64,000 nt of DNA from Methanocaldococcus infernus ME. Its GTDB lineage: Archaea > AGJL01 > Methanococci > Methanococcales > Methanocaldococcaceae. The position numbers and the translations under genes were made by a program. The stretch's first letter is position 1. Each line of letters opens with the position of its first letter. Shown here one piece after another: positions 1 through 64,000 of the stretch. The notes under the pieces are model-generated. The model did not search any database. It was not told where the DNA came from and was given only the letters and a program-made list of their open reading frames with translations. The stretch lies in the NCBI RefSeq assembly GCF_000092305.1, contig NC_014122.1, positions 434,001-498,000 on the forward strand, read 5' to 3'.

Positions 1-17
1 CCAAGGGTTTCACTCAT
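1..17 (-). CDS. Partial start of a downstream gene, probably the next Ehb subunit
   Basis: An ATG at 17 to 15 on the minus strand overlaps the stop of the upstream hydrogenase-subunit gene, giving the tightly coupled arrangement ATGAGTGA. Only the first codons (M-S-E-T-L) are visible before the window ends. Function is inferred only from the position directly behind a membrane subunit of an energy-converting hydrogenase. Confidence 0.35.
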
Positions 18-249
18 CTATTCTCTGAGTTCTTCTCACTGTGAAGGCAAAGAGAGCTGGCAAGATAGCTCCACCCAAAACAGCAGCTGTTAGGGCTACA
101 TCTGGAGCTAAGAGGGCATAGTAAAGATAAGCTACACAGAGGCCAGCAAAGCCAGAGAGGATTATGCACTTAATAAGATCCTTCTGCAGAAGTGAGGCTA
201 AGCTTGTTAAAATAGCCAACACTAAGACAATATAATTTATGATTTCCAT
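10..249 (-). CDS. Small membrane subunit of energy-converting hydrogenase (EhbD-like, MbhD/MnhB family)
   Basis: This 79-residue protein has three predicted membrane helices and ends in the pattern PDVALTAAVLGGAILPALF followed by a basic tail. That pattern is typical of MbhD/MnhB-like (DUF4040) subunits of membrane-bound hydrogenases and Na+/H+ antiporters. In methanogens such small subunits belong to Eha or Ehb, which use an ion gradient to reduce ferredoxin for biosynthesis. The length fits EhbD. The gene is followed by an overlapping start codon, so the hydrogenase operon probably continues off the left edge. The assignment to Ehb rather than Eha is inferred. Confidence 0.6.
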   Translation of the reverse strand: MEIINYIVLVLAILTSLASLLQKDLIKCIILSGFAGLCVAYLYYALLAPDVALTAAVLGGAILPALFAFTVRRTQRIDE

Positions 250-255
250 TTTATT

Positions 256-942
256 TCACCAGTAGCATCTTATCTTAACATTAGTTAAATATCTTTCAGC
301 CACTTCTTTTAACTTTTCCAACTCTTCCCTTTTAGGCATTGGAAACTCTCTAAACCTTTTATCATAAGCTTTTGTAGGATCATACTGTTGTATCACATAT
401 AAGTTACAATTAATATTTTTTGCTATCTCCTCTATATCTTTACTATCCATAAATTTTGGGATGTAGGTAGTTCTACACTCTACATAAACCCCAGCCTCTA
501 AAGAGAGATTTATGGTTTTTAATATTTTATTTTTAATCTCTTCCTCATTTTCTTTACATCTTGTTAGCTCCCTATATTTATAGAATGGGCATTTAACATC
601 AATGGCTATATAATCCAAATATTCCAAAATTTTGCTAACAATCTCTGGCCTTGTTCCATTAGTGTCCAACTTAACCAAATATCCTAAGTCCTTAGCCTCT
701 CTTGCTAATTCAATAATTTCCTCTTGTAAAGTTGGCTCTCCCCCTGAGATCACTATGGCTTCAGTGAGAAGAGGATCAACCCTTTTTAAAAACTCTTTGA
801 CAGTTATACTATGTTTAATTTTTAAAATATTCTCTAAGTTATGACAGTATGAACATCTAAAATTACATCCTGAGAGAAAGATGACTGTAGAAGCCTTTTT
901 TGGAAAATCTATAGTTGAAAACTCCATCCCAGAAACTTCCAT
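256..942 (-). CDS. Radical SAM activating enzyme, anaerobic ribonucleotide reductase activase (NrdG) type
   Basis: This 228-residue protein has the radical SAM cluster motif CNFRCSYC near residue 26, followed by the GGEPT motif. It is short, as glycyl-radical activases are. The N-terminal STIDFPKKAS...FLSGCN pattern matches the archaeal NrdG/PflA-like family that generates the glycyl radical on anaerobic ribonucleoside-triphosphate reductase. The start at 942 is kept because the VSG residues before STIDFP belong to the family. A second ATG lies five codons in. The substrate enzyme is not in the window, so a different glycyl-radical partner is possible. Confidence 0.72.
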   Translation of the reverse strand: MEVSGMEFSTIDFPKKASTVIFLSGCNFRCSYCHNLENILKIKHSITVKEFLKRVDPLLTEAIVISGGEPTLQEEIIELAREAKDLGYLVKLDTNGTRPEIVSKILEYLDYIAIDVKCPFYKYRELTRCKENEEEIKNKILKTINLSLEAGVYVECRTTYIPKFMDSKDIEEIAKNINCNLYVIQQYDPTKAYDKRFREFPMPKREELEKLKEVAERYLTNVKIRCYW

Positions 943-952
943 AGGTAACCCT

Positions 953-3154
953 TTATAGCTCTTTTCTAATTCTATTTAGTAAAACTTCAAGTCTTTCAAT
1001 GGTGTTCTTACTTATTGGAATGTCTTCTTTAATTAAGTATTCTATGTCTCTTATAGCTTTTTCTAATTCTTTTTTGTTCTCTTCTGATTTAACGTAAGCT
1101 TTTAGGGTTTCTAAAACCTCCAATAACCCAACCTTATCGTTGGCTTTTGCACAGTTTAAAGCGAGCTTTGTTGAAGTTTCTACAAACTCTTTTATAAGTT
1201 TTTCAATTTCTTTTTTATCAGTTGATTTTTTAATTAGTTCTGTTGTTTTTGTTAGAGTTTCTTCAAGTTTTTCTTTTTCTTTAATTAACTCTTCTAATGA
1301 ATTCAAAGCTTCTAAAACTTCGTCCATTGATTGGAATCTATCTTCTTTTCTCTTTGCTAAGAACTTATCAAATATTCCGTTAAATATTGATAATTTTGGA
1401 TTAATCTTTGACGGAGGGGTTGGTTTAATACTTGGATTTATTATTTTTGATATTACTTGAGCAGGGGAAGAACCTTCATAAGGCAGTTTTCCTGTTAATA
1501 ACTCGTAAAATAAAACTCCTAACTGATAAATATCTGTTCTCTCGTCTGTTTTTCCATATTCTCCTTCGTCTATTTGTTCTGGAGCTGAGTATAGTAACGT
1601 TAAAGCCTTTGCCGATGTTGTTGAAGATTTCGCTCCTATCTTAGCCAATCCCCAATCAGAAATTTTTGGAATTATGTCGGAGGTTAGTAAAATATTAGAT
1701 GGTTTTATGTCCCTATGAATTACTCCCCTTGAATGAGCATGTTTTAATCCTTCAGCGATCTGTTTTACGATCCTTAAAGCTTCTTTTGGATCCAAGGGCT
1801 TAGGATACTTATCCAAATCTCTAATAATTTTTCCATTTAATTTAACTCCATCAATATATTCCATCTCAATGTGAGGAATTGGCTCAATATAAGCGTCATA
1901 CATTTTAACGATATTTGGATGGTTAAGATTTTTCCAAGCTTCTATTTCTTTTAGTAGCGATTTCTTAGCTTTTTCATTAAGAGAAGGGATTTTTAACGCT
2001 ATTGGTAATGTTCCACCTTTTCTTTTAACTTTGAAAACTTTTCCAAATCCTCCCTCCCCTAATTTTTCTAATGGAATATATTTATTTAAAAGTTCTCTTG
2101 GAAAGTCTATAACATTATCGATCTTTTTTTCTACATCTTTATTTTCTTTTTTCTTTTTTGTCTTTTTCTTCTTTATAAATAGTATAGATCCTCCTATTAA
2201 AACTAAACCTATTAATAATATAGCAGCTTGAAATCCATAATTATTAACATAAGATTCTAAACTTGATGGTTTTAATAATATATTATTCTTATTAGATGTA
2301 GAGCTTACAATAGGAACTAATTTAGCATCAATAGTTTTAATCTCTCCTGAAGAAATATAGATCTTTTTAGTGTAGTCTTTAAAACCCTTTTTTGTAATTT
2401 TTATAGTATGATATCCGCTATCTAACTTAATGTGAATTGGAGGATGCCCAACATATTTACCATCAATATAAACATTAGCTCCTTCAGTACTGTGAATTGT
2501 TAGATATCCAAACTTAGGAACCAATTTAGCGTTAATAGTTTTAAACTCTCCTGGAGAAATATAAACTTCAGTACTATATTCCTCAAATCCCTGTTTTACT
2601 AACTTTAACTCATGACTTCCTGGTGTAACATCTATTGTTTTTGGAGTAATTCCCATATATTTACCATCAATATATATCTTCGCCCCTGGTGGATTTGATT
2701 CAATATATAAAGATCCTTCAGCAGGAATAACTTCAAAAGTAGTTGAGTAAGTTTCAGAATGGAAAAATTCGCCAACATCTAATAAACCAGTATCATAATA
2801 ATTAATATCAACATAAATAGTTTTAATTCCAGGATTTGCGTTTTTATCTACATATATCTTAAAAGTAAATGTTGCTGAGCCATATTTTTCAATATTTACT
2901 GGTGAAGACTTAGAGGGGCTAATATAAATGTTTGGATCATTTGAATAAGGTTTAACTACTACATCTTTAGCCCAATCTTCACCACCAACCTCTCTTATAT
3001 AAACTGTTAATGTTCCAGAGCCTCCAGCAGGAATTTGGTAAGGATCTATAGATATTGAAACATCTAATTTAGGATTTCCTAATTCTCCACTGACAAAATT
3101 TATATTTAACAGAACTCCAACCAATAAGAGAGTAACTATTATCTTTAACTTCAC
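953..3154 (-). CDS. Membrane-anchored Ser/Thr protein kinase with extracellular PEGA repeats
   Basis: A GTG start at 3154 is chosen because GGAGGGTGA lies five bases before it; this gives 733 residues. In order the protein has a signal or anchor segment (about 3-25), an Ig-like extracytoplasmic region (30-140), two PEGA domains with YIDGKY and GFxxYxxxxYIS patterns (about 148-280), a transmembrane helix (about 308-328) and a lysine-rich stop-transfer stretch. A Hanks-type kinase domain follows (about 360-620), then a helical tail. The kinase has the Gly-rich loop GEGGFGKV, the ALK lysine, HRDIKPSN and APEQ. The metal-binding triplet is DWG rather than DFG. All catalytic residues are present, so it is probably active. 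It begins four bases after the AAA ATPase stop. CpG content is much higher than in the neighbours, which suggests separate ancestry. Confidence 0.88.
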   Translation of the reverse strand: MKLKIIVTLLLVGVLLNINFVSGELGNPKLDVSISIDPYQIPAGGSGTLTVYIREVGGEDWAKDVVVKPYSNDPNIYISPSKSSPVNIEKYGSATFTFKIYVDKNANPGIKTIYVDINYYDTGLLDVGEFFHSETYSTTFEVIPAEGSLYIESNPPGAKIYIDGKYMGITPKTIDVTPGSHELKLVKQGFEEYSTEVYISPGEFKTINAKLVPKFGYLTIHSTEGANVYIDGKYVGHPPIHIKLDSGYHTIKITKKGFKDYTKKIYISSGEIKTIDAKLVPIVSSTSNKNNILLKPSSLESYVNNYGFQAAILLIGLVLIGGSILFIKKKKTKKKKENKDVEKKIDNVIDFPRELLNKYIPLEKLGEGGFGKVFKVKRKGGTLPIALKIPSLNEKAKKSLLKEIEAWKNLNHPNIVKMYDAYIEPIPHIEMEYIDGVKLNGKIIRDLDKYPKPLDPKEALRIVKQIAEGLKHAHSRGVIHRDIKPSNILLTSDIIPKISDWGLAKIGAKSSTTSAKALTLLYSAPEQIDEGEYGKTDERTDIYQLGVLFYELLTGKLPYEGSSPAQVISKIINPSIKPTPPSKINPKLSIFNGIFDKFLAKRKEDRFQSMDEVLEALNSLEELIKEKEKLEETLTKTTELIKKSTDKKEIEKLIKEFVETSTKLALNCAKANDKVGLLEVLETLKAYVKSEENKKELEKAIRDIEYLIKEDIPISKNTIERLEVLLNRIRKEL

Positions 3155-3158
3155 TCTT

Positions 3159-4352
3159 TCACCCTCCAAATTCTTCAGCCCACTTCTCATACTTTTTAAT
3201 CTCTGACTTGGTTAAAGGGCTTTTTATCTTTTTGAAGGCTTCTTCAAAGTCCTCATTAGTTAGTGGCCTTACTTTCAACTTTTTATTTTTCAATTCATTG
3301 TAAGGAAGTTTAGCCAACTCATGTAAATTTTTATTAACATCCCTGATCATGTTCCAAATAGCCTCTTGGCATAAGTTTTTTAAGTCTCTACCTGAATATA
3401 ACTTCTCTACACACTTCTCAGCAATCTCATCTAAGTTAACATTTAACTCAAGCCCTTTAGTGTTAATCTTAATTATCTCTTTTGTAGCCTCCTTGTCTGG
3501 CAAGGGAATGTAAATTCTTCTTGAAAATCTTGATAAAATAGCCTCATCTAAGTCCCAAGGTGTGTTAGTTGCAGCCAAGGTTAGAACTAAGTTGTCACTT
3601 CCCTTATCCTGAAATCCATCAAGCTCAGTTAATAATGTGGAGAGCATTCTCCTTGAGGCTTCACTTGTGTCTTCCCCTCTCTTAGTGGTTAGAGCATCAA
3701 TCTCATCTATAAATATAATACTTGGCTGTAACTCCCTTGCTACTTCATAAAGAGCTGAGATGATCTTTGAAGATTCTCCAAAGTATTTACTTAAAACTGA
3801 GGAGGCTTTAACATTAAAAAATGTTGCATCTAAGCTTCCAGCACAGGCAGAGGCTAATAAAGTCTTTCCTGTCCCTGGAGGGCCAAAAAGTAAAATTCCT
3901 TTCCATGGCTTTATTGATGCTGGCTTCTGTAGAGCTGAGATAACAATAGTTTCCATCAACAGCTTTTTAATATCCTCCAAGCCACCAATGTCATCCCACT
4001 TCACTGAAGATTTTTGAATAAGATTATTTTTAACATAGCTCTTAAATTTGTCTAATTCATCCTCTTCTTTAACTCTCTCAGATCTTTTCTTTGGAATCTC
4101 TTCAGTTCTTTTCTCTGAGCTTGATAATAAAATATTATTGATATTTTTAGCTACCATTTCCCACTTCTCAGCCTTCTCTAAATAACTTTTTTCATTGTAT
4201 TTATCATACTTAGCCAGCAACCTTAATAACTTTGCACACTCTAATGCTTTTTTCTTGGCTAAGATAGTATTATTTTGCTCTTTTGCTTTTTCATACTCTC
4301 TTTTGGTTTTTTTAAATTGGCTAAATAGTACTCCAGATAAGTCAATTTCCAT
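3159..4352 (-). CDS. Vps4/CdvC-like AAA ATPase with MIT-like N-terminal domain
   Basis: The ATG at 4352 follows AGGTGG at good spacing and gives 397 residues. Residues about 10-75 form a charged helical bundle resembling an MIT domain, followed by a linker. The single AAA domain has WDDIGG, Walker A GPPGTGKT (157-164), Walker B IIFIDEID (202-209), sensor ATNTPWDLD and arginine fingers in SRFSRR (255-259). The SEASRR, ATNxPWxLD and RRIYIPLPD segments and the C-terminal helix ending in KKYEKWAEEFGG closely follow Vps4 rather than Cdc48 or the proteasomal ATPases. Vps4 proteins disassemble ESCRT-III polymers. Here two coiled-coil proteins with ESCRT-III-like layout lie just upstream. The family call is firm; the substrate is inferred. 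Confidence 0.85.
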   Translation of the reverse strand: MEIDLSGVLFSQFKKTKREYEKAKEQNNTILAKKKALECAKLLRLLAKYDKYNEKSYLEKAEKWEMVAKNINNILLSSSEKRTEEIPKKRSERVKEEDELDKFKSYVKNNLIQKSSVKWDDIGGLEDIKKLLMETIVISALQKPASIKPWKGILLFGPPGTGKTLLASACAGSLDATFFNVKASSVLSKYFGESSKIISALYEVARELQPSIIFIDEIDALTTKRGEDTSEASRRMLSTLLTELDGFQDKGSDNLVLTLAATNTPWDLDEAILSRFSRRIYIPLPDKEATKEIIKINTKGLELNVNLDEIAEKCVEKLYSGRDLKNLCQEAIWNMIRDVNKNLHELAKLPYNELKNKKLKVRPLTNEDFEEAFKKIKSPLTKSEIKKYEKWAEEFGG

Positions 4353-4390
4353 ATATGCCACCTAATGAATATTTTATTTCAAAAAAAAAT

Positions 4391-4993
4391 TTAGTTTTCC
4401 AAGAGCTTCTTTTTATTTTCCTCTGAGATTATTCTCTTAGCATCCTCTACATCTAACTCTCCCTCTTTAAGAGCATGGATAGTATTTAGGATATCTTGAA
4501 TATCTTCATCTTGCTCTTCAGATGTTGAATCTAAGAGACTGTCTGTGATCCCAAGAGCCATATTTAAAGAATTAATTAGATTCTCCTTATCTAATTTCAT
4601 TTTAATTAGATACCTCTCTAACTCACCTTGAGACATATTTCTTAGAATATTCCAGAGGGGAGTAGATTTTAGGATGTGTTCATTTTCTTTAACTATGAGT
4701 AAGTTCTCTATAAATCTAAGTTGTTTATTTAACAATGCATGAGAATTTTGTAATTGCTTCTTTCTCTGGTTTAGAGTTTTTATCTTTGTAGCAATTGTTA
4801 GCTCTTCACTTTTACTTTTAGAATTTTTTGCTCTCTCAAACAGTTGGTTAATTTGGTTATCTATTGTTAAAATTTCTCTCTCTAACTTCTCAATTTGTAT
4901 ATTTAGTTTTATTTTTGATTCATTTAGTTCTTTTATTGGTAAATCTAAAGGATTTTTATTTTTAGAAAACAATTTTTTTAGCATATTTATCAT
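4391..4993 (-). CDS. ESCRT-III-like coiled-coil protein, copy 2
   Basis: The ATG at 4993 is chosen because GGTGAT sits just upstream, overlapping the stop of the preceding ATPase gene; the protein has 200 residues. It has a basic amphipathic N-terminus (LKKLFSKNKNP), a long helical hairpin (about 18-100) rich in Lys, Glu and Leu, a conserved block NLLIVKE...LKSTPLWN, then helices and an acidic C-terminal third. It is clearly paralogous to the gene at 6066-6686, sharing NP, the E/DL..KI.L pattern, NLLIVK and LWN/MWN positions. Layout and size resemble Snf7/CdvB proteins. Proximity to a Vps4-like ATPase supports this, but primary-sequence similarity to known ESCRT-III is weak. Confidence 0.6.
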   Translation of the reverse strand: MINMLKKLFSKNKNPLDLPIKELNESKIKLNIQIEKLEREILTIDNQINQLFERAKNSKSKSEELTIATKIKTLNQRKKQLQNSHALLNKQLRFIENLLIVKENEHILKSTPLWNILRNMSQGELERYLIKMKLDKENLINSLNMALGITDSLLDSTSEEQDEDIQDILNTIHALKEGELDVEDAKRIISEENKKKLLEN

Positions 4994-4998
4994 TTTTA

Positions 4999-6012
4999 TC
5001 ACCTTTTAATATCTAAATTTCTTATGGAATACCATTTTTTTATTGATGTTGGCTTTATTATGCCGTTAATAATGTCATAGAAGAGAATTTCATTTTTTAT
5101 TAGAAATTTAGTGTCTTCAAAAATTTCATCTTCAAAGTTGTCAATATTCACTTCAATACTGTTTTTAAATTTATTTAAAACTCTTAATAGGTTTTCTTTC
5201 CTCTCTCTGTTTGTCTTTAATAGGTAAATTAATTTATCTCTTTCAATATTTATCCACTTTTTTATGGTTTCTTCAACTGTTAAGCCAAGCTTTTTATTAT
5301 TTATTAACTCGGTTATTTCATATGGTAAGGAGAGGTAGTTTATAGCGTAATCTATCTCTTTTTCACTGAAGTTCTCTTCTTTTAAGATTTTTTTAATGTC
5401 TTCTTTTTCTAACCAATCAATTAAATAGTATTCGGAAGCGTTTTCTAATGTAGAGTTTTGGTATATTTCTTCAATAAATAGGGTGTCAGAAGTTAAGCAG
5501 ATGACATGGCATGAATGTCTAACTTTGGTTAGATGTACAAAGAGGTTAAATAGCTCGTTTAATAAAGATTTTTCTCCATTAAAGTAAATATTTTTTAACT
5601 TTTGAAGCTCGTCTATAACTAAAACCGGCTTTTTCCCCTCTTTTATAACTTCATTAATACTTTCATTTATCTTAGCAAAGACATCGTTTAAAGAGAACTC
5701 TTTAAAATTTAGCTCTCTCTCAACTCCGAATTTAAAAACTCCTAAGTTAAATTCCAGCTTATTAGGAACATATTTTTTATCAGATCTTTCAAAAAATATT
5801 TTAAAAAACTCTTCCTTTGTTGGCGTAGCATATTTCCTTAAATCATAGTAGAAAAACACTATATCTTTATTTCTAAGTTCTTCAATAACTTTAAGCATCA
5901 CTGTCGTTTTTCCAGAAGATTTAGGACCATAAACGAATAAAATAGAGTTTGGCTCCAACTGGCAATAAGTTTTTAGATATCTAACTTCTTCCTCTCTATT
6001 GTAGAATTTCAA
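4999..6012 (-). CDS. Archaeal STAND-type ATPase (Arch_ATPase family)
   Basis: This 337-residue protein starts at a TTG that is well supported by GGTGAT four bases earlier. It has FYNREEE at the N-terminus, Walker A GPKSSGKTT near residue 30, Walker B PVLVIDELQ, and a C-terminal winged-helix-like part. These are hallmarks of the archaeal AAA/STAND ATPase family (PF01637) that is expanded in Methanocaldococcus, where its functions are unknown. It separates the two ESCRT-III-like paralogues, and a short AT-rich gap upstream could hold its own promoter. It has about 13 CpG dinucleotides in 1 kb, while the flanking coiled-coil genes have essentially none. That suggests a later insertion into the block. 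Confidence 0.8.
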   Translation of the reverse strand: MKFYNREEEVRYLKTYCQLEPNSILFVYGPKSSGKTTVMLKVIEELRNKDIVFFYYDLRKYATPTKEEFFKIFFERSDKKYVPNKLEFNLGVFKFGVERELNFKEFSLNDVFAKINESINEVIKEGKKPVLVIDELQKLKNIYFNGEKSLLNELFNLFVHLTKVRHSCHVICLTSDTLFIEEIYQNSTLENASEYYLIDWLEKEDIKKILKEENFSEKEIDYAINYLSLPYEITELINNKKLGLTVEETIKKWINIERDKLIYLLKTNRERKENLLRVLNKFKNSIEVNIDNFEDEIFEDTKFLIKNEILFYDIINGIIKPTSIKKWYSIRNLDIKR

Positions 6013-6065
6013 TTAGATCACCATATTATTTTAAAAAAACATATAAAAATTTAAAAATAGAGTAA

Positions 6066-6686
6066 TCATTTTCTTATTTCCTTAAATATGTCTTCATCCT
6101 CATCTTCATTCTCTAACTCTAAGCTCTCAACAATTTCATCAGCATCAATATTTCCACTCTCAACTTGTTTCCAAGCTTCAAATAATTTTTTCTCAGCAGT
6201 GTCAGATTCTTCATCAATCTCATCAACTCTCATTTCAAAGACTTTATTTAACCCTTCAACTACACTATCAAACTCTTTACTGTCAAGAATGATATCACTT
6301 AATTTTTTCTCTAACATTTCTGGAGGGATATTAATTATTTTATTCCACATTCCTATATTCTTCAACTCTTTCTCATACTTCTTAACAATTAAAAGGTTAT
6401 TTACAAAGGTAAATTGTTTTTGATAGGTTATGAAGGTTTTATATTTTAACTTCATTTCCATTTCAATACTTTTTATTTCCTGAGCAAGCATCTTCTTTGT
6501 TAAGGTATCAGCTCCAATCCCTTCCTTAAAGAGTTCTTTCTTTTTCTTATCTAAAGATTTTATCTCTTTCTTAACCCTGTCTAACTTACTTTTTAATCTA
6601 ATCTTTTCCCCTTCTAAATCCCTTATTGTTAATTTTTCTATAGGATTTTTTTGGAATTTATTTTTTATTCTCTCCCAAAGACTCAT
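6066..6686 (-). CDS. ESCRT-III-like coiled-coil protein, copy 1
   Basis: The start is fixed by a textbook GAGGTGATC before the ATG at 6686. The 206-residue protein begins with a basic amphipathic helix (SLWERIKNKFQKNP) and continues with a charged two-helix hairpin (about 18-100). It then has the shared NLLIVKK...MWNKI block, further helices, and a very acidic tail (ENEDEDED) ending in a short basic helix. This basic-to-acidic charge order is characteristic of ESCRT-III subunits, in which the acidic C-terminus is autoinhibitory and carries the Vps4-binding motif. No clear MIM1 or MIM2 consensus could be picked out by eye. It is paralogous to the 4391-4993 product. Confidence 0.6.
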   Translation of the reverse strand: MSLWERIKNKFQKNPIEKLTIRDLEGEKIRLKSKLDRVKKEIKSLDKKKKELFKEGIGADTLTKKMLAQEIKSIEMEMKLKYKTFITYQKQFTFVNNLLIVKKYEKELKNIGMWNKIINIPPEMLEKKLSDIILDSKEFDSVVEGLNKVFEMRVDEIDEESDTAEKKLFEAWKQVESGNIDADEIVESLELENEDEDEDIFKEIRK

Positions 6687-6706
6687 AAAAGATCACCTCA
6701 AATTTT

Positions 6707-8419
6707 TTATTTTTTAACAAGAACTAACCCAACATCTTTTATATATTTACACTCTCCACCTTTGTATTCATAGAATACTTTCTTAGCCAACCTCTCATCA
6801 CCAACCAATTCAGCAGCTTCCTCTAAGGTTACATATCCTTTAATAATTATATTCTCATCAATATATTTCTTTAATCTCTCTATCTTTTCTCTATCAAACT
6901 CCAATGATAGGACAGGAGCTAAGGCTTTTACATACTCATCTATCTCATTGTAGTAAAGCTTACCAACCTCAACATCAAAGATAGCTAAAGCTATTTTCTT
7001 AGATAGATACCTTCTCCTAAAGTCTTCAGATTCAACAAAATCCATTACTTCCTTAGAAAATCCTGTTGGAGAAGCTATTAAGATAACAATCTTATCAAAA
7101 TCTTCATATCTAACACTATCTATAATTTTAATTATCTCACTTAAGGAAATTGGATATGTATCAAAGCCCATCTTTCTAAAGTTCTCTTTATTGGCTAAGA
7201 ATTTTCCAATAAACTTTATCCTCTCCTTCTTACCAATTGGAATTAATTTTTTCTCTTCCAAGATTGCTACAATCTCTCTATTCCTTGGAGGATCTGGAAA
7301 TTCATAATATTCCCTAACAGAGACTAATTTAAAGTTCTTTCCTTCTATATCTACTCCTCCTTTTATCTCATCTAACTTCTTTTCCAACCTTCCAATAAAC
7401 CACTCTTCATAATATAGAGCATCTTCTAACCTAACAAATCTTGACCCTTCCTTCTTAGCCTTTCTTATCTTATCTAAGAGACTTTCAAGCTTCTCTTTCT
7501 CTTCCTTTAATGAGATTTTCTCTCTTTCTAACTCTCTAATCTTGCTATTTAACTTATTAATTAACTCTTTATACTCCTCTTCAACTTTCCTAAGCTCTTT
7601 TTTAAGCATCTCTTGAAGCTCTCTATTTTTCTTCATTTCAATCTCTAACCTGATCTTCTCCTTTTCAACTTCAAACTTTCTTCTTAATTCTTCCTCCAAC
7701 TGTCTTAATCTACTTAACTCAATTTCCTCTTTATGCCTAAGCTCTTCCTCCAACCTTCTCCTTTCTTTATCAATAAAGTTATTTAACTCTCTAATCTTAA
7801 CTTCAAGATCCTCAATCTTTTTATCTACACCTTCTATAAAGTCTCTAAACCAATCTATCTCTCTCATAGCTTTGAATATAGCTTCGTCCATTTTCTTCTT
7901 GTAAAGTTCCCACTTGGTCTTTGCATAATCCCTTATTGGAAGCTTTACATTATAGTCTTTAATTATTTCATCAACTTTCTTCCCAATGCCATTATAGTAT
8001 TCTTTAAGAAGCTCCAATATTTTATTAGCATCTCTATTAGCCCTATTAATTTCTCTTATAATGTCATTAGTGTCCCAGATTTCAAAAACATTATATTTTA
8101 AGATATACTCAACAAGCTCTAACTCCTTTTTATTGTATCTCTTAACCCCTGGGAAATGTTCATTATTGTAATGAAAGCTAAAGGCTAATACAGCCAAAGC
8201 CCACTCAAACTTTCTCCTTATGTCTCTATCAATATCATTAAGGAAGTCTCCAAATTCTCCATCTTTGTATCTCTCATAACTCTCCTTTATATGATTCCAC
8301 AACTCAACCCTCTTCTCAAATGGCTCATAAATTATATCATAGCCATCCCTTAACACTCTATTAACCTTCCTCATAGCCTTTTCTAAGGATTTATAATCTC
8401 CCTCAGAGAACAAACTCAT
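6707..8419 (-). CDS. Large coiled-coil protein of unknown function
   Basis: The ATG at 8419 follows GGTGA at good spacing; earlier in-frame TTG and GTG codons overlap or precede that site. The 570-residue protein has a helical N-terminal domain (about 1-190), a long uninterrupted coiled coil (about 195-330, Glu/Lys/Arg/Leu-rich) and a mixed alpha/beta C-terminal domain (about 345-570). The C-terminal domain includes VRYEDFDKIVILIASPTG and ends in a winged-helix-like segment. No catalytic motif was recognised. It lies 20 bases upstream of the ESCRT-III-like gene on the same strand and overlaps the gene before it. It probably belongs to the same transcription unit and may act as a scaffold. Confidence 0.6.
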   Translation of the reverse strand: MSLFSEGDYKSLEKAMRKVNRVLRDGYDIIYEPFEKRVELWNHIKESYERYKDGEFGDFLNDIDRDIRRKFEWALAVLAFSFHYNNEHFPGVKRYNKKELELVEYILKYNVFEIWDTNDIIREINRANRDANKILELLKEYYNGIGKKVDEIIKDYNVKLPIRDYAKTKWELYKKKMDEAIFKAMREIDWFRDFIEGVDKKIEDLEVKIRELNNFIDKERRRLEEELRHKEEIELSRLRQLEEELRRKFEVEKEKIRLEIEMKKNRELQEMLKKELRKVEEEYKELINKLNSKIRELEREKISLKEEKEKLESLLDKIRKAKKEGSRFVRLEDALYYEEWFIGRLEKKLDEIKGGVDIEGKNFKLVSVREYYEFPDPPRNREIVAILEEKKLIPIGKKERIKFIGKFLANKENFRKMGFDTYPISLSEIIKIIDSVRYEDFDKIVILIASPTGFSKEVMDFVESEDFRRRYLSKKIALAIFDVEVGKLYYNEIDEYVKALAPVLSLEFDREKIERLKKYIDENIIIKGYVTLEEAAELVGDERLAKKVFYEYKGGECKYIKDVGLVLVKK

Positions 8420-8918
8420 CTTTTTCACCAAGGAATAGCTTCATATCTTTGTCAATTCTCTCTTTTATTTTCTCTACCCCCTCGCCATAACCCTCAAGTT
8501 CAAAAATAACTTTTTCATTATCAACTTTAACCAATATTGAAACATTTCCCATTTTGCTGTAAGCTGTATACTTTTTAACATTTCCTAAGGTTAGCTCATA
8601 ACTTGCCTTAAGCTTAGCCATTAAATAATCAACAAAACTTTCCAAAGCTTTTTTATCTTTCAGTTTGTAAGATAAAATCATCTTTCTTGGTGATATCTTG
8701 TTATTTATCTCTTCAACTTTGTAAACTTTTAACTCATCTTCTCTTTCCAAGCGAGCCAATATTTCATTTAAGAATTCTTCTATATCTTCTAACTCTGCAA
8801 GGATAGCCATCTTCTTAATCTTCTCAATCTTCCCCTTATTTCTCCATTTCTCAATTAAATAATCTATTCTTTTCCTTTCAGAGTCTCTATCATAATCAAC
8901 AATTATTAAATATTTCAT
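8403..8918 (-). CDS. Conserved hypothetical protein, first gene of the block
   Basis: This 171-residue protein of unknown function begins MKYLIIVDYDRDSERKRID. It has an alpha/beta character: a strand-rich start, a charged central helix region and a repeated strand-helix pattern near the C-terminus (VSILVKVDNEKVIFELEGYG). The start at 8918 is preferred over a longer reading frame from 8996 because a TATA box at 8951-8959 would otherwise lie inside the gene. It overlaps the next gene by 17 bases. The first strand followed by DYD might suggest a nucleotide-related fold, but nothing specific can be claimed. Confidence 0.55.
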   Translation of the reverse strand: MKYLIIVDYDRDSERKRIDYLIEKWRNKGKIEKIKKMAILAELEDIEEFLNEILARLEREDELKVYKVEEINNKISPRKMILSYKLKDKKALESFVDYLMAKLKASYELTLGNVKKYTAYSKMGNVSILVKVDNEKVIFELEGYGEGVEKIKERIDKDMKLFLGEKDEFVL

Positions 8919-8950
8919 AATTCCACAAGCTATATTTTTATACCCATAAA

Positions 8951-8959
8951 TTATATAAA
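8951..8959 (-). promoter_or_regulatory. TATA box for the 8918 to 953 gene block
   Basis: The minus strand reads TTTATATAA about 33 bases upstream of the ATG at 8918. Archaeal TATA boxes lie about 25 bases before the transcription start, so the leader would be roughly 10 bases. The 242-base gap from here to the cofA stop is otherwise A/T-rich and shows no gene. Confidence 0.5.
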
Positions 8960-9160
8960 CATTTTGGTCTTTTGGAAATTTTATAAATGTTTCCATTTTG
9001 GAGAATTATATATTTTTATTCAAATTTTTGTAGATTTTATAAAATAAAAAAATCTTTCAAAAAGAATAAAAACAAGCAAAAAACTAAGAAAGAAAAAATA
9101 AAAACCCATCAAGCTAACTCTTTTGATGAAACTTTTTCTAAAAGTTTCCTTCTAAAGGTT

Positions 9161-10504
9161 TCACTTGGAGATAACAATGCTCTTTATATAGCTCATCTCC
9201 TCTATACTATATCTAACCCCCTCCCTACCAAGGCCACTTTTTTTAACCCCTCCAAAGGGCATGCTGTCATTTCTATAGAGGGAAGAGTCATTAATAACAA
9301 CTCCTCCAAATTCAAGCTTCTGAGCAAAGGATAAAGCTTTATTTATATCTCTTGTGAAAACTCCTGAGTGTAAGCCAAACTCAAAGTTAAGCTCTAACAT
9401 CTCCTCCTCTGAAAGTTTAACCACTGGCACAACTGGAGCAAAGGTTTCAGTTTTACATAAAATATTATCTTTATCAACTTCTATAACTGTTGGATAGACC
9501 AAAGTTTTCTCAACCTTTCCTCCAACTAAGATATTTCCTCCTTCCTCTAAGGCTTTATTTATAAGCTCTTTAACCCAGTTAGCATGCTCTAAGCTAATTA
9601 CTGGGCCAACATCTGTTTCTTCTTTAAGAGGATCTCCAACTTTTAACGTCTTTACTCTCTCAACAAACTTTTTAATGAACTTATCATAAATAGATTCATC
9701 TACATAAATAACTCCAACAGAGATACAGACTTGCCCAGCATATAAGAAAGAGCCTTTAACTAATCTTTCAACAGCTCTATCTATGTCAGCATCAGAGAGA
9801 ACAAAGTTAGGATTAACTCCTCCAAGCTCTAAAGTAACTTTTTTAAAGCCAGCCTTTTTTATAATTTGCTCCCCTACCTTTGTTGAGCCAGTGAAAGAGA
9901 TCATGTTAACTTTATCATTAACCACTAACTCATCTCCAACAACATCTCCATAGCCAGTTAGTAAGTAGTAACCTTCAACTCCATACTTTTTTAAACTCTC
10001 CTCTATAATTTTAGCAAGCTCTACACAAACCAAAGGAGCCTTTGGAGAAGGGTGGTGAAGAACAACATTACCAACAGCAAGAGCTGGCCCTATCTTGTGA
10101 GCTGATAGATTTAAAGGAAAGTTATAGGGAGTTATTGCTCCAACTAAGCCTATTGGCTCTCTTTTAGCAATAATTAGCTTCTCATCATCCTCTAAAACTT
10201 CCCCTCTCAACTCTTTAGTGTAAAAAGCAGATAACCTAAAGGTTTTAATAGCTCTATCAACCTCCACCCTCGCCTGTCTAATAGGTTTCCCAGCATCTAT
10301 AGCCAATAGCTTGGCAAACTCTTCCTTTCTTTTCTTTATTTCATTGGCTATTCTTAATAAAATATTGTATCTCTTACTAACTGAAAGATTTTTCATTTTT
10401 TCCTTATTCTCGTAAGCTTTATCTACAGCTTCTCTAACCTCCTCTCTACTAAACTCTCTAATTTCTCCAATCTTCTTTAGTGTGTAAGGGTTATAAATAT
10501 CCAT
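9161..10504 (-). CDS. cofA: Lactaldehyde dehydrogenase, coenzyme F420 biosynthesis (CofA)
   Basis: An aldehyde dehydrogenase of 447 residues from the ATG at 10504. It shows the ITPYNFPLNL cofactor-domain motif, FTGSTKVG, the general-base LELGG and the catalytic cysteine in AGQVCIS. The sequence closely resembles the Methanocaldococcus enzyme that oxidises L-lactaldehyde to L-lactate, the precursor of the F420 phospholactate moiety. The start follows a TGTGAG site; a GTG at 10513 is the alternative. Around EEMLELNFEFGLHSG the usual motif before YGL appears a few residues short, and the N-terminus lacks a short lead segment common in the family. The active site is intact. Confidence 0.82.
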   Translation of the reverse strand: MDIYNPYTLKKIGEIREFSREEVREAVDKAYENKEKMKNLSVSKRYNILLRIANEIKKRKEEFAKLLAIDAGKPIRQARVEVDRAIKTFRLSAFYTKELRGEVLEDDEKLIIAKREPIGLVGAITPYNFPLNLSAHKIGPALAVGNVVLHHPSPKAPLVCVELAKIIEESLKKYGVEGYYLLTGYGDVVGDELVVNDKVNMISFTGSTKVGEQIIKKAGFKKVTLELGGVNPNFVLSDADIDRAVERLVKGSFLYAGQVCISVGVIYVDESIYDKFIKKFVERVKTLKVGDPLKEETDVGPVISLEHANWVKELINKALEEGGNILVGGKVEKTLVYPTVIEVDKDNILCKTETFAPVVPVVKLSEEEMLELNFEFGLHSGVFTRDINKALSFAQKLEFGGVVINDSSLYRNDSMPFGGVKKSGLGREGVRYSIEEMSYIKSIVISK

Positions 10505-10610
10505 AAATCTCACATTCTACATTTGCTATAATCTATTTAGCTTTAAGATTTTTATAATATTTTTCATTAAACCTATTATTTAGTAAATAATGTTAAAGGT
10601 GAATACTATT

Positions 10611-13142
10611 ATGAAACATCTAAAGAATCTATTAATTTTAATATTTTTATTATTGCTAAGTATGGTTTCAGCAAATGTAGTAATTTATAAAATTTGGTCT
10701 CCTTATGATCCTCCATCTAAGCCTATCTATCATATAGATTTGAATGAGCAAACCTTATACTTAGGGATTGTTAATAGAGATGAGTATGCTCATGAGGTTA
10801 CTGTGAGGGTTGAAGCTAATGGTAAAACTTGGGAATATGGGCCTATATATTTAAAACCAAACACACATGTAGAGCATGTTGTTGAAGTAAAGGTTCCTAT
10901 ATCTAAAGATGGACCACAGGATGTTAAAATCTCTCTTTTAGAAGATGGAAAAGTTATAGCTTCAAAAACTGTTAAGGTTTCTCTCTATTTTCCAGTAGAT
11001 GTTAGTAATGTTACTTGCTATGGCTATCCTGTTAAAGATGGAGAGGTTTGCTATTCTCCATGGTTCACTGTAACTTTAAAAAGCAACCCTGTAGCTCAGA
11101 CAGATTACCAAGGGAAGGTTTGGATTGTAGTTAAAAGTGGAAATAAAGTAATTTACAATGGAATAAATGATTCTAAGGAAGTTTATATTCCTTTAGATGG
11201 AGAGGTTAATGTAGATTTCAGAATTCCAAATTTAGAGTTAGACCAAGACTCTTTTAAGATTGAGACTTATGTAAAGATTATGAATATTACCCACTCAGTT
11301 GAAGGTTATGAAAAAACCACAATTAAGAGAGAAGAAGACTATTTTACTTATGAATATGAAAGATTTCCTAAAACCTTTTACTTCCCAATTATTATAGATA
11401 AGATTGAGCTTTACAATAAAGTAGATGAGAACACTACAAAATATATAAAAGAATTTTATAGGAATGTAGATGATGAGGACTTTTTAAATAAATTAGATGA
11501 TAGATATTATTGGGAAACCCTTAAAATTCCAAGACAGTATGTTAAAGGAGAAAAAGTTATTTCATTTATTAAGGTTTATTTAAAAAATAGGTTAGATAGG
11601 AAGTTATCAGCAAAGTTAGTAATTAACTATAGTGACAAAGAAATAGAAAAAGTTATAGACCTAAAAAAATTTGAAGAAAAAAGTATCTTACTACCTCTAA
11701 CTGTAAATCCAGGGAATTTAAAAATTGTGGCTATAGCTTGGCCTATAAAGGAAGAAGCTTATAAACATAAAAAAATAGCTAACTTTAATATAAACCCTGA
11801 AAAAGTTTCTCCAATAATTATTAAAGAAATTATTCCACCAAAAGACAAGTTCCTAAATGATGATGGAATATTGGTTGGAAAAAAGTATAATATTACTCTA
11901 ATTTTATACAATATGTATAATAAGAAGTTAAAAGGTACTGTAGAATCTATTACTAATGTCCCTGAAAGTATAGTTAATATATCTAAAAAAATAAACTTCA
12001 CAATTAAACCATATGAAACTAAAAAAGTAATGATTCCTATAATTTGTAATAAAGAATTTAATGGTGACATTAAATTTAAAATTTCTACAGATAAAGGAGT
12101 TAAAGACATCTGGGGGGCTGTACATATAAACGCCTATCTTCCAGTTAAGGTTTCACAAGTCTATTATCAACCACCAGGAACTGTTAAAATTAACAAAATT
12201 GATGGAGGAGCTTTATATATTAAGGAACCAATAGCAGGGAAAGAAAATAAGGTTTATGTTGTCCTAAATAATCCTCTATCAAGAGATATAAACTGTAAGG
12301 TTTGGGTTGAAGTTATAGATAGGGAAGGAAAAGTTAGAGCTAAAACTAATGTGAAATCTGTAAAAATTCCAAAATTAGGAGAGAAGGAGGTTGAATTTAA
12401 CATATTCTTCAATGAAGGTTTCACTGGCTATACTATAGTTCATGTAGTTCCTGAAGGAACCAATGTTGATATAATCTTTTCAAGAGGTTTAGTTAAGCTC
12501 TGTAGAATTCCAGACACAATAGAGATAGGGAGATACTCAAATGTTGATGTTCTTGGTAAGGAAGTAAATTCAAGAATTTATTTAGTTACTCAGGTTTATT
12601 CTCCAATAACAATAGAGAGTTTAAACTATAGCAATGGCTCAGTTACAGCTGTATTAAAGAATGAGCATTTCCCAACCAATTTAACATTTGAGTGTGGAAT
12701 TGAAAATTCAAACAAAGTTATTGTAACTTTAGCTCCTAAAGAGGTGAAGAAGGTAGAGATTCCAGTAGATCATGTTGAGAAAAAATTAAGATTCTATGTT
12801 AAGCTTGACAAATTCTTATTAATTAATGGAAAACCAGAGCCTTTAGTCATCTTTAGAGATTTAGAAATTAATATTTCAAAAGATATAGAGAATAACTCTA
12901 TCTCAAAAAATGAGAGTAATTTAACTCAATTAGAGAAGAAAGAGAATAATCAAACTCAAATAGAAATAATTGAAAATAACTCTTCCCAGGAAGTAAGCCA
13001 AAGTCTTAATGTTCAAAATTCAAACTCAGAGAATTTAAAGAATATTAATTCTAATAATAGTAATAGTGGAATACTTGGATTTTTATATGGGGTTGTTAGT
13101 GGAGTAGTTTCAACAATATTCTCAATATTTAGGGGTGGGTAG
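10611..13142 (+). CDS. Large secreted or membrane-anchored surface protein with Ig-like domains
   Basis: The ATG at 10611 follows AAAGGTGAAT and gives 843 residues; an in-frame ATG at 10590 lies upstream of that site. A signal peptide (MKHLKNLLILIFLLLLSMVSA) leads into beta-rich CARDB/Ig-like domains containing many N-X-S/T sequons. An Asn/Ser/Gln/Glu-rich linker (about 765-820) and a C-terminal hydrophobic helix ending FSIFRGG follow. This is the layout of an archaeal cell-surface protein anchored through its C-terminus. Its specific role is unknown. It is followed within a few bases by a small winged-helix gene and a methyltransferase gene, which may be co-transcribed. Confidence 0.75.
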   Translation: MKHLKNLLILIFLLLLSMVSANVVIYKIWSPYDPPSKPIYHIDLNEQTLYLGIVNRDEYAHEVTVRVEANGKTWEYGPIYLKPNTHVEHVVEVKVPISKDGPQDVKISLLEDGKVIASKTVKVSLYFPVDVSNVTCYGYPVKDGEVCYSPWFTVTLKSNPVAQTDYQGKVWIVVKSGNKVIYNGINDSKEVYIPLDGEVNVDFRIPNLELDQDSFKIETYVKIMNITHSVEGYEKTTIKREEDYFTYEYERFPKTFYFPIIIDKIELYNKVDENTTKYIKEFYRNVDDEDFLNKLDDRYYWETLKIPRQYVKGEKVISFIKVYLKNRLDRKLSAKLVINYSDKEIEKVIDLKKFEEKSILLPLTVNPGNLKIVAIAWPIKEEAYKHKKIANFNINPEKVSPIIIKEIIPPKDKFLNDDGILVGKKYNITLILYNMYNKKLKGTVESITNVPESIVNISKKINFTIKPYETKKVMIPIICNKEFNGDIKFKISTDKGVKDIWGAVHINAYLPVKVSQVYYQPPGTVKINKIDGGALYIKEPIAGKENKVYVVLNNPLSRDINCKVWVEVIDREGKVRAKTNVKSVKIPKLGEKEVEFNIFFNEGFTGYTIVHVVPEGTNVDIIFSRGLVKLCRIPDTIEIGRYSNVDVLGKEVNSRIYLVTQVYSPITIESLNYSNGSVTAVLKNEHFPTNLTFECGIENSNKVIVTLAPKEVKKVEIPVDHVEKKLRFYVKLDKFLLINGKPEPLVIFRDLEINISKDIENNSISKNESNLTQLEKKENNQTQIEIIENNSSQEVSQSLNVQNSNSENLKNINSNNSNSGILGFLYGVVSGVVSTIFSIFRGG

Positions 13143-13145
13143 ATC

Positions 13146-13481
13146 ATGAGCATAACATTTATTGACCCAATGGTTATTAGATCACTAAACAAAAGTAAGT
13201 TAAGAAAAAAGATTCTATACTATTTATATAAAATATATCCTCATGCAACTTATCTATCTGAGATCTCAAGAAGAGTTAGATCAGATCCAAGTAATGTACT
13301 TGGCTGTCTTAAGGGATTGAATGGAAGATATAATGGACACTTCTCATTAATTGAGTTAGGCTTAGTTGAGTGTAAAGAAGTAAATGGTATGAAGTTATAT
13401 AAATTAACTGAGTATGGTAAAAAAATAGTTGAAGTGCTATTAGATCAAGATAGTGACATTATAGAGTCTTTAAGGTGGTGA
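13146..13481 (+). CDS. Small winged-helix transcriptional regulator
   Basis: A 111-residue protein with a helix-turn-helix of the ArsR/MarR kind (YLSEISRRVRSDPSNVLGCLKGL) and a wing (LIELGLVECKEVNGMKLYKLTEYG), typical of archaeal one-domain DNA-binding regulators. The gene lies three bases behind the surface-protein gene, and its last codons form the ribosome binding site of the methyltransferase gene. It could regulate this three-gene group. Its target and effector are unknown. Confidence 0.75.
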   Translation: MSITFIDPMVIRSLNKSKLRKKILYYLYKIYPHATYLSEISRRVRSDPSNVLGCLKGLNGRYNGHFSLIELGLVECKEVNGMKLYKLTEYGKKIVEVLLDQDSDIIESLRW

Positions 13482-13483
13482 TC

Positions 13484-14581
13484 ATGAAACTCTTTATAGA
13501 TGTTAATGCTGCTGTTGATCATGTTGATAGTGATTTAAAAGAAATAAAAGAAGAGGATGTCAAAACAATTATTAATGAAGTTCTAAGTGAGGTTCTTCCT
13601 GAAGATATGCTATTAAAGAAAAAAATAGAGTTTCTAAATACTACAATTGAGTACTTGAATTATAATTTATTATCAACATTCATAAAACAAGGAATTGAGT
13701 ATGGAATCTTAACCCTAATAGATAGATATAACCCTACAATGGAAGAGCTCTACTCTTTAATTAAGTATCCTAATAAAGACTTTGTAATTAATTATGTAAA
13801 TACAGCAATAAAATTGAACATTCTAAAAGAGGAGGATAATAAAATTAAGGTTAATGAAAATTTTGAAATTAAAATTAAAATGCCAAAGTTTGGGAAAATA
13901 ATTAATGACTATATTATGAAATATAACTATATTACTTACATAACAAGATATGCTCTAATCTCCTATAACCATCCTAAGATATGTATAAACTTTAAGAAAG
14001 ATCCTGATATATGGGACATGATTTTGGGAAGTAACTATTTTAACTTACATAGAGAAGTAGCTTTAGAACTTTTAAAGATTGAAAATGATTCCTATATCTT
14101 AGATGTTGGTTGTGGTTCAAGATCTCCAGCATTCTTTATTAAGCACATCTTCCCAAAAGGTTTTTACATGGGAGTAGATATTTCAAAAGGTTTATTAGAG
14201 ATAGCTAAGAATAGGATAAAAAGAAATGGATTAGATTGTTATGAGCTAAAATGTATGGACTTTTCAGTAGCCATTCCTAAGGAGAAGTATGACTATGTTA
14301 TTTGCTCACATGTTCTTAAGTATGCTCCATCTATAAAAATATTCTTAAATAAGATGATGAAAGCTTTAAGGCCAGGAGGAAAAATTTACTTAGCTGAGGA
14401 ATTTATATTAGATAAGGATGATAATATCTATGTTGAAGTATTTGAATTCTATAATAAATTAAATAATAGGTTTATGAGGTACTACAGCTTAGAAGAAATT
14501 AAAGACATCTTAGAGAGATTAGGATATGACACCAAAATAGAAAGAGCTGGGAAGGGGATAGTGATAATAGAGAAAATTTAA
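13484..14581 (+). CDS. SAM-dependent methyltransferase with helical N-terminal domain
   Basis: The ATG at 13484 is preferred because GGTGGTGATC lies directly before it, inside the end of the preceding gene; the product has 365 residues. The N-terminal half (about 1-180) is mostly helical and looks like the dimerisation/winged-helix part of O-methyltransferases. The C-terminal half is a class I methyltransferase with motif [37 protein letters not shown] and [12 protein letters not shown]. The substrate is unknown. It converges on purL, overlapping its stop by four bases. Confidence 0.75.
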
Positions 14582-16746
14582 AGCTCTCCCATCATCTTAG
14601 GGAAAGCCTCTTTATAAACCTTTTTCATCTCACCTAAGCTAATACTTATTTTATTATTATTGATTTTTATGCTAAGCTCTTTTCCTCCAACTCTTCCTAT
14701 CACATAACCATCAATCTCTTTTAAAACTTCATTTAAGTTTTCCTCTTTAACAGCTAAGATAATTCTCCCAGAGGTTTCAGAGAATAATAGTAAGTCTTCT
14801 CTTAATTTATTAATATTATAGTTATCTAACTCTACCTCAACTCCAATATTGTTATTTATGCAAAACTTGGCTAAAGCTATTCCTAAACCTCCCCTTGAAC
14901 AGTCTTTAGTTCCACTTATTAATCCTCTATTTATTAAAGAAACCACTTTTTTATAAATCTCTTTTTCCTTCTCTAAATTAACCCTTGGAACCCTTCCAAT
15001 TTCAGAGTTAAAGAGAACTTTATAGTATTCACTTCCTCCCATCTCCTCCTTAGTTTCATTGGTAATAATTAAGATATCTCCTTCCTCCACCTTATTATCT
15101 AAAACTCCTGGAACTTTCTCAATATTATCAATCTTTCCTATCAGTGCTATAGCTGGAGTTGGATTTATAGGATACTCTTTACCCTCTATCACTGTTTCAT
15201 TGTATAAACTAACATTTCCTCCAACCACTGGAATGTCAAAAGAAAAAGCAGCATCAGCTAAGCCTCTTATACATTCTTTAAGTTGCCAGAATCTATCTGG
15301 CTTTTCAGGGTTGGCAAAGTTTAAATTATCTAACATAGCTAAGGGCTTGGCTCCAACACAGGCTAAGTTTCTAACAGCCTCTGCTACAGTGTAAAGAGAG
15401 CCTACATAAGGGTTTAACTTACAGAATCTTGAGTTACAATCAACTGTTAAAGCTATTCCCACTGGATAGGTTTCAAGAATTCTTAGAACAGCTGCATCTC
15501 TTCCTGGCTTTATCACAGTTCTCAACTGGACATCATAGTCATACTGGCTATAGATCCACTCCTTTGAGCAGATGTTTGGGCTCTCTAACAACTTTAATAT
15601 AGCTTCCTCTAAATCTACTCTCTCCTCAATTCTTCCCTCTTTTTCTAATATCCTCTCTTCCTCTTCTCTATCATAGAGAGGAGCATTACATAATAGAGAG
15701 ATGGGAAGATCTACAACCACTTCTCCTTTATACTTAGCTATAATTCTACCTGTGTCTGTAGTTCTCCCTATAACTGCTGCAGGCAAGTCATACTTTTCAA
15801 ATATCTTTATAATTTCCTCTTCACTTCCCTTCTCTACAGCTAACAACATTCTCTCCTGACTCTCTGAGACCATAATTTCATATGGAGTTAGTGGCTCTCT
15901 TAATGGGACATTTTCTAAATATAACTCACAACCTGAGAGACACATCTCTGTAGCAGCCCCTGACAGCCCTGCAGCCCCTAAGTCTTTCATGGCTTTAACT
16001 TTCTTTGTTTTTACAGCTTCTAAGATAGCATCTATTAAACACTTCTCTGAAAAGGCATCTCCAACCTGAACACTTGGCCTTTCCTCTTCACTCTCCTCAG
16101 TTAGATCCTTAGATGCAAAGCTTGCCCCACCAATTCCATCCCTTCCAGTGGAGCCAACTAAAATTAAAGACAATTCTTTCTCCTTAGTTTTTCCTCTAAC
16201 TATATCTTCCTCTTTAACTAATCCTACACAGACAACATTAACTAAGTTATTATAGTTGAAAGATTCATCAAACTCACACTCTCCTCCAACAGTGGGAACT
16301 CCTATTCTATTTCCATAATCCCCTATCCCTCTGACAACTCCATCTATGAGCCATCTAACTTTTTCAACCCTTGGATCACCAAATCTTAAAGGATCTAATA
16401 GAGCTATAGGCTTAGCTCCCATTGATAAAACATCCCTAACAATTCCTCCCACTCCAGTGGCTGCTCCATTATAGGGATCTATGTAAGAGGGATGATTATG
16501 ACTTTCCATAGCTAAGGCTAAGCAAATATTATCCTTCAACCTTATTACTGCTGCATCATCTCCTATTCCAACAACTATATCCTTACTGGTTCTCTCATTT
16601 ATGGTCTTTGAAAACATCCTTAAGAGTTTCTTAGAGGTTCTGTAAGAACAGTGCTCACTCCATAGGTTTTCAAACATAGCCTTTTCTATCTCATTTATCT
16701 CTCTTCCTAATGTTTTTTGGATATATTTTAAATCATTCTCATCCAT
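14578..16746 (-). CDS. purL: Phosphoribosylformylglycinamidine synthase subunit PurL
   Basis: A 722-residue small-type PurL, the ATP-dependent synthetase subunit of purine step 4, which works with PurQ and PurS. The N-terminal [15 protein letters not shown], the [10 protein letters not shown] motif, ESHNHPS, GGIVRD and a duplicated second half ([15 protein letters not shown]) are all present. Length is normal and no break is seen. GTGATAAA precedes the ATG at 16746. It overlaps the DUF457 gene by 19 bases. PurQ and PurS are not in the window. Confidence 0.96.
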
Positions 16747-17393
16747 TTTATCACTGCTAAGATAATTATAACAACTATTAGTATGTAACCTTCAGTCTTT
16801 TTTAATTTATATCTTAAAGGATAAAAAGCTTTAACTCCTGCTGGAGTTAGGGAATCTCCAATAAGATGTGAGAGGTAACCAAAAAAGAAAGGGATGACGT
16901 AAGAGATAAAGTTAGCTTTATGTGGAAGAAATAAAGAAAGTATGATAGATAGAAAGATAGAAGGAATTATAAGTTTTGAAAAGATTTTTTCACTTGAAAC
17001 CATAGCTAAGCCCAAGATTGGAGCTAAAGGAGAGATTGAAGAGATTCTAAAAATAATGTAGGAGAAAATTAAAGAGATTATAATTAGTGACCAAACAGTA
17101 TGGGTTAAGCCCCTATGCTCTGAAAAGTAAGGAACTATATAAATTAAAAGAGAAAGAACTCCTATAACCAAGAGATCTAAGTTAAATAGTGGAGATTTTG
17201 AGAAGTATAAAATTAAAGCTAAAATTAAAATTCCTAAAGAGATGTAAATGCCTCTCCTTGTTATCTCTTCCTTAACTTCATGATCTAAGTCTGGGAAAAG
17301 AATGCCAGATAAGAGTAAGAAGATATCTTCAGGAGATGAAAAGAAAGGAAGATAGAGAAGGAAGCCAAAGATACAGTGTTCCTTCCAATTCAT
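16728..17393 (-). CDS. Membrane-bound metal-dependent hydrolase, YdjM/DUF457 family
   Basis: A 221-residue polytopic membrane protein with about six helices. The family features are the N-terminal [35 protein letters not shown] and [21 protein letters not shown]. The conserved His and Asp residues of the proposed metal site are all visible. The substrate of DUF457 proteins is not well established. The ATG overlaps the hdrB stop as ATGA, so translation is probably coupled to hdrCB. Confidence 0.85.
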
Positions 17394-18280
17394 TCTTTTA
17401 ACCCTAACTTCTCTAAGACAGGATCACAGGAAATGAAGTGTAATTCTAAAGCAACATCCTTAGGCTTCATCCCCATAGCTAAACCTAAGAGTTGAGAGTA
17501 GTGTATAACTGGTAGATTATACTCTCTCCCAAACTTCTCTTTTATCTCTATCTGTCCTCTATCAAACTGTAAGTGACAGAATGGACAAACCTCTGTTATG
17601 CAGTCAGCTCCTGCCTTGATCATGTTCTTTAACTTATGTTCAGTTATCTTTAAAGCTACTTCTAAGTTTCTTGCTCTAACTCCCCCTCCAGCTCCACAGC
17701 ACATTTGTTTATCAGCATATTCTATAGACTCAGCTCCAATAGCTTCAACCAGGGCATCAAAGGATCTTGGCCTCTCAGCCTTTTCTAACTTCTTTATATC
17801 AGTTGGCTTTAAGTAGTGGCAACCATAATGGACAGCAACCTTTAAACCCTCTAATGGGAAGACAACATGCTCTTTAATTTTGTCTACACCATACTGGAAG
17901 TAGAGAACTTCAGGGAGATGTCTAACTTCTATAGTTCCTTTGAACTCATAACCATACTTTGATAAAACCTTATTAACCTTTTCTCTTGCTCTATCATTGT
18001 GCTTCAATAAGTGATTAGCTTCAAATAGAGAACCATAACAACCATTACAGATGGTTAAGATGTCTAACCCTCTCTCCTCAGCTACACAGAGGTTTCTTGC
18101 TGCTAAGGTTAGCCATGTTGGTAAGTCAAAGGATCCAAAAACTCCAGGAGCTGGACAGCAAGAAGCTTTTTCAAAAGGATACAACTTTATCCCTAACTTA
18201 TCTAAAGCCTTGTATGTAGCACTCTCAATTCCTGGATATCTGTTAGGAGCTATACATCCTAAGAAAAATAAGAACTCCAT
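17390..18280 (-). CDS. hdrB: CoB-CoM heterodisulfide reductase subunit B
   Basis: A 296-residue HdrB with two cysteine-rich CCG domains: CCPAPGVFG and CNGCYGS in the first, [18 protein letters not shown] and CPFCHLQFD in the second. These bind the non-cubane iron-sulfur clusters that reduce the CoM-S-S-CoB heterodisulfide. The ATG at 18280 follows GGTGAGAGG; an in-frame GTG at 18298 lies before that site. It directly follows hdrC, the usual archaeal order. HdrA is not in the window. Confidence 0.95.
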
Positions 18281-18290
18281 CCTCTCACCT

Positions 18291-18881
18291 TTATTCACTC
18301 ATTTCTTCCCATTTTACTGGAGTTAATTCCTTTAATGTTTTACTTGTTGGACAGATTCCTACTTTCTCACATAACTTCATATCTTGCATTATTCCTCTTA
18401 TATGCTCTAAAACCTCTGGATACTTGTAAGTTGTTGGAGGAACTTCACTTAAACCAAGTTTTTTCCTAACCTCTTTAATTTTATCATTGATTGGCACAGC
18501 ATGACCAGTTAAGTAGACATATAAACAAGTTTTTCTATGAGCTTCAGCCATTAAACCAAGCCTTGCAGCCAAGTTTCTCATAGCTTTTATGATCTCAGTT
18601 ATCTTAACATCCCTTGGACATCTCTCATAGCAAGTATAGCAAGTTGTACACATCCAGAGATCTTCACTCTCTATATATTTGTAAAAGCCCATCAATGCTG
18701 ACCTTATTAAAACTCTCACTCTATAAGCTGTATGTCTCCCACTTGGACAGCCTCCAGTACAGGTTCCACATTGGTAGCATCTTCTAAAGCTTTTTACTAC
18801 TTCCTCTTCTCCAATCTCTTCAGCAACCTTTATTATTTCCTCACTAAACTTAGGGTCAAAGTCCTTATTTGTTAAAACCAT
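18291..18881 (-). CDS. hdrC: CoB-CoM heterodisulfide reductase subunit C
   Basis: A 196-residue iron-sulfur protein with two 4Fe-4S motifs, [12 protein letters not shown] and [12 protein letters not shown], separated by about 45 residues as in HdrC. It passes electrons between HdrA and HdrB. AGGTGA precedes the ATG at 18881. It is the first gene of hdrCB and has a candidate TATA box upstream. Confidence 0.95.
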
Positions 18882-18933
18882 AAGGCTTCACCTAAAGCTA
18901 AATTTATTGAAAATAATTTTACTGTTTAGCTCT

Positions 18934-18943
18934 TTAAATATAC
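18934..18943 (-). promoter_or_regulatory. Candidate TATA box for hdrCB
   Basis: The minus strand reads TATATTTAAA about 53 bases before the hdrC ATG, placing transcription start near 18910. The 196-base divergent gap between hdrC and the flavoprotein gene is strongly A/T-rich, with a second TATA-like run near 19020-19027 facing right. No operator repeat was obvious. Confidence 0.4.
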
Positions 18944-19077
18944 TCTATTCTTAGAATGTAGATTAAACACTTTGTATAATTTTAAATTTTTGGATTGTGT
19001 AAGACAAACTTTAATATTATTTAAATATTATTTTTTAATTATTCTTTAAAATATTTAGAGTGTATTGGGGGGTGTTT

Positions 19078-20148
19078 ATGAAAATTTGCATTGCAGGGGC
19101 AGGACTTGCTGGCTCATTACTCTACTATTTCTTAAAAAACTTTGGCTTTAATGTAGATGTTTATGATCCAGGGATTATAAGAGGTTGTAGAAGTTTAAAC
19201 TTTGTATTTCAAAATAAAGAGGAGAGAAGTTTATTTAAGAAAGTTTGTAAATACTTAAATGTTTATATCAATGACTATATTGTTAAAGAAGCTGATCTAA
19301 TAATAAATGATAAGAAGGTTAATAAGTGCTATATCATCAACAAAACAAAATTTGTTGAGAATGTTTTACCAAGAACCTTAATAATTCATAGAGAATACAA
19401 ACCAATGAGCTCAGTAATGAGGGCTAAAGTAGATGAGTTAGGAAACTTAATTAAAGAATATTCTTCAGAGGATCATGGGAAAGACTATAAATTAATTGTA
19501 GATGCCTCTGGAGTGTCAAAAGTTATGCAGGAAAAGAAGTTTAATGATGATATAAAAACTTGCCAATTTATTATTAGAAGCTTTAAAAAAATTGATGACT
19601 ATATCATTGAAAATATAAGCTTAGCTAAAGGAAAACCTCTATTGCAATACTTCTGGATAACTCCAATGGTTGAAGATGGAACTTACCATATTGGATGTAG
19701 CTCTTACAACATGAGCTATATAGAGATGAAGTCTAAGGTTTTAGAGTATATAAAAGAAGTGTTTGGAAGTGGTTATGATATTGTTTGCAATTGTAATAAT
19801 GTAATTAATGGTAGCCTAATGAGGGAGAGTAGATTAGGAGGAATTTATAAAGGTAGGGCTATAGCAAGTATAGGAGAAGCTGGGGGGTTAATATCTCTTT
19901 TAGGGTTTGGTAATGTTTATGCCTTCCTCTCCCCTTTCTTGTTAGCCAAGTGCATTAACAAATATGGAATTGAAGATGGGATAATTAGATATAAAAATTT
20001 AGTATCTAAAACCTTCAGCTACTTAGATGAGAGAAAAATAGCATTGAAAAGATGTAATATTTTAAAAGTACCAAAGATTTTAAAAGAGAGCTTATCCATA
20101 TCAATGAGTGACTGTTTAGAGCTTATGATGAAATCTTACTTATACTAA
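19078..20148 (+). CDS. FAD-dependent oxidoreductase, geranylgeranyl reductase-like
   Basis: A 356-residue flavoprotein starting at the ATG at 19078, directly behind GGGGGGTGTTT. It opens with the dinucleotide-binding fold KICIAGAGLAGSLLYYFLK. Later motifs are LIVDASG and the second FAD motif GRAIASIGEAGGLISLLGFGN, the arrangement of the geranylgeranyl reductase/FixC family. Archaea use such enzymes to saturate isoprenoid lipid chains, and methanogens have several paralogues. The low conservation in the middle leaves the substrate open. Confidence 0.65.
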   Translation: MKICIAGAGLAGSLLYYFLKNFGFNVDVYDPGIIRGCRSLNFVFQNKEERSLFKKVCKYLNVYINDYIVKEADLIINDKKVNKCYIINKTKFVENVLPRTLIIHREYKPMSSVMRAKVDELGNLIKEYSSEDHGKDYKLIVDASGVSKVMQEKKFNDDIKTCQFIIRSFKKIDDYIIENISLAKGKPLLQYFWITPMVEDGTYHIGCSSYNMSYIEMKSKVLEYIKEVFGSGYDIVCNCNNVINGSLMRESRLGGIYKGRAIASIGEAGGLISLLGFGNVYAFLSPFLLAKCINKYGIEDGIIRYKNLVSKTFSYLDERKIALKRCNILKVPKILKESLSISMSDCLELMMKSYLY

Positions 20149-20364
20149 AGCCTTTAACACCCTATCAGTAACTTCTTCTGGAGGAATTTCCTCTATTTTT
20201 AATATTTTTATTCTACTTCTCTTAACCTTGTAAAGCCCTCCAAAGTCAGAGTATAACTTTTCTAAAGCATGCTCTTCCTTAAGAGCTTTATATTCCTTTC
20301 TAAAGAACATTGGTTCTTTTTTTGATTTTAGGACTAATCCTTCTATTCTGAAGATCTTAGCCAA
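20140..20364 (-). CDS. rpl20A: Ribosomal protein LX (eL20 / L18a-type)
   Basis: A 74-residue protein starting at a TTG at 20364. GGAGGTGA lies five bases before it and overlaps the upstream Pcc1 stop; the GTG at 20373 falls inside that site. The YKALKEEHALEKLYSDFG block followed by YKVKRSRIKILKIEEI is the family signature of the archaeal LX protein of the large subunit. It ends a ribosome and transcription cluster and converges on the flavoprotein gene with a nine-base overlap. Confidence 0.82.
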   Translation of the reverse strand: MAKIFRIEGLVLKSKKEPMFFRKEYKALKEEHALEKLYSDFGGLYKVKRSRIKILKIEEIPPEEVTDRVLKALV

Positions 20365-20369
20365 GAGCC

Positions 20370-20615
20370 TCACCTCCCTTTTATTAAATTAAAGACATTC
20401 TGAGAAACTGAGATCCATCTTAAATAGGAATAGATAGAGGCTTTCAATATTGAGAGATCTTCTGATTCAACATAAATCTTAATTCTCTTTCCCTCCCTCT
20501 CCATCTTAGCCCTTGATCTAATTTGAGAGTCTATATGCTCTAAATATATAGCATTATATATTACTTCTGCCTCCTCTTCAGAGTTGAAGGTTATAACTAA
20601 ATTAAAGGAGTTCAT
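20370..20615 (-). CDS. pcc1: KEOPS complex subunit Pcc1
   Basis: An 81-residue protein with the Pcc1 pattern: a strand, the helix EEEAEVIYNAIYLEH, then KMEREGKRIKIYVESEDLSILKASIYSYLRWI. In KEOPS it serves as the dimerisation platform for Kae1 in threonylcarbamoylation (t6A) of tRNA. Placement between Brix and LX genes is typical of archaea. The start is uncertain: the ATG at 20615 gives the family length, while an ATG at 20651 adds 12 residues that overlap the preceding gene. Confidence 0.82.
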   Translation of the reverse strand: MNSFNLVITFNSEEEAEVIYNAIYLEHIDSQIRSRAKMEREGKRIKIYVESEDLSILKASIYSYLRWISVSQNVFNLIKGR

Positions 20616-20634
20616 ATTAAACACAAAAAATTTT

Positions 20635-21144
20635 TTAATATAGAGAGTCAAAGATTTTCAAAGATTTAACCCTTATTAGAGGCCCTATCTTAGCCCTTCC
20701 CTTATAAAATTGCATAGCAAAAAGATACTTTGGATCTCTCTCTAACCTTAAGATGATCTCAGCATCTTCATTAAGATTTAAATGTCTAAATAAAAATTTA
20801 TCATAGTTGTCATAGATCTCTTTAAACCCTTCCTTTTCCCAGAGTTTGTCATCAACCACTAATTTTACTCCATCTTTATTATATATTTTTGAGCCACAGA
20901 TCTCTCTTTGTAACTTAACTGTGATAAAGCTTGATAATCTTTTACAATTTTCAACATCATAAACTACCAAAGTTCCAGGATTTCCTTTAAACTCTCCAAT
21001 AAGTAAGATATGCTTATCAATATCAAAAAGTTCTTTTAAAGATAGCTTCCCCCTCTGAATATAGGGAAGATTTAAAGTTCTTTCTAAATCTCTTAAAAAG
21101 CTTCTTGTTCTCTGAGAGGGCTTTCTTGAGCTTGTTATGATCAT
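20635..21144 (-). CDS. Brix-domain ribosome biogenesis protein
   Basis: A 169-residue protein beginning [20 protein letters not shown], the classic opening of archaeal Brix/Imp4-like proteins. [30 protein letters not shown] and a C-terminal [20 protein letters not shown] follow. Such proteins assist rRNA folding and large-subunit assembly. The gene lies two bases after rpoP. Length matches the single-domain archaeal form. Confidence 0.88.
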
Positions 21145-21146
21145 GG

Positions 21147-21287
21147 TTATCTTGCCTTAACATGTTTAACAACTTTAGGCCTTAGCTTAATTAAAATTTT
21201 ATAGCTACAGTATGGACACCTAACCCTTCCTCCAAGCTCTTCCAAGGAGATGATTTTTTTACAATTTAAGCATTTATATTCAACCAT
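21147..21287 (-). CDS. rpoP: RNA polymerase subunit P (RpoP, Rpb12-type)
   Basis: A 46-residue gene, translated here by hand from the ATG at 21287 to the TAA at 21149-21147. It reads [20 protein letters not shown], then [20 protein letters not shown] and a short basic end. The two CxxC zinc ligands CLNC and CPYC and the RCPYC..KIL..RP core identify the archaeal Rpo12/RpoP subunit. It lies one base after the L37Ae stop and two bases before the Brix gene, the expected position in this conserved cluster. Confidence 0.95.
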
Positions 21288-21288
21288 A

Positions 21289-21567
21289 TTACTCCTCCTT
21301 ATTCTCAACTATTCTCCTTATAGCCTTTGTTACAGCCTTTCCTGCTCCAGTTTCTGGTGTGTAAGCTCCTCCAGCTATTTTAGCTCCACACTTTCCACAG
21401 ACCCAGATTGAGGTTGAAACTCTCTTCAACTTTTGGAATCCACAGACAGGGCACTTGTATTTTTTCTTAGCCTTAACTTCAACATCTCTAACTCTTGCTC
21501 TAATCTTTAACCCATATCTTGCTCCAAATCTACCAGCTGGTCCTACCTTTTTTGTGTGGCTGAACAA
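21289..21567 (-). CDS. rpl37ae: Ribosomal protein L37Ae (eL43)
   Basis: A 92-residue protein with the family opening [17 protein letters not shown], the zinc ribbon [11 protein letters not shown] and [13 protein letters not shown], and the C-terminal [10 protein letters not shown]. It starts at a TTG with GAGGTGAT four bases upstream. It lies between the SBDS and rpoP genes as in most euryarchaea. Confidence 0.96.
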
Positions 21568-21577
21568 TTAAATCACC

Positions 21578-22285
21578 TCATTCACTGTATTTCTTTAAAA
21601 CCTTAGCTTGGAAATTATTCTTTGTTATCTTACTTAACTCAGAGTAGAATTCAGATTCTATCCCACTTGGAATTTCAATAAGAACTATTAATGAGCCATC
21701 AGAAGCCCATTCTTCTTGCTTAACAGCTCCAAATTTGTATAAGAAGCTGTAAGCTTTTGAAGCATATTCAGGAGGAATTTTAACAGCTATGTCTCTCTTC
21801 TCAAATCTTATAGGAAGTAATCTTTTCAGCTTTTTAACAATCTCAGGAACTTGCTCTTCAGCACTTCTATAAATATCTATATTTATTTTTAGCTCTTCAA
21901 GAGCCTTCTCTATCCTATGTGGTGGGTGAGGAGTGTCTGTCTGAGGGTTAATGGTGTTTCTACAGATGATAGTTATTATTTGCCTCTTCTTCTGCTCTTT
22001 AATCTCCTCTCTCTGCTTAGCTGTTAGTTGAACATGCCCTTTAATAATTATCTTCTTTGCAATCTCTTTAATGTCTGTAGTACCAAAAACCTTTATTAAT
22101 AGCTCTTCAGGAGCCTTCTCTCCTTTGTTGGCATCTTTAAAAACCACATCTGTAGCTAAGAGTTCATCAAAATCTACTTCTTGCCCTTCCTTAAGCTTTG
22201 CAGCTAAGTAAGGGTCAACCAAAATTTCAAACTTCTCTCCATGTGATGTATATCTTGCAATTACAGCCTCCTCTAAGGACACCAT
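21578..22285 (-). CDS. Ribosome maturation protein SBDS (Sdo1)
   Basis: A 235-residue protein with the three-domain SBDS layout. The N-terminal FYSH-like domain contains YTSHGEKFEILVDP and DVVFKDANKGEKA, followed by the central NPQTDTPHPPHRIEKAL. The C-terminal ferredoxin-like domain includes LLPIRFEKRDIAVKIP. It releases anti-association factor aIF6 from the large subunit. The ATG at 22285 follows GGTGAT. In most archaea the exosome genes rrp4, rrp41 and rrp42 follow; here L37Ae follows directly. Confidence 0.96.
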   Translation of the reverse strand: MVSLEEAVIARYTSHGEKFEILVDPYLAAKLKEGQEVDFDELLATDVVFKDANKGEKAPEELLIKVFGTTDIKEIAKKIIIKGHVQLTAKQREEIKEQKKRQIITIICRNTINPQTDTPHPPHRIEKALEELKINIDIYRSAEEQVPEIVKKLKRLLPIRFEKRDIAVKIPPEYASKAYSFLYKFGAVKQEEWASDGSLIVLIEIPSGIESEFYSELSKITKNNFQAKVLKKYSE

Positions 22286-22354
22286 AATAATCACCAAGAT
22301 TCTATATAAATTTTATTGTTTCACTAATATAACTAATAAATTTGAATTTAAATT

Positions 22355-23827
22355 TTATTGGAGAAGTAAGTTTATCCCTTCCATAACTGCATTAACAGAG
22401 GCTCTTATGATGTCAGAGTCTGCCTTTTTAACCTCTACAGTATTAACCCCCTTTCTCAGCTTGACAGTAACCTCTATTATAGCATCAGTTCCTCCACCTA
22501 TAGCCTCTACCTTATACTCCTCTAACTTTATATCAGCAACTCCACTTATTGCCTTTCTAACTGCATTTATTGCTGCATCAACTGGCCCAACACCATAGGC
22601 AGTTTCTATTAGTAACCTATCTTCCCCTTTATAGTGAAGCTTTACTGAAGCTATAGGAGTTATCTTATTCCCAGAAACAACTGTTAGCTCATCTAACTCA
22701 ATCTTCTCCTCTAAGTCTTTTCCTAACACATCTTTAACTATAGCCATTAGATCAGCATCAGATACATACTTTCCAAGATCTCCAAGCTCTTTTATCTTCT
22801 CATAAATTTTATTTATCTGTTCTTCACTTGCCTCTATTCCCATAAGCTTTAGCTTGTAAATTAAAGCCTTTCTTCCTGAATGTTTTCCTAAAATAATTCT
22901 TCTCTTATTCCCAACAACCTCAGGGGAGATTGGCTCATAGGTTTTAGTATTCTTAATTAACCCATCTACATGTATCCCTGCCTCATGGGCAAAGGCATTA
23001 TCTCCAACAATAGCCTTATTTGGAGGAACTGGAAGTTTCATTAGCCTTGCTACTAACCTTGAAACTTCATAAAGTTTCTCTAACTTAATATTTGTCTCAA
23101 TATTGTATAGGAATTTTAAAGCTGTTACCACCTCTTCCAAAGCAGCATTTCCGGCCCTTTCTCCTATGCCATTAACTGTTACATGGCACTGAACAGCCCC
23201 CCCAAGGATTGCTGAGCAAGTATTGGCTGTAGCCATTCCAAAGTCATTATGGCAATGGACAGAGACAGGCAACTTTATCTCAGAGGTTATCTTTTTAAAG
23301 AGCTCTTCACTCTTTTGAGGAGTTAGAACTCCAACAGTGTCACAGACACAGACTCTATCAGCTAAGTTTTCCCCAGCTTTAAATAGTTTAATTAAAAAGT
23401 TCAGCTCAGCCCTTGTAGCATCTTCAGCTGAGAGTTCAACAATTAACCCATGATCTTTAGCATATTCAATAGCATTAACAGCTAAGTCTAAGACTTCATC
23501 TTCACTCTTCTTTAACTTATACTTAATATGAATTGGAGAGGAGGGAACAACTAAGTGTATGCTGTCAACTTCACACTCTATAGCAGCATCTATATCTACT
23601 GTTAAAGGCCTTACAAAGGAACAGATTTCAGCATTTAAGTTTTCTCTTGTAATTAACTTTATTCCTTCCCTCTCTCCTTTTGAAGTTATGGCTGATCCAG
23701 CCTCTATAACATCTACTCCAAGCTCATCTAAGGCTTTAGCTATCTCCAACTTATCACTTGGTGTTAATGAAACCCCTGGAGTTTGCTCTCCATCCCTTAG
23801 AGTGGTGTCAAAAACCCTAACCTTCAT
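22355..23827 (-). CDS. cimA: (R)-citramalate synthase
   Basis: A 490-residue enzyme of the isopropylmalate/citramalate synthase family. It has the catalytic motif FDTTLRDGEQTPG, VHCHNDFGMATAN, GIGERAGNAALEEV, the regulatory LeuA-type C-terminal domain and its GVGPVDAAINA segment. The sequence follows the methanocaldococcal CimA that condenses acetyl-CoA with pyruvate to start threonine-independent isoleucine synthesis. Isopropylmalate synthase is the main alternative, but family resemblance favours citramalate. The ATG overlaps the cbiD stop by four bases (ATGA), with AGGTGAG upstream. Confidence 0.82.
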   Translation of the reverse strand: MKVRVFDTTLRDGEQTPGVSLTPSDKLEIAKALDELGVDVIEAGSAITSKGEREGIKLITRENLNAEICSFVRPLTVDIDAAIECEVDSIHLVVPSSPIHIKYKLKKSEDEVLDLAVNAIEYAKDHGLIVELSAEDATRAELNFLIKLFKAGENLADRVCVCDTVGVLTPQKSEELFKKITSEIKLPVSVHCHNDFGMATANTCSAILGGAVQCHVTVNGIGERAGNAALEEVVTALKFLYNIETNIKLEKLYEVSRLVARLMKLPVPPNKAIVGDNAFAHEAGIHVDGLIKNTKTYEPISPEVVGNKRRIILGKHSGRKALIYKLKLMGIEASEEQINKIYEKIKELGDLGKYVSDADLMAIVKDVLGKDLEEKIELDELTVVSGNKITPIASVKLHYKGEDRLLIETAYGVGPVDAAINAVRKAISGVADIKLEEYKVEAIGGGTDAIIEVTVKLRKGVNTVEVKKADSDIIRASVNAVMEGINLLLQ

Positions 23828-24894
23828 GTTTTCTCACCTAAGATATTTCCTTTTAAATCTACAATTATACATTTAAACTTAATGTTCCATTTTTCCTCAG
23901 CCCTTTCAACTACTCTTTTGGCTATTAAATTAAAGACATCTTTTAAAACATTTTTGTCTTCCAATAGCTTTATCACTTCTTCAGTAGTGTTTGCATACAA
24001 AACCTTTTTAATATCTTCCTTCTCCAAAAATAAAGAGGAGTAAGCTGTTAAAATTTCATTCCTTGCATCAGCTACTTTTGAGTGAGTATTATAGATGCCA
24101 GCAGCTAACTTAATAATTTTCCCAGCATGGCCTAAGATAGTTATCTCCTTAACACCTTTCTCCTCAGCCTTGTCAAGCATGTAACCCCAAAAGTTGGAAA
24201 CTATTACTATTTGATCCTCACTACAGTTTAAGAGCTTCTTAGCCATCCTTAAACCAATGTTTCCAGGGACAAAGATTAAATGCTTAAATCCTGAGGCTAA
24301 GGCTACATCAATCTGAGAAACTAAGGATTTTTTATAGGCTTCATTGGACATAGGCTTAACAATTCCAGTAGTCCCTAATATTGATAATCCTTTAACTATC
24401 CCCAACTTAGGATTTAGTGTTTTCTTAGCCAACTCTTCCCCTTTAGGGATAATTATTTCTATCTCAAAGGTTTCATTATCATCCAAATATTTGATTAAAT
24501 TGTTTATTATCATCTCCTTAGGCTTAGGATTTATAGCCTTCTCTCCCTTCTTAACAGGAAGCCCATCCTTAGTTACAATTCCAACCCCTTTACCACCTTT
24601 AATAACCACTCCTTTATCTCCTTTCTTTAACTTAGCTTCAACCACTATCTCAATGCCATTAGTTATATCACAGTCTTCTCCAGCATCTTTTATAACTGTC
24701 ACTCTAACTTTATCTCCTAACCTTTCAATCTTTTCTATTGGGATAATTAACTTATCTCCATCCAAGTTAAAGACTTCAATATAATCCACTATCTTATTAA
24801 ATTTTAAATAAAATAGAGCTGCTAATGATGCTGCAGCCACACATGAGCCTGTTGTATAGCCAAATTTCTGCTTTTTCCTGAAGTCATAGATCAA
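23824..24894 (-). CDS. cbiD: Cobalt-precorrin-5B C1-methyltransferase
   Basis: A 356-residue CbiD starting at a TTG (24894). The N-terminal FGYTTGSCVAAASLAAL is the strongest family signature, supported by KDAGEDCDITNGIEIVV, GGKGVGIVTKDGL and GHAGKIIKLAAGIYNTHS. It acts in anaerobic cobamide (B12) synthesis, which methanogens need for methyl transfer. The ribosome binding site is weak (GTGGTCA), so the exact start is less certain. It is followed by cimA in an overlapping arrangement, with no functional link seen. Confidence 0.92.
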   Translation of the reverse strand: MIYDFRKKQKFGYTTGSCVAAASLAALFYLKFNKIVDYIEVFNLDGDKLIIPIEKIERLGDKVRVTVIKDAGEDCDITNGIEIVVEAKLKKGDKGVVIKGGKGVGIVTKDGLPVKKGEKAINPKPKEMIINNLIKYLDDNETFEIEIIIPKGEELAKKTLNPKLGIVKGLSILGTTGIVKPMSNEAYKKSLVSQIDVALASGFKHLIFVPGNIGLRMAKKLLNCSEDQIVIVSNFWGYMLDKAEEKGVKEITILGHAGKIIKLAAGIYNTHSKVADARNEILTAYSSLFLEKEDIKKVLYANTTEEVIKLLEDKNVLKDVFNLIAKRVVERAEEKWNIKFKCIIVDLKGNILGEKT

Positions 24895-24904
24895 TGTTGA
24901 CCAC

Positions 24905-25864
24905 TTACAAACTTTCTATGAAGTTAAAAACATCTTCTATTTCCTCTTCCCTTAACCCATTCCTTAAAATTGTCCATCTCTTCCTTATTTTTGGAGCTAA
25001 GGTTAAAGCTTCCCGTGCTATCTCTCTGTCTATCCCCAAATCTTCAAATGTTATAGGAGCCTTAACCTTTTTTAAGCTTTCTAAGATTTCCTCTAAGTAA
25101 TTCTCCCTACCCTCTTTTTTATGTAAGTAGGAGATAATTAAAGTTCCAACCCCACACTGTTCTCCATGTAAGCTATTAAAATTATATTTCTCTTTTAGGA
25201 GATCAAGGGCATGGGAAAATAAATGCTCTCCACCAGAGGCTGGTCTTGTTGTATTAGCCATAGCTATACAAATCCCACTACCAATTAAAGCTTTAGTTAG
25301 CTTACTAACATACTCTTCTAAGTTGGAGTTTAAAATATAATTTATTAGTTCTTTAGCTATAGTCATTGAAAAGATTGCTGAGCCTTCACTAAACTTCTCA
25401 TTAACCTCTTCCTTAGCCAACTTCCAATCTAAGACAGCTGTAATATTAGAGACTATATCTCCTAAACCAGCCCTTAAAAGTCTTTTTGGAGACTTTTCAA
25501 TAATGTCTATATCTGCTATAACAGCTATTGGAGCTGTGGCTAAAAAAGAAGGCTTTTTTAAGGCTACAACTGGAGATGATATGCCATCATTTGATGCAGT
25601 TGTTGGAACACTTATAACAGGAAGCTTATTTTTGTAGGCAATATATTTAGCTACATCTATAGCCTTTCCTCCTCCTAAGCCTATGATACAGTCATAACCC
25701 TTTACTTCAATCTCTTCATCATACAACACTAAGTCATAGTCAAATTTATTATACTTCTTAGTATTCCTCCCAGAAACAACTAAGGGATTTTTTAAATTTA
25801 GTTTCTCCAAGACTTCAGGAAGTGAATTAAGAGCTTTCCTTTTAATAATTGTATATCTTGGCAT
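24905..25864 (-). CDS. egsA: NAD(P)-dependent sn-glycerol-1-phosphate dehydrogenase
   Basis: A 319-residue enzyme that makes sn-glycerol-1-phosphate, the backbone of archaeal ether lipids. It has the nucleotide motif [29 protein letters not shown] and the metal-site residues in [10 protein letters not shown]...[17 protein letters not shown] and LHGEQCGVG. The ATG at 25864 shares one base with the hypF stop (TAATG) and follows TTGGAG. Length is slightly short of the usual 335-350 residues, but all motifs are intact. Confidence 0.95.
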
Positions 25865-28041
25865 TACAAGCTCCAAAAGTATCCCCCTAATCCTTGACCA
25901 AAGCTTATGCCCCCATCACCATTAGGAACCCTACTATGGTAGAGAAACTTTATTTTTTCTTCCTCACATCTCTCCTTAATTCTCTCAACAATAATTTTAT
26001 TGTATGACACTCCTCCAGTGATTCCAATGGTGTCAGAGAACTTCTTAGCTATTTCAAAGAGGCCATCAGCTAAGTAGATTAGAGAATAGTAAGCTATCTT
26101 CTCTATAGGCTCTTTATTTATTAGCATATTGTAGCATTCTTCAACTAAAGGGGTTGTCAATAAAATATTATTCTTTATCTTTGGCTCCACCTCTATATTA
26201 AACTCTTTTGCTCTTCCCTCTAACCTTATTGCTGGCTCTCCCTCATAGGTTTTTTCTTGGCATATATCTAACAAAGAGGAGATAGCATCTAAAACCCTTC
26301 CTGTTGATGTTGTTATTGGACTATTGATTCTCTTCTTTATTTGCATCTCTAAAATTTTGTTAACCTCAAACTTCTCAAAAACTTCATCTCCAATAGCTTT
26401 ATATAAAATAGAGAGAAGCATTCTAAAAGGGTACTTTACAGCTAAATCTCCTCCTGGTTGATACTGTTCTTCTAAGTGCCCAACCCTTTTAAACTTACCA
26501 CTATCAAACTTTAAAATTTCCCCTCCCCAGATCTTTCCATCTAAGCCATAGCCTAAACCATCTAAGGCTAAGATTATACACTCATCAAAATAATTATTGT
26601 CTCCTAAGAGACTATAGCCATGGGCAAAGTGATGCTGAACCTTTATTAAAGGAACATTAAACTTTTCTGAAAGCTCTTCAGCTAACTTTGTTGAGTTATA
26701 GAGAGGATGGAGATCAGAAACTATAAAGTCTATCTTGTCAGTGTTTGTTAGTTCCATCAACCTCTTAATGGCTTCTTTTAAAAATAAGAAGGTTTCATAC
26801 TTAGAAGTGTTCCCTATATGCTGAGATAAGTAAAATTTATTTCCCTTAACCAAGCAGACAGTTGAATTTAACTCAGCCCCAACACAGAGGAATGTAAAGT
26901 CATTCTTTATCTCAACCTCTATAGGCTCAGGAACATAGCCCCTTGATCTTCTTAAAAAAATGGCTCTTCCAGCTATGTATTTAACAACTGAGTCATCACA
27001 TCTATTTATTATCCTTCTATTGTGCATTAAATAACCATCAACCTTAAGCTTAACAATCTCCCCCTCATCTATAGCCATTGGCAAGCCTGGAAGGTTTGCT
27101 GAAGTAGCTACATAAGCAGGAACTTTGTTAAAGAGTAAATAGTGTAAGCCTGTATATGGTAGCATAACTCCAACAGTGTCTAAGTTGGAGACATACTCAG
27201 ATAAATAATAATCTTTAGACTTTTTTAAGACAACTATAGGCCTCTCTCTTGATGTTAATAGAATTTCTTCCTCTTTACTAAGAATAGCAAATTTTTTAAC
27301 TTCTTCAATTAAGCTCATAACAGCAAAGGGCTGAGATGGCCTATTTAATATCTCTCTCAACCTTAAAACAGGCTCATCCCTATCAGCCCTACAGAAGAGA
27401 TGATAGCCACCAATTCCTTTTATAGCTAAAATCTTTCCTTTTTCTAATAACTTGATAGCTTCTTTTATTGCTTCATCTCCCTCTTTATCATTTAAAAAAA
27501 CCCTTGGCCCACACTTAGGACAACATGTAGTTTGAGCATGAAACCTTCTATCCCTTGGATCTTCATATTCTTTTAAACACTCTTCACATAATGGAAAGTC
27601 TTTCATAGAAGTATTTTCCCTATCAAAGGGCAACTTCTCAGTAATTGTGAATCTTGGCCCACAGTTTATACAAGAGATAAAGGGATATCTATATCTTCTA
27701 TCCTTCTTATCAAACATCTCCTTTAAGCAGAGATTACAGATAGCTATATCTGGAGGAATAGCACTATTTCCTCCAAAGCCATCACTCTCTAAGATGTAGA
27801 AGTCACTGAACTCATTCCCTTCAAAGTCTTCAACAACTATCTTATTAATCTTAGCTAACTCTGGTTTTTTTCTTTCAATGTCTTTAATAAAGCTCTCTAT
27901 ATTGTCTCCAGAGACAACTATCTCAACATAGGTTCCGCAGTTCTTTACATAGCCCTTTAAATTGTAAGACTTAGCCAAGTTGTAAATGAAAGGTCTAAAA
28001 CCAACTCCTTGAACTATTCCTTCAACTCTTATCCTTTTCAT
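25864..28041 (-). CDS. hypF: Carbamoyltransferase HypF
   Basis: A 725-residue HypF with all expected parts in order. These are an acylphosphatase domain ([19 protein letters not shown]), two zinc fingers (CNLCLKE...CINCGPR and CEECLKE...CCPKCGPR), a YrdC-like domain ([22 protein letters not shown]) and a Kae1-like domain ([19 protein letters not shown]). It makes the thiocarbamate that becomes the cyanide ligands of NiFe hydrogenases, so it serves the Fru operon nearby. Length is normal for the family. Confidence 0.96.
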
Positions 28042-28165
28042 AGCTTAGCAACCTCTTACACTTGGGGCAAATAAACCTCTTACCCACAGCTTTAAATTCA
28101 TGACCACAACTACATTTAATAGTTTTAACATACTTATTTAAAGTAGTTAGCTCTATCTTTATCAT
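28022..28165 (-). CDS. Small zinc-ribbon protein upstream of hypF
   Basis: A 47-residue frame read by hand from the ATG at 28165 to the TGA at 28024-28022. The middle reads KCSCGHEFKAVGKRFICPKC, giving two pairs of cysteines (CSC and CPKC) as in a small rubredoxin-like zinc ribbon, and it ends in a lysine-rich tail. It overlaps the start of hypF by 20 bases, which suggests translational coupling. The upstream ribosome binding site is weak. It was not recognised as HypA, which is longer. Confidence 0.5.
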   Translation of the reverse strand: MIKIELTTLNKYVKTIKCSCGHEFKAVGKRFICPKCKRLLSYEKDKS

Positions 28166-28192
28166 CTATATCCCCTATCAAAGGGTGTGAAA

Positions 28193-28537
28193 ATGAAAAA
28201 GTTTTTAATTTTATTTACTATACTTTTACTTTCAGGATGTTTAAATAATAATTCTAATAGCCATAGCTATGAAGCTCCTATTAAAGATGGAATTTTAGTT
28301 TTTACAACAGAGTACTGTCACTATTGTAAGATGTTAAAGCCTTACTTGGAGAAGTTGAAGGAAGAAGGTTATAATGTAGTTATTATTGATGCCAATGAGA
28401 ATAGAGAGTTGGCTGAAAAATTTAATGTTTTTGCTGTGCCAGCAGTCTTTTATATAAAGGATGGTAAGGTTGTTGATAAAACCATTGGCTACAACCCAGA
28501 GGAGTTATTTAATAAAGCTAAAAAATACTTTAAGTAA
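28193..28537 (+). CDS. Thioredoxin-like lipoprotein
   Basis: A 114-residue protein whose N-terminus is a lipoprotein signal (KKFLILFTILLLSGC, lipobox LSGC). A thioredoxin-fold domain follows with active site EYCHYCKML and the cis-proline loop VFAVPAVFYIKDGK. It would sit outside the membrane and transfer disulfides. The ATG at 28193 follows GGTGTGA; a GTG two codons earlier is in frame. A CcdA-like gene starts one base after its stop, so the pair probably forms a redox relay. Confidence 0.85.
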   Translation: MKKFLILFTILLLSGCLNNNSNSHSYEAPIKDGILVFTTEYCHYCKMLKPYLEKLKEEGYNVVIIDANENRELAEKFNVFAVPAVFYIKDGKVVDKTIGYNPEELFNKAKKYFK

Positions 28538-28538
28538 T

Positions 28539-29180
28539 ATGGATCTCATCATAATTTTTATCTCTGGAATCCTTTCAGCATTGTCTCCCTGTGTTCTCTC
28601 AATCTTACCATTGGCTTTACTGTACATATTTGGAGTATCTAAAGATAAGTATGATTCTCTTCTAAACTCTCTCTTCTTTATCTTAGGCTTCTCCTTTATG
28701 TTCAGCCTCTTAGGAATTTTATTTTCAGCCTTTGGCTATTTTGTAAATGTTACAATACTTAAGTATCTTGCTTCACTACTCTCCTCTATTTTTGGACTCT
28801 CACTAATTTTAAATTATAACTTCAAGTTATTCTCAGAGGAGAGGGGAAAAGTATATAATAAAATAATCAAAATAGCAAATAGTAAAAAATTAAGTTTTTT
28901 AAGCTCTTTTCTCTTTGGCTTATCCTTTTCTTTAGTTGCTAATATTTGCTCAACCCCTATCTTAATCTCAATTCTCTCATATGTAGCTACAAAAAAAGAT
29001 TTAATTTTTGGGTTCCTTTCTCTCTTTATTTACTCTATTGGCTTCTCTCTACCTATATTTATCTTCTCCATAATAGGTGGGAAAGGAAAAGAGTTTTTAG
29101 AGAAGATGAATCCAAAAGTAGTTAATATTATTTCAGGGATAATTTTAATTTTTCTCTCTATCTACATAGTTATAACTTAA
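28539..29180 (+). CDS. CcdA-like transmembrane thiol:disulfide transporter
   Basis: A 213-residue polytopic membrane protein with six predicted helices. It carries the paired family motifs [13 protein letters not shown] in helix 1 and [13 protein letters not shown] in helix 4, whose cysteines shuttle reducing equivalents across the membrane. The ATG at 28539 comes two bases after the thioredoxin stop codon; a longer frame would overlap that gene by 77 bases. The partner is most likely the adjacent thioredoxin-like lipoprotein. It converges on frhB with an 11-base overlap. Confidence 0.85.
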
Positions 29181-30018
29181 CTGGAACTGGTAATCCTAAC
29201 TCTTTTCTATGCTCAATCTCCTTCATGTTCTTCTCTTTCTTGGTTAAAGATAGCTTTTTAACTAAATCTAACCCTGGCTTAACAGTCTCTATAGATTTTA
29301 TCTCAAAGTAGCCATTCTCTACAGCTTCACTAAATATCTCTTTCCCTTTTACTGTCCTTATGAAGACTGTACTCCAGCCATCTGGAGAACCAACTGATCC
29401 AGTTGAGACATCAGCAAGCTCAGCAGTGTAGTCAGTACAGACATGACAGGAGCTTTGCTCATATGGATGAGTTTCTTTTAACTTAACTGTCTTAGTTTCT
29501 CCCCATCTTGTATAAACCCAGAACTTACCCTTTCCAATGTCTAACTTAACCACATCCTCCATTTTAACTCCACAGAGCTCTTCAACTATAACCCTTAAAC
29601 CATTGTATGGGAAGTTCTCCATACAGAAAATTCCTATTAAAAATTCTATATTAACTCCTCTAAACCCTACTGGATATTTCATAGCTTTTCTTACAGCCCT
29701 TATTTGGCAAGGAGTTCCAACAACTCCTATTTTTTCACATCCATACTCTCTCGCAGCCTTCTTAATTTCAGCAATGTTTGGGCAAACACTATACTTAGTT
29801 CCTGCAGCCTCTATAACCTCTTCAGGAGTTGTAGCCACCTTAGGCTTAGGTAAGAACTCATCTTCCTTATCAGCTACAACCACACCATCCAAAATATTAT
29901 TTTCTAAGGCATAGATGAAGAGAGTTGAAACTATTCCTCCATCTTGAGCCTTTTTTAAAACCTCTTTTAATGTTGATCTTGCTGAAACAGCTTTTAAATA
30001 CTTACCAAATGGATCCAT
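29170..30018 (-). CDS. fruB: Coenzyme F420-reducing hydrogenase subunit beta
   Basis: A 282-residue FrhB/FruB, which carries FAD and one 4Fe-4S cluster and hands electrons to F420. The features are [49 protein letters not shown] (positions about 95-125), [13 protein letters not shown] and [16 protein letters not shown]. The ATG at 30018 follows GAGGTGG; the TTG at 30036 lies upstream of that site. It is the last gene of fruADGB. Confidence 0.95.
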
Positions 30019-30028
30019 TAGTTCCACC

Positions 30029-30709
30029 TCATTCAATTTCCTCTAAGAGGGATGGATAGAGAATTCTTGGACATTGGAAAGAGCAGAGACCACATTTTAT
30101 ACATAAAACTGGGTCAACTACTGGCCTACCATCTACCATGGTTATAGCCCTTGTTGGACATGAGGCTGAGCAGGTTCCACAGCCCATACAGAGCTCTTTA
30201 TTAACAACCTTGTAGAGTAGATCGCAACCACAAACCTCTGGCATTTCAGCCAACAACTTGTAAGGTTTTAAATAAGCTTCATCATTGTTTAAGAGGGCTT
30301 TTATAAAGCTATATATAGCTTCAGGAGATGGAGGACAGCCAGGGATTGAATAATCTACCTTTATAACTTCAGTTAATGGAGAGAAAGAGCTATTAACTGG
30401 CTTAGGTAACTGATTTCCTTTACAGTATCTTGTTAATCCTCCAAAGGCAGCACAGGCTCCAAGGGCTACAACAATCTTAGCCTTCTCTCTAACTTCCTTA
30501 GCAACCTCTAAGGCATGATGATCCTCTAAACAAACAGAACCTTCAACTAAGGCTACATCACACTCTTTTATCTCTCTAACATCTATCAAAGTTTGGCAAT
30601 AAACTAACTCTATACTATTTAAAATCTCTAAAAGCTTCTCATATGTATCAGTTAGAGAGATTAAACAACCACAACAGCTTGATAGCTGAACATGGGCAAC
30701 CTTTACCAT
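30029..30709 (-). CDS. fruG: Coenzyme F420-reducing hydrogenase subunit gamma
   Basis: A 226-residue hydrogenase small subunit. The proximal-cluster ligands are in [21 protein letters not shown] and [12 protein letters not shown]. Two further 4Fe-4S motifs follow: [16 protein letters not shown] and [17 protein letters not shown]. It links the NiFe site of FruA to FruB. Its start overlaps the fruD stop. No in-frame UGA was found. Confidence 0.96.
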
Positions 30710-31191
30710 AGGTTATCAACCTCCTTTATTATTAGTTCAACAGCCTTATCAACAGCTTCTTCAACCTCCTTAGATAAGCCAATATATGGCTCTGGAGCTG
30801 GGACATACTTAACTTGACAACCAACAACCTTTATTTTAAATCCTTTGTTATGGAGCTTCTTTATTTTCTCAGTTAATGGGATTCCATGGGCATCTAAGCC
30901 TAAGCTATCATCTGGCAACTCATCAGGAGTTAATATCTTTATCTCTCCTGGCTTTAGGTTGAAGTCAATGGCATCAACAACAATTATTTTCTTAACTTTG
31001 CTATCTTCAACCAGATCCAAGATAGAAGAGGCTCCAGCTCCAGCATCAAGTAAAGCCACTTTCTCTTTTAACTTGTCATTCAGCTTCTCCTTTAACTTCT
31101 CAATTACAAAGTAGCCAAAGCCATCATCTCCAAATAAGAGATTTCCACAGCCAATAATTAAGATCTCTTTTTCAAGATATGAGGGGAGCAT
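30703..31191 (-). CDS. fruD: Hydrogenase maturation protease FruD
   Basis: A 162-residue HycI-type endopeptidase that removes the C-terminal tail of FruA after nickel insertion. It has [20 protein letters not shown] with the metal-binding Asp, [16 protein letters not shown] and [11 protein letters not shown]. The start is placed at the ATG at 31191 with GTGAT upstream. A longer in-frame ORF from a TTG at 31269 would translate straight through the SECIS hairpin and the end of fruA, giving 26 extra residues unlike the family. Confidence 0.9.
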
Positions 31192-31214
31192 GAACATCAC
31201 AAAAAATTTTATTT

Positions 31215-31249
31215 GCCCAGGGTCCTCCAGGAGGAGGTTCCCCTTGGGC
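31215..31249 (-). promoter_or_regulatory. Archaeal SECIS element in the fruA 3' UTR
   Basis: Starting three bases after the fruA stop, the minus strand folds into a hairpin. Stem GCCCA/UGGGC comes first, then an unpaired A, then GGG/CCC. The internal loop is GAA on the 5' side against a single A, followed by CCUCC/GGAGG closed by a UCCU loop. The GAA/A internal loop between GC-rich stems is the signature of archaeal SECIS, and archaeal SECIS elements lie in the 3' UTR. It directs selenocysteine insertion at the UGA at 31294-31292. Confidence 0.9.
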
Positions 31250-31252
31250 TCC

Positions 31253-32437
31253 TTATAACTTTTTAACAATTATGTGGGTTGCACATGAAGCTCATATGTC
31301 ATAGGCTCTTAGGATGACTTCAGCATATTTGTAAGGATAACCTTCTATAGCCTTCTCAACAACTGGGAAGTTCCAAGTTGATGCTGCAGTTATTCTATAA
31401 GCCTTAACCTTTCCATCCTTGGAAGTTTCAACCATGTGAACATTTGTTCCTCTTGGAGCTTCATGAACTCCTATTCCAACTCCTTCTTTGTATTCATAGT
31501 CAGCTCTTGTTTTTCCATGAATATTTAGCTCATCTAAGATATCAAAGGCTCTATAAACAGCTCCTAAGTTTTCCTGAGCCCTTGCTATGTTTATCTCTAA
31601 GGCATTTCCTTTAACCTTGAAGCCCATGAACTTTGAAAGCCTTGCCCTTGGCCCAACTTCAACAGGAACCCCACCATAGAGAGGGATCATAATAGAGGTT
31701 GAGGTTCCAACCTCTTTATTGTCATAGTATCTCTGTGGCAAGATCTCAGTGACATCATCCCAGTTTATTGCATATCTATCTCCATAGGTTGTATGTGTAG
31801 CCAAGTAGGAGAATTCATGACTACCTAAGTCAGGGATTCCAGTTTCTTCTAAGAAGTTCTCAACTAACTCAACATACTTCTCATATAGAACTTTAGCATC
31901 CTTTTCAAACTCTTTTAAGGCATAGTAGATTTTAGACTTAGCTCTTTCAGTTATATTATTTCTCATTCCTCCAATAACTATATTTGGAGGATGTATTCCC
32001 TCTCCACCAACAACATCAACTATATACTGTCCAACCTTTCTCATCTTTTGAATAAGCTTTATTAACTCTATTTTTTCCTCTTCACTCTTAACAAAGTCAT
32101 CTAAGGTTAGTAAGTGATGTAATGGATGAGAGTGCATTCTATTTCCTAAACCTACTAACTCTCTTAATAAAAGCCCATCCTCTGGAACCTCTATTCCCAT
32201 AGCATGCTCAATAGCTTCACATGAAGCAATTCCATGGGTAGTTTGACAGATTCCACAGATTCTCATCACAGCTATAGGGGCAAATTCTACAGGCTTACCT
32301 TTAACAATAGTTTCAAATCCTCTAATTGGAGTAGTGTTTATAAAGTATGCCTTTTTAACTATTTCACCATCCACTTCCAAGATTAACTTAGAGTGTCCCT
32401 CATGTCTTGTTGTTGGAGAGATGCAAATACTTTCCAT
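31253..32437 (-). CDS. fruA: Coenzyme F420-reducing hydrogenase subunit alpha, selenoprotein
   Basis: A 394-residue NiFe large subunit. The N-terminal L1 motif RICGICQTTH has Cys61, Cys64 and His68. The frame reaches a UGA at 31294-31292 and continues as A-S-C-A-T-H-I-I-V-K-K-L to a TAA at 31255-31253. The UGA takes the place of the first cysteine of the L2 motif DPCxxCxxH, giving D-I-Sec382-A-S-Cys385-A-T-His388. The six residues after His388 are the tail removed by FruD. A SECIS hairpin follows, and tRNA-Sec is present in the window. Stopping at the UGA would lose two nickel ligands. It is the first gene of fruADGB. Confidence 0.95.
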
Positions 32438-32491
32438 TTTTTCACCTTTTCATTAAAATTAGGCTTTATTTCTAAATTTTAGTGTAATCTC

Positions 32492-32502
32492 ATATATATA
32501 AA
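32492..32502 (-). promoter_or_regulatory. TATA box for the fruADGB operon
   Basis: The minus strand reads TTTATATATAT about 55 bases before the fruA ATG, predicting transcription start near 32470. The 189-base gap between fruA and the rightward hacA-like gene is A/T-rich. A weaker TATA-like stretch near 32538-32548 may serve the rightward gene, which has AAGGTGG before its ATG. Confidence 0.55.
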
Positions 32503-32626
32503 AAAATCTTACAAAAAAGATGATATAGGCTAATAACTTTATAGATATGCCAAATTTGAGAAAATATTATTAAAAACTAAGAAAATTTTAAAGTTTTTTA
32601 AGAAAAAGTATTAAGGTGGTAGAAAC

Positions 32627-33877
32627 ATGTCTCTAATTGAAGCTATCATATCTAAAAAAGCTGGTTATGAGGTTACAGCTGGAGAAACCTTGACATTAAA
32701 GGCAGATTTAGCTATGACTCATGATGGCTCTACTCCATTAGCTTACAGAGCTTTAAAGGAGATGGGTGCTGAGGTGAAGATTCCTGAGAAGATAGTTATT
32801 TGCTTTGATCATACTGTCCCACCAAACACTGTTAAGTCTGCAGAGTTTCAAAAGATAGCTTTAGAGTTTGTTAAAAAATTTAATATTAAAAATTTCCACC
32901 CTGGGGGAGAAGGGATTTGCCACCAAATCTTAGCTGAAAATTATGTTCTTCCTAACATGTTTGTGGCTGGTGGAGACTCTCACACTTGCACACATGGAGC
33001 CTTTGGAGCCTTTGCCACTGGCTTTGGAGCTACAGATATGGCTTATATTTATGCAACAGGAGAAACTTGGATTAAGGTGCCAGAAACAATAAGGGTTAAT
33101 ATAGTTGGAGAGAATCCAAATATTTCTCCTAAGGATATAATTTTAAGAGTCTGTAAGGAAATTGGGAAAAGGGCTATTTATAAAGCTATTGAGTTTGGTG
33201 GAGAGGTTGTTAAAAAGATGGACATGAGTGGAAGGTTAACACTTTGTAACATGGCCATAGAGATGGGAGCTAAGACAGGGGTTATAGAGGCTGATGAGAT
33301 AACTTTTAACTACCTAAGGGAGGAAAGGGGCTTAAGTGAAGAAAAAATAAATAAATTAAAAAGAGAGGCTATAAAGGTTGAGGAGGGGAATTATATAAAA
33401 GAAATTTTTATAGATATTACTGAGATGGAAGAACAGATAGCTCTCCCACATAGCCCTGATAATGTTAAACCTATAAGTGAAGTTGAAGGCTTGGAAATAG
33501 ATCAAGTCTTTATAGGAAGCTGTACAAATGGAAGAATTGAAGATTTGAGGATAGTGGCTAAGTACTTAAAAGGAAAAAAAGTTCATAAGGATGTAAAGTT
33601 AATTATTATTCCAGCTTCAAAAAAAGTTTATTTGAAAGCTTTAAAAGAGGGGTTGATAGAGATATTTATAAAAGCTGGAGCCATGATTTGCCCTCCTGGA
33701 TGTGGGCCATGCTTAGGAGCCCATCAAGGGGTTTTAGCTGAAGGAGAAGTTTGTTTATCAACATCCAACAGAAACTTTAGGGGAAGAATGGGAGACCCTA
33801 ACAGCTATATATATTTATGCTCTCCTAAGATAGCTGCTATAAGTGCTGTTAAAGGATATATAACTAATGAAGGGTGA
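32627..33877 (+). CDS. hacA: Homoaconitase / isopropylmalate dehydratase large subunit
   Basis: A 416-residue aconitase-family large subunit. The 4Fe-4S ligands lie in [11 protein letters not shown] and [14 protein letters not shown], with [20 protein letters not shown] and [11 protein letters not shown] also present. Methanocaldococci have two paralogues: LeuC for leucine, and HacA for the 2-oxosuberate route to coenzyme B. The [17 protein letters not shown] and [11 protein letters not shown] wording here resembles the HacA type more closely. The small subunit is not adjacent, so the assignment rests on sequence only. The last bases contain the serA ribosome binding site. Confidence 0.65.
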
Positions 33878-33882
33878 ATTTT

Positions 33883-35454
33883 GTGAAAATTTTAATAACT
33901 GACCCAATACATGAAGAGGCTATAAAGATTTTAAAGGAACTTGGAGATGTCGTTGTAGCAACAGATCTTAGTAGGGAAGAGCTCTTAAAAGAAATTGAAG
34001 ATACGGATATCTTAGTTGTTAGGAGTGGGACTAAAGTTGATAGGGAATTAATAGAGAGGGGTAAAAGATTAAAAATTATTGGAAGGGCTGGAGTTGGAGT
34101 TGATAATATAGATGTTGAAGCTGCCACTGAGAGAGGGATTATAGTAGTTAATGCTCCAGATGCTTCATCCATCTCAGTGGCAGAGCTAACCATTGGTTTA
34201 ATGCTGGCTGCAGCAAGAAATATAGTTCAGGCTAACAACTCAGTGAAGAGAGGAGAGTGGAATAGGAAGAAGTTTAAAGGAATAGAACTTTATGGAAAAA
34301 CCTTAGGAGTTGTTGGCTTAGGAAGGATAGGGCAACAGGTAGTTAAGAGAGCTAAGGCATTTGGGATGAATATTATAGCCTATGATCCCTATGTCTCTAA
34401 GGAATTTGCTGAAAGCTTAGGAGTTAAGTTAGTAGATGACTTAAATAAGCTCTGTGAGCTTTCAGATGTGATAACTTTACATGTTCCTCTAACTCCAAAG
34501 ACTAAAAATATGATTGGTGAAGAGCAAATAAAGAGGATGAAGGAAGGGGCTATAATAGTTAACTGTGCAAGAGGAGGATTAATAGATGAGAAAGCCCTAT
34601 ATGAAGCTTTAAAAAATAAAAAAATTAGAGCTGCAGCTCTTGATGTCTTTGAAGAGGAGCCACCTAAAAATAACCCTTTATTAGAGCTTGAAAATTTAAT
34701 CTGTACTCCTCACTTAGGAGCATCTACAGAAGAGGCTCAAAGAGCTGCAGGAACTATAGTAGCTGAGCAAATAAAGAAGATTGTTAATGGAGAGCTTGCT
34801 GAAAATATTGTTAATATGCCAAACCTTCCAGCAGAGGTTTTAGGGAAGATAAAGCCTTACATGGTTTTAGCTGAGCTTCTTGGGAATATAGTCATGCAAG
34901 TCTTAGATGGCTCAGTGAAGAGGGTTGAAGTTATATACTATGGAAACCTCTCCAAGGAAAACACTGATCTAATAAATAGGGCTTTACTAAAAGGACTTTT
35001 ATCTCCAATCTTACTGGCTGGAGTTAATTTAGTCAATGCCCCTATATTGGCTAAGAATAGAGGAATAGAATTTATTGAGAGTAAATCTAATGATACAAGA
35101 TATGGAAATGCTATAAAGGTTGTAGCTGAAGCCAATGGAAAAAGCTTCTCTTTAGTGGGCTCAATATCTAATAATAAGCCAATTATTTTAGAGATAGAAG
35201 GTTATGAAGTTAATTTCATCCCTGAGAGTGTTGTATTGATAATTAGACATATAGACAAGCCAGGGATGATAGGGAAGGTTGGAACCATCTTAGGAGAGTA
35301 TGGGATAAACATAGCTGAGATGCAAGTGGGAAGAAAAGAGCCTGGTGGAGATAGTGTAATGTTAATAAAATTAGATCATAATGTTCCAGAAGAAGTTTTA
35401 AAGAAAATAAAGGAGATTGAAAATATAAAAGATGCTGTTGTTGTGAAACTATAA
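33883..35454 (+). CDS. serA: D-3-phosphoglycerate dehydrogenase
   Basis: A 523-residue SerA, the first enzyme of serine synthesis. The Rossmann motif is [19 protein letters not shown], with catalytic Arg in [13 protein letters not shown] and His in [12 protein letters not shown]. The allosteric-substrate-binding domain (about 310-440) and a C-terminal ACT domain ([20 protein letters not shown]) follow, as in long-form SerA. A GTG start at 33883 is chosen because AGGGTGA lies five bases before it; another GTG at 33874 is inside that site. Confidence 0.96.
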
Positions 35455-36291
35455 AATTTTTGTTCTAAATTGACAATAACTATGTCCTAAGCCATAACAG
35501 TGAGTTTCTACAGTTTCACACTTCCTTTTATAGATATTTGAAGCTGTTCCATTAATAAGCCCTCCCTCAAAGTAGCATAAAGTTCTTCCAATATTTTTAT
35601 TTATGAAGGAGCAAGTGACACACTCATCAACCCTACTTATAATTTTTTCTCCATCCTCTTTTAAGATCTTTAACTTTCCTACTCCATGAGATTCAAAGAA
35701 TTCTTTTAATTTTTTGAAGGAGTCTATCTTTAAATATGATGAGATATCATTTCCTAACTGATACATGAGAACATCTATATTAGTATTTTGGTACTTCTTT
35801 AGATTTAAAAACCTAAGTATTCTAAACATAAAAGCACTAATTTTTTTATCATTATTTATTAAGTCCTCTAAAGGAAGGTCTTCATAAAGTATATTTTCAG
35901 AGAGTAATAGGCATAACTCAGATAGTTTTGGAAGATATCTTTCTAAGATATCAGTACTTTTAAAGTTATTCTCAACAGCTAAAACTAAGTAAAATTCTCC
36001 TACTGGATATATAGAGAGGGTGGCACATTTTCCTGAAATATCTATTTTTTTAATATCATTGTTTGTATCTAAAAACATTTTTTCTGCAATTGCTATTATT
36101 ATAGATAAGTTTGATATTATGTCACAAGATACTGAACTTGGAAATTTATTGATTAGAATTTCCCCATTATTTGTAAGAATCCCACACCCATAGACACCAT
36201 AAGTTTTTTTAATCTCTTCTAAAATACATTCAATAGAGCAGACGATCCCTTTATTACTTTCTAAATTTAAATATTTTTTGGCTATAGCCAT
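35449..36291 (-). CDS. V4R-domain protein with Roadblock/LC7-like N-terminal half
   Basis: A 280-residue protein. Residues about 15-125 look like a Roadblock/LC7 domain (YGCGILTNNGEILINKFP, then a long helix). The C-terminal half is a V4R (4-vinyl reductase) small-molecule-binding domain rich in cysteine: VDECVTCSF, a Cys in RTLCYFEGG, then KRKCETVETHC and GHSYCQFR. V4R domains often sense hydrocarbons or aromatic ligands or bind metal. The ligand is unknown here. GGTGAAAAT precedes the ATG at 36291. It converges on serA with a six-base overlap. Confidence 0.7.
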   Translation of the reverse strand: MAIAKKYLNLESNKGIVCSIECILEEIKKTYGVYGCGILTNNGEILINKFPSSVSCDIISNLSIIIAIAEKMFLDTNNDIKKIDISGKCATLSIYPVGEFYLVLAVENNFKSTDILERYLPKLSELCLLLSENILYEDLPLEDLINNDKKISAFMFRILRFLNLKKYQNTNIDVLMYQLGNDISSYLKIDSFKKLKEFFESHGVGKLKILKEDGEKIISRVDECVTCSFINKNIGRTLCYFEGGLINGTASNIYKRKCETVETHCYGLGHSYCQFRTKIL

Positions 36292-36371
36292 ATTTTCACC
36301 AATCTAAAACCGTGAAGAATTTAATGAAATTTATCTTTAATTTACTATATTAAACTTTCTATTTATTTACA

Positions 36372-37250
36372 TCATAATATTGTATTACTTTCATTAATTC
36401 TTTTAATCAGAAAGAGCATGATAGAAGAGGCAGTTAAATCTGCAGTGGTTCCAGGATTTAATTTATTTCCTTCCAATCTTAAATAATTGTCAAACTCTTT
36501 CAACTTTTCTATAGAAAAATCTTTTAAAACTTTCTTAGCCAATTCAGAAACTTTCTTAGCTACATCATAACCTTTCTTTTTAATTATCAGACTGTCAGGA
36601 TATTTTGAAAGTATAGAAAGAAAAGTTTTAGTTATGGCTAAATTAATATCTCTCTCTTTTTCATAGTAATGTTCTAAGAGCTTACAACCTTCAAAGGAGA
36701 TGGGGAAAGAGTTAACCCACTCTCCTCCTATTAAGTCATGATCAGCTGAGAATAGGAAAATGTCATATAAATTAATCTTTTTCTCTTCAATTTCCTTTAT
36801 AGACTCTTCATCCATAACATCTGGTCCTTCCTTAGGCTTGGTTAGATTTGGATTAGCTAACTTAATAGCTTCATATAAGTAAATAGTATCCTTATATGTT
36901 GAGTTCTTAGCTATTCTTAATAGCTCTTCCCTCAATAGCTTTTCATCAAATGTTCCTACTTTACTTATGGCTAAAGCTATAGGTAGGTGAAGAAGTATAA
37001 TTCCCAAATTAGTATTACTTGGGCTCCATTTTCTACTGAGTGAAACAGCCTTCTTTATATAGTATCCAATATTACTTTTATTTATACAAAGCTCATAGAC
37101 AGCTTCTCCAAAGGCTATCCCTGAGGCTATGAAGTGGTGGTATTTAACATCATCAAAATCTTTATATCTATGGACATTTCCAGGCTTGAAGGCACTAACC
37201 TCCAAGCAACAGGCTATCTGTGAAGCTCTCATAATGTCAAATGGATTCAT
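36372..37250 (-). CDS. Triphosphoribosyl-dephospho-CoA synthase family protein (CitG-like)
   Basis: A 292-residue protein with the CitG/MdcB family pattern: ASQIACCLEVSAFKPGNVHR, HHFIASGIAFGEAV, NTNLGIILLHLPIA and the C-terminal LNPGTTADLTASSIMLFL. In bacteria the family makes the prosthetic group precursor of citrate or malonate lyase. Methanogens lack those lyases, so the archaeal substrate is probably different and is not known from this sequence. Confidence 0.8.
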   Translation of the reverse strand: MNPFDIMRASQIACCLEVSAFKPGNVHRYKDFDDVKYHHFIASGIAFGEAVYELCINKSNIGYYIKKAVSLSRKWSPSNTNLGIILLHLPIALAISKVGTFDEKLLREELLRIAKNSTYKDTIYLYEAIKLANPNLTKPKEGPDVMDEESIKEIEEKKINLYDIFLFSADHDLIGGEWVNSFPISFEGCKLLEHYYEKERDINLAITKTFLSILSKYPDSLIIKKKGYDVAKKVSELAKKVLKDFSIEKLKEFDNYLRLEGNKLNPGTTADLTASSIMLFLIKRINESNTIL

Positions 37251-37280
37251 AATTTCACCTAAAAAAGTGAGGGGTTGGCT

Positions 37281-37658
37281 ATGAAAGTGAAAGATGTTAT
37301 GAAGAAAGAGTTTATAAAGCTATCTCCAAATGACATAGGTGGAGATGTAGCCTATCTCTTTGTTAGTGAGAATTTGTTATATGCTCCTGTTATTGAAGAT
37401 GATGAGCTTGTTGGTTGGATTACTTCCTTAGATATCTTATCAGGATGTAAGCATTCAAAGGTTGAAGATTTAATGAGATACTTGGATGAGATAAAGATAG
37501 TTAAGGAAGATGATGATCTATTAGAAGTGACTGAAGAGATGATCAAAAATAAAGATATAGCCTATCCTGTGGTTGATGAAAATAATAAAGTTGTTGGAGT
37601 AATAGATGTTTTCTCAATACTTAAGGTTTTATCTAAAAATATCTCTCAAGATATCTAA
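37281..37658 (+). CDS. Paired CBS-domain protein
   Basis: A 125-residue protein made of two CBS domains (about 3-60 and 62-122), with [29 protein letters not shown] and [13 protein letters not shown]. Stand-alone CBS pairs bind adenine nucleotides and act as energy sensors or regulatory partners. The ATG at 37281 follows GTGAGGGG; a TTG two codons upstream is in frame. It converges on hisC with a 30-base overlap. Confidence 0.85.
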
Positions 37659-38720
37659 GAACTCTTTTATTTCTTCAAAGGTTCCTATGGAGATTCTAAC
37701 ATAGTTCTCCCCTAACCCATCAAAGGATGAGCAGTCTCTAACTATAACTCCTCTCTTTAAAAGCTCTTCACAGAACTCTTTTGAAGACATTGTTTTTAGC
37801 TCAACTAAAACATAGTTTGCCTCAGAGGGATAAACTTTAAGCTCTTCAAATTCTTTTAATCCTTTATAGAGAAGCTCCCTACTTTTTATCCCATCTTTCA
37901 CACACTTATTAAAGAACTCTTTGTCTCTTAAGGCCTCTATAGCTGCTACTTGGCTAAGTCTTGTTAAGCTAAAGGCTGGCTTAACTCTAAGCATATAGTT
38001 TATAATTTCTTCATTGGCTACTCCATAACCCACTCTTAAGCCAGCTAAGCCAAACACCTTAGAGAAGGTTCTTAAAATTAAAATATTGTTATATTTTTCT
38101 ATCTTTCTTGTCCAATCTCCTCTACTACTGTATTCAATATAAGCATGATCAATAACTACTAAAGCCTCTGTACTCTCAACTATCTCCTTTATAGCTTCAT
38201 CATCTATTAAGTTTCCAGTTGGATTATTTGGAGAGCATAAAAAAATTAATTTTGTTTTCTCACTAATATTTTCTAAGACACTATCAACATCTAACTTAAA
38301 CTCTCTCTCCTTATCAAACTTCCCAAACCTTATTTTAGCTCCATAAATTTGAGCTAAAACCCTATACTGAGTAAAGGTAGGGATTGGAATAATAACTTCA
38401 TCTCCCTTATCTACAAAGGTTTTAAATAGAATGTCTAAGACTTCATCAGCTCCATCCCCACCAACAATAATATTTTCTTTAGAAACTCCTAAGAAGTTTT
38501 CCAACTCCTCTAACAACTCTTCATTTATGGGCTCAGGATACTCATGAATCCTATCAAGCTCTTTAATAATTCTTTCTTTAACTTTTGGAGAAGCCCCCCA
38601 AGGGTTTTCATTTGACCCTAACTTAATTATTCTCTTAACTCCATATCTCTTTATAATTTCTTCTTTAGACTTCCCAGGAACATAGGGCTTTAATTTTTTC
38701 ACTTCCTCTCTAACTTTCAT
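37629..38720 (-). CDS. hisC: Histidinol-phosphate aminotransferase
   Basis: A 363-residue class I/II PLP aminotransferase. It has the family opening [39 protein letters not shown] and CSPNNPTGN. The PLP lysine is in [18 protein letters not shown], and the C-terminal arginine is in NYVRISIG. It converts imidazole-acetol phosphate to histidinol phosphate. Length and motifs are normal. Confidence 0.94.
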
Positions 38721-38823
38721 CTTTTCACTACCTCTGTTTAATTTTATTCTTGAAACAATTTAAAGCACTATTTATACTTACTTAGTTCATAAAATATGAA
38801 ATAAAGTTTAACATTTAGAAAAT

Positions 38824-38831
38824 TTTATATA
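38824..38831 (+). promoter_or_regulatory. TATA box for the alkaline phosphatase gene
   Basis: TTTATATA lies about 46 bases before the ATG at 38877, after a purine-rich stretch that could serve as a TFB-recognition element. Transcription would start near 38855, leaving a short leader that contains the GAGGTGAA ribosome binding site. No repeat resembling a phosphate-regulon operator was seen. Confidence 0.5.
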
Positions 38832-38876
38832 ATTCTTATGAAATTAATTAGTTTAGAAAAATATTGAGGTGAAGTT

Positions 38877-40361
38877 ATGAAGAAATTCTTAGCTATACTT
38901 TTAATATCTCTTCTCTTAGCATCAGGTTTAAGTTTCGCTCTCTCAAATAAGCCAATAGAAGGAAGGGCTAAGAATGTTATAGTCTTAATTGGAGATGGAA
39001 TGGGAATTTCCCAAGTTTATATAACTAAGCTCTGCTATGGACATTTAGCAATGGAAGACTTTCCATATTCTGGCTATGAGATGACTAATTCTTTAAGTGG
39101 TGAAGTTACTGATTCAGCTGCAGCTGGGACAGCTATAGCAACTGGATTTAAGACCTACAATAAGATTATCTCACAGGTTAAGAATAATGGGAAATATTAC
39201 AATGTAACAACTCTCTTAGAGTTGGCTAAGAAATTAGACAAAGCTACAGGATTGGTTACAACTACAAGAATAACACATGCTACTCCAGCAGTGTTTGGAG
39301 CTCATGTTGAAAATAGAGATATGGAAAAAGAAATAGCTAAGCAATACTTGGAGAAAAAAATTAATGTCCTTTTAGGTGGAGGAAAAGAGGAATTTTCTAA
39401 TGAGTTGTTGGAGAAATATAAAGAAGAAGGTTATGAAATAGTTTATAATAAAGATCAGCTGGAAAAGGCTAACAGCAAATACTTGTTAGGACTATTTTCA
39501 GATAGCCATATTCCTTATGTTTTAGATAGAAATGAAGATGTACCAAGCTTGTTAGACATGACTAAAAAGGCTATAGAGATATTGGAGAAAAATCCTAATG
39601 GTTTCTTCTTAATGGTTGAAGGTGGAAGAATAGATCATGCATGTCATGGAAATGACATAGCTTCAGTGGTAGCTGAAACTAAGGAGTTTGATGATGTTGT
39701 CAGATACTGCTTAAACTATGCCAAAAAGAGAGGAGATACTTTAGTTATTGTCTTAGCTGACCATGAAACTGGGGGCTTAGGTTTAGGATTAAACTATGGA
39801 GACTCTATAGATGAGGACAAAATTTTAAATATCAAGGCTTCAGCCTATAGAATGGCTAAGCTTATTAAAGAAGGAGCAGATCCTAAGACAGTTTTAAAGA
39901 CTTATGCCAATATAGAGCTAAATAAAGATGAATTACAAAAAATTGATGAGGCTTTAAAATCAACTAATAAGTATGCACTCTCAAATACCATAGCTGAGAT
40001 TATTGATGAGAGAGTAGGGGTTAAATTTATCTCCCATAAGCATACAGCTGTTCCTGTCCCACTCTTAGCCTATGGTCCAGGAGCAGAGGACTTTATGGGC
40101 TTCCATCACCATGTAGATACAAGTAAGTTAGTGGCTAAAGATATGCTATTTAGAGGAGACTATGCTGTCTCTATAAAAGGAATTACCCATGTTAAAGGAG
40201 ATGCAAATGGAGACTTTAAAGTAGATAAGGAAGATGCTTATATAACCTTATTATACTATGTAGGAAACTTTGCAAACACTGATCAGGAAAAATTATTAGA
40301 TATGGACAACAATGGAGTTATTGACTACAATGATGTCTACCTCATCTTAGAGCAATCCTAA
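38877..40361 (+). CDS. Secreted alkaline phosphatase with C-terminal dockerin-like module
   Basis: A 494-residue protein. A signal peptide (about 1-22) leads into a PhoA-type alkaline phosphatase domain: LIGDGMGISQ with metal-binding Asp40, VTDSAAAGTA with nucleophile Ser80, MVEGGRIDHACHG, LADHETGG and SHKHTAVPVPLLAYGPGA. The last 55 residues form two EF-hand-like loops, DANGDFKVDKEDA and DMDNNGVIDYNDV, the pattern of a type I dockerin. It is an extracellular phosphomonoesterase, and the dockerin could tether it to a cohesin-bearing surface protein. GAGGTGAA precedes the start. Confidence 0.92.
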   Translation: MKKFLAILLISLLLASGLSFALSNKPIEGRAKNVIVLIGDGMGISQVYITKLCYGHLAMEDFPYSGYEMTNSLSGEVTDSAAAGTAIATGFKTYNKIISQVKNNGKYYNVTTLLELAKKLDKATGLVTTTRITHATPAVFGAHVENRDMEKEIAKQYLEKKINVLLGGGKEEFSNELLEKYKEEGYEIVYNKDQLEKANSKYLLGLFSDSHIPYVLDRNEDVPSLLDMTKKAIEILEKNPNGFFLMVEGGRIDHACHGNDIASVVAETKEFDDVVRYCLNYAKKRGDTLVIVLADHETGGLGLGLNYGDSIDEDKILNIKASAYRMAKLIKEGADPKTVLKTYANIELNKDELQKIDEALKSTNKYALSNTIAEIIDERVGVKFISHKHTAVPVPLLAYGPGAEDFMGFHHHVDTSKLVAKDMLFRGDYAVSIKGITHVKGDANGDFKVDKEDAYITLLYYVGNFANTDQEKLLDMDNNGVIDYNDVYLILEQS

Positions 40362-41006
40362 CCTCTTTAATAACTCTTTTGGATACTCTTTTAAAGCTTT
40401 TTCAGCCTCTTTTTCTGTCATCCCACAGCCTAAGCAAACTTTTTTAGCAAACTCAAAGTTTATTATGTCTTTAGGGCTATGGGTGTCTGTATTAACAACC
40501 ATTGGAATTTTATACTCTCTCCCTATCTTTAGAGTTAAGCCATTGGTTAAGCTATGTCCTCTCCTTGAAGTAATTTCAAGGAAGATATTATTCTCTTTTA
40601 GGTTTTCAGCTGTCTCTTTATCAATAATTCCTGGATGGGCTAAGATATCAACATCCTCTGACATTGAGGCATAGTAATTAGTCCCCTCCTCAACTGGCTC
40701 AACTATGGTTTCTCCATGAACCACTACAATCTCAGCTCCACAGTCTTTAGCTTTCCTTGCAAGTTTAGGAATAGCCTTAGGAGGAACATGAGTAAGTTCA
40801 ACTCCAGCAATAATTTTTATGTCTAAATATTTCTCAATCTCCTTAGAGAGGAGAGCTTTCTCTATCAACTCTTTATAGTTAGAGAAGTCTCCATGATCAG
40901 TTATAGCTATAACCTTATGCCCTAAAACCTTAGCCCTCCTTGCAAGCTCTGAAGGGATTAGTTCCCCATCACTGTAAACTGTATGCATGTGAAAATCATA
41001 TCTCAT
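40347..41006 (-). CDS. PHP-domain phosphoesterase
   Basis: A 219-residue PHP protein with the four expected metal-site motifs: DFHMHTVYSDGE, ITDHGD, VVHGET with DILAHPG, and VNTDTHSP. Small PHP proteins in archaea act as histidinol phosphatases or as phosphoesterases of unclear substrate. Nearby hisC makes histidinol phosphate, which favours a histidinol-phosphatase-like role, but this is only inference. The ATG overlaps the flippase stop as ATGA. Confidence 0.82.
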   Translation of the reverse strand: MRYDFHMHTVYSDGELIPSELARRAKVLGHKVIAITDHGDFSNYKELIEKALLSKEIEKYLDIKIIAGVELTHVPPKAIPKLARKAKDCGAEIVVVHGETIVEPVEEGTNYYASMSEDVDILAHPGIIDKETAENLKENNIFLEITSRRGHSLTNGLTLKIGREYKIPMVVNTDTHSPKDIINFEFAKKVCLGCGMTEKEAEKALKEYPKELLKRLGLL

Positions 41007-42178
41007 CTTCTCACAACCATAAGAGCTATAATTAATATTGAGAGAGAGGCCAATAGTGTGGCTAAGCTACCTCCAACTATCCCATAGAGCTTAATCAATA
41101 TAATATTTAATATTGTATTTATGAGGATGCCAAGAACAATGATATAAAAGGAGAGCTTAGCCCTATTAACACCTTGAAGATAGGAAGAGATAATATTAAA
41201 GTAACTCATGAAAAGAGAGGAGAGAAGAAGAATTTTTAAGCAAATTTCTCCTTCTAAAGTTTTAGCATGAAAGAAGAACTCTAAAAAAAATCCTGGGAAG
41301 AGAAAAATAGGGAGTAAGATAAAAGAAGAGAAGAGAGTATTTAAAATTAAAGCTTTTTTTAATAAATTTTTATCTTTACTCTTGGCTATTTTTGGGAGTA
41401 AAGGGATTGAGATGGAAGAGGAGATCATATAGACTCCCCTTGATATTAGGGAGGAGTAGCCATAGATACCACTGAAATAACTGCCAAGGAAGGACATAAT
41501 AATAATATTGTCAAGATCTCCAAAGAGCCTGTAAGAGGCTGAGGTTAAAGAGATTGGGATAGCATACTTAACTATAGAAAAATTTATCCTTATCTTTCTC
41601 TCAAATTTCATAATCCTTAATATATAAAAGAAGAAAAGAATTCCTGTAACCAAGGAGGCTAAAGTTAAAGATAAGAAAGAGCCTAAAAGTCCTAAGGAGA
41701 TAAGAAATAATAAAAATAAAATCTTTAAAGTACTCTCTGTAAGCCAGGTTAGGCTTAACTCCTTTATCCTTAAAAGTCCTTGTAAAATGCCCCTACAGAA
41801 GGCTATAATTGAGGAGACAAAAATTGAAATTCCAAGGATTAAGTAGATAGAGTTATCAATCTCTAAGTAACCTCCACCTAATAGATACTTAATATTAATC
41901 ATTACTATAAAGCCAAAGATTGATAGGAAAAGCATGAGAAATAAGATCCCTAAATAATTTCCTAAATCCTTCTCTTTATCTTCAGCTAAGAACTTGGCTA
42001 TAGATGGAGGAATTCCTGAAGTAAAAAAAATTGTTAGAGTGTCTAAAATTGGAAGTAAAGCTCTTAAAATTCCAAAGGATGAGGTTCCTAAAAATATGGC
42101 TGTTAGGTAATAAAAAAGATATGCCATGAACTTGCTATATATATTTGACATGAGAATATATAAGCTATCTTTTATCAA
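41003..42178 (-). CDS. Polysaccharide/lipid-linked oligosaccharide flippase family protein
   Basis: A 391-residue membrane protein with about 12 helices and almost no soluble domain. The N-terminal SLYILMSNIYSKFMAYLFYYLTAIFLG and the repeated helical pairs fit the Wzx/MurJ-like MOP superfamily. Archaeal members probably flip lipid-linked glycans for surface-protein glycosylation. It starts at a TTG (42178) directly behind AGGTGAAGC. It is upstream of and coupled to the PHP gene. Confidence 0.75.
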   Translation of the reverse strand: MIKDSLYILMSNIYSKFMAYLFYYLTAIFLGTSSFGILRALLPILDTLTIFFTSGIPPSIAKFLAEDKEKDLGNYLGILFLMLFLSIFGFIVMINIKYLLGGGYLEIDNSIYLILGISIFVSSIIAFCRGILQGLLRIKELSLTWLTESTLKILFLLFLISLGLLGSFLSLTLASLVTGILFFFYILRIMKFERKIRINFSIVKYAIPISLTSASYRLFGDLDNIIIMSFLGSYFSGIYGYSSLISRGVYMISSSISIPLLPKIAKSKDKNLLKKALILNTLFSSFILLPIFLFPGFFLEFFFHAKTLEGEICLKILLLSSLFMSYFNIISSYLQGVNRAKLSFYIIVLGILINTILNIILIKLYGIVGGSLATLLASLSILIIALMVVRR

Positions 42179-42212
42179 AGAGCTTCACCTAAAAAATTTT
42201 TTGTGATCATAG

Positions 42213-42950
42213 ATGGGAAGAAAAGACAAAAACTGGATAATGAAGAGGAAGAGAGATCCTTACTATAGGTTGGCTAAAAAGTTAAAGTATAGGTCAAGAG
42301 CTTACTTTAAACTTTTACAAATCAATGAGAAGTTCCATTTTTTAAAGCCTAAACAAGCTGTCTTAGACCTTGGCTGTGCTCCTGGAGGATGGATGGAAGC
42401 TGCTAAGGAGATTGTTGGAGATCAGGGGTTGATAGTTGGAATTGATTTACAAAAAGTAAAGCCATTTAAGGATAAAAATCTTATCCCTATCCAAGGAGAT
42501 TTTACAAAGGAGAGGAATTTAAAAAAAATTAAAGAGATCTTAAGAGAGAGAGGAAGGGAGAAGTTTGATGTTGTTATAAGTGATGCTTCCCCTAACATAA
42601 GTGGCCACTGGGCTGTTGACCATGCAAGATCTGTAGAGTTGGTTAAGACAGCTTTACAGATAGCCACCGAAATGTTAAGAAAAGATGGCCACTTTGTGGC
42701 AAAGGTGTTCTATGGAGATATGGTTGATGAGCTAAAAAATTTAGCTAAAAAGTATTTTGATAAAGTTTATTTAACAAAGCCAAGAGCCTCAAGGAAGGAG
42801 AGTTCTGAAATTTATTTAATAGCTAAGAGATTTAAAGGAAAGTCTTGGGAGGAAGAAGATAGAATTGAGAGAGATATTAAGAAAGAGGAAGATGAAGAGC
42901 TATTAATTAAAAAAATAAAAAGGATGAAAGAATGTTCAAATATGCAATAA
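42213..42950 (+). CDS. rlmE: Ribosomal RNA 2'-O-methyltransferase RlmE/FtsJ family
   Basis: A 245-residue enzyme with the RrmJ signature. It opens DPYYRLAKKLKYRSRAYFKL, then motif I VLDLGCAPGGWMEAA, and carries the K-D-K-E tetrad: Lys in the N-terminal part, Asp in VISDASPNISG, Lys in GHFVAKVFYGD and Glu near SSEIYLIAK. It methylates a uridine ribose in the large-subunit rRNA. A basic and acidic tail (about 200-245) is longer than in bacteria. The next gene starts inside its last codons. Confidence 0.93.
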   Translation: MGRKDKNWIMKRKRDPYYRLAKKLKYRSRAYFKLLQINEKFHFLKPKQAVLDLGCAPGGWMEAAKEIVGDQGLIVGIDLQKVKPFKDKNLIPIQGDFTKERNLKKIKEILRERGREKFDVVISDASPNISGHWAVDHARSVELVKTALQIATEMLRKDGHFVAKVFYGDMVDELKNLAKKYFDKVYLTKPRASRKESSEIYLIAKRFKGKSWEEEDRIERDIKKEEDEELLIKKIKRMKECSNMQ

Positions 42951-44032
42951 TTGGCTCTGGAGTTTCAGCTTCAACAGTGGCTAAGGAGTTAAATGATGAT
43001 AATGTAATTGTGATTGAGAAAGGGGACAAAGTGGTTTATCAAAATGAAGGAAAGAATGTTGAAGTTATCCACACAAAGGGATTAGGAGGCTCTTCCATCT
43101 TCTCCCTTGGAAATGCTGTAATATTAAAAAAAATTGAGGGATATAAAATAAAGAGAGACCTCTATAAGGAGATTTGGGAGGAGTTAAATATAAAGGAGCC
43201 AAGTGAAGAGTTTCTTTCAGAGTTTGATAACTTCCTATTAGATAGAGGATTTAAAAAGATGAGTAAATTTATAGACTTTGACAAGTGTAACAAGTGTGGC
43301 CTATGCTCAAGGAAGCCATGTGAGGCTAAGTGGACACCAATAAATTACTTAAAGGAGAGTAGGGCTAAGATAGTGAAGAATTTTGAAGTAAAGGAAATTG
43401 TGAGAGAAAAAGATCACTTTATTATAGAAGGGGATTATAAAATTAGGGCTGAGAAGGTTATAGTTTCAGCTGGAGCCATAGGAACTGCAAGGCTCTTTTT
43501 AGATAAAGATGAAAGAGTAGGAAAGAATTTATTTGTAGACACTTTTGTTACAGTTGGAGGGATCTTAAAAGATTCTCATCTTAATAAACATCTCTCTATG
43601 TTGGTTTATAAAGACTATGGTAACTTTATTTTATCTCCTCACTACTCAAAGCTAATTTATGGAGAGATTAAAAAAGAGAGAGATGTAGAAGAGAAGGACA
43701 TAGTTGGAATTATGGTTAAAATAAAGGATGAAAATGATGGAATAGTTTTAAAGGATAGTGTAAAGAAGGAGATAAGTAGAGAAGACTTAAAAATTTTGGG
43801 GAGAGGGATAAGTAAGGCTTCAAAGTTTCTCTATGACTTAGGGGTTGAAGAGCTCTACATCACAAGAGCAAGAGGCTCACATCCTGGGGGGACATTAAGC
43901 TTTATTAAAGACTTTTCCTTAGAGGAAGATTTATATGTCTGTGACTCTTCTCTCTTTAAGGATAGTCTTGGAAAGCCTCCAATAGTTTCATTAATAGCCT
44001 TAGCTAAGACCTTTGTTAGGGAATACTTATGA
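42932..44032 (+). CDS. GMC-like flavoprotein oxidoreductase with ferredoxin-type cysteine motif
   Basis: A 366-residue protein. It has the FAD-binding opening YAIIGSGVSASTVAKEL and LGGSSIFSLGN, IVSAGAIGTARLFL and a C-terminal ARGSHPGGTL...DSSLFKDSLGKPP, the scheme of GMC oxidoreductases. An inserted motif, CNKCGLCSRKPC near residue 113, could ligate an iron-sulfur cluster, which is unusual for GMC enzymes. The substrate is unknown. It overlaps rlmE by 19 bases and couples to the next gene through ATGA. Confidence 0.65.
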   Translation: MFKYAIIGSGVSASTVAKELNDDNVIVIEKGDKVVYQNEGKNVEVIHTKGLGGSSIFSLGNAVILKKIEGYKIKRDLYKEIWEELNIKEPSEEFLSEFDNFLLDRGFKKMSKFIDFDKCNKCGLCSRKPCEAKWTPINYLKESRAKIVKNFEVKEIVREKDHFIIEGDYKIRAEKVIVSAGAIGTARLFLDKDERVGKNLFVDTFVTVGGILKDSHLNKHLSMLVYKDYGNFILSPHYSKLIYGEIKKERDVEEKDIVGIMVKIKDENDGIVLKDSVKKEISREDLKILGRGISKASKFLYDLGVEELYITRARGSHPGGTLSFIKDFSLEEDLYVCDSSLFKDSLGKPPIVSLIALAKTFVREYL

Positions 44033-44919
44033 AGTGTAAGTGTGGGAATGAAGGAATATATTATCAAGCATATTCAAATAAATATTTATGTGAAAACTGT
44101 TTTAAGGAGGAGGTTGAGAGAAGAGTAAAGAAAGTAGTAAAGCCCTATATGAAGAGAGGAGTGAAAATAAATATAGGGATTAGTGGAGGGAAGGATAGCT
44201 TAGTTATGGCTCACATTTTAAATAAACTATCTTACCCTGAGGTTAAGTTAAGATGTATTTTTATACATGAAGGTATTGAAGGATTTAGAGATAAAGCTTT
44301 AAGAGTAGTTAAGAAGTTCTGTGAAAAGGAAGGGTTGGAGTTAAAGGTTATCTATCTGAAAGAAGAGTTTAACTATACTTTAGATGAGATGATCACTTTA
44401 TTAAAAGAATATAAGCCCTGCTCAATCTGTGCTGTTTTTAGAAGATACTTGTTGAATAAGTATAGTAAAGACTCTGACTACTTAGCCATAGGACATAACT
44501 TAGATGACCATGCTCAAACTATTCTAATGAACTATATTGAGGGGAATATAAAAAATATTATTTACTTTGGTAAAGATGCTGAAGGTTTTGTTAAGAGAAT
44601 AAAGCCACTAAAGTATGTTCCTGAGGAAGAGGTTAAGTTTTATGCTGACCTTGTAAAATTAGAGTATCAAAAAGAGCCTTGTCCTTACTCTTCTCTATCC
44701 TATAGGCATAAGATGAAAGAAATTATTAAACTGTTGGAGAAGATGAAGCCAGGAGTTAGGTTTAGTATAGTTAGAGGCTATGAGAAATTAATTAAATTGA
44801 TAAACTATGAGGAAAAAATTAATAGATGTAAAAAATGTAACTATCCTTGCTCTGGAGAGTTATGTAAAGTTTGCCAATATTTAGAATTAATTAAAGAGAG
44901 GATGAAAAATGAACTATGA
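44029..44919 (+). CDS. tRNA 2-thiolation enzyme NcsA/TtuA family
   Basis: A 296-residue enzyme of the TtuA/Ncs6 family. An N-terminal zinc ribbon (CKCGNEG...CENC) is followed by the PP-loop INIGISGGKDSLVMAH, the catalytic cysteine region CSICAVFRRYLL, GHNLDDHAQTILMN and a C-terminal zinc ribbon (CKKCNYPCSGELCKVC). It thiolates uridine in tRNA and in this subgroup carries a 4Fe-4S cluster. Whether it acts on U34 or U54 cannot be decided here. ATGA overlaps join it to both neighbours' frames. Confidence 0.88.
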   Translation: MKCKCGNEGIYYQAYSNKYLCENCFKEEVERRVKKVVKPYMKRGVKINIGISGGKDSLVMAHILNKLSYPEVKLRCIFIHEGIEGFRDKALRVVKKFCEKEGLELKVIYLKEEFNYTLDEMITLLKEYKPCSICAVFRRYLLNKYSKDSDYLAIGHNLDDHAQTILMNYIEGNIKNIIYFGKDAEGFVKRIKPLKYVPEEEVKFYADLVKLEYQKEPCPYSSLSYRHKMKEIIKLLEKMKPGVRFSIVRGYEKLIKLINYEEKINRCKKCNYPCSGELCKVCQYLELIKERMKNEL

Positions 44920-46645
44920 ATATGTTAAAAAAATCTTATCTAAGAAGTTGAATTTAACTGAGGATGAGATTGAAGAGAGAGTTAAGGGGTTAATAAATGA
45001 GTATGGGGGAATTATAACCAAGGAAGCTGCCATTTTAATGCTTGCTAAGGAGGAAGGGATAGATATTGAGGAAGAGCCAGAGGAAGAGTTTAAAATTAAA
45101 GATCTTGAAGATGGAATGATAGTGAGTATAAAGGGAAAGGTTTATGATGTTAGGGAGAGCTCAACAGAGAGTCAGAGGGTTATAAACTTAGTTATTGGAG
45201 ATGAAACTGGCTATGTCCCTGTAACACTTTGGAACATTAATATAGAGTTGGAAGAAGGAGATATTATAGAGCTAAAGAAGGTTAGGGTTAAGAGGAAAAA
45301 GAGATTATCCTTAGTTTCCACTGATGAAACAGAGGTTATTAAGCTTGGAAAGGAAGAGGTTGAAACTAAGAAAATCAAAGACTTAAATATTGGAGACTTT
45401 GCAATTATTGAAGGCTCTGTCTTCTCTTCCCTACCCATAAAGAGATTTGAAAAGGGAAAGTTCAGATCTTTCATTTTGTCTGATGGAGAAGACAGTATAA
45501 GAGTTGTTTTATGGCACGACCTTGCTGACACTGAGATAAGGGTTGGAGACCTTGTTAGAGTTAAAGGTTGGATAGTCCCTAATTATTATAATCCTAACCA
45601 ACTTGAATGTAGTGCTACAAATATAGAGATCTTAGAAAGAGCAGATGGAGAGATTGAAGTAGTCCCTATTGAAGATTTAAAATATAGAGATGAAGGAGAG
45701 AGGGTTTCAATAAGAGGAAAAGTTTTAGCTAAGAGCTTAAAGAGAACTGTTGAGCTTGAAAAACCTATTAAAGTACAAGATTTGATAGTTGAAGATGAAA
45801 CAGGAAGGGTTAAAATAACCTTTTGGGGGATGGGCTGTAGTCACTTAGATAATGTAAGTGAGGGAGATATAGTTTTAATAAAGAACTGTAAGGTTAAAAA
45901 ATATGTTGGGATGGATGGAGAGGAAGTGATAAGCTTAAATGCTGGAATAGATAGTGAAGTGATCATAGAGAAAAAGGGAGAAGTTAAATTCAACAAAATA
46001 AAGGAGATACTTGAAGAAAACTTAGATATTGCCAATGTCTTTGGAGTGGTTACAGATGTGAAGGATAATATTGTTGAGGTTGATGGAGTTAAGAAGAGGG
46101 TTAAAAATGTTATTATAGATGATGGAACCCCTATAAGGTTAACCCTCTGGGAGGAAGCTGCTAACATAGAGCTGGAGGAAGGGGATGTTATTAAGGTTTA
46201 TAATGCAAGTGTTAAAAAGAATGAGCTGGTTTTAACAAGATATGGGAGGATAGAGAAGGTTAGATTTTACAATAAGAAGTTCATCATTGAGCTCATAGAG
46301 GATGAGTTATCAGAGGTTAGGGGAACAATAGTTAAGAAAGAAGAGGATGAAATTGAGCTTTGTCCAATTTGTAGGAGAAGAGTTATAAATGGAGAATGCC
46401 CAAACTGTGGAATAGTTGAAGCTGAGAAGGTTAAGCTCTTAAGAGTTATGTTAGATGATGGCACTGGAGTCTTAGAATGTAGAGCCTATGGAAAGAGAGC
46501 TGAGAAGTTAAATAGAGAGTTAGGAGATGAAATAGTGATCTATGGAATACTAAAGAATAAAATATTTAATGTTAAAGCTATAAAGAGATTTGATATAAAT
46601 AGGGAGATAGAGTACTTAAAGAAAGTCTTAGAGGAAGAAAGATGA
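44909..46645 (+). CDS. rpa: Single-stranded DNA-binding replication protein A (RPA)
   Basis: A 578-residue single-polypeptide RPA. A short helical N-terminus is followed by about four OB folds, recognisable from repeats of the form GMIVSIKGKV...VINLVIGDETGYVPVTLW, with starts near 65, 165, 275 and 385. A further OB-like C-terminal part holds a zinc finger CPICRRRVINGECPNC near residue 487. Methanocaldococcus RPA has this domain order. It protects ssDNA in replication and repair. It overlaps both flanking genes, so it is co-transcribed with ncsA and the phosphorylase-like gene. Confidence 0.92.
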   Translation: MNYEYVKKILSKKLNLTEDEIEERVKGLINEYGGIITKEAAILMLAKEEGIDIEEEPEEEFKIKDLEDGMIVSIKGKVYDVRESSTESQRVINLVIGDETGYVPVTLWNINIELEEGDIIELKKVRVKRKKRLSLVSTDETEVIKLGKEEVETKKIKDLNIGDFAIIEGSVFSSLPIKRFEKGKFRSFILSDGEDSIRVVLWHDLADTEIRVGDLVRVKGWIVPNYYNPNQLECSATNIEILERADGEIEVVPIEDLKYRDEGERVSIRGKVLAKSLKRTVELEKPIKVQDLIVEDETGRVKITFWGMGCSHLDNVSEGDIVLIKNCKVKKYVGMDGEEVISLNAGIDSEVIIEKKGEVKFNKIKEILEENLDIANVFGVVTDVKDNIVEVDGVKKRVKNVIIDDGTPIRLTLWEEAANIELEEGDVIKVYNASVKKNELVLTRYGRIEKVRFYNKKFIIELIEDELSEVRGTIVKKEEDEIELCPICRRRVINGECPNCGIVEAEKVKLLRVMLDDGTGVLECRAYGKRAEKLNRELGDEIVIYGILKNKIFNVKAIKRFDINREIEYLKKVLEEER

Positions 46646-48204
46646 AGAAGACAGCCTATTTTTGTATGGAGTTTGCTATAGATCAGGCTCTAAAAACCTA
46701 TGCTGGAGGGCTTGGCTTCCTTGCAGGCTCACACTTTAGAGCAGCTAAGAGGTTAAATCAGCCCTTGGTTGGAGTCTCCATACTATGGAGCTATGGTTAT
46801 TATGACCAAGTTAGAGATGTCAATGGAGATATGGAAGTGAAGTACATAAGAAAATATTATGAGTTCTTAGAAGACTTAAACTTCAAATTTTCCATTAAAA
46901 TAAATAATAGGGATGTTTGGGTTAAGGTTTATAAGTTAGAGGAAGATGTCTTTAACACTTGCCCAATCTATTTTTTAACCACTGACATCCCTGAAAATGA
47001 TGACTTTGGAAGGGAAATTAGTTATAGGTTGTATGATGCCAACAATCTTTTACATGTGGCTCAAGAGATTCTCTTAGGGAAGGGAGGTTACATAGCTATA
47101 AAAGAGCTTGAGAAAGATGTTGAATTATTCCACATGAATGAGCCCCACTCTCTACCATTGGTTTTTAAGATGCTCTCTGAGCATAACTTAAGCTATGTTA
47201 AAGAGCATGTAGTTTTCACTACTCACACCCCTCTACCAGAGGGAAATGAGGTTCAAGATCTAAACTTCTTAAATTCAATGAACTTCTTTGAAGATGTTAG
47301 CTTAGAGGTTGCTAAAAAACTTGGTGGTGAGCCCTTTAACTATACTGCCTGTGCTTTAAGGGTTAGTAAAAAAGCTAATGCAGTGTCTAAGAGGCATAGG
47401 GAAGTTTGTGAAGAGATGTGGAGAGGTTTAAAGGATAGGTGTGAAATTATGGCTATAACAAATGCTCAAGATAGGCATTATTGGCAAGATTCTATAATAA
47501 AGGAGGCTGCTGAGAAGTATGATATAGATCTATTAAGGGAGAGAAAGTTAGAGCTTAAAGAGATCTTATTTGAAGAAGTTGCTGATCAGACAGGAAAGAT
47601 TTTTAAAAAGAATAGGCTAACAGTGGTTTGGGCAAGAAGATTTGTTCCCTATAAAAGGCCATACATCTTACTATATGATGAGAGGAAGCTTAGGGAATTA
47701 ATAAAGAAAAAGAAAATTCAAGTAATATGGGCAGGTAAGCCACATCCAGCAGATAGTAAGATGATAGCAACCTTCAACTATATAGTTTCAAAAACAAGAA
47801 GCCTTAAAGGAGCTGCTATCTTAACTGGATATGAGTTAAAGTTAAGTAAGATGTTAAAGCAAGGCTCAGATATATGGCTCAACACTCCTAAGTTAAAGCA
47901 TGAAGCCTCTGGAACTTCAGGAATGACTGCTTCAATGAATGCCTCTATTCACATGAGCACCTTAGATGGCTGGCATGTAGAATGGGCTAAGATGTATCCA
48001 GATGATAGCTTCACCATAGGAGATGGAGTTAGGGATGATGATGAATATGTTGCTAACTGTATCTACTCTCTACTCTCAGATGTCTCTGATCTCTATGACA
48101 CTGAAGCTTGGTGGATCAAGGCTTGTAACTGTGTAAATCATATAGTTGAATACTTTGATGCTGAGAGGATGGCTAAAGAATATGCTGAGAAATTATATAA
48201 ATAA
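46642..48204 (+). CDS. Alpha-glucan phosphorylase-family (GT35) protein lacking the PLP lysine
   Basis: A 520-residue protein. It has the short GT35 phosphorylase pattern: AYFCMEFAIDQALKTYAGGLG, VGVSILWSYGYYDQ, FHMNEPHSLPL, VFTTHTPLPEGNE, VVWARRFVPYKRPY and KPHPAD. The active-site stretch reads HEASGTSGMTASMNA, with Thr where typical short phosphorylases have the PLP-binding Lys (GTSGMK). It may therefore not be a PLP-dependent phosphorylase; a glucosyltransferase or an inactive form is possible. The nucleotide reading (gga atg act gct) was checked. It couples to rpa by ATGA. Confidence 0.8.
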   Translation: MKKTAYFCMEFAIDQALKTYAGGLGFLAGSHFRAAKRLNQPLVGVSILWSYGYYDQVRDVNGDMEVKYIRKYYEFLEDLNFKFSIKINNRDVWVKVYKLEEDVFNTCPIYFLTTDIPENDDFGREISYRLYDANNLLHVAQEILLGKGGYIAIKELEKDVELFHMNEPHSLPLVFKMLSEHNLSYVKEHVVFTTHTPLPEGNEVQDLNFLNSMNFFEDVSLEVAKKLGGEPFNYTACALRVSKKANAVSKRHREVCEEMWRGLKDRCEIMAITNAQDRHYWQDSIIKEAAEKYDIDLLRERKLELKEILFEEVADQTGKIFKKNRLTVVWARRFVPYKRPYILLYDERKLRELIKKKKIQVIWAGKPHPADSKMIATFNYIVSKTRSLKGAAILTGYELKLSKMLKQGSDIWLNTPKLKHEASGTSGMTASMNASIHMSTLDGWHVEWAKMYPDDSFTIGDGVRDDDEYVANCIYSLLSDVSDLYDTEAWWIKACNCVNHIVEYFDAERMAKEYAEKLYK

Positions 48205-48265
48205 TAATTTTCACTAAAAATTATAATTAGAAAAGTTGAAGGGGGGCTTGTTAAGGGGGATTGTC

Positions 48266-48877
48266 ATGAGTCTATTAAAGCCAATTTTCAAGCTTATTGA
48301 GATATCTAAAGAAGCTGTTTCTAATATGGAAGGTGCCTTTTCTGAGCTAACTGGGGAAAATGTAAATATCTTCTTTTTAGGGTTAAGATTTGCTTTAATT
48401 GATTTTGTCCCTGAACAGTTTGGAGAGGAATTTTATAAATCTGTTAGAATAGACTTTAATGGAGCCTTGTCTGGGAAGAGTTTAATTTTAATCCCAGAAA
48501 AAGATGCTGTGAAGTTAGAAAAGCTTTTATTAGTTGATATTTTATGGGATAGCTTAGTTCATAAATCTGATCTTCCAGATTATGAAGAGCTGGAAAGCTC
48601 TTTAATTGGAGAGGTAGGAAATATAGTAGTATCAGCATTTTTAAATGTCTTTGCAAATAAATTAAAAGATGAGATTAACATAACTCCACCTGAGTTTATT
48701 AAGGATGTAGGATTTTCAATAGTTGAGAGTGTAATAGCTGAAATTTCTGAAAAAAGTGATGTAGTTATGCTATTTGACATAAAAGTAGAGATAATAGGAA
48801 AATTCCCAATAAAATGTTATTTATTAATTTTAATAGACCCAGACTCACTATCTAAGTTAGACAAGCTCTTTACTTAG
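48266..48877 (+). CDS. cheC: CheC-family chemotaxis protein
   Basis: A 203-residue protein from the ATG at 48266, preceded by AAGGGGGATTG; an upstream start at 48236 lacks a site. It has the duplicated alpha/beta layout of CheC/CheX. The second half carries the intact phosphatase motif ESSLIGEVGNIVVSAFLN. The first half reads EISKEAVSNMEGAFSEL, where the usual E-x-x-N spacing is altered, so perhaps only one site is active. It would dephosphorylate CheY-P. It converges on cheR with an eight-base overlap. Confidence 0.8.
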   Translation: MSLLKPIFKLIEISKEAVSNMEGAFSELTGENVNIFFLGLRFALIDFVPEQFGEEFYKSVRIDFNGALSGKSLILIPEKDAVKLEKLLLVDILWDSLVHKSDLPDYEELESSLIGEVGNIVVSAFLNVFANKLKDEINITPPEFIKDVGFSIVESVIAEISEKSDVVMLFDIKVEIIGKFPIKCYLLILIDPDSLSKLDKLFT

Positions 48878-49724
48878 CATCAACTGGCTTCTGATAAATT
48901 CTCTCTCTTGCATTGTAAGTTTTAAATAATTTTTTAGCTTCTCCATGTAAGATTTCAGTTTTTCCTAAGACTAAAAAGCCTCCAGGGTTTAGAGCTTCAT
49001 AGAACTTTAAAAATATTTGCTCTTGAACCTTTTTATCAAAGTATATAATAACATTTCTACATAGAACCATGTCCATATCTTTTAAAGGTGGATCCTTAAT
49101 TAAGTCATGATATTGAAACTTAACATACTTCTTAACTATTGGCTTTATCATGTATTCCTCTTCATTGAGCTTAGTAAAGTACTTCTCTATAATATTTGGA
49201 GGCAAATTTTTCAATTGTTTTATGTGATAAACTCCTCTTCTTGCTTTATTTAAAACTTCCTTATCTATATCTGTTCCTATGATAGTAACATTTAATAGCT
49301 TCCTTTTATATTTCTCCATAGCTTCATTCACTATAATAGCTATTCCATATGGTTCCTCTCCAGAAGAACAACCAGCACTCCAAATTCTTATTTTTCTTCT
49401 TGTTCTGTCAGAAACCCATCCCTCTATAATCTTCTGAATTTCCTTATAAACAGTTATATCTCTCCAGAACTCTGTAACATTAACTGTTAAAGTCTCTGCA
49501 AGTTCCTCATGCTCCTCTTTATGAGTTCTTAAATATTCATAATACTCTTTTAGTGAGTTACACTTAGTAGCCTTTAACCTAACCCTCAACCTTCTTAAGA
49601 TATAGTTAGGCTTATATTGACTAACATCTATCTTTAGCACATTTTTTATAAAATCAACAATCCTTTTATAATACAATTTTTCAGTTGGATCTAACTTTTC
49701 AGGGGAATCTACAAGAGTAACCAT
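48870..49724 (-). CDS. cheR: Chemotaxis protein methyltransferase CheR
   Basis: A 284-residue CheR. The helical N-terminal domain includes NYILRRLRVRLKATKCNSLKEY. The SAM-binding domain has TVNVTEFWRD, RIWSAGCSSGEEPYGIAI, IIGTDIDKEVL, VLCRNVIIYFDK and NPGGFLVLGKTE. It methylates glutamates on methyl-accepting chemoreceptors. AGGAGGAGAAATAAAT precedes the ATG at 49724, three bases after the ZPR1 stop. Receptors, cheA and cheY are not in the window. Confidence 0.95.
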   Translation of the reverse strand: MVTLVDSPEKLDPTEKLYYKRIVDFIKNVLKIDVSQYKPNYILRRLRVRLKATKCNSLKEYYEYLRTHKEEHEELAETLTVNVTEFWRDITVYKEIQKIIEGWVSDRTRRKIRIWSAGCSSGEEPYGIAIIVNEAMEKYKRKLLNVTIIGTDIDKEVLNKARRGVYHIKQLKNLPPNIIEKYFTKLNEEEYMIKPIVKKYVKFQYHDLIKDPPLKDMDMVLCRNVIIYFDKKVQEQIFLKFYEALNPGGFLVLGKTEILHGEAKKLFKTYNARERIYQKPVDAK

Positions 49725-49726
49725 AT

Positions 49727-50308
49727 TTATTTCTCCTCCTTTTTCTTTTCAAATATTAAAATGTCTCCTCTCAATTTTTTAGCCTCTTCCTCATCTAAGA
49801 TCTCTTCCTCTACACCCTCTCCAATAATAGCACTGTGTCCAAGGGGATCTGTTAACACTAATGTAACTTCTTCCTCCCCTTTCTTAACCTTCTCTATCCT
49901 TTCCCTTAACTTTTCAGCCTTCTCCTTCTGTTCTTCAGTTTCAGCCCATCTTATAAGAGTTTGTAAGATGTTATCAACTCTATCTAAAACTCCTTCAACA
50001 TTACTAACAAAGCCCTCAGCTAATGGGCCAGGAGTTATTTCTACCCCAAGCTCAGGGATTTCAATATAACCAGTTGAGCTTCTTATAACTCTCTTACATA
50101 GATCTTTTTCTCCCTTAACCTTTAACTTATATCTTGAAGGTTCCCTCACTTCTAAGGGAAAGATGTCACATCTTCTAAATCCACAGTTTTCACAAATCAT
50201 AGTGGTTTCTAAAACCTCTCCAAAGTAAGGGATATTTATTTTATTATTTATGACTTTTAAAGTTCCTTTCCCTTTACAAACAGGGCAGTCAAGTCTTGAC
50301 TCTTCCAT
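49727..50308 (-). CDS. ZPR1-type zinc-finger protein
   Basis: A 193-residue protein with the ZPR1 zinc finger CPVCKGKG...CENCGFRRCDI. The following domain contains EVREPSRYKLKV, VIRSSTGYIEIPELG, ITPGPLAEGFVSNVEG and LTDPLGHSAI. In eukaryotes ZPR1 works with elongation factor 1A; the archaeal single-module form is of uncertain role. It lies between tfrA and cheR on the same strand. Confidence 0.92.
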   Translation of the reverse strand: MEESRLDCPVCKGKGTLKVINNKINIPYFGEVLETTMICENCGFRRCDIFPLEVREPSRYKLKVKGEKDLCKRVIRSSTGYIEIPELGVEITPGPLAEGFVSNVEGVLDRVDNILQTLIRWAETEEQKEKAEKLRERIEKVKKGEEEVTLVLTDPLGHSAIIGEGVEEEILDEEEAKKLRGDILIFEKKKEEK

Positions 50309-50311
50309 AGG

Positions 50312-51886
50312 CTACAACCTCTTTAAGTATTCTTCAACATCATAATTATTTTTTTCAAATTTAATTTTATTTTCTCTTATAATAATGTTTCCTCTCCACT
50401 CCTCCTTAGTTTCAGGATAATCTTCCCTATAATGAGCTCCTCTACTCTCTTTTCTATATAGAGCAGATTCTATAACCAACTTACTAACAGTTATCATATT
50501 TTTTAGCTCAAAATACTTTTGTAAATTTCCTCCAACATTCTCTAAATCTATACTTTCAATCTCTTTCAAAGCTTTCTTTAAGCCTTCCTCATTTCTTATG
50601 ATTGAGACATGGTTCCACATCAATTTTTTCACTTTCTCTATATATTTCTCAGCTTTCTCTTCTCCACTTGGTAATTCTATATCTACATAAATTTTCTCTA
50701 TTTTCTCATCTTCAATGAACTCTAAAGCTGACCTCCCAGCAATGGCTCCAAAGACTTGAGTGTCAGCTAAGGCATTCCCTCCAAGTCTATTAGCTCCATG
50801 AACTCCTCCAGCAACCTCTCCACAGGCAAATAGTCCTTCAATGTTGGTTTTGCAATGCTCATCTATCCTTAACCCTCCCATGAAGTGATGAGCTGTAGGA
50901 GAGACAAGCATAGGCTCTTTTCTAATATCTATCCCAAGCCTTAAAAACTGCCTTAAGGTTGTTTCTAACCTTTTTTCAATAACCTCACTTGGTAAGTGAG
51001 AGACATCTAAATAAACTCCTCCATTAACTCCTCTACCTTCTTGTATCTCTCTATATATGGCTCTTGCCACAACATCCCTTGTAGCTAACTCCATTCTCTC
51101 TTTATCATATCTCTCCATGAACCTCTCTTTATTTTTGTTTAGTAATATTCCTCCCTCTCCTCTAACTGCTTCAGTAACCAATATTCCCTTCCCCACTATT
51201 CCAGTAGGGTGAAATTGAACCATCTCCATATCTATTAGCTCAGCTCCTTCATTATATGCCAAAGCAAAGCCATCTCCTGTTTTTTGTATTGGATTTGAAG
51301 TTATTGGATATAGTTGTCCAGCTCCTCCTGTGGCTAAGATTGTGGCTTTAGCAAAAATTGGAAAAATTTTTTCATTAATTAAGTCTAAAAATAAGGCTCC
51401 ATAACATCTATTATTTTCAACTATCAACTTGATGGCCATAACCTCCTCTAAAACCTTTATCCTCTCAAATTTATTTATATATTCTAACAAACCTCTAATA
51501 ATCTCATGCCCTGTCCTATCTCCAGAGTAGCAAGTTCTTGGGAAGGATTGGCCTCCAAATGGTCTTTGAGCTATAAACTTCCCTTTCCTGTCAAATAGAG
51601 AGCCAAACTTTTCTAAGTTTATTAACTCCTTTGGAGCATTCTTAACCAAGAGCTCAACTAATCTAAAATTGTTTATAAAGGCTCCACCCTTTACAGTGTC
51701 ATAAAAGTGTTTTTTGAAGCTATCTTCTTTATGGAAGACAGCATTGTAACCACCTTCAGCCATCACAGTACAGCCACTCTTTCCAAGTAAGCCTTTAACA
51801 GCTATTATAACATCTACTCCTCTACACTCAATAGCAGCCCTTAAAGCAGCTCCTCCTCCACCTATGATTAAGATGTCAGTGATCAA
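50312..51886 (-). CDS. tfrA: Thiol:fumarate reductase subunit A
   Basis: A 524-residue flavoprotein of the fumarate reductase/succinate dehydrogenase family. It has ILIIGGGGAALRAAIE, the FAD-attachment region GCTVMAEGGYNA, CYSGDRTGHE, the active-site HPTGIVGKG and EAVRGEGGILL, HHFMGGLRID and GGVHGANRLGGNALADT, ending ESRGAHYREDYP. In methanogens TfrA pairs with TfrB to reduce fumarate with CoM-SH and CoB-SH. TfrB is not adjacent. It starts at a TTG with GGTGAGCTC upstream. Confidence 0.9.
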   Translation of the reverse strand: MITDILIIGGGGAALRAAIECRGVDVIIAVKGLLGKSGCTVMAEGGYNAVFHKEDSFKKHFYDTVKGGAFINNFRLVELLVKNAPKELINLEKFGSLFDRKGKFIAQRPFGGQSFPRTCYSGDRTGHEIIRGLLEYINKFERIKVLEEVMAIKLIVENNRCYGALFLDLINEKIFPIFAKATILATGGAGQLYPITSNPIQKTGDGFALAYNEGAELIDMEMVQFHPTGIVGKGILVTEAVRGEGGILLNKNKERFMERYDKERMELATRDVVARAIYREIQEGRGVNGGVYLDVSHLPSEVIEKRLETTLRQFLRLGIDIRKEPMLVSPTAHHFMGGLRIDEHCKTNIEGLFACGEVAGGVHGANRLGGNALADTQVFGAIAGRSALEFIEDEKIEKIYVDIELPSGEEKAEKYIEKVKKLMWNHVSIIRNEEGLKKALKEIESIDLENVGGNLQKYFELKNMITVSKLVIESALYRKESRGAHYREDYPETKEEWRGNIIIRENKIKFEKNNYDVEEYLKRL

Positions 51887-52457
51887 AAGAGCTCACCTTC
51901 TTTAGTATGTAAGATCTCCACTTATCCCAATACTCTTTTCCTTCTTCTATGTTGTAGGTTTGTAGTATAATATAGTAAAGTCCAACCCTTTGATAGAAAC
52001 AGTAGCTGATAGAAATATTTCTATCAAGAGGAATAAACTTATAAATCTTGTAATTTCCAAGCTTATCTCTTTCTTCTTTCACTTCAACCTTATTAAATAA
52101 ATAGGCATTAGACAAGTCAATAGGCTCTTTTGAAATGACAAATGTTATATTCTTATATTTTTTTATTATTTCATTGTTGTAAGTCATTGTTTCTGAATAT
52201 GGAAGCTCTAAAAATAGCTCTTCAGGATCTAAGTTTATAGTGCTGTAAATTATCTTTTCCTCACTAATATTTTTTAGCTCTTCTTTAGTATTATTTTCAC
52301 TGTTATTTTGTGTGGAATTGTTTATTGTTATGGGGTTAAATTTAGTTTTATTATTTTTTATACTCTTATTTTCCTCTTTAACTTTAATCTCCTCCTTACT
52401 AAGATTTAGACAGCCAAGTATTAGCAAAAAAATTAATAAAAATAAGAGTTTCCTCAA
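51876..52457 (-). CDS. Putative lipoprotein of unknown function
   Basis: A 193-residue protein from a TTG at 52457, preceded by GGTGAG, which itself forms the end of cobA. The N-terminus RKLLFLLIFLLILGCLN has a lipobox-like LILGC. A low-complexity Asn/Lys/Glu/Thr linker (about 18-65) follows, then a globular domain (about 70-190) with SYCFYQRVGLYYIILQTYN. No family was recognised. It overlaps the start of tfrA by 11 bases. Confidence 0.6.
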   Translation of the reverse strand: MRKLLFLLIFLLILGCLNLSKEEIKVKEENKSIKNNKTKFNPITINNSTQNNSENNTKEELKNISEEKIIYSTINLDPEELFLELPYSETMTYNNEIIKKYKNITFVISKEPIDLSNAYLFNKVEVKEERDKLGNYKIYKFIPLDRNISISYCFYQRVGLYYIILQTYNIEEGKEYWDKWRSYILKKVSSFDH

Positions 52458-52458
52458 T

Positions 52459-53163
52459 TTACTCACCTTCTAAGACATTAACAACTTTCCCAACCACTAT
52501 GATCCCTGGAGGTTCTATATCTTTAGCTTTCTCAACTATATCCTTTAAAGTACCTTTAATAACCCTCTGCTCTTTTGTGAAGCCCTTTAATATTATGGCT
52601 ATTGGCTCATCCTCTCCTCTACTTTTCATAAGCTCTTTAACAATATTTTCTAAGTTAGTTATACCCATAAGAATAACTAAAGTGTCTGCCACAAATTTAC
52701 TATAGTCTATCTTCTTCTCCCCTTCTTTCTCATGTCCTGTTGTTATAGTTACTGACTTAGCTACTCCTCTATGTGTTAAAGGAATTCCAACAACCTCAGG
52801 CACAGCAATGGCTGAGCTAACTCCTGGAACTACCTCATAGGGAATATTATTCTTCTTTAGCTCTAAAATCTCTTCCCCTCCTCTCCCAAAGATAAAGGGA
52901 TCTCCTCCTTTTAATCTAACAACTTTTTTCCCTTCCTTAGCTTTCTCAACTAATATTCTATTTATCTCCTCCTGCTTAAATGAATGCCTCCCTTTCCTCT
53001 TACCAACATAGATAAGCTCAGCATCTTTCTTAGCTTCTTTTAAAATTTCCTTATCAATTAAGTCATCATAAACTATAACATCAGCCTCTTTTATTAATTT
53101 TAGAGCTTTTAGGGTTATTAACTCCTTATCTCCTGGTCCAGCACCAACAATATAAACTTTCAT
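52459..53163 (-). CDS. cobA: Uroporphyrinogen-III C-methyltransferase
   Basis: A 234-residue SUMT that makes precorrin-2 for cobamide and F430 synthesis. The motifs are VYIVGAGPGDKELITLKAL, VRLKGGDPFIFGRGGEE, VPGVSSAIAVPEVVGIPLTHRG, ILMGITN and GKVVN. The ATG at 53163 follows AGGTGG and lies 35 bases from a TATA box; an upstream ATG at 53241 would place that TATA box inside the gene. Precorrin-2 also feeds cbiD elsewhere in the window. Confidence 0.95.
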   Translation of the reverse strand: MKVYIVGAGPGDKELITLKALKLIKEADVIVYDDLIDKEILKEAKKDAELIYVGKRKGRHSFKQEEINRILVEKAKEGKKVVRLKGGDPFIFGRGGEEILELKKNNIPYEVVPGVSSAIAVPEVVGIPLTHRGVAKSVTITTGHEKEGEKKIDYSKFVADTLVILMGITNLENIVKELMKSRGEDEPIAIILKGFTKEQRVIKGTLKDIVEKAKDIEPPGIIVVGKVVNVLEGE

Positions 53164-53197
53164 CAAACCACCTAACAAGGTTTTTGGTAAAGTTAGT

Positions 53198-53206
53198 TTT
53201 ATATAA
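53198..53206 (-). promoter_or_regulatory. TATA box for cobA
   Basis: The minus strand reads TTTATATAA about 35 bases before the cobA ATG, giving a leader of around 10 bases. The sequence is partly palindromic, but on the plus strand it lies about 50 bases from the tRNA-Sec start, which is too far. A weaker TTTAATAG at 53221-53228 is better placed for the tRNA gene. Confidence 0.5.
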
Positions 53207-53256
53207 AGGATAATAGTACTTTTAATAGTGCTCCTATCCAAAACCTATTTTTACGT

Positions 53257-53345
53257 GGCGCGGGGTACCGGGCTTGGTAGCCCGGGGCGGACTTCAGATC
53301 CGTCGAGGGCGATGGCCCTCGGGGTTCGATTCCCCCCCCGCGCCG
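53257..53345 (+). tRNA. tRNA-Sec (anticodon UCA)
   Basis: A GC-rich 89-base gene in AT-rich DNA. The acceptor stem has nine perfect pairs (GGCGCGGGG with CCCCGCGCC). The D stem is long (CCGGGC with GCCCGG). The anticodon loop CTTCAGA contains TCA at 53294-53296. A six-pair variable arm (GAGGGC-gatg-GCCCTC) is followed by a four-pair T stem (GGGG-TTCGATT-CCCC). The 9+4 acceptor/T arrangement, long D stem and large variable arm are diagnostic of archaeal tRNA-Sec. G73 is the discriminator and CCA is not encoded. It reads the UGA of fruA. Confidence 0.98.
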
Positions 53346-53350
53346 TTTTT
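53346..53350 (+). terminator. Oligo-T terminator after tRNA-Sec
   Basis: A run of five T residues follows the discriminator base directly. Archaeal RNA polymerase commonly terminates at such U-runs after tRNA genes. The CooC-like gene begins about 20 bases later. Confidence 0.5.
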
Positions 53351-53370
53351 TAGCTTAATTTGGGATAAAA

Positions 53371-54123
53371 ATGATAGTTGCAGTTAGTGGTAAGGGAGGA
53401 GTAGGAAAAACTGCTTTTACAACTTTGTTAGTTAAAGCTCTTTCAAAGAAAAATAAAAATATTTTGGTTGTTGATGCTGATCCAGACTCTAATCTTCCAG
53501 ACACTCTTGGAGTTGAGGTAGAAAAGACAGTTGGAGATATTAGGGAGGAGTTAAAGAAGATTGTTGAGAGTAAAAAAGAGCTACCTGGAGGAATGTCAAA
53601 GTTAGAGTTTTTAAAGAGTAAAATTTATGAGATCTTGGTTGAGACTGATAACTATGATCTCTTAGTCATGGGAAGGCCTGAAGGTAGTGGCTGTTACTGT
53701 AGTGTCAATAACTGGCTTAGGCAAATTATAGATGAGCTCTCTAAGTATTATGACTATGTTATTATTGACACTGAAGCAGGCTTAGAGCATTTAAGTAGAA
53801 GAACTACACAGAATGTAGATTTAATGATAGTTGTAACTGATCCATCAAAGAGGGGTTTAAAAACAGCTGAGAGGATAAAGAAGTTGGCTAATGAGTTGGA
53901 AGTTAAGTTTAAAGATATCTATGTTGTAGCTAACAAGGTTAAGCCTGAATATGAGAAGTTGGTTGAAGAGTATGCAAAAGAGCTAAACTTAAAGTTGATT
54001 GGTAAGCTTCCATACAATAAGGAGATAGCTGAGTATGATTTAAAAGGCATTCCTCTATGGAACCTTCCTGAGGACAATGAAGCTTATAAGAGAGTTAAAG
54101 AGATTGTAGATAAGTATCTTTAA
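53371..54123 (+). CDS. CooC-like P-loop ATPase (MinD/ParA superfamily)
   Basis: A 250-residue ATPase with deviant Walker A SGKGGVGKTAF (7-14), VVDADPDSNLPDTLG and Walker B YVIIDTEAGLEHLSRR. It contains GSGCYCSVNNWLR with Cys108 and Cys110, the Cys-X-Cys that binds nickel at the dimer interface of CooC. CooC delivers Ni to carbon monoxide dehydrogenase. In a methanogen this fits CODH/acetyl-CoA synthase or another nickel enzyme; no such gene is nearby. It converges on atwA with a four-base overlap. Confidence 0.82.
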   Translation: MIVAVSGKGGVGKTAFTTLLVKALSKKNKNILVVDADPDSNLPDTLGVEVEKTVGDIREELKKIVESKKELPGGMSKLEFLKSKIYEILVETDNYDLLVMGRPEGSGCYCSVNNWLRQIIDELSKYYDYVIIDTEAGLEHLSRRTTQNVDLMIVVTDPSKRGLKTAERIKKLANELEVKFKDIYVVANKVKPEYEKLVEEYAKELNLKLIGKLPYNKEIAEYDLKGIPLWNLPEDNEAYKRVKEIVDKYL

Positions 54124-55763
54124 CTCATAAACTTGGCTTCACTTTTCTTTATGAACTCTTCACAGATCTCTTCTGGCTTCCCTTCTTTTACCTCACTTCT
54201 ATCAAGTAAGATGGCTCTATCACTAATCTCCTTTATAAAGTCAATATGATGAGAAACCAACACTATAGTTGTCCCAAATTTTTCATTGATCTTTTTTAAA
54301 TAGTTGGCTACATCTCTTAAAGTTATTGGATCAAGGTCTCCAAATGGCTCATCTAAGAACAAGATTTTAGGCTTAGTTATTAACTCCAAGGCTATAGCTA
54401 CTCTAACCTTCTCTCCACCACTAAGCTCAGAAACCTTCTTCTTTAAGATTTCCTTACTTAGATCTAAAGCCTCTAAAATATCTTCTGGATTAAAGTCTTC
54501 AACAATTGGAGGGAAAAGTTTATAAATTATCTCTTCACTCAAGCCAAGCTTTTGTAACTTGGAAATCCTTTCAGATTCTGGAAGATCTATTAACTGATAA
54601 AGAGAATCAACAATCTTCTCTGAGAGGTTTAGCTCTTTAGCTAATGCCTTTGCATGAGCTATAGCCTTTTCTCCCTTTAACCCTAACCTATATTTTAAAA
54701 GATTCTCAACTGTTTGATAGTAAGGGAGAGAAAATTCTTGATGCATTATTCCTATCCTTTTCCTTAACTCTACCCTCTCCCAACCAAAGTTTTTAAGGTT
54801 AACACCATCAACTATTATCTCCCCCTCATCTGGCAACTCTAAACCAGCCATTAGTCTAATGAGAACTGTTTTCCCTACACCACTTGGGCCAATGATAGAA
54901 ACTATTTCTCCCTCTCTTACATAGAAAGAGATGTTCTTTAAATTTAGTGTTTCCCCTCCATGGACAACATAGTATCTCTTAGAGACATTTTTAACCTCTA
55001 TTATCTTTTTATCCTTTATATTTGGTTTCCTCTTATATGGCTCTTTCATATCCTTTAAAAATTCTTTTAGCACTTCTCCAACTTCTCCATCCATTTTAAC
55101 TTTTCCATTTTCTAAAAGAATGGCTCTATCACAAAGATACTCATGAACATCTGGTAGGTGAGAGGTTAAGATAACTGTGATCTCTAACTTATCCCTAATA
55201 TTTTTTATAGCATCTAATAACTTCTGCTTAGAGGCTGGGCAAGCCATTGTTCCTGGCTCATCCAATAGTAAAACTCCCTCTCTCTTTAAATAGAGCTTAG
55301 TTATCTGTCTTGCTAATATTAGCCTCTGTTTCTCTCCACCACTTAATATATTTGCAAAGGCATCCTTCTTATGCTCTAAGCCAACCAACTTTAAGATCTC
55401 TATAGCCTCCCTCTCATACTCTTCCCACTCTTCCTCAATAGGTAGAGATTCATCAGCATTATTTTTTATAGCATACAACTTTCTTATCACATTGTTTATA
55501 ACTGGCTCTGCCCAGAGGGCAAAATTTCTCTGTAAGTGAATGGCTGTAACTTCTTTAAAGTTTTCTTTCCTTCCTAAAATTTCAACCTCTCCCTCATCAT
55601 AATCTAAGGAGCCTCTTAAAATTTTAATTAATGTACTCTTCCCAGCTCCACTTCTTCCAACAATCCCTAAGATTTCTCCTTTCTTAACATTGAAGCTGAC
55701 TTTATTTAGAACTACTCTATCATTGTACTTCTTAACTAAATCTTTAACTTTGACAGCCAACAT
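54120..55763 (-). CDS. atwA: Methyl-coenzyme M reductase activation component A2
   Basis: A 547-residue soluble protein with two ABC ATPase domains and no membrane helices. The first has Walker A VGRSGAGKST and signature LSGGEKQR; the second has IGPSGVGKTV, signature LSGGEKVRVA and Walker B ILFLDEPFGDLDP. The inserted segments and family wording (TAIHLQRNFALW, IGIMHQEFSLPYYQT) match methanogen component A2, which uses ATP to reductively activate methyl-CoM reductase. GGAGGTAAATAACAAT precedes the ATG. Confidence 0.93.
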   Translation of the reverse strand: MLAVKVKDLVKKYNDRVVLNKVSFNVKKGEILGIVGRSGAGKSTLIKILRGSLDYDEGEVEILGRKENFKEVTAIHLQRNFALWAEPVINNVIRKLYAIKNNADESLPIEEEWEEYEREAIEILKLVGLEHKKDAFANILSGGEKQRLILARQITKLYLKREGVLLLDEPGTMACPASKQKLLDAIKNIRDKLEITVILTSHLPDVHEYLCDRAILLENGKVKMDGEVGEVLKEFLKDMKEPYKRKPNIKDKKIIEVKNVSKRYYVVHGGETLNLKNISFYVREGEIVSIIGPSGVGKTVLIRLMAGLELPDEGEIIVDGVNLKNFGWERVELRKRIGIMHQEFSLPYYQTVENLLKYRLGLKGEKAIAHAKALAKELNLSEKIVDSLYQLIDLPESERISKLQKLGLSEEIIYKLFPPIVEDFNPEDILEALDLSKEILKKKVSELSGGEKVRVAIALELITKPKILFLDEPFGDLDPITLRDVANYLKKINEKFGTTIVLVSHHIDFIKEISDRAILLDRSEVKEGKPEEICEEFIKKSEAKFMS

Positions 55764-55844
55764 ATTGTTATTTACCTCCTAACTAAAAGTTTTTAAGTAA
55801 TCTAAAATTAAATAAACATTAAATAGTTGATTGGGGGATCATTA

Positions 55845-58800
55845 ATGAAGTGTAATAGAATATTAATATTTTTGTTATTTATAATATTTAATTTACATTT
55901 AATTTCTGGAGAGATTTATTGGATACATCCAAATACTATGAATATTACTAACTCTACTGGAGGTACTGAATTTAAAGTTAACTCTACAATTAACTTTACA
56001 GCTAAAGCTTTTGATAGTTTTAGTAATTCAGTGTTAGTTAATGGTTCTATAAAATGGGATTTTGGAGATTTAACTGAAACTGAATATGGAAAAGAAATTA
56101 AAATTACCCATAAATATAGTTTCCCATTTATTTATCCTGTAGCTTGGTGTGGATATTTAAACAATTCTGGAATTTCTAAAGCTATAACTTATAATTGGAT
56201 AGAGGTTGGAGATGTAAAAAATATTAAATATATATTTAATGGCTCACCAAGTAACCAATGGGAGGTTATTTATAATAAGTCCAAAAACTTAACTGTAATA
56301 AAATATCCATTTAAAGATGAAGTTAATTATGAATTTAAAGGAATTAGGTTAGGTTCAGACACTGTAAAAATAAATTATTCTCCTTCTATTATAGTGGAAG
56401 GTGATGAAGTACAATTTAATTTCTCCATAAATAGGAAAATAATCTTTTGTCTATGGTCTTTTGGAGATGGAACATTCTCTTTTGAAGAATCTCCAAATCA
56501 TACTTATAATAATCCAGGAATTTATTTCCCAAGAGTTTTAGTAGTTGATGATGAAGGTTACGTCTATGTTGGTTATTGTGAAATATATGTAAATAGACCT
56601 ATTGGAGGATATTTTGAACCTATTAGGAATGAAAATTATGTCTGGAATAGTTCTATGGATGAAGAGTCTAAAAATGTAGAAGATATCTACGCTATGGTTT
56701 ATAAGGTTGGAGATACAATATATTTTAAACCTGCTGAAAGTAGGGACTATATATCTTATGATTTTGGAGATGGATCTTCAGTTATTTATTCAACTAATAA
56801 CGAATTTAACCATACTTATAAATTTCCATTTATTTATCCAATATGTTGGATGGGTGCTAATTATAGTTATTATTATAAAATAATCGCATATTCAGCAACT
56901 TTAGATTATTTAGTGGTTGATGATGTCGGTAACACATTGTATAAGATTATTCCAACTAATGAAGATAGAGAAAGTTATTTTAAATCTTATGATAAAAGAA
57001 ATCATATTGTGGAACTTTATTCTAAAGCAATAAATAAGCCTATAACCCTTAAATTAAAATTAAACACTCATTATGATGTTGTAGTTAGAGCTAATAAATC
57101 TGATGTAGGAATAAAATATAGTTTTGAGTATCCTTATGGAACTCCAGTTTTGGTCTTTTGGAGTTTTGGAGATGGAAGTTATTCTTTAAATTTAAGTCCT
57201 GTACATCGCTATGCTGATAATAAAAAGTATCAAGCATTTGTTATGGTTATTGATAGTAATGGAATAGTTTCTGTAGGTTATGGCCCAATAGTTAAAGGAA
57301 ACTCTATAATTGACTCTATGCTTTATGTTGAGCCTACAATAGTTAAACCTAATCAAAGAATATATATTTATTATTATAATTATCCAAATTATGATTATTT
57401 AGATTTATATTTCTTAGATTATGGTAAAAACACATTAAGAAATTTTAATGATTTAAATCTAGTCCCTACACCAAATATTACAGAAAATGACCACGTAACA
57501 TATTATTTATATTATTATTATATAGAATATACAAATTTTTTTATATATAAAATATACGTTAAATTTTTGAACGTATCCTTTAAAATTCCATGGGAAGGTA
57601 TTTATTATGTAAAAGGACATGATCCTGGAGGAACCTTTATACCGAGAAAAATAATAGTTATAGATAACAAAAATCCTGTTGCAGAATTGTTTATTTACCC
57701 AGATCCTGCTCCATATACTGATGAAATAACATTTAATCCTTTAAATAGTTATGATCCTGATGCCAATAGGATTTTAGAGAATAGTGGTGGAGAAATAATT
57801 CCACCTAACTCTCCAGCGGCTAAAATATATGGATTTAACATTACAGTCTATGATTCATCTGGTAATATAGTATTTAGTTATAAAGATAACTATTTACATA
57901 CTGTAACTCATAGATTTGAGCCTGGAAATTATACAGCTGTATTAACTGTATGGGATGGGATGGGAGGAATTGGAAACATAACAAAGAGATTTGAAGTTAT
58001 TGATAATCCTCCTGTAGCTGATTTCTACTGGATTCCAAATATTCCAAGAGTTGATGAGCGTGTTTATCTTTATTCAACATCGTATGATCCAAATAACGAT
58101 ATTGTTAATATAGTTTGGAATATTAATAATAATACATATGAAAATGTAACAACATTACTATATAAATTTAAAACTCCTGGAGTTCATGATGTAACATTGA
58201 CTGTTACAGATAGATATAATAAATCATCATCTGTAACAAAAGAAATAACAGTTGTTGGAATAAGAGCTAACTTTATATATAGATATATTAATAACAATAC
58301 AGTAGAATTTGAAAGTATATCTGCAGTTTATCCCGGCAACATAACCAAATACATCTGGGATTTTGGAGATGGAACTTCTGAAGAAACTAGTAATCCAATT
58401 ATAACACATAGATATAATAGATCTGGAGTTTATTTAGTAACTTTAACTATATATTCCAATACAGGATTATCAGATAGAGTATCTAAAATTGTATATATAA
58501 CTCCATCTGCTATATTATATCCAAAGGCGGACTTTAATTACATAACTTACAATAACTTAACGGTTTTGTTTAATGCTTCTTCATCTTACTCTCCAAACGG
58601 TAATATAACCAAATACATCTGGGATTTTGGAGATGGAACTTCTGAAGAAACTAGTAATCCAACTATAACTCATAGATATAATAGATCTGGAGTTTATTTA
58701 GTAACTTTAACTGTTATTGATAATAAAGGTTTATCTGACACTTGTAGTAAATCTATATATATTCATAGTAATGAGGGTTTAAACGTTCCTATACCAATAT

Positions 58801-58868
58801 ATATAAAATTATTGTCAGTTGTCACTACAATACTATTTATCCTTAGATATATTAGGTGGATTAAATGA
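55845..58868 (+). CDS. Large PKD-repeat surface protein with C-terminal sorting signal
   Basis: A 1007-residue protein from the ATG at 55845, directly behind GGGGGATC; an in-frame TTG at 55827 precedes that site. A signal peptide (about 1-23) is followed by roughly seven PKD-type beta domains carrying WDFGDLTE, WSFGDGTFS, YDFGDGSS, WSFGDGSYS and WDFGDGTSEE (twice). The C-terminus has the tripartite form VPIP motif, hydrophobic helix (about 980-1000) and basic end RYIRWIK. That is a sorting signal of the kind cleaved by archaeosortases, and an archaeosortase gene lies two genes downstream. CpG content is higher than in housekeeping neighbours. Confidence 0.85.
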   Translation: MKCNRILIFLLFIIFNLHLISGEIYWIHPNTMNITNSTGGTEFKVNSTINFTAKAFDSFSNSVLVNGSIKWDFGDLTETEYGKEIKITHKYSFPFIYPVAWCGYLNNSGISKAITYNWIEVGDVKNIKYIFNGSPSNQWEVIYNKSKNLTVIKYPFKDEVNYEFKGIRLGSDTVKINYSPSIIVEGDEVQFNFSINRKIIFCLWSFGDGTFSFEESPNHTYNNPGIYFPRVLVVDDEGYVYVGYCEIYVNRPIGGYFEPIRNENYVWNSSMDEESKNVEDIYAMVYKVGDTIYFKPAESRDYISYDFGDGSSVIYSTNNEFNHTYKFPFIYPICWMGANYSYYYKIIAYSATLDYLVVDDVGNTLYKIIPTNEDRESYFKSYDKRNHIVELYSKAINKPITLKLKLNTHYDVVVRANKSDVGIKYSFEYPYGTPVLVFWSFGDGSYSLNLSPVHRYADNKKYQAFVMVIDSNGIVSVGYGPIVKGNSIIDSMLYVEPTIVKPNQRIYIYYYNYPNYDYLDLYFLDYGKNTLRNFNDLNLVPTPNITENDHVTYYLYYYYIEYTNFFIYKIYVKFLNVSFKIPWEGIYYVKGHDPGGTFIPRKIIVIDNKNPVAELFIYPDPAPYTDEITFNPLNSYDPDANRILENSGGEIIPPNSPAAKIYGFNITVYDSSGNIVFSYKDNYLHTVTHRFEPGNYTAVLTVWDGMGGIGNITKRFEVIDNPPVADFYWIPNIPRVDERVYLYSTSYDPNNDIVNIVWNINNNTYENVTTLLYKFKTPGVHDVTLTVTDRYNKSSSVTKEITVVGIRANFIYRYINNNTVEFESISAVYPGNITKYIWDFGDGTSEETSNPIITHRYNRSGVYLVTLTIYSNTGLSDRVSKIVYITPSAILYPKADFNYITYNNLTVLFNASSSYSPNGNITKYIWDFGDGTSEETSNPTITHRYNRSGVYLVTLTVIDNKGLSDTCSKSIYIHSNEGLNVPIPIYIKLLSVVTTILFILRYIRWIK
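58341..58448 (+). repeat. Near-identical PKD-encoding direct repeat, copy 1
   Basis: This 108-base stretch encodes the first ITKYIWDFGDGTSEE domain core. It matches 58605-58712 except for two single-base differences (AATTATA versus AACTATA, and ACACAT versus ACTCAT). Confidence 0.9.
58605..58712 (+). repeat. Near-identical PKD-encoding direct repeat, copy 2
   Basis: Second copy of the 108-base repeat, 264 bases downstream in the same reading frame. The flanking parts of the two PKD modules have diverged. The central identity at synonymous sites therefore points to recent duplication or gene conversion. Confidence 0.9.
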
Positions 58869-59068
58869 ATAGAGGACAAATTTCTTTAGAGTTTGCTATA
58901 TTTTTTGCTCTTATTGTAGCTACTGCTGCAATAGCTGGATTTTATTATCTTAAAATGACATCTTTTGGCTCAGCATCAGCTAAAAATACTGTAGGTTCCA
59001 CTGAGAGTAAAATGGCTACTGAGACTGTTAGGAGAGTAGAAAATGTTAGGGAAGCAATTGGAAGATAA
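58865..59068 (+). CDS. Type IV pilin-like protein with class III signal peptide
   Basis: A 67-residue protein whose N-terminus NRGQISLEFAIFFALI matches the euryarchaeal class III signal peptide (Q-x-S-x-E followed by a hydrophobic helix). It would be cleaved before the Gln by the EppA-type prepilin peptidase. The helix runs to about residue 30, and a short polar C-terminal part follows, like other small methanococcal pilins. It couples to the PKD gene by ATGA and overlaps the archaeosortase gene by 26 bases. Confidence 0.88.
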   Translation: MNRGQISLEFAIFFALIVATAAIAGFYYLKMTSFGSASAKNTVGSTESKMATETVRRVENVREAIGR

Positions 59069-59516
59069 AAAATATTTAATAAATTTTATAATTTACTTTT
59101 TAATAATTTATTTTGTTTTTCAATACTTTTTAGAAGACTTTTTTATAAGGTTGTTAGCCAATATTACAAGCCATATAATAAATACAAATACAATTGGGAA
59201 TATAATAATATTCAAAGACAAAATTTTTGTAGTTTCCCCAGCCTGCTCTGGAGTGTTTGAGCTTTCATTGTTACTATCTTTTATTCTCTCTACACTAAAA
59301 GTTAAGTTAAAGTACAAAGTTATATATGGAGTATTTAGTTTAATAATATTTAGCATTTCCAATATAGGAAGGATTGTTCTTATTATTCTATATTCAGATT
59401 CTAAAGACTATTTATTTATTCATAATTTAATAAGCTTTATTTTATATCCTGTTATTTTAGCTCTAAACTTTATTTGGATACTTATCCTAAAAAAGTTAAA
59501 TGTGATCTCCTCATGA
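59043..59516 (+). CDS. Small archaeosortase (exosortase-family transpeptidase)
   Basis: A 157-residue membrane protein with about five helices. The conserved catalytic positions are Cys68 in SPACSGVFE, Arg110 in SNIGRIVLI and His127 in FIHNLISF. This Cys-Arg-His order across membrane helices defines exosortases and archaeosortases, which cleave C-terminal sorting signals of surface proteins. The start at 59043 has AGGAG upstream; a TTG at 59058 is possible. The PKD protein encoded just upstream has a matching VPIP-helix-basic C-terminus and is the likely substrate. Confidence 0.88.
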   Translation: MLGKQLEDKKYLINFIIYFLIIYFVFQYFLEDFFIRLLANITSHIINTNTIGNIIIFKDKIFVVSPACSGVFELSLLLSFILSTLKVKLKYKVIYGVFSLIIFSISNIGRIVLIILYSDSKDYLFIHNLISFILYPVILALNFIWILILKKLNVISS

Positions 59517-60034
59517 TGAACAGCTTAGATATAATGATAGGGACTATTATATTACTTATAGGTTTATCATACTGGACAGCTTCAGTTATTCAATATAATA
59601 ATAACTATGTAGATATGGTTAAAAGTGACTATCTATTGACTAAGGGAATCAATACTTTAGAGAAACTTTGTGAAGATGGAACCCTTGAAAAAGCTATCCT
59701 TTTATATTATTTTGGAAAAGTTGATGAAAGTAAGAAATTATTAGAGAGTAATATCCCTTTATCTCACTACCTTCTATATATTGATAATAACCTAATTATT
59801 AATAAGAGTGGTAATTTTAACAACTCTTACTATGTCTTAGCAATCTTAGCCATAAATAGATCTGAAGGGTGGTATGTAATTTATGGAGACTCAACAAATA
59901 TAGAAATATCTAATGATAGATTTTTAAGTTATGATGAAGCTTATAGAGAATATTTAAACTATTCTATAGATATGCCTGTTTATCTCTCAAGATCTATAGG
60001 AACAGTAAAAGTTAAGTTGGTTGTGGGATCATGA
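59513..60034 (+). CDS. Membrane-anchored protein of the surface locus, unknown function
   Basis: A 173-residue protein from the first ATG of ATGATG at 59513, overlapping the archaeosortase stop, with GTGATC upstream. One N-terminal helix (SLDIMIGTIILLIGLSYWTAS) is followed by a mixed extracytoplasmic domain with several N-x-S/T sites. It resembles the minor pilin-like proteins of archaeal pilus loci, but no prepilin cleavage motif was recognised. Confidence 0.6.
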   Translation: MMNSLDIMIGTIILLIGLSYWTASVIQYNNNYVDMVKSDYLLTKGINTLEKLCEDGTLEKAILLYYFGKVDESKKLLESNIPLSHYLLYIDNNLIINKSGNFNNSYYVLAILAINRSEGWYVIYGDSTNIEISNDRFLSYDEAYREYLNYSIDMPVYLSRSIGTVKVKLVVGS

Positions 60035-61542
60035 ACTTCTCACTGAATGCTTCACTCTTGGTTTTGTTGGTTTTTTTAGTTTCATCAATATTTTATTACT
60101 CAATAAATATTAAAAATGAGAACATAGCTGAGAACATAAGAATTAAAGAGTTCTCAGTGAAGAAAAATTATGTAACTAATTGTATAAAAAATAATTTAGA
60201 TGATATTGTTAGAGAAGCTTTTTTAAATGCCTCATACAAGATAATGAAAGAGAGAAAATTTTTTGATAATACATCAGAAGCTCTCAATTATATAGAAAAT
60301 TACACTAAAAATAGAATAAATAGTTCAATGTCTCTTTTAAATATTAGTAATTTATCTTTATATATAAGAGATGTCTATATTTACCCAACTGACGATCCTT
60401 TAGTTGTTGGAGTATCATTAAATGGACTTTTGTCTTACTATATTAAACTAAATAATAGTGTTATAATTGGAACAGAGCCTATAGAAATAGAAAAAGAAAT
60501 TAAGCTTTCTTATATCCCCGACCCTTATATTTATTTAAACACATTATATTGGAATTGGAGATATAAATTAGAAGTTAAACTTAACAACTTAAATGATAAT
60601 GAAAACCATACAATTTATATAACCTTAAATCCAGAGAATTTTAGCTATGATCACATGAATAATAAAAGTTCTCCAAATGAAATAAGAGTTGTTGGAAAGG
60701 ATTTAGTTCTTTTACCTTATTGGATTCAGAGATGGGAACCAGATGGAACATCCATAATTTGGGTTAAAGTTAATAAAGATTTATTAGATAATGGAAATAC
60801 TTTATATATTTTATATGGCTCTCCAGCATATATTAGTAGAGAAAATCCAAAAGAGACTTTTATTTTCTTTGATGATTTTAATAATAACGAGTTAAATGAA
60901 AGTTTATGGAATATTTATTATGGAAGTGAGTATGATATAGAAAATAGTATTTTAAAAGTTTATGGGACTTCTTCTTCCATATATTCTAAAGAAACGTATG
61001 GAAATAACTATGAACTACTATTTAGAGCTAATTTTACATCTAATCCAATTCAATATATTGGATTTTTTAATTTCTTAGATGATAGTGGAATTGGATGGTA
61101 TGTTAATTCATCAGGTCTATATATAAAAAATGAGAGTATTAGTGTTGGCCAAGATTATTTAAACAACTACTATATTTACTCAATAAAGAGAGAAGATAAT
61201 AGTATAAACTTTATAATCTTTAATGATGTTTTAAATAAAGAATGGAATTATACTACTAATTATGGAATAAATAATAATTATCCTATATCAATAAATACTG
61301 AAAATAATGGAGTTGTCTATGTTGATTGGATAGCATTGAGAGATATTAATAATATAACCTATACTATTGGAGAAGAGTATAACACCAATTATAGAGAACC
61401 AATCCCTTTAAACAAAACTTTCTATTATGGAGATCCAAGTAAATATGAGTTAGTAGATGATGGCAGATACTCAATAATAGGATTATTTACAAATGCTACC
61501 CAAGCTTGGGGAACAAGAGGTTATAGATTTAGATTGATTTAG
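60031..61542 (+). CDS. DUF2341-containing surface protein with N-terminal anchor
   Basis: A 503-residue protein. An N-terminal hydrophobic helix (about 5-23) is followed by a helical stalk (25-110). A DUF2341 domain (about 175-270) has WNWRYKLEVKLNN, NEIRVV, WIQRWEPDGTSIIWVKV and LYILYGSP. A concanavalin/LamG-like region (about 285-450) contains IFFDDFNNNELNESLWN. Many N-glycosylation sequons are present. DUF2341 followed by a lectin-like fold is common in archaeal and bacterial surface adhesins. It overlaps the previous gene as ATGA and converges on metE with a 14-base overlap. Confidence 0.75.
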   Translation: MNFSLNASLLVLLVFLVSSIFYYSINIKNENIAENIRIKEFSVKKNYVTNCIKNNLDDIVREAFLNASYKIMKERKFFDNTSEALNYIENYTKNRINSSMSLLNISNLSLYIRDVYIYPTDDPLVVGVSLNGLLSYYIKLNNSVIIGTEPIEIEKEIKLSYIPDPYIYLNTLYWNWRYKLEVKLNNLNDNENHTIYITLNPENFSYDHMNNKSSPNEIRVVGKDLVLLPYWIQRWEPDGTSIIWVKVNKDLLDNGNTLYILYGSPAYISRENPKETFIFFDDFNNNELNESLWNIYYGSEYDIENSILKVYGTSSSIYSKETYGNNYELLFRANFTSNPIQYIGFFNFLDDSGIGWYVNSSGLYIKNESISVGQDYLNNYYIYSIKREDNSINFIIFNDVLNKEWNYTTNYGINNNYPISINTENNGVVYVDWIALRDINNITYTIGEEYNTNYREPIPLNKTFYYGDPSKYELVDDGRYSIIGLFTNATQAWGTRGYRFRLI

Positions 61543-62443
61543 CTGCTAAAACCATATTCTTTAATTTTTTAAAGGCTACATCTCTACTTAATAACCTCAT
61601 TCCACAGTCTGGGTCAATATAAACATTTTCATGTAAATTATTACTTAAAAATTCATTATTTTTTAAAATTTCTAAGCCCTCTTTTATAATCTCTTTAATC
61701 TCTTCAACACTCTCAACCTTCTTAGACTTTGTATTTACACATCCAAATCCTACCTTCTTCTTAATTCTATCTAAGACCTCAAGATTCTTCTTATTTGAAG
61801 CAAACTCATGATCAAGGAGAGAGACATTAAATTCATTAAGCTCATCTATTATATTATAGATGGAGCCACAGACATGCATGGCAAAAAAAACATTTAAATC
61901 TTTAGTTATTATGTCAATGGCTCTCTTAGCAATGTCAAAATCTACTATGCCAGTGGATAAGATAGGCTCATCTATCTGTATATAGTTAGTTTCCCTAACT
62001 AAGTGTTCAACCTCTTTTCTTAAAGCCCTTGCTAAGTCTAAAATTAACTCCTCCTTGTTAGAGTAAAATTCATCTCTAACAGAGTAGGCTATTGTGCATG
62101 GCCCAGTAATAATTCCCTTAACCTCAACCTTACTATCAATTTTTTTAGCTACTCTCTTAGCAAATATTAGGTCTTTTAAAGTTATTGGTTTTATAAATTC
62201 AACTCTATTAATAACTCTTTTATCTTCAAAGCCATACAAATTTTTGGTGAAGATCTCTATCATATCTCCCCTAACTTGACCATCACTTATTATTTCCACT
62301 CCTGCAGTTACTTGGTCTCTAACAGCTATTTCTATACTATATTCAAATTCATCATATAAGCCAAATATTTTTTTAATCTTATCTATAAGCTCTTCTCTCT
62401 CCTTCTTTACAACTGGGTAGCTTCCAACAACTGTAGTTTTCAT
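61529..62443 (-). CDS. metE: Cobalamin-dependent-type archaeal methionine synthase (MetE C-terminal domain only)
   Basis: A 304-residue protein equivalent to the C-terminal catalytic half of bacterial MetE. It has VVGSYP, ISDGQVRGDM, GPCTIAYS and YIQIDEPILS. The zinc ligands are in AMHVCGS and, near the end, DPDCGMRLLS. The short archaeal enzymes accept the methyl group from a methylcobamide carrier rather than from polyglutamyl methyl-THF. Its ATG overlaps the stop of the regulator gene. Confidence 0.85.
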   Translation of the reverse strand: MKTTVVGSYPVVKKEREELIDKIKKIFGLYDEFEYSIEIAVRDQVTAGVEIISDGQVRGDMIEIFTKNLYGFEDKRVINRVEFIKPITLKDLIFAKRVAKKIDSKVEVKGIITGPCTIAYSVRDEFYSNKEELILDLARALRKEVEHLVRETNYIQIDEPILSTGIVDFDIAKRAIDIITKDLNVFFAMHVCGSIYNIIDELNEFNVSLLDHEFASNKKNLEVLDRIKKKVGFGCVNTKSKKVESVEEIKEIIKEGLEILKNNEFLSNNLHENVYIDPDCGMRLLSRDVAFKKLKNMVLAAKSI

Positions 62444-62721
62444 TTATCTTCCCTCTCAAGATTTGTTAAATTTAAGATCTCTCCTAAAAATTTTTTAAAC
62501 TCTTCCTTTCCCTTTTCAGTTATCTTCACCACTGTCCTAATTCCTTTTTTGGTTATAGCTTTCTTTATAATAACTAATCCTTCTTTCTCCAAAATTTTTA
62601 AATGATGCTCTAAATTCCCTGGAGAAACCTTTAACTTCTCCCTTAAGTAAGAAAATTCACAGTATTCCATTCCATACAATAGAGCTAAGATCTTTATCCT
62701 CACTTCTGAGTTGAAGATCAT
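62440..62721 (-). CDS. Winged-helix transcriptional regulator
   Basis: A 93-residue DNA-binding protein of the ArsR/HTH_34 kind: RIKILALLYGMEYCEFSYLREKLKVSPGNLEHHLKILEKEG (read in two parts, recognition helix PGNLEHHLKIL), wing TVVKITEKGKEEF. It overlaps the membrane-protein gene before it and metE after it, each by four bases. Such small regulators often pair with an adjacent membrane protein. Confidence 0.82.
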   Translation of the reverse strand: MIFNSEVRIKILALLYGMEYCEFSYLREKLKVSPGNLEHHLKILEKEGLVIIKKAITKKGIRTVVKITEKGKEEFKKFLGEILNLTNLEREDK

Positions 62722-63224
62722 AATTTCACTAAAAATATGAATGAATAAATTAACAAAATTAAGCCAAAGATTAAAAGATTATATGGAAAAAATATTAAAA
62801 TTGGTGATAAAAGAATTAGGATAAGTCCTAAAAACTTTCTAACATTTGATTTAAAGATAATTCCATCTATACATAAAAATAAGCCAAAATAGTTTGATAA
62901 AACACTTGACAACAACTTAGGATCAGTTAAAGACACAGCCAAAATTAAAGCAAGTAAGGAGAGAAAGCCAAACTCTAAAATTCTTTCAAATATCTTCTCA
63001 AAATAACTTTTTGTTCTTTTATAAAGTTCTCTCTGTCTTAAAATTAGTATTCCTGAAATAACTAATAGAATTGGAACAATAAGCAAGGCATTATAATTTA
63101 TATATAAAATAATGAACATTAGCCCAGTAATAAAATAAGAAAGAAAGTATGCTTTCTTTTTATATTTTTTATCCTCTTCTCTATATCCTTCTTCTAAAAG
63201 TTCTAAGATTTCTTTAACTTCCAT
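62718..63224 (-). CDS. Membrane protein paired with the winged-helix regulator
   Basis: A 168-residue protein with a charged N-terminus (KEILELLEEGYREEDKKYKKK) and about five to six hydrophobic helices (from about 25 to the end). No family was recognised with confidence. Translational overlap with the winged-helix gene suggests a membrane partner for that regulator. Confidence 0.6.
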   Translation of the reverse strand: MEVKEILELLEEGYREEDKKYKKKAYFLSYFITGLMFIILYINYNALLIVPILLVISGILILRQRELYKRTKSYFEKIFERILEFGFLSLLALILAVSLTDPKLLSSVLSNYFGLFLCIDGIIFKSNVRKFLGLILILLSPILIFFPYNLLIFGLILLIYSFIFLVKL

Positions 63225-63226
63225 GG

Positions 63227-64000
63227 TTAAACCCTATAGACATGTATATGTCTAATTAAATTTTTATGAATATATATTTTAAATAAATTCTCTAATTTTA
63301 AATTTAGCTCTATAAATTTTGGATAGGCAAAGACAAAATAGCCTCCTTCCTTAATAACTTCTGGTAACTCATATAGTATATTTTCAACCTCTCCCTTCTT
63401 GGCTGTTGATATCCCATATGGAGGATCAGTTACTATAGCATCTACCTTATCTATATTAAGCTCTCTTAAAAAATCTTTAACATACTTAGCATCTAAGGTT
63501 TTTATTTTGATAACATTATTTAGTAAATTATAATCTTCTAAATTTATTAGGGTTCCTCTGCTCATCCTCCAATCTATGTCACAGCCAATTAACTTAGCTC
63601 CCAACAGGCCAGCTTCAATTAAAAACCCTCCTGTCCCACAGAAGGGGTCTAAGACTATGTCATTCTCTTTAACCCTTGCTAAGTTAACCATAGCCCTTGC
63701 TAACTTTGGCATGATACAGCCAGGATGGAAATACTTCCTTAAGTGAGGCCTATTTTTTCTAAAGTATTCTCTATCTCTAAAAGCCAAAACCTTAGAAATA
63801 AAGATAAAGTCTTTTTCAATAACCACTCTAAATAAATTGTCTGGCTCTTCCAAATTAACTTTAGCATTACTATGTCTCTTTATTATCCCTCCTATCTCTC
63901 TCTCAATTGTTAAAGAATTTAAATTTTTTGTGTAGTCATCTTTAAATAATTTTAAGGTTCTAACAGCATAAGAGCCTTTAAATTCCAAGTTATAGTTTTT
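63227..64000 (-). CDS. trmG10: tRNA (guanine(10)-N2)-methyltransferase, 5' end outside the window
   Basis: At least 257 residues of the gene are visible; the frame stays open to the right edge (K-N-Y-N-L-E-F-K), so the N-terminal THUMP domain is truncated by the window. A TTG at 63988 is not a real start. The visible part has RPHLRKYFHPGCIMPKLARA, motif I LDPFCGTGGFLIEA, LIGCDIDWRMSRG and the amino-methyltransferase motif IVTDPPYGISTA. It modifies G10 of tRNA. Confidence 0.88.
   Translation of the reverse strand, partial: KNYNLEFKGSYAVRTLKLFKDDYTKNLNSLTIEREIGGIIKRHSNAKVNLEEPDNLFRVVIEKDFIFISKVLAFRDREYFRKNRPHLRKYFHPGCIMPKLARAMVNLARVKENDIVLDPFCGTGGFLIEAGLLGAKLIGCDIDWRMSRGTLINLEDYNLLNNVIKIKTLDAKYVKDFLRELNIDKVDAIVTDPPYGISTAKKGEVENILYELPEVIKEGGYFVFAYPKFIELNLKLENLFKIYIHKNLIRHIHVYRV

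Follow-up and report, generated by a model that had tools for sequence, protein, structure and literature searches.

A GT35-fold subfamily of archaea and bacteria without the pyridoxal phosphate lysine

How does a protein built like a glycogen phosphorylase work when the lysine that would tether its cofactor is missing? The question is raised by a gene of Methanocaldococcus infernus ME that lies in a window of 64,000 nucleotides, the whole stretch of DNA that we analyzed. In the accessible text of a 2024 review, family GT35 is described as dependent on pyridoxal phosphate (PLP) (PMC11046441). Here a whole GT35-fold subfamily, found in archaea and bacteria, is without the PLP lysine.

Results

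A GT35-Like Gene with Threonine at the Lysine Site

The open reading frame (ORF) runs intact from ATG to stop (Table 1). The active-site stretch of its protein is EASGTSGMTASMN, which reads EASGTSGM-T-ASMN around Thr429, a position that we take to be K680 of rabbit phosphorylase. The protein lies above the curated cut-off of TIGR02094, the model of short alpha-glucan phosphorylases, and scores 46 bits against PF00343 (cut-off 27). The host genome (1.33 Mb, one contig) has a single TIGR02094 gene. The GlgA profile TIGR02095 did not match the window protein even with an E limit of 10, and the GT4 profile PF13439 gave 13.1 bits (E 0.1), below its cut-off of 28.5. Some frames of bacterial relatives without the lysine reach 41–51 bits against TIGR02095, far under the cut-off of 328. 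The EPCGL active-site motif of GT5 is absent; EASGTSG stands instead in all 44 lysine-less rows of our alignment.

The gene starts within the stop of the upstream ORF, through an ATGA overlap of 4 bases (46642–46645). This replication protein A-like ORF probably does not belong to the lysine-less system, and such a neighborhood seems particular to the window; in loci L001–L004 the ORF upstream of the lysine-less gene is of another length or strand. Downstream, at 48236–49724, the translations read as CheC- and CheR-like chemotaxis ORFs. Within the window, the gene adjoins no glycogen genes.

Table 1. Features of the lysine-less gene and its upstream neighbor, in window coordinates
Feature	Position	Strand	Details and basis
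Lysine-less GT35-like gene	46642..48204	+	520 aa; TIGR02094 355.7 bits, cut-off 191.7
Thr429, at PLP (Schiff base) lysine position	codon act, 47926..47928	+	sequence and alignment
Active-site stretch EASGTSGMT, E421-T429	47902..47928	+	alignment
Phosphate-binding stretch R332, R333 ... K338	47635..47655	+	alignment; R333, K338 invariant
His195, sugar-binding His equivalent	47224..47226	+	invariant
N274-A275-Q276	47461..47469	+	lysine-type enzymes have N-G-V/I there
E398, S402, K406, clade-specific invariants	47833..47859	+	alignment and model
Upstream ORF, 578 aa, resembles replication protein A	44909..46645	+	sequence reading

The Lysine Is Absent from an Entire Clade

By similarity to the window protein, 45 loci were gathered from genome contigs. 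The site is T, S, or A in 43 of them and K in two (L041 and L042), whose proteins show 30–31% identity; L022 has a lysine-less ORF plus a second, lysine-type ORF. The bacterial lysine-less relatives, which come from Bacteroidota, Campylobacterota, and Akkermansia, show 43–48% identity. In an alignment of 76 rows (44 lysine-less and 32 lysine-type), the PLP-lysine column is K in 5/5 long phosphorylases and 27/27 short lysine-type proteins, and non-K in 44/44 lysine-less rows (T in 29, S in 12, A in 3). Among the Methanococcales, 30 of 36 genomes have the lysine-less gene, with T or S at the site in every copy read. Since the clade with T, S, or A includes bacteria, the lack of the lysine is a trait of the subfamily and not an oddity of methanogens.

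So that membership of the group would not depend only on the site, we also masked the motif in the 44 lysine-less and 32 lysine-type sequences, made profiles of the two sets, and used these to score all gathered ORFs. All 81 ORFs of the lysine-less type were non-K (T 53, S 24, A 4) and all 47 of the phosphorylase type carry K; since the site itself had served to divide the training sets, this result is a check and not an independent discovery. For these 47 lysine-type-like ORFs, the pattern reads K in 44; in the remaining three, which have GTSGQK, it fell elsewhere in the protein.

An earlier note, made from the window sequence alone, had placed a threonine at the PLP-lysine site, given by a clean act codon in an intact gene whose other motifs are retained, and had proposed to check whether the threonine is conserved and whether a correct alignment would put a lysine there. 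The threonine, its codon, and the intact gene are all as described, the sugar- and phosphate-binding residues prove invariant, and conservation extends to T, S, or A in the wider clade, with no lysine at the site in any of the 44 lysine-less rows. GTSGMK as the form of short phosphorylases also holds, with the amendment that variants GTSGEK and GTSGQK exist. A sequencing artifact or local mutation as the cause of Thr429 is ruled out, since the trait is clade-wide, and so is a misalignment that masks a lysine: each lysine-less row reads EASGTSGM and then T, S, or A. Very divergent archaeal short phosphorylases that do have the lysine were seen at L170:1227-2762, L073:1465-2991, and L050:1486-3057; they are about 510–525 aa long, read GTSFMK, GTSWMK, and STSTMK, and have no N-terminal extension.

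In a tree of the 76 rows, for which the five long phosphorylases served as outgroup, all 44 lysine-less rows form one clade (SH-aLRT 99) that spans Methanococcales, Bacteroidota, Campylobacterota, and Akkermansia and splits into an archaeal and a bacterial side. With this outgroup, the short lysine-type rows group as one side with a support of only 11. With a GT5 outgroup, where long branches meet, neither a lysine-less-first root (AU p 0.63) nor a long-phosphorylase-first root (p 0.61) is rejected.

Catalytic Residues Are Kept and the Pocket Face Differs

E421, H195, N274, T425, and W281 are present in 44/44 lysine-less rows, as is the unchanged run E421, A422, S423, G424, T425; R333, K338, and Y397 are invariant in the alignments. 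We take E421, H195, N274, R333, K338, Y397, and T425 to be E672, H377, N484, R569, K574, Y648, and T676 of the rabbit enzyme, T425 and Y397 presumably being the residues for the PLP phosphate. These E, H, N, R, K, Y, and T residues are common to the lysine-less clade and the short GT35 phosphorylases (TIGR02094, e.g., 9l6i). The two differ in that the lysine-less clade has T, S, or A for the PLP lysine and other invariant residues around the pyridoxal pocket.

Derived from 36 lysine-less versus 7 lysine-type rows, the set of invariants specific to the lysine-less proteins comprises E398, S402, K406, A275-Q276 (A275 in 35/36), S30, K71, P367, and G396. E398, S402, and K406 follow an i, i+4, i+8 spacing, one helical turn apart; E398 lies at, and S402 and K406 within, a helix of the model (399–408) that follows Tyr397. 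S402 is presumably at the Ala653 position, beside PLP. K406 is the clade-specific invariant lysine nearest to the site, K in 44/44 lysine-less rows and V, I, or T in 32/32 lysine-type rows. In these alignments, the surroundings of the vacated pyridoxal pocket are rewritten, with the sugar and phosphate residues kept. Retaining GT-B enzymes have an EX7E motif whose second Glu contacts the nucleotide sugar; the PLP lysine, eight residues past the glucose-binding Glu, stands at what we take to be the place of this second Glu.

The model of the window protein (pLDDT 96.4, pTM 0.93) has the GT-B fold of glycogen phosphorylase, and phosphorylases rank first in its Foldseek comparison. Segatella copri phosphorylase 9l6i leads (Z 35.3, rmsd 2.0 over 512 residues, 29% identity), and E. 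coli MalP 1l5v has Z 33.3. ADP-bound glycogen/starch synthases (2qzs, Z 32.8; 6gne, 32.7; 6gnf, 32.1) tie with most phosphorylases. The GT5 synthases carry out retaining transfer to alpha-1,4-glucan ends; one of them, E. coli GlgA (2qzs), has the GT-B fold in common with the window protein but differs from it in active-site motif and profile, with rmsd 2.9 over 436 residues and 16% identity. For a control model of the lysine-type protein L049 (pLDDT 87.9), the best 50 matches were phosphorylases only, down to Z 32.4. Because the control model does not match the window model in length or quality, the synthase tie is a hint and weak evidence, and it may reflect the conformation of the model only. 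By sequence, a position of the lysine-less proteins nearer to GT5 is unsupported: hhalign to GlgA gives 63 for the lysine-less and 83 for the lysine-type set.

Genome Context Ties the Gene to Glycogen

In Campylobacterota the lysine-less gene sits in glycogen clusters with pgm (phosphoglucomutase), pgi (glucose-6-phosphate isomerase), glgA, glgB, and a sugar nucleotidyltransferase fused to a phosphomutase, together with a GH57-like ORF (by sequence reading; without an NCBIfam match); the gene set varies by genome. Between the lysine-less gene and the nucleotidyltransferase, two loci have a 99-aa ORF (L021:4335-4631 and L025:1633-1929) that reads like a lone CBM48 glycogen-binding module and has no NCBIfam match. 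In seven Chitinophagaceae-type loci (L027, L029, L031, L035, L037, L039, and L045), the gene immediately upstream encodes an Hsp20-like small heat shock protein, and four of these (L027, L035, L037, and L045) also have FtsH, neighbors that suggest a stress setting.

Among 30 lysine-less genomes reached through the loci, the lysine-less protein is the sole kind of GT35 in 28; the other two (G073 and G074, Campylobacterota) have a second, lysine-type GT35. Eight of the 30, one Akkermansia and seven Bacteroidota (G066, G078, G079, G080, G084, G085, G087, and G092), carry two lysine-less copies. A sample of 148 Bacteroidota genomes, classed by hit pattern, divides into 19 lysine-less, 80 short lysine-type, 28 with only below-cut-off hits of the long-phosphorylase kind, and 21 with none. 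Where sequences were read (6/19 lysine-less, 33/80 short lysine-type, and 5/28 long), all fit their class. No other GT35 kind was found in any of the 19 lysine-less Bacteroidota genomes, and the two kinds exclude each other (Fisher p 3e-13, phylogeny ignored), a pattern that fits replacement of the phosphorylase by the lysine-less protein.

Synthases are frequent beside the lysine-less gene. Of 48 bacterial lysine-less genomes, 30 have GlgA over cut-off, 1 has a partial GlgA at the end of its contig, and 7 have GT3, so a synthase missing from all lysine-less genomes is ruled out. Since most of these bacteria already have a glycogen synthase, their missing step would be degradation. The remaining 10 comprise 1 with GlgM, 2 with a GlgE domain, and 7 with none of the four: 5 Akkermansia-like genomes plus G168 and G203, the last two with short GT5-like frames. 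Among 36 Methanococcales genomes, a GT5-like synthase and the lysine-less gene occur together in 25, neither occurs in 5 (including one single-contig genome), the lysine-less gene stands alone in 5, and the synthase in 1. This coupling (Fisher p 0.0035, phylogeny ignored) indicates that the lysine-less gene goes with glycogen metabolism. Three genomes (G021, G025, and G026; 97–98% complete) have the lysine-less gene and no GT5-like synthase at E 1e-60; their lysine-less proteins are intact, with T at the site.

The Akkermansia-like set consists of 4 Akkermansia and 1 MAG close to them, with completeness not given. In all five, GT5 matches do not go beyond 55 bits, neither GT3 nor a GlgE domain was found, and GlgM does not exceed its cut-off; all five have the lysine-less protein and a branching-enzyme-like ORF (674–695 aa, 245–264 bits, below the cut-off of 464). 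If Akkermansia makes glycogen, the lysine-less protein is the only candidate that we saw for chain growth. Akkermansia goes unmentioned in the available text of a review on gut commensals (PMC10395257).

Discussion

The function of these proteins is most likely alpha-glucan glucosyl transfer without Schiff-base PLP, and the branch probably moves glucose by chemistry unlike that of the PLP phosphorylases. The earlier note had suggested a glucosyltransferase that works without PLP; this fits as far as Schiff-base PLP is concerned and is less secure for PLP as such, given the invariant K406 beside the pocket. As to the partner, we lean slightly toward a nucleotide sugar rather than phosphate, because the pocket appears open and because of the situation in Akkermansia; the exclusion seen in Bacteroidota is a strong counterargument. 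Our tentative reading, held with a little less than even confidence, is of a GT35-fold alpha-glucan (glycogen) subfamily without Schiff-base PLP in which the likeliest ligand of the pocket is the nucleoside of NDP-glucose. With the Schiff-base lysine gone, the sugar- and phosphate-binding residues are still present. Both phosphate sites would be retained, the tether lost, and the pocket left free for something else; that only T, S, or A occurs at the site suggests that the pocket is kept open because another ligand occupies it. The nucleoside would fill the vacated pyridoxal pocket, and the two phosphates of NDP-glucose would occupy the substrate-phosphate and PLP-phosphate sites of the phosphorylase, a placement modeled on ADP-glucose in glycogen synthase. 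It counts against NDP-glucose that no nucleotide-binding residue was identified and that the lysine-less profile is no nearer to GlgA than the lysine-type one. In the accessible text of the 2024 review, PLP is proposed to have entered an NDP-sugar-dependent proto-GT35 as a surrogate for a nucleoside monophosphate (PMC11046441). A fuller version of the nucleotide-sugar reading, possible but somewhat more doubtful, has the branch as an NDP-sugar-dependent GT35 with the nucleotide in the place of PLP, either as the pre-PLP state or as a return to it, and as the missing glycogen synthase of Akkermansia.

A PLP-free alpha-glucan phosphorylase is a close rival. It would run the glycogen phosphorylase reaction with inorganic phosphate, a bound anion or the protein taking the role of the PLP phosphate; we consider it somewhat less likely than the nucleotide-sugar reading. 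The idea draws on the genomes, where the lysine-less protein is so often the only GT35 (28/30, and 19/19 in Bacteroidota) and a GlgA, one of them partial, or GT3 is at hand in 38/48 bacterial cases, and on the accessible text of a Methanococcus maripaludis review, which assigns MMP1220, presumably the lysine-less protein, as glycogen phosphorylase and MMP1294 as UDP-glucose glycogen synthase (PMC4902934). In the part available of another review, GT4 and GT35 are classed together as SNi-like retaining phosphorylases (PMC8950772). A PLP-free phosphorylase is harder to reconcile with G073 and G074, which hold a lysine-type GT35 together with the lysine-less gene, with a site so small (T, S, or A) that the pocket is seemingly unfilled by the protein itself, and with Akkermansia, in which no enzyme for building the polymer would remain. 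Retaining GT4 trehalose phosphorylases work without PLP and are a possible precedent for such retaining GT-B phosphorolysis, but their substrate differs, and the GT4 match of the window protein is subthreshold. PLP might instead still be used, either bound with no Schiff base at all or attached to K406 as a relocated lysine. The strict presence of K406 in the lysine-less rows and nowhere among the lysine-type rows, its modeled place on a helix adjoining the pocket, and the conservation of T425 and Y397, which we take to hold the PLP phosphate, would all agree with this, but K406 aligns one helical turn past the putative Ala653 residue, and a clade-wide loss of the catalytic tether with the cofactor kept would be unusual; we regard retained PLP as improbable. 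Least probable is a noncatalytic or differently acting relative, such as a glycogen-binding regulator: it would account for the absent cofactor lysine and for a gene that need not, and in the window does not, adjoin other glycogen genes, but a binding protein would have no need of catalytic sugar and phosphate residues that are invariant across archaea and bacteria.

The open-licence PMC literature, in the portions accessible, yielded no description of a GT35 protein that lacks the PLP lysine. The lysine-less protein should not be annotated as a glycogen phosphorylase that depends on PLP. PLP dependence is assumed for GT35 as a family. Because lysine-less proteins pass the phosphorylase profile cut-off, models of metabolism in methanogens, Bacteroidota, and gut Akkermansia that rely on the phosphorylase name may carry the wrong reaction there. 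If the branch is PLP-free, its sugar and phosphate sites being those of the phosphorylases, it would also make testable the proposal that PLP entered an NDP-sugar-using ancestor in place of a nucleotide.
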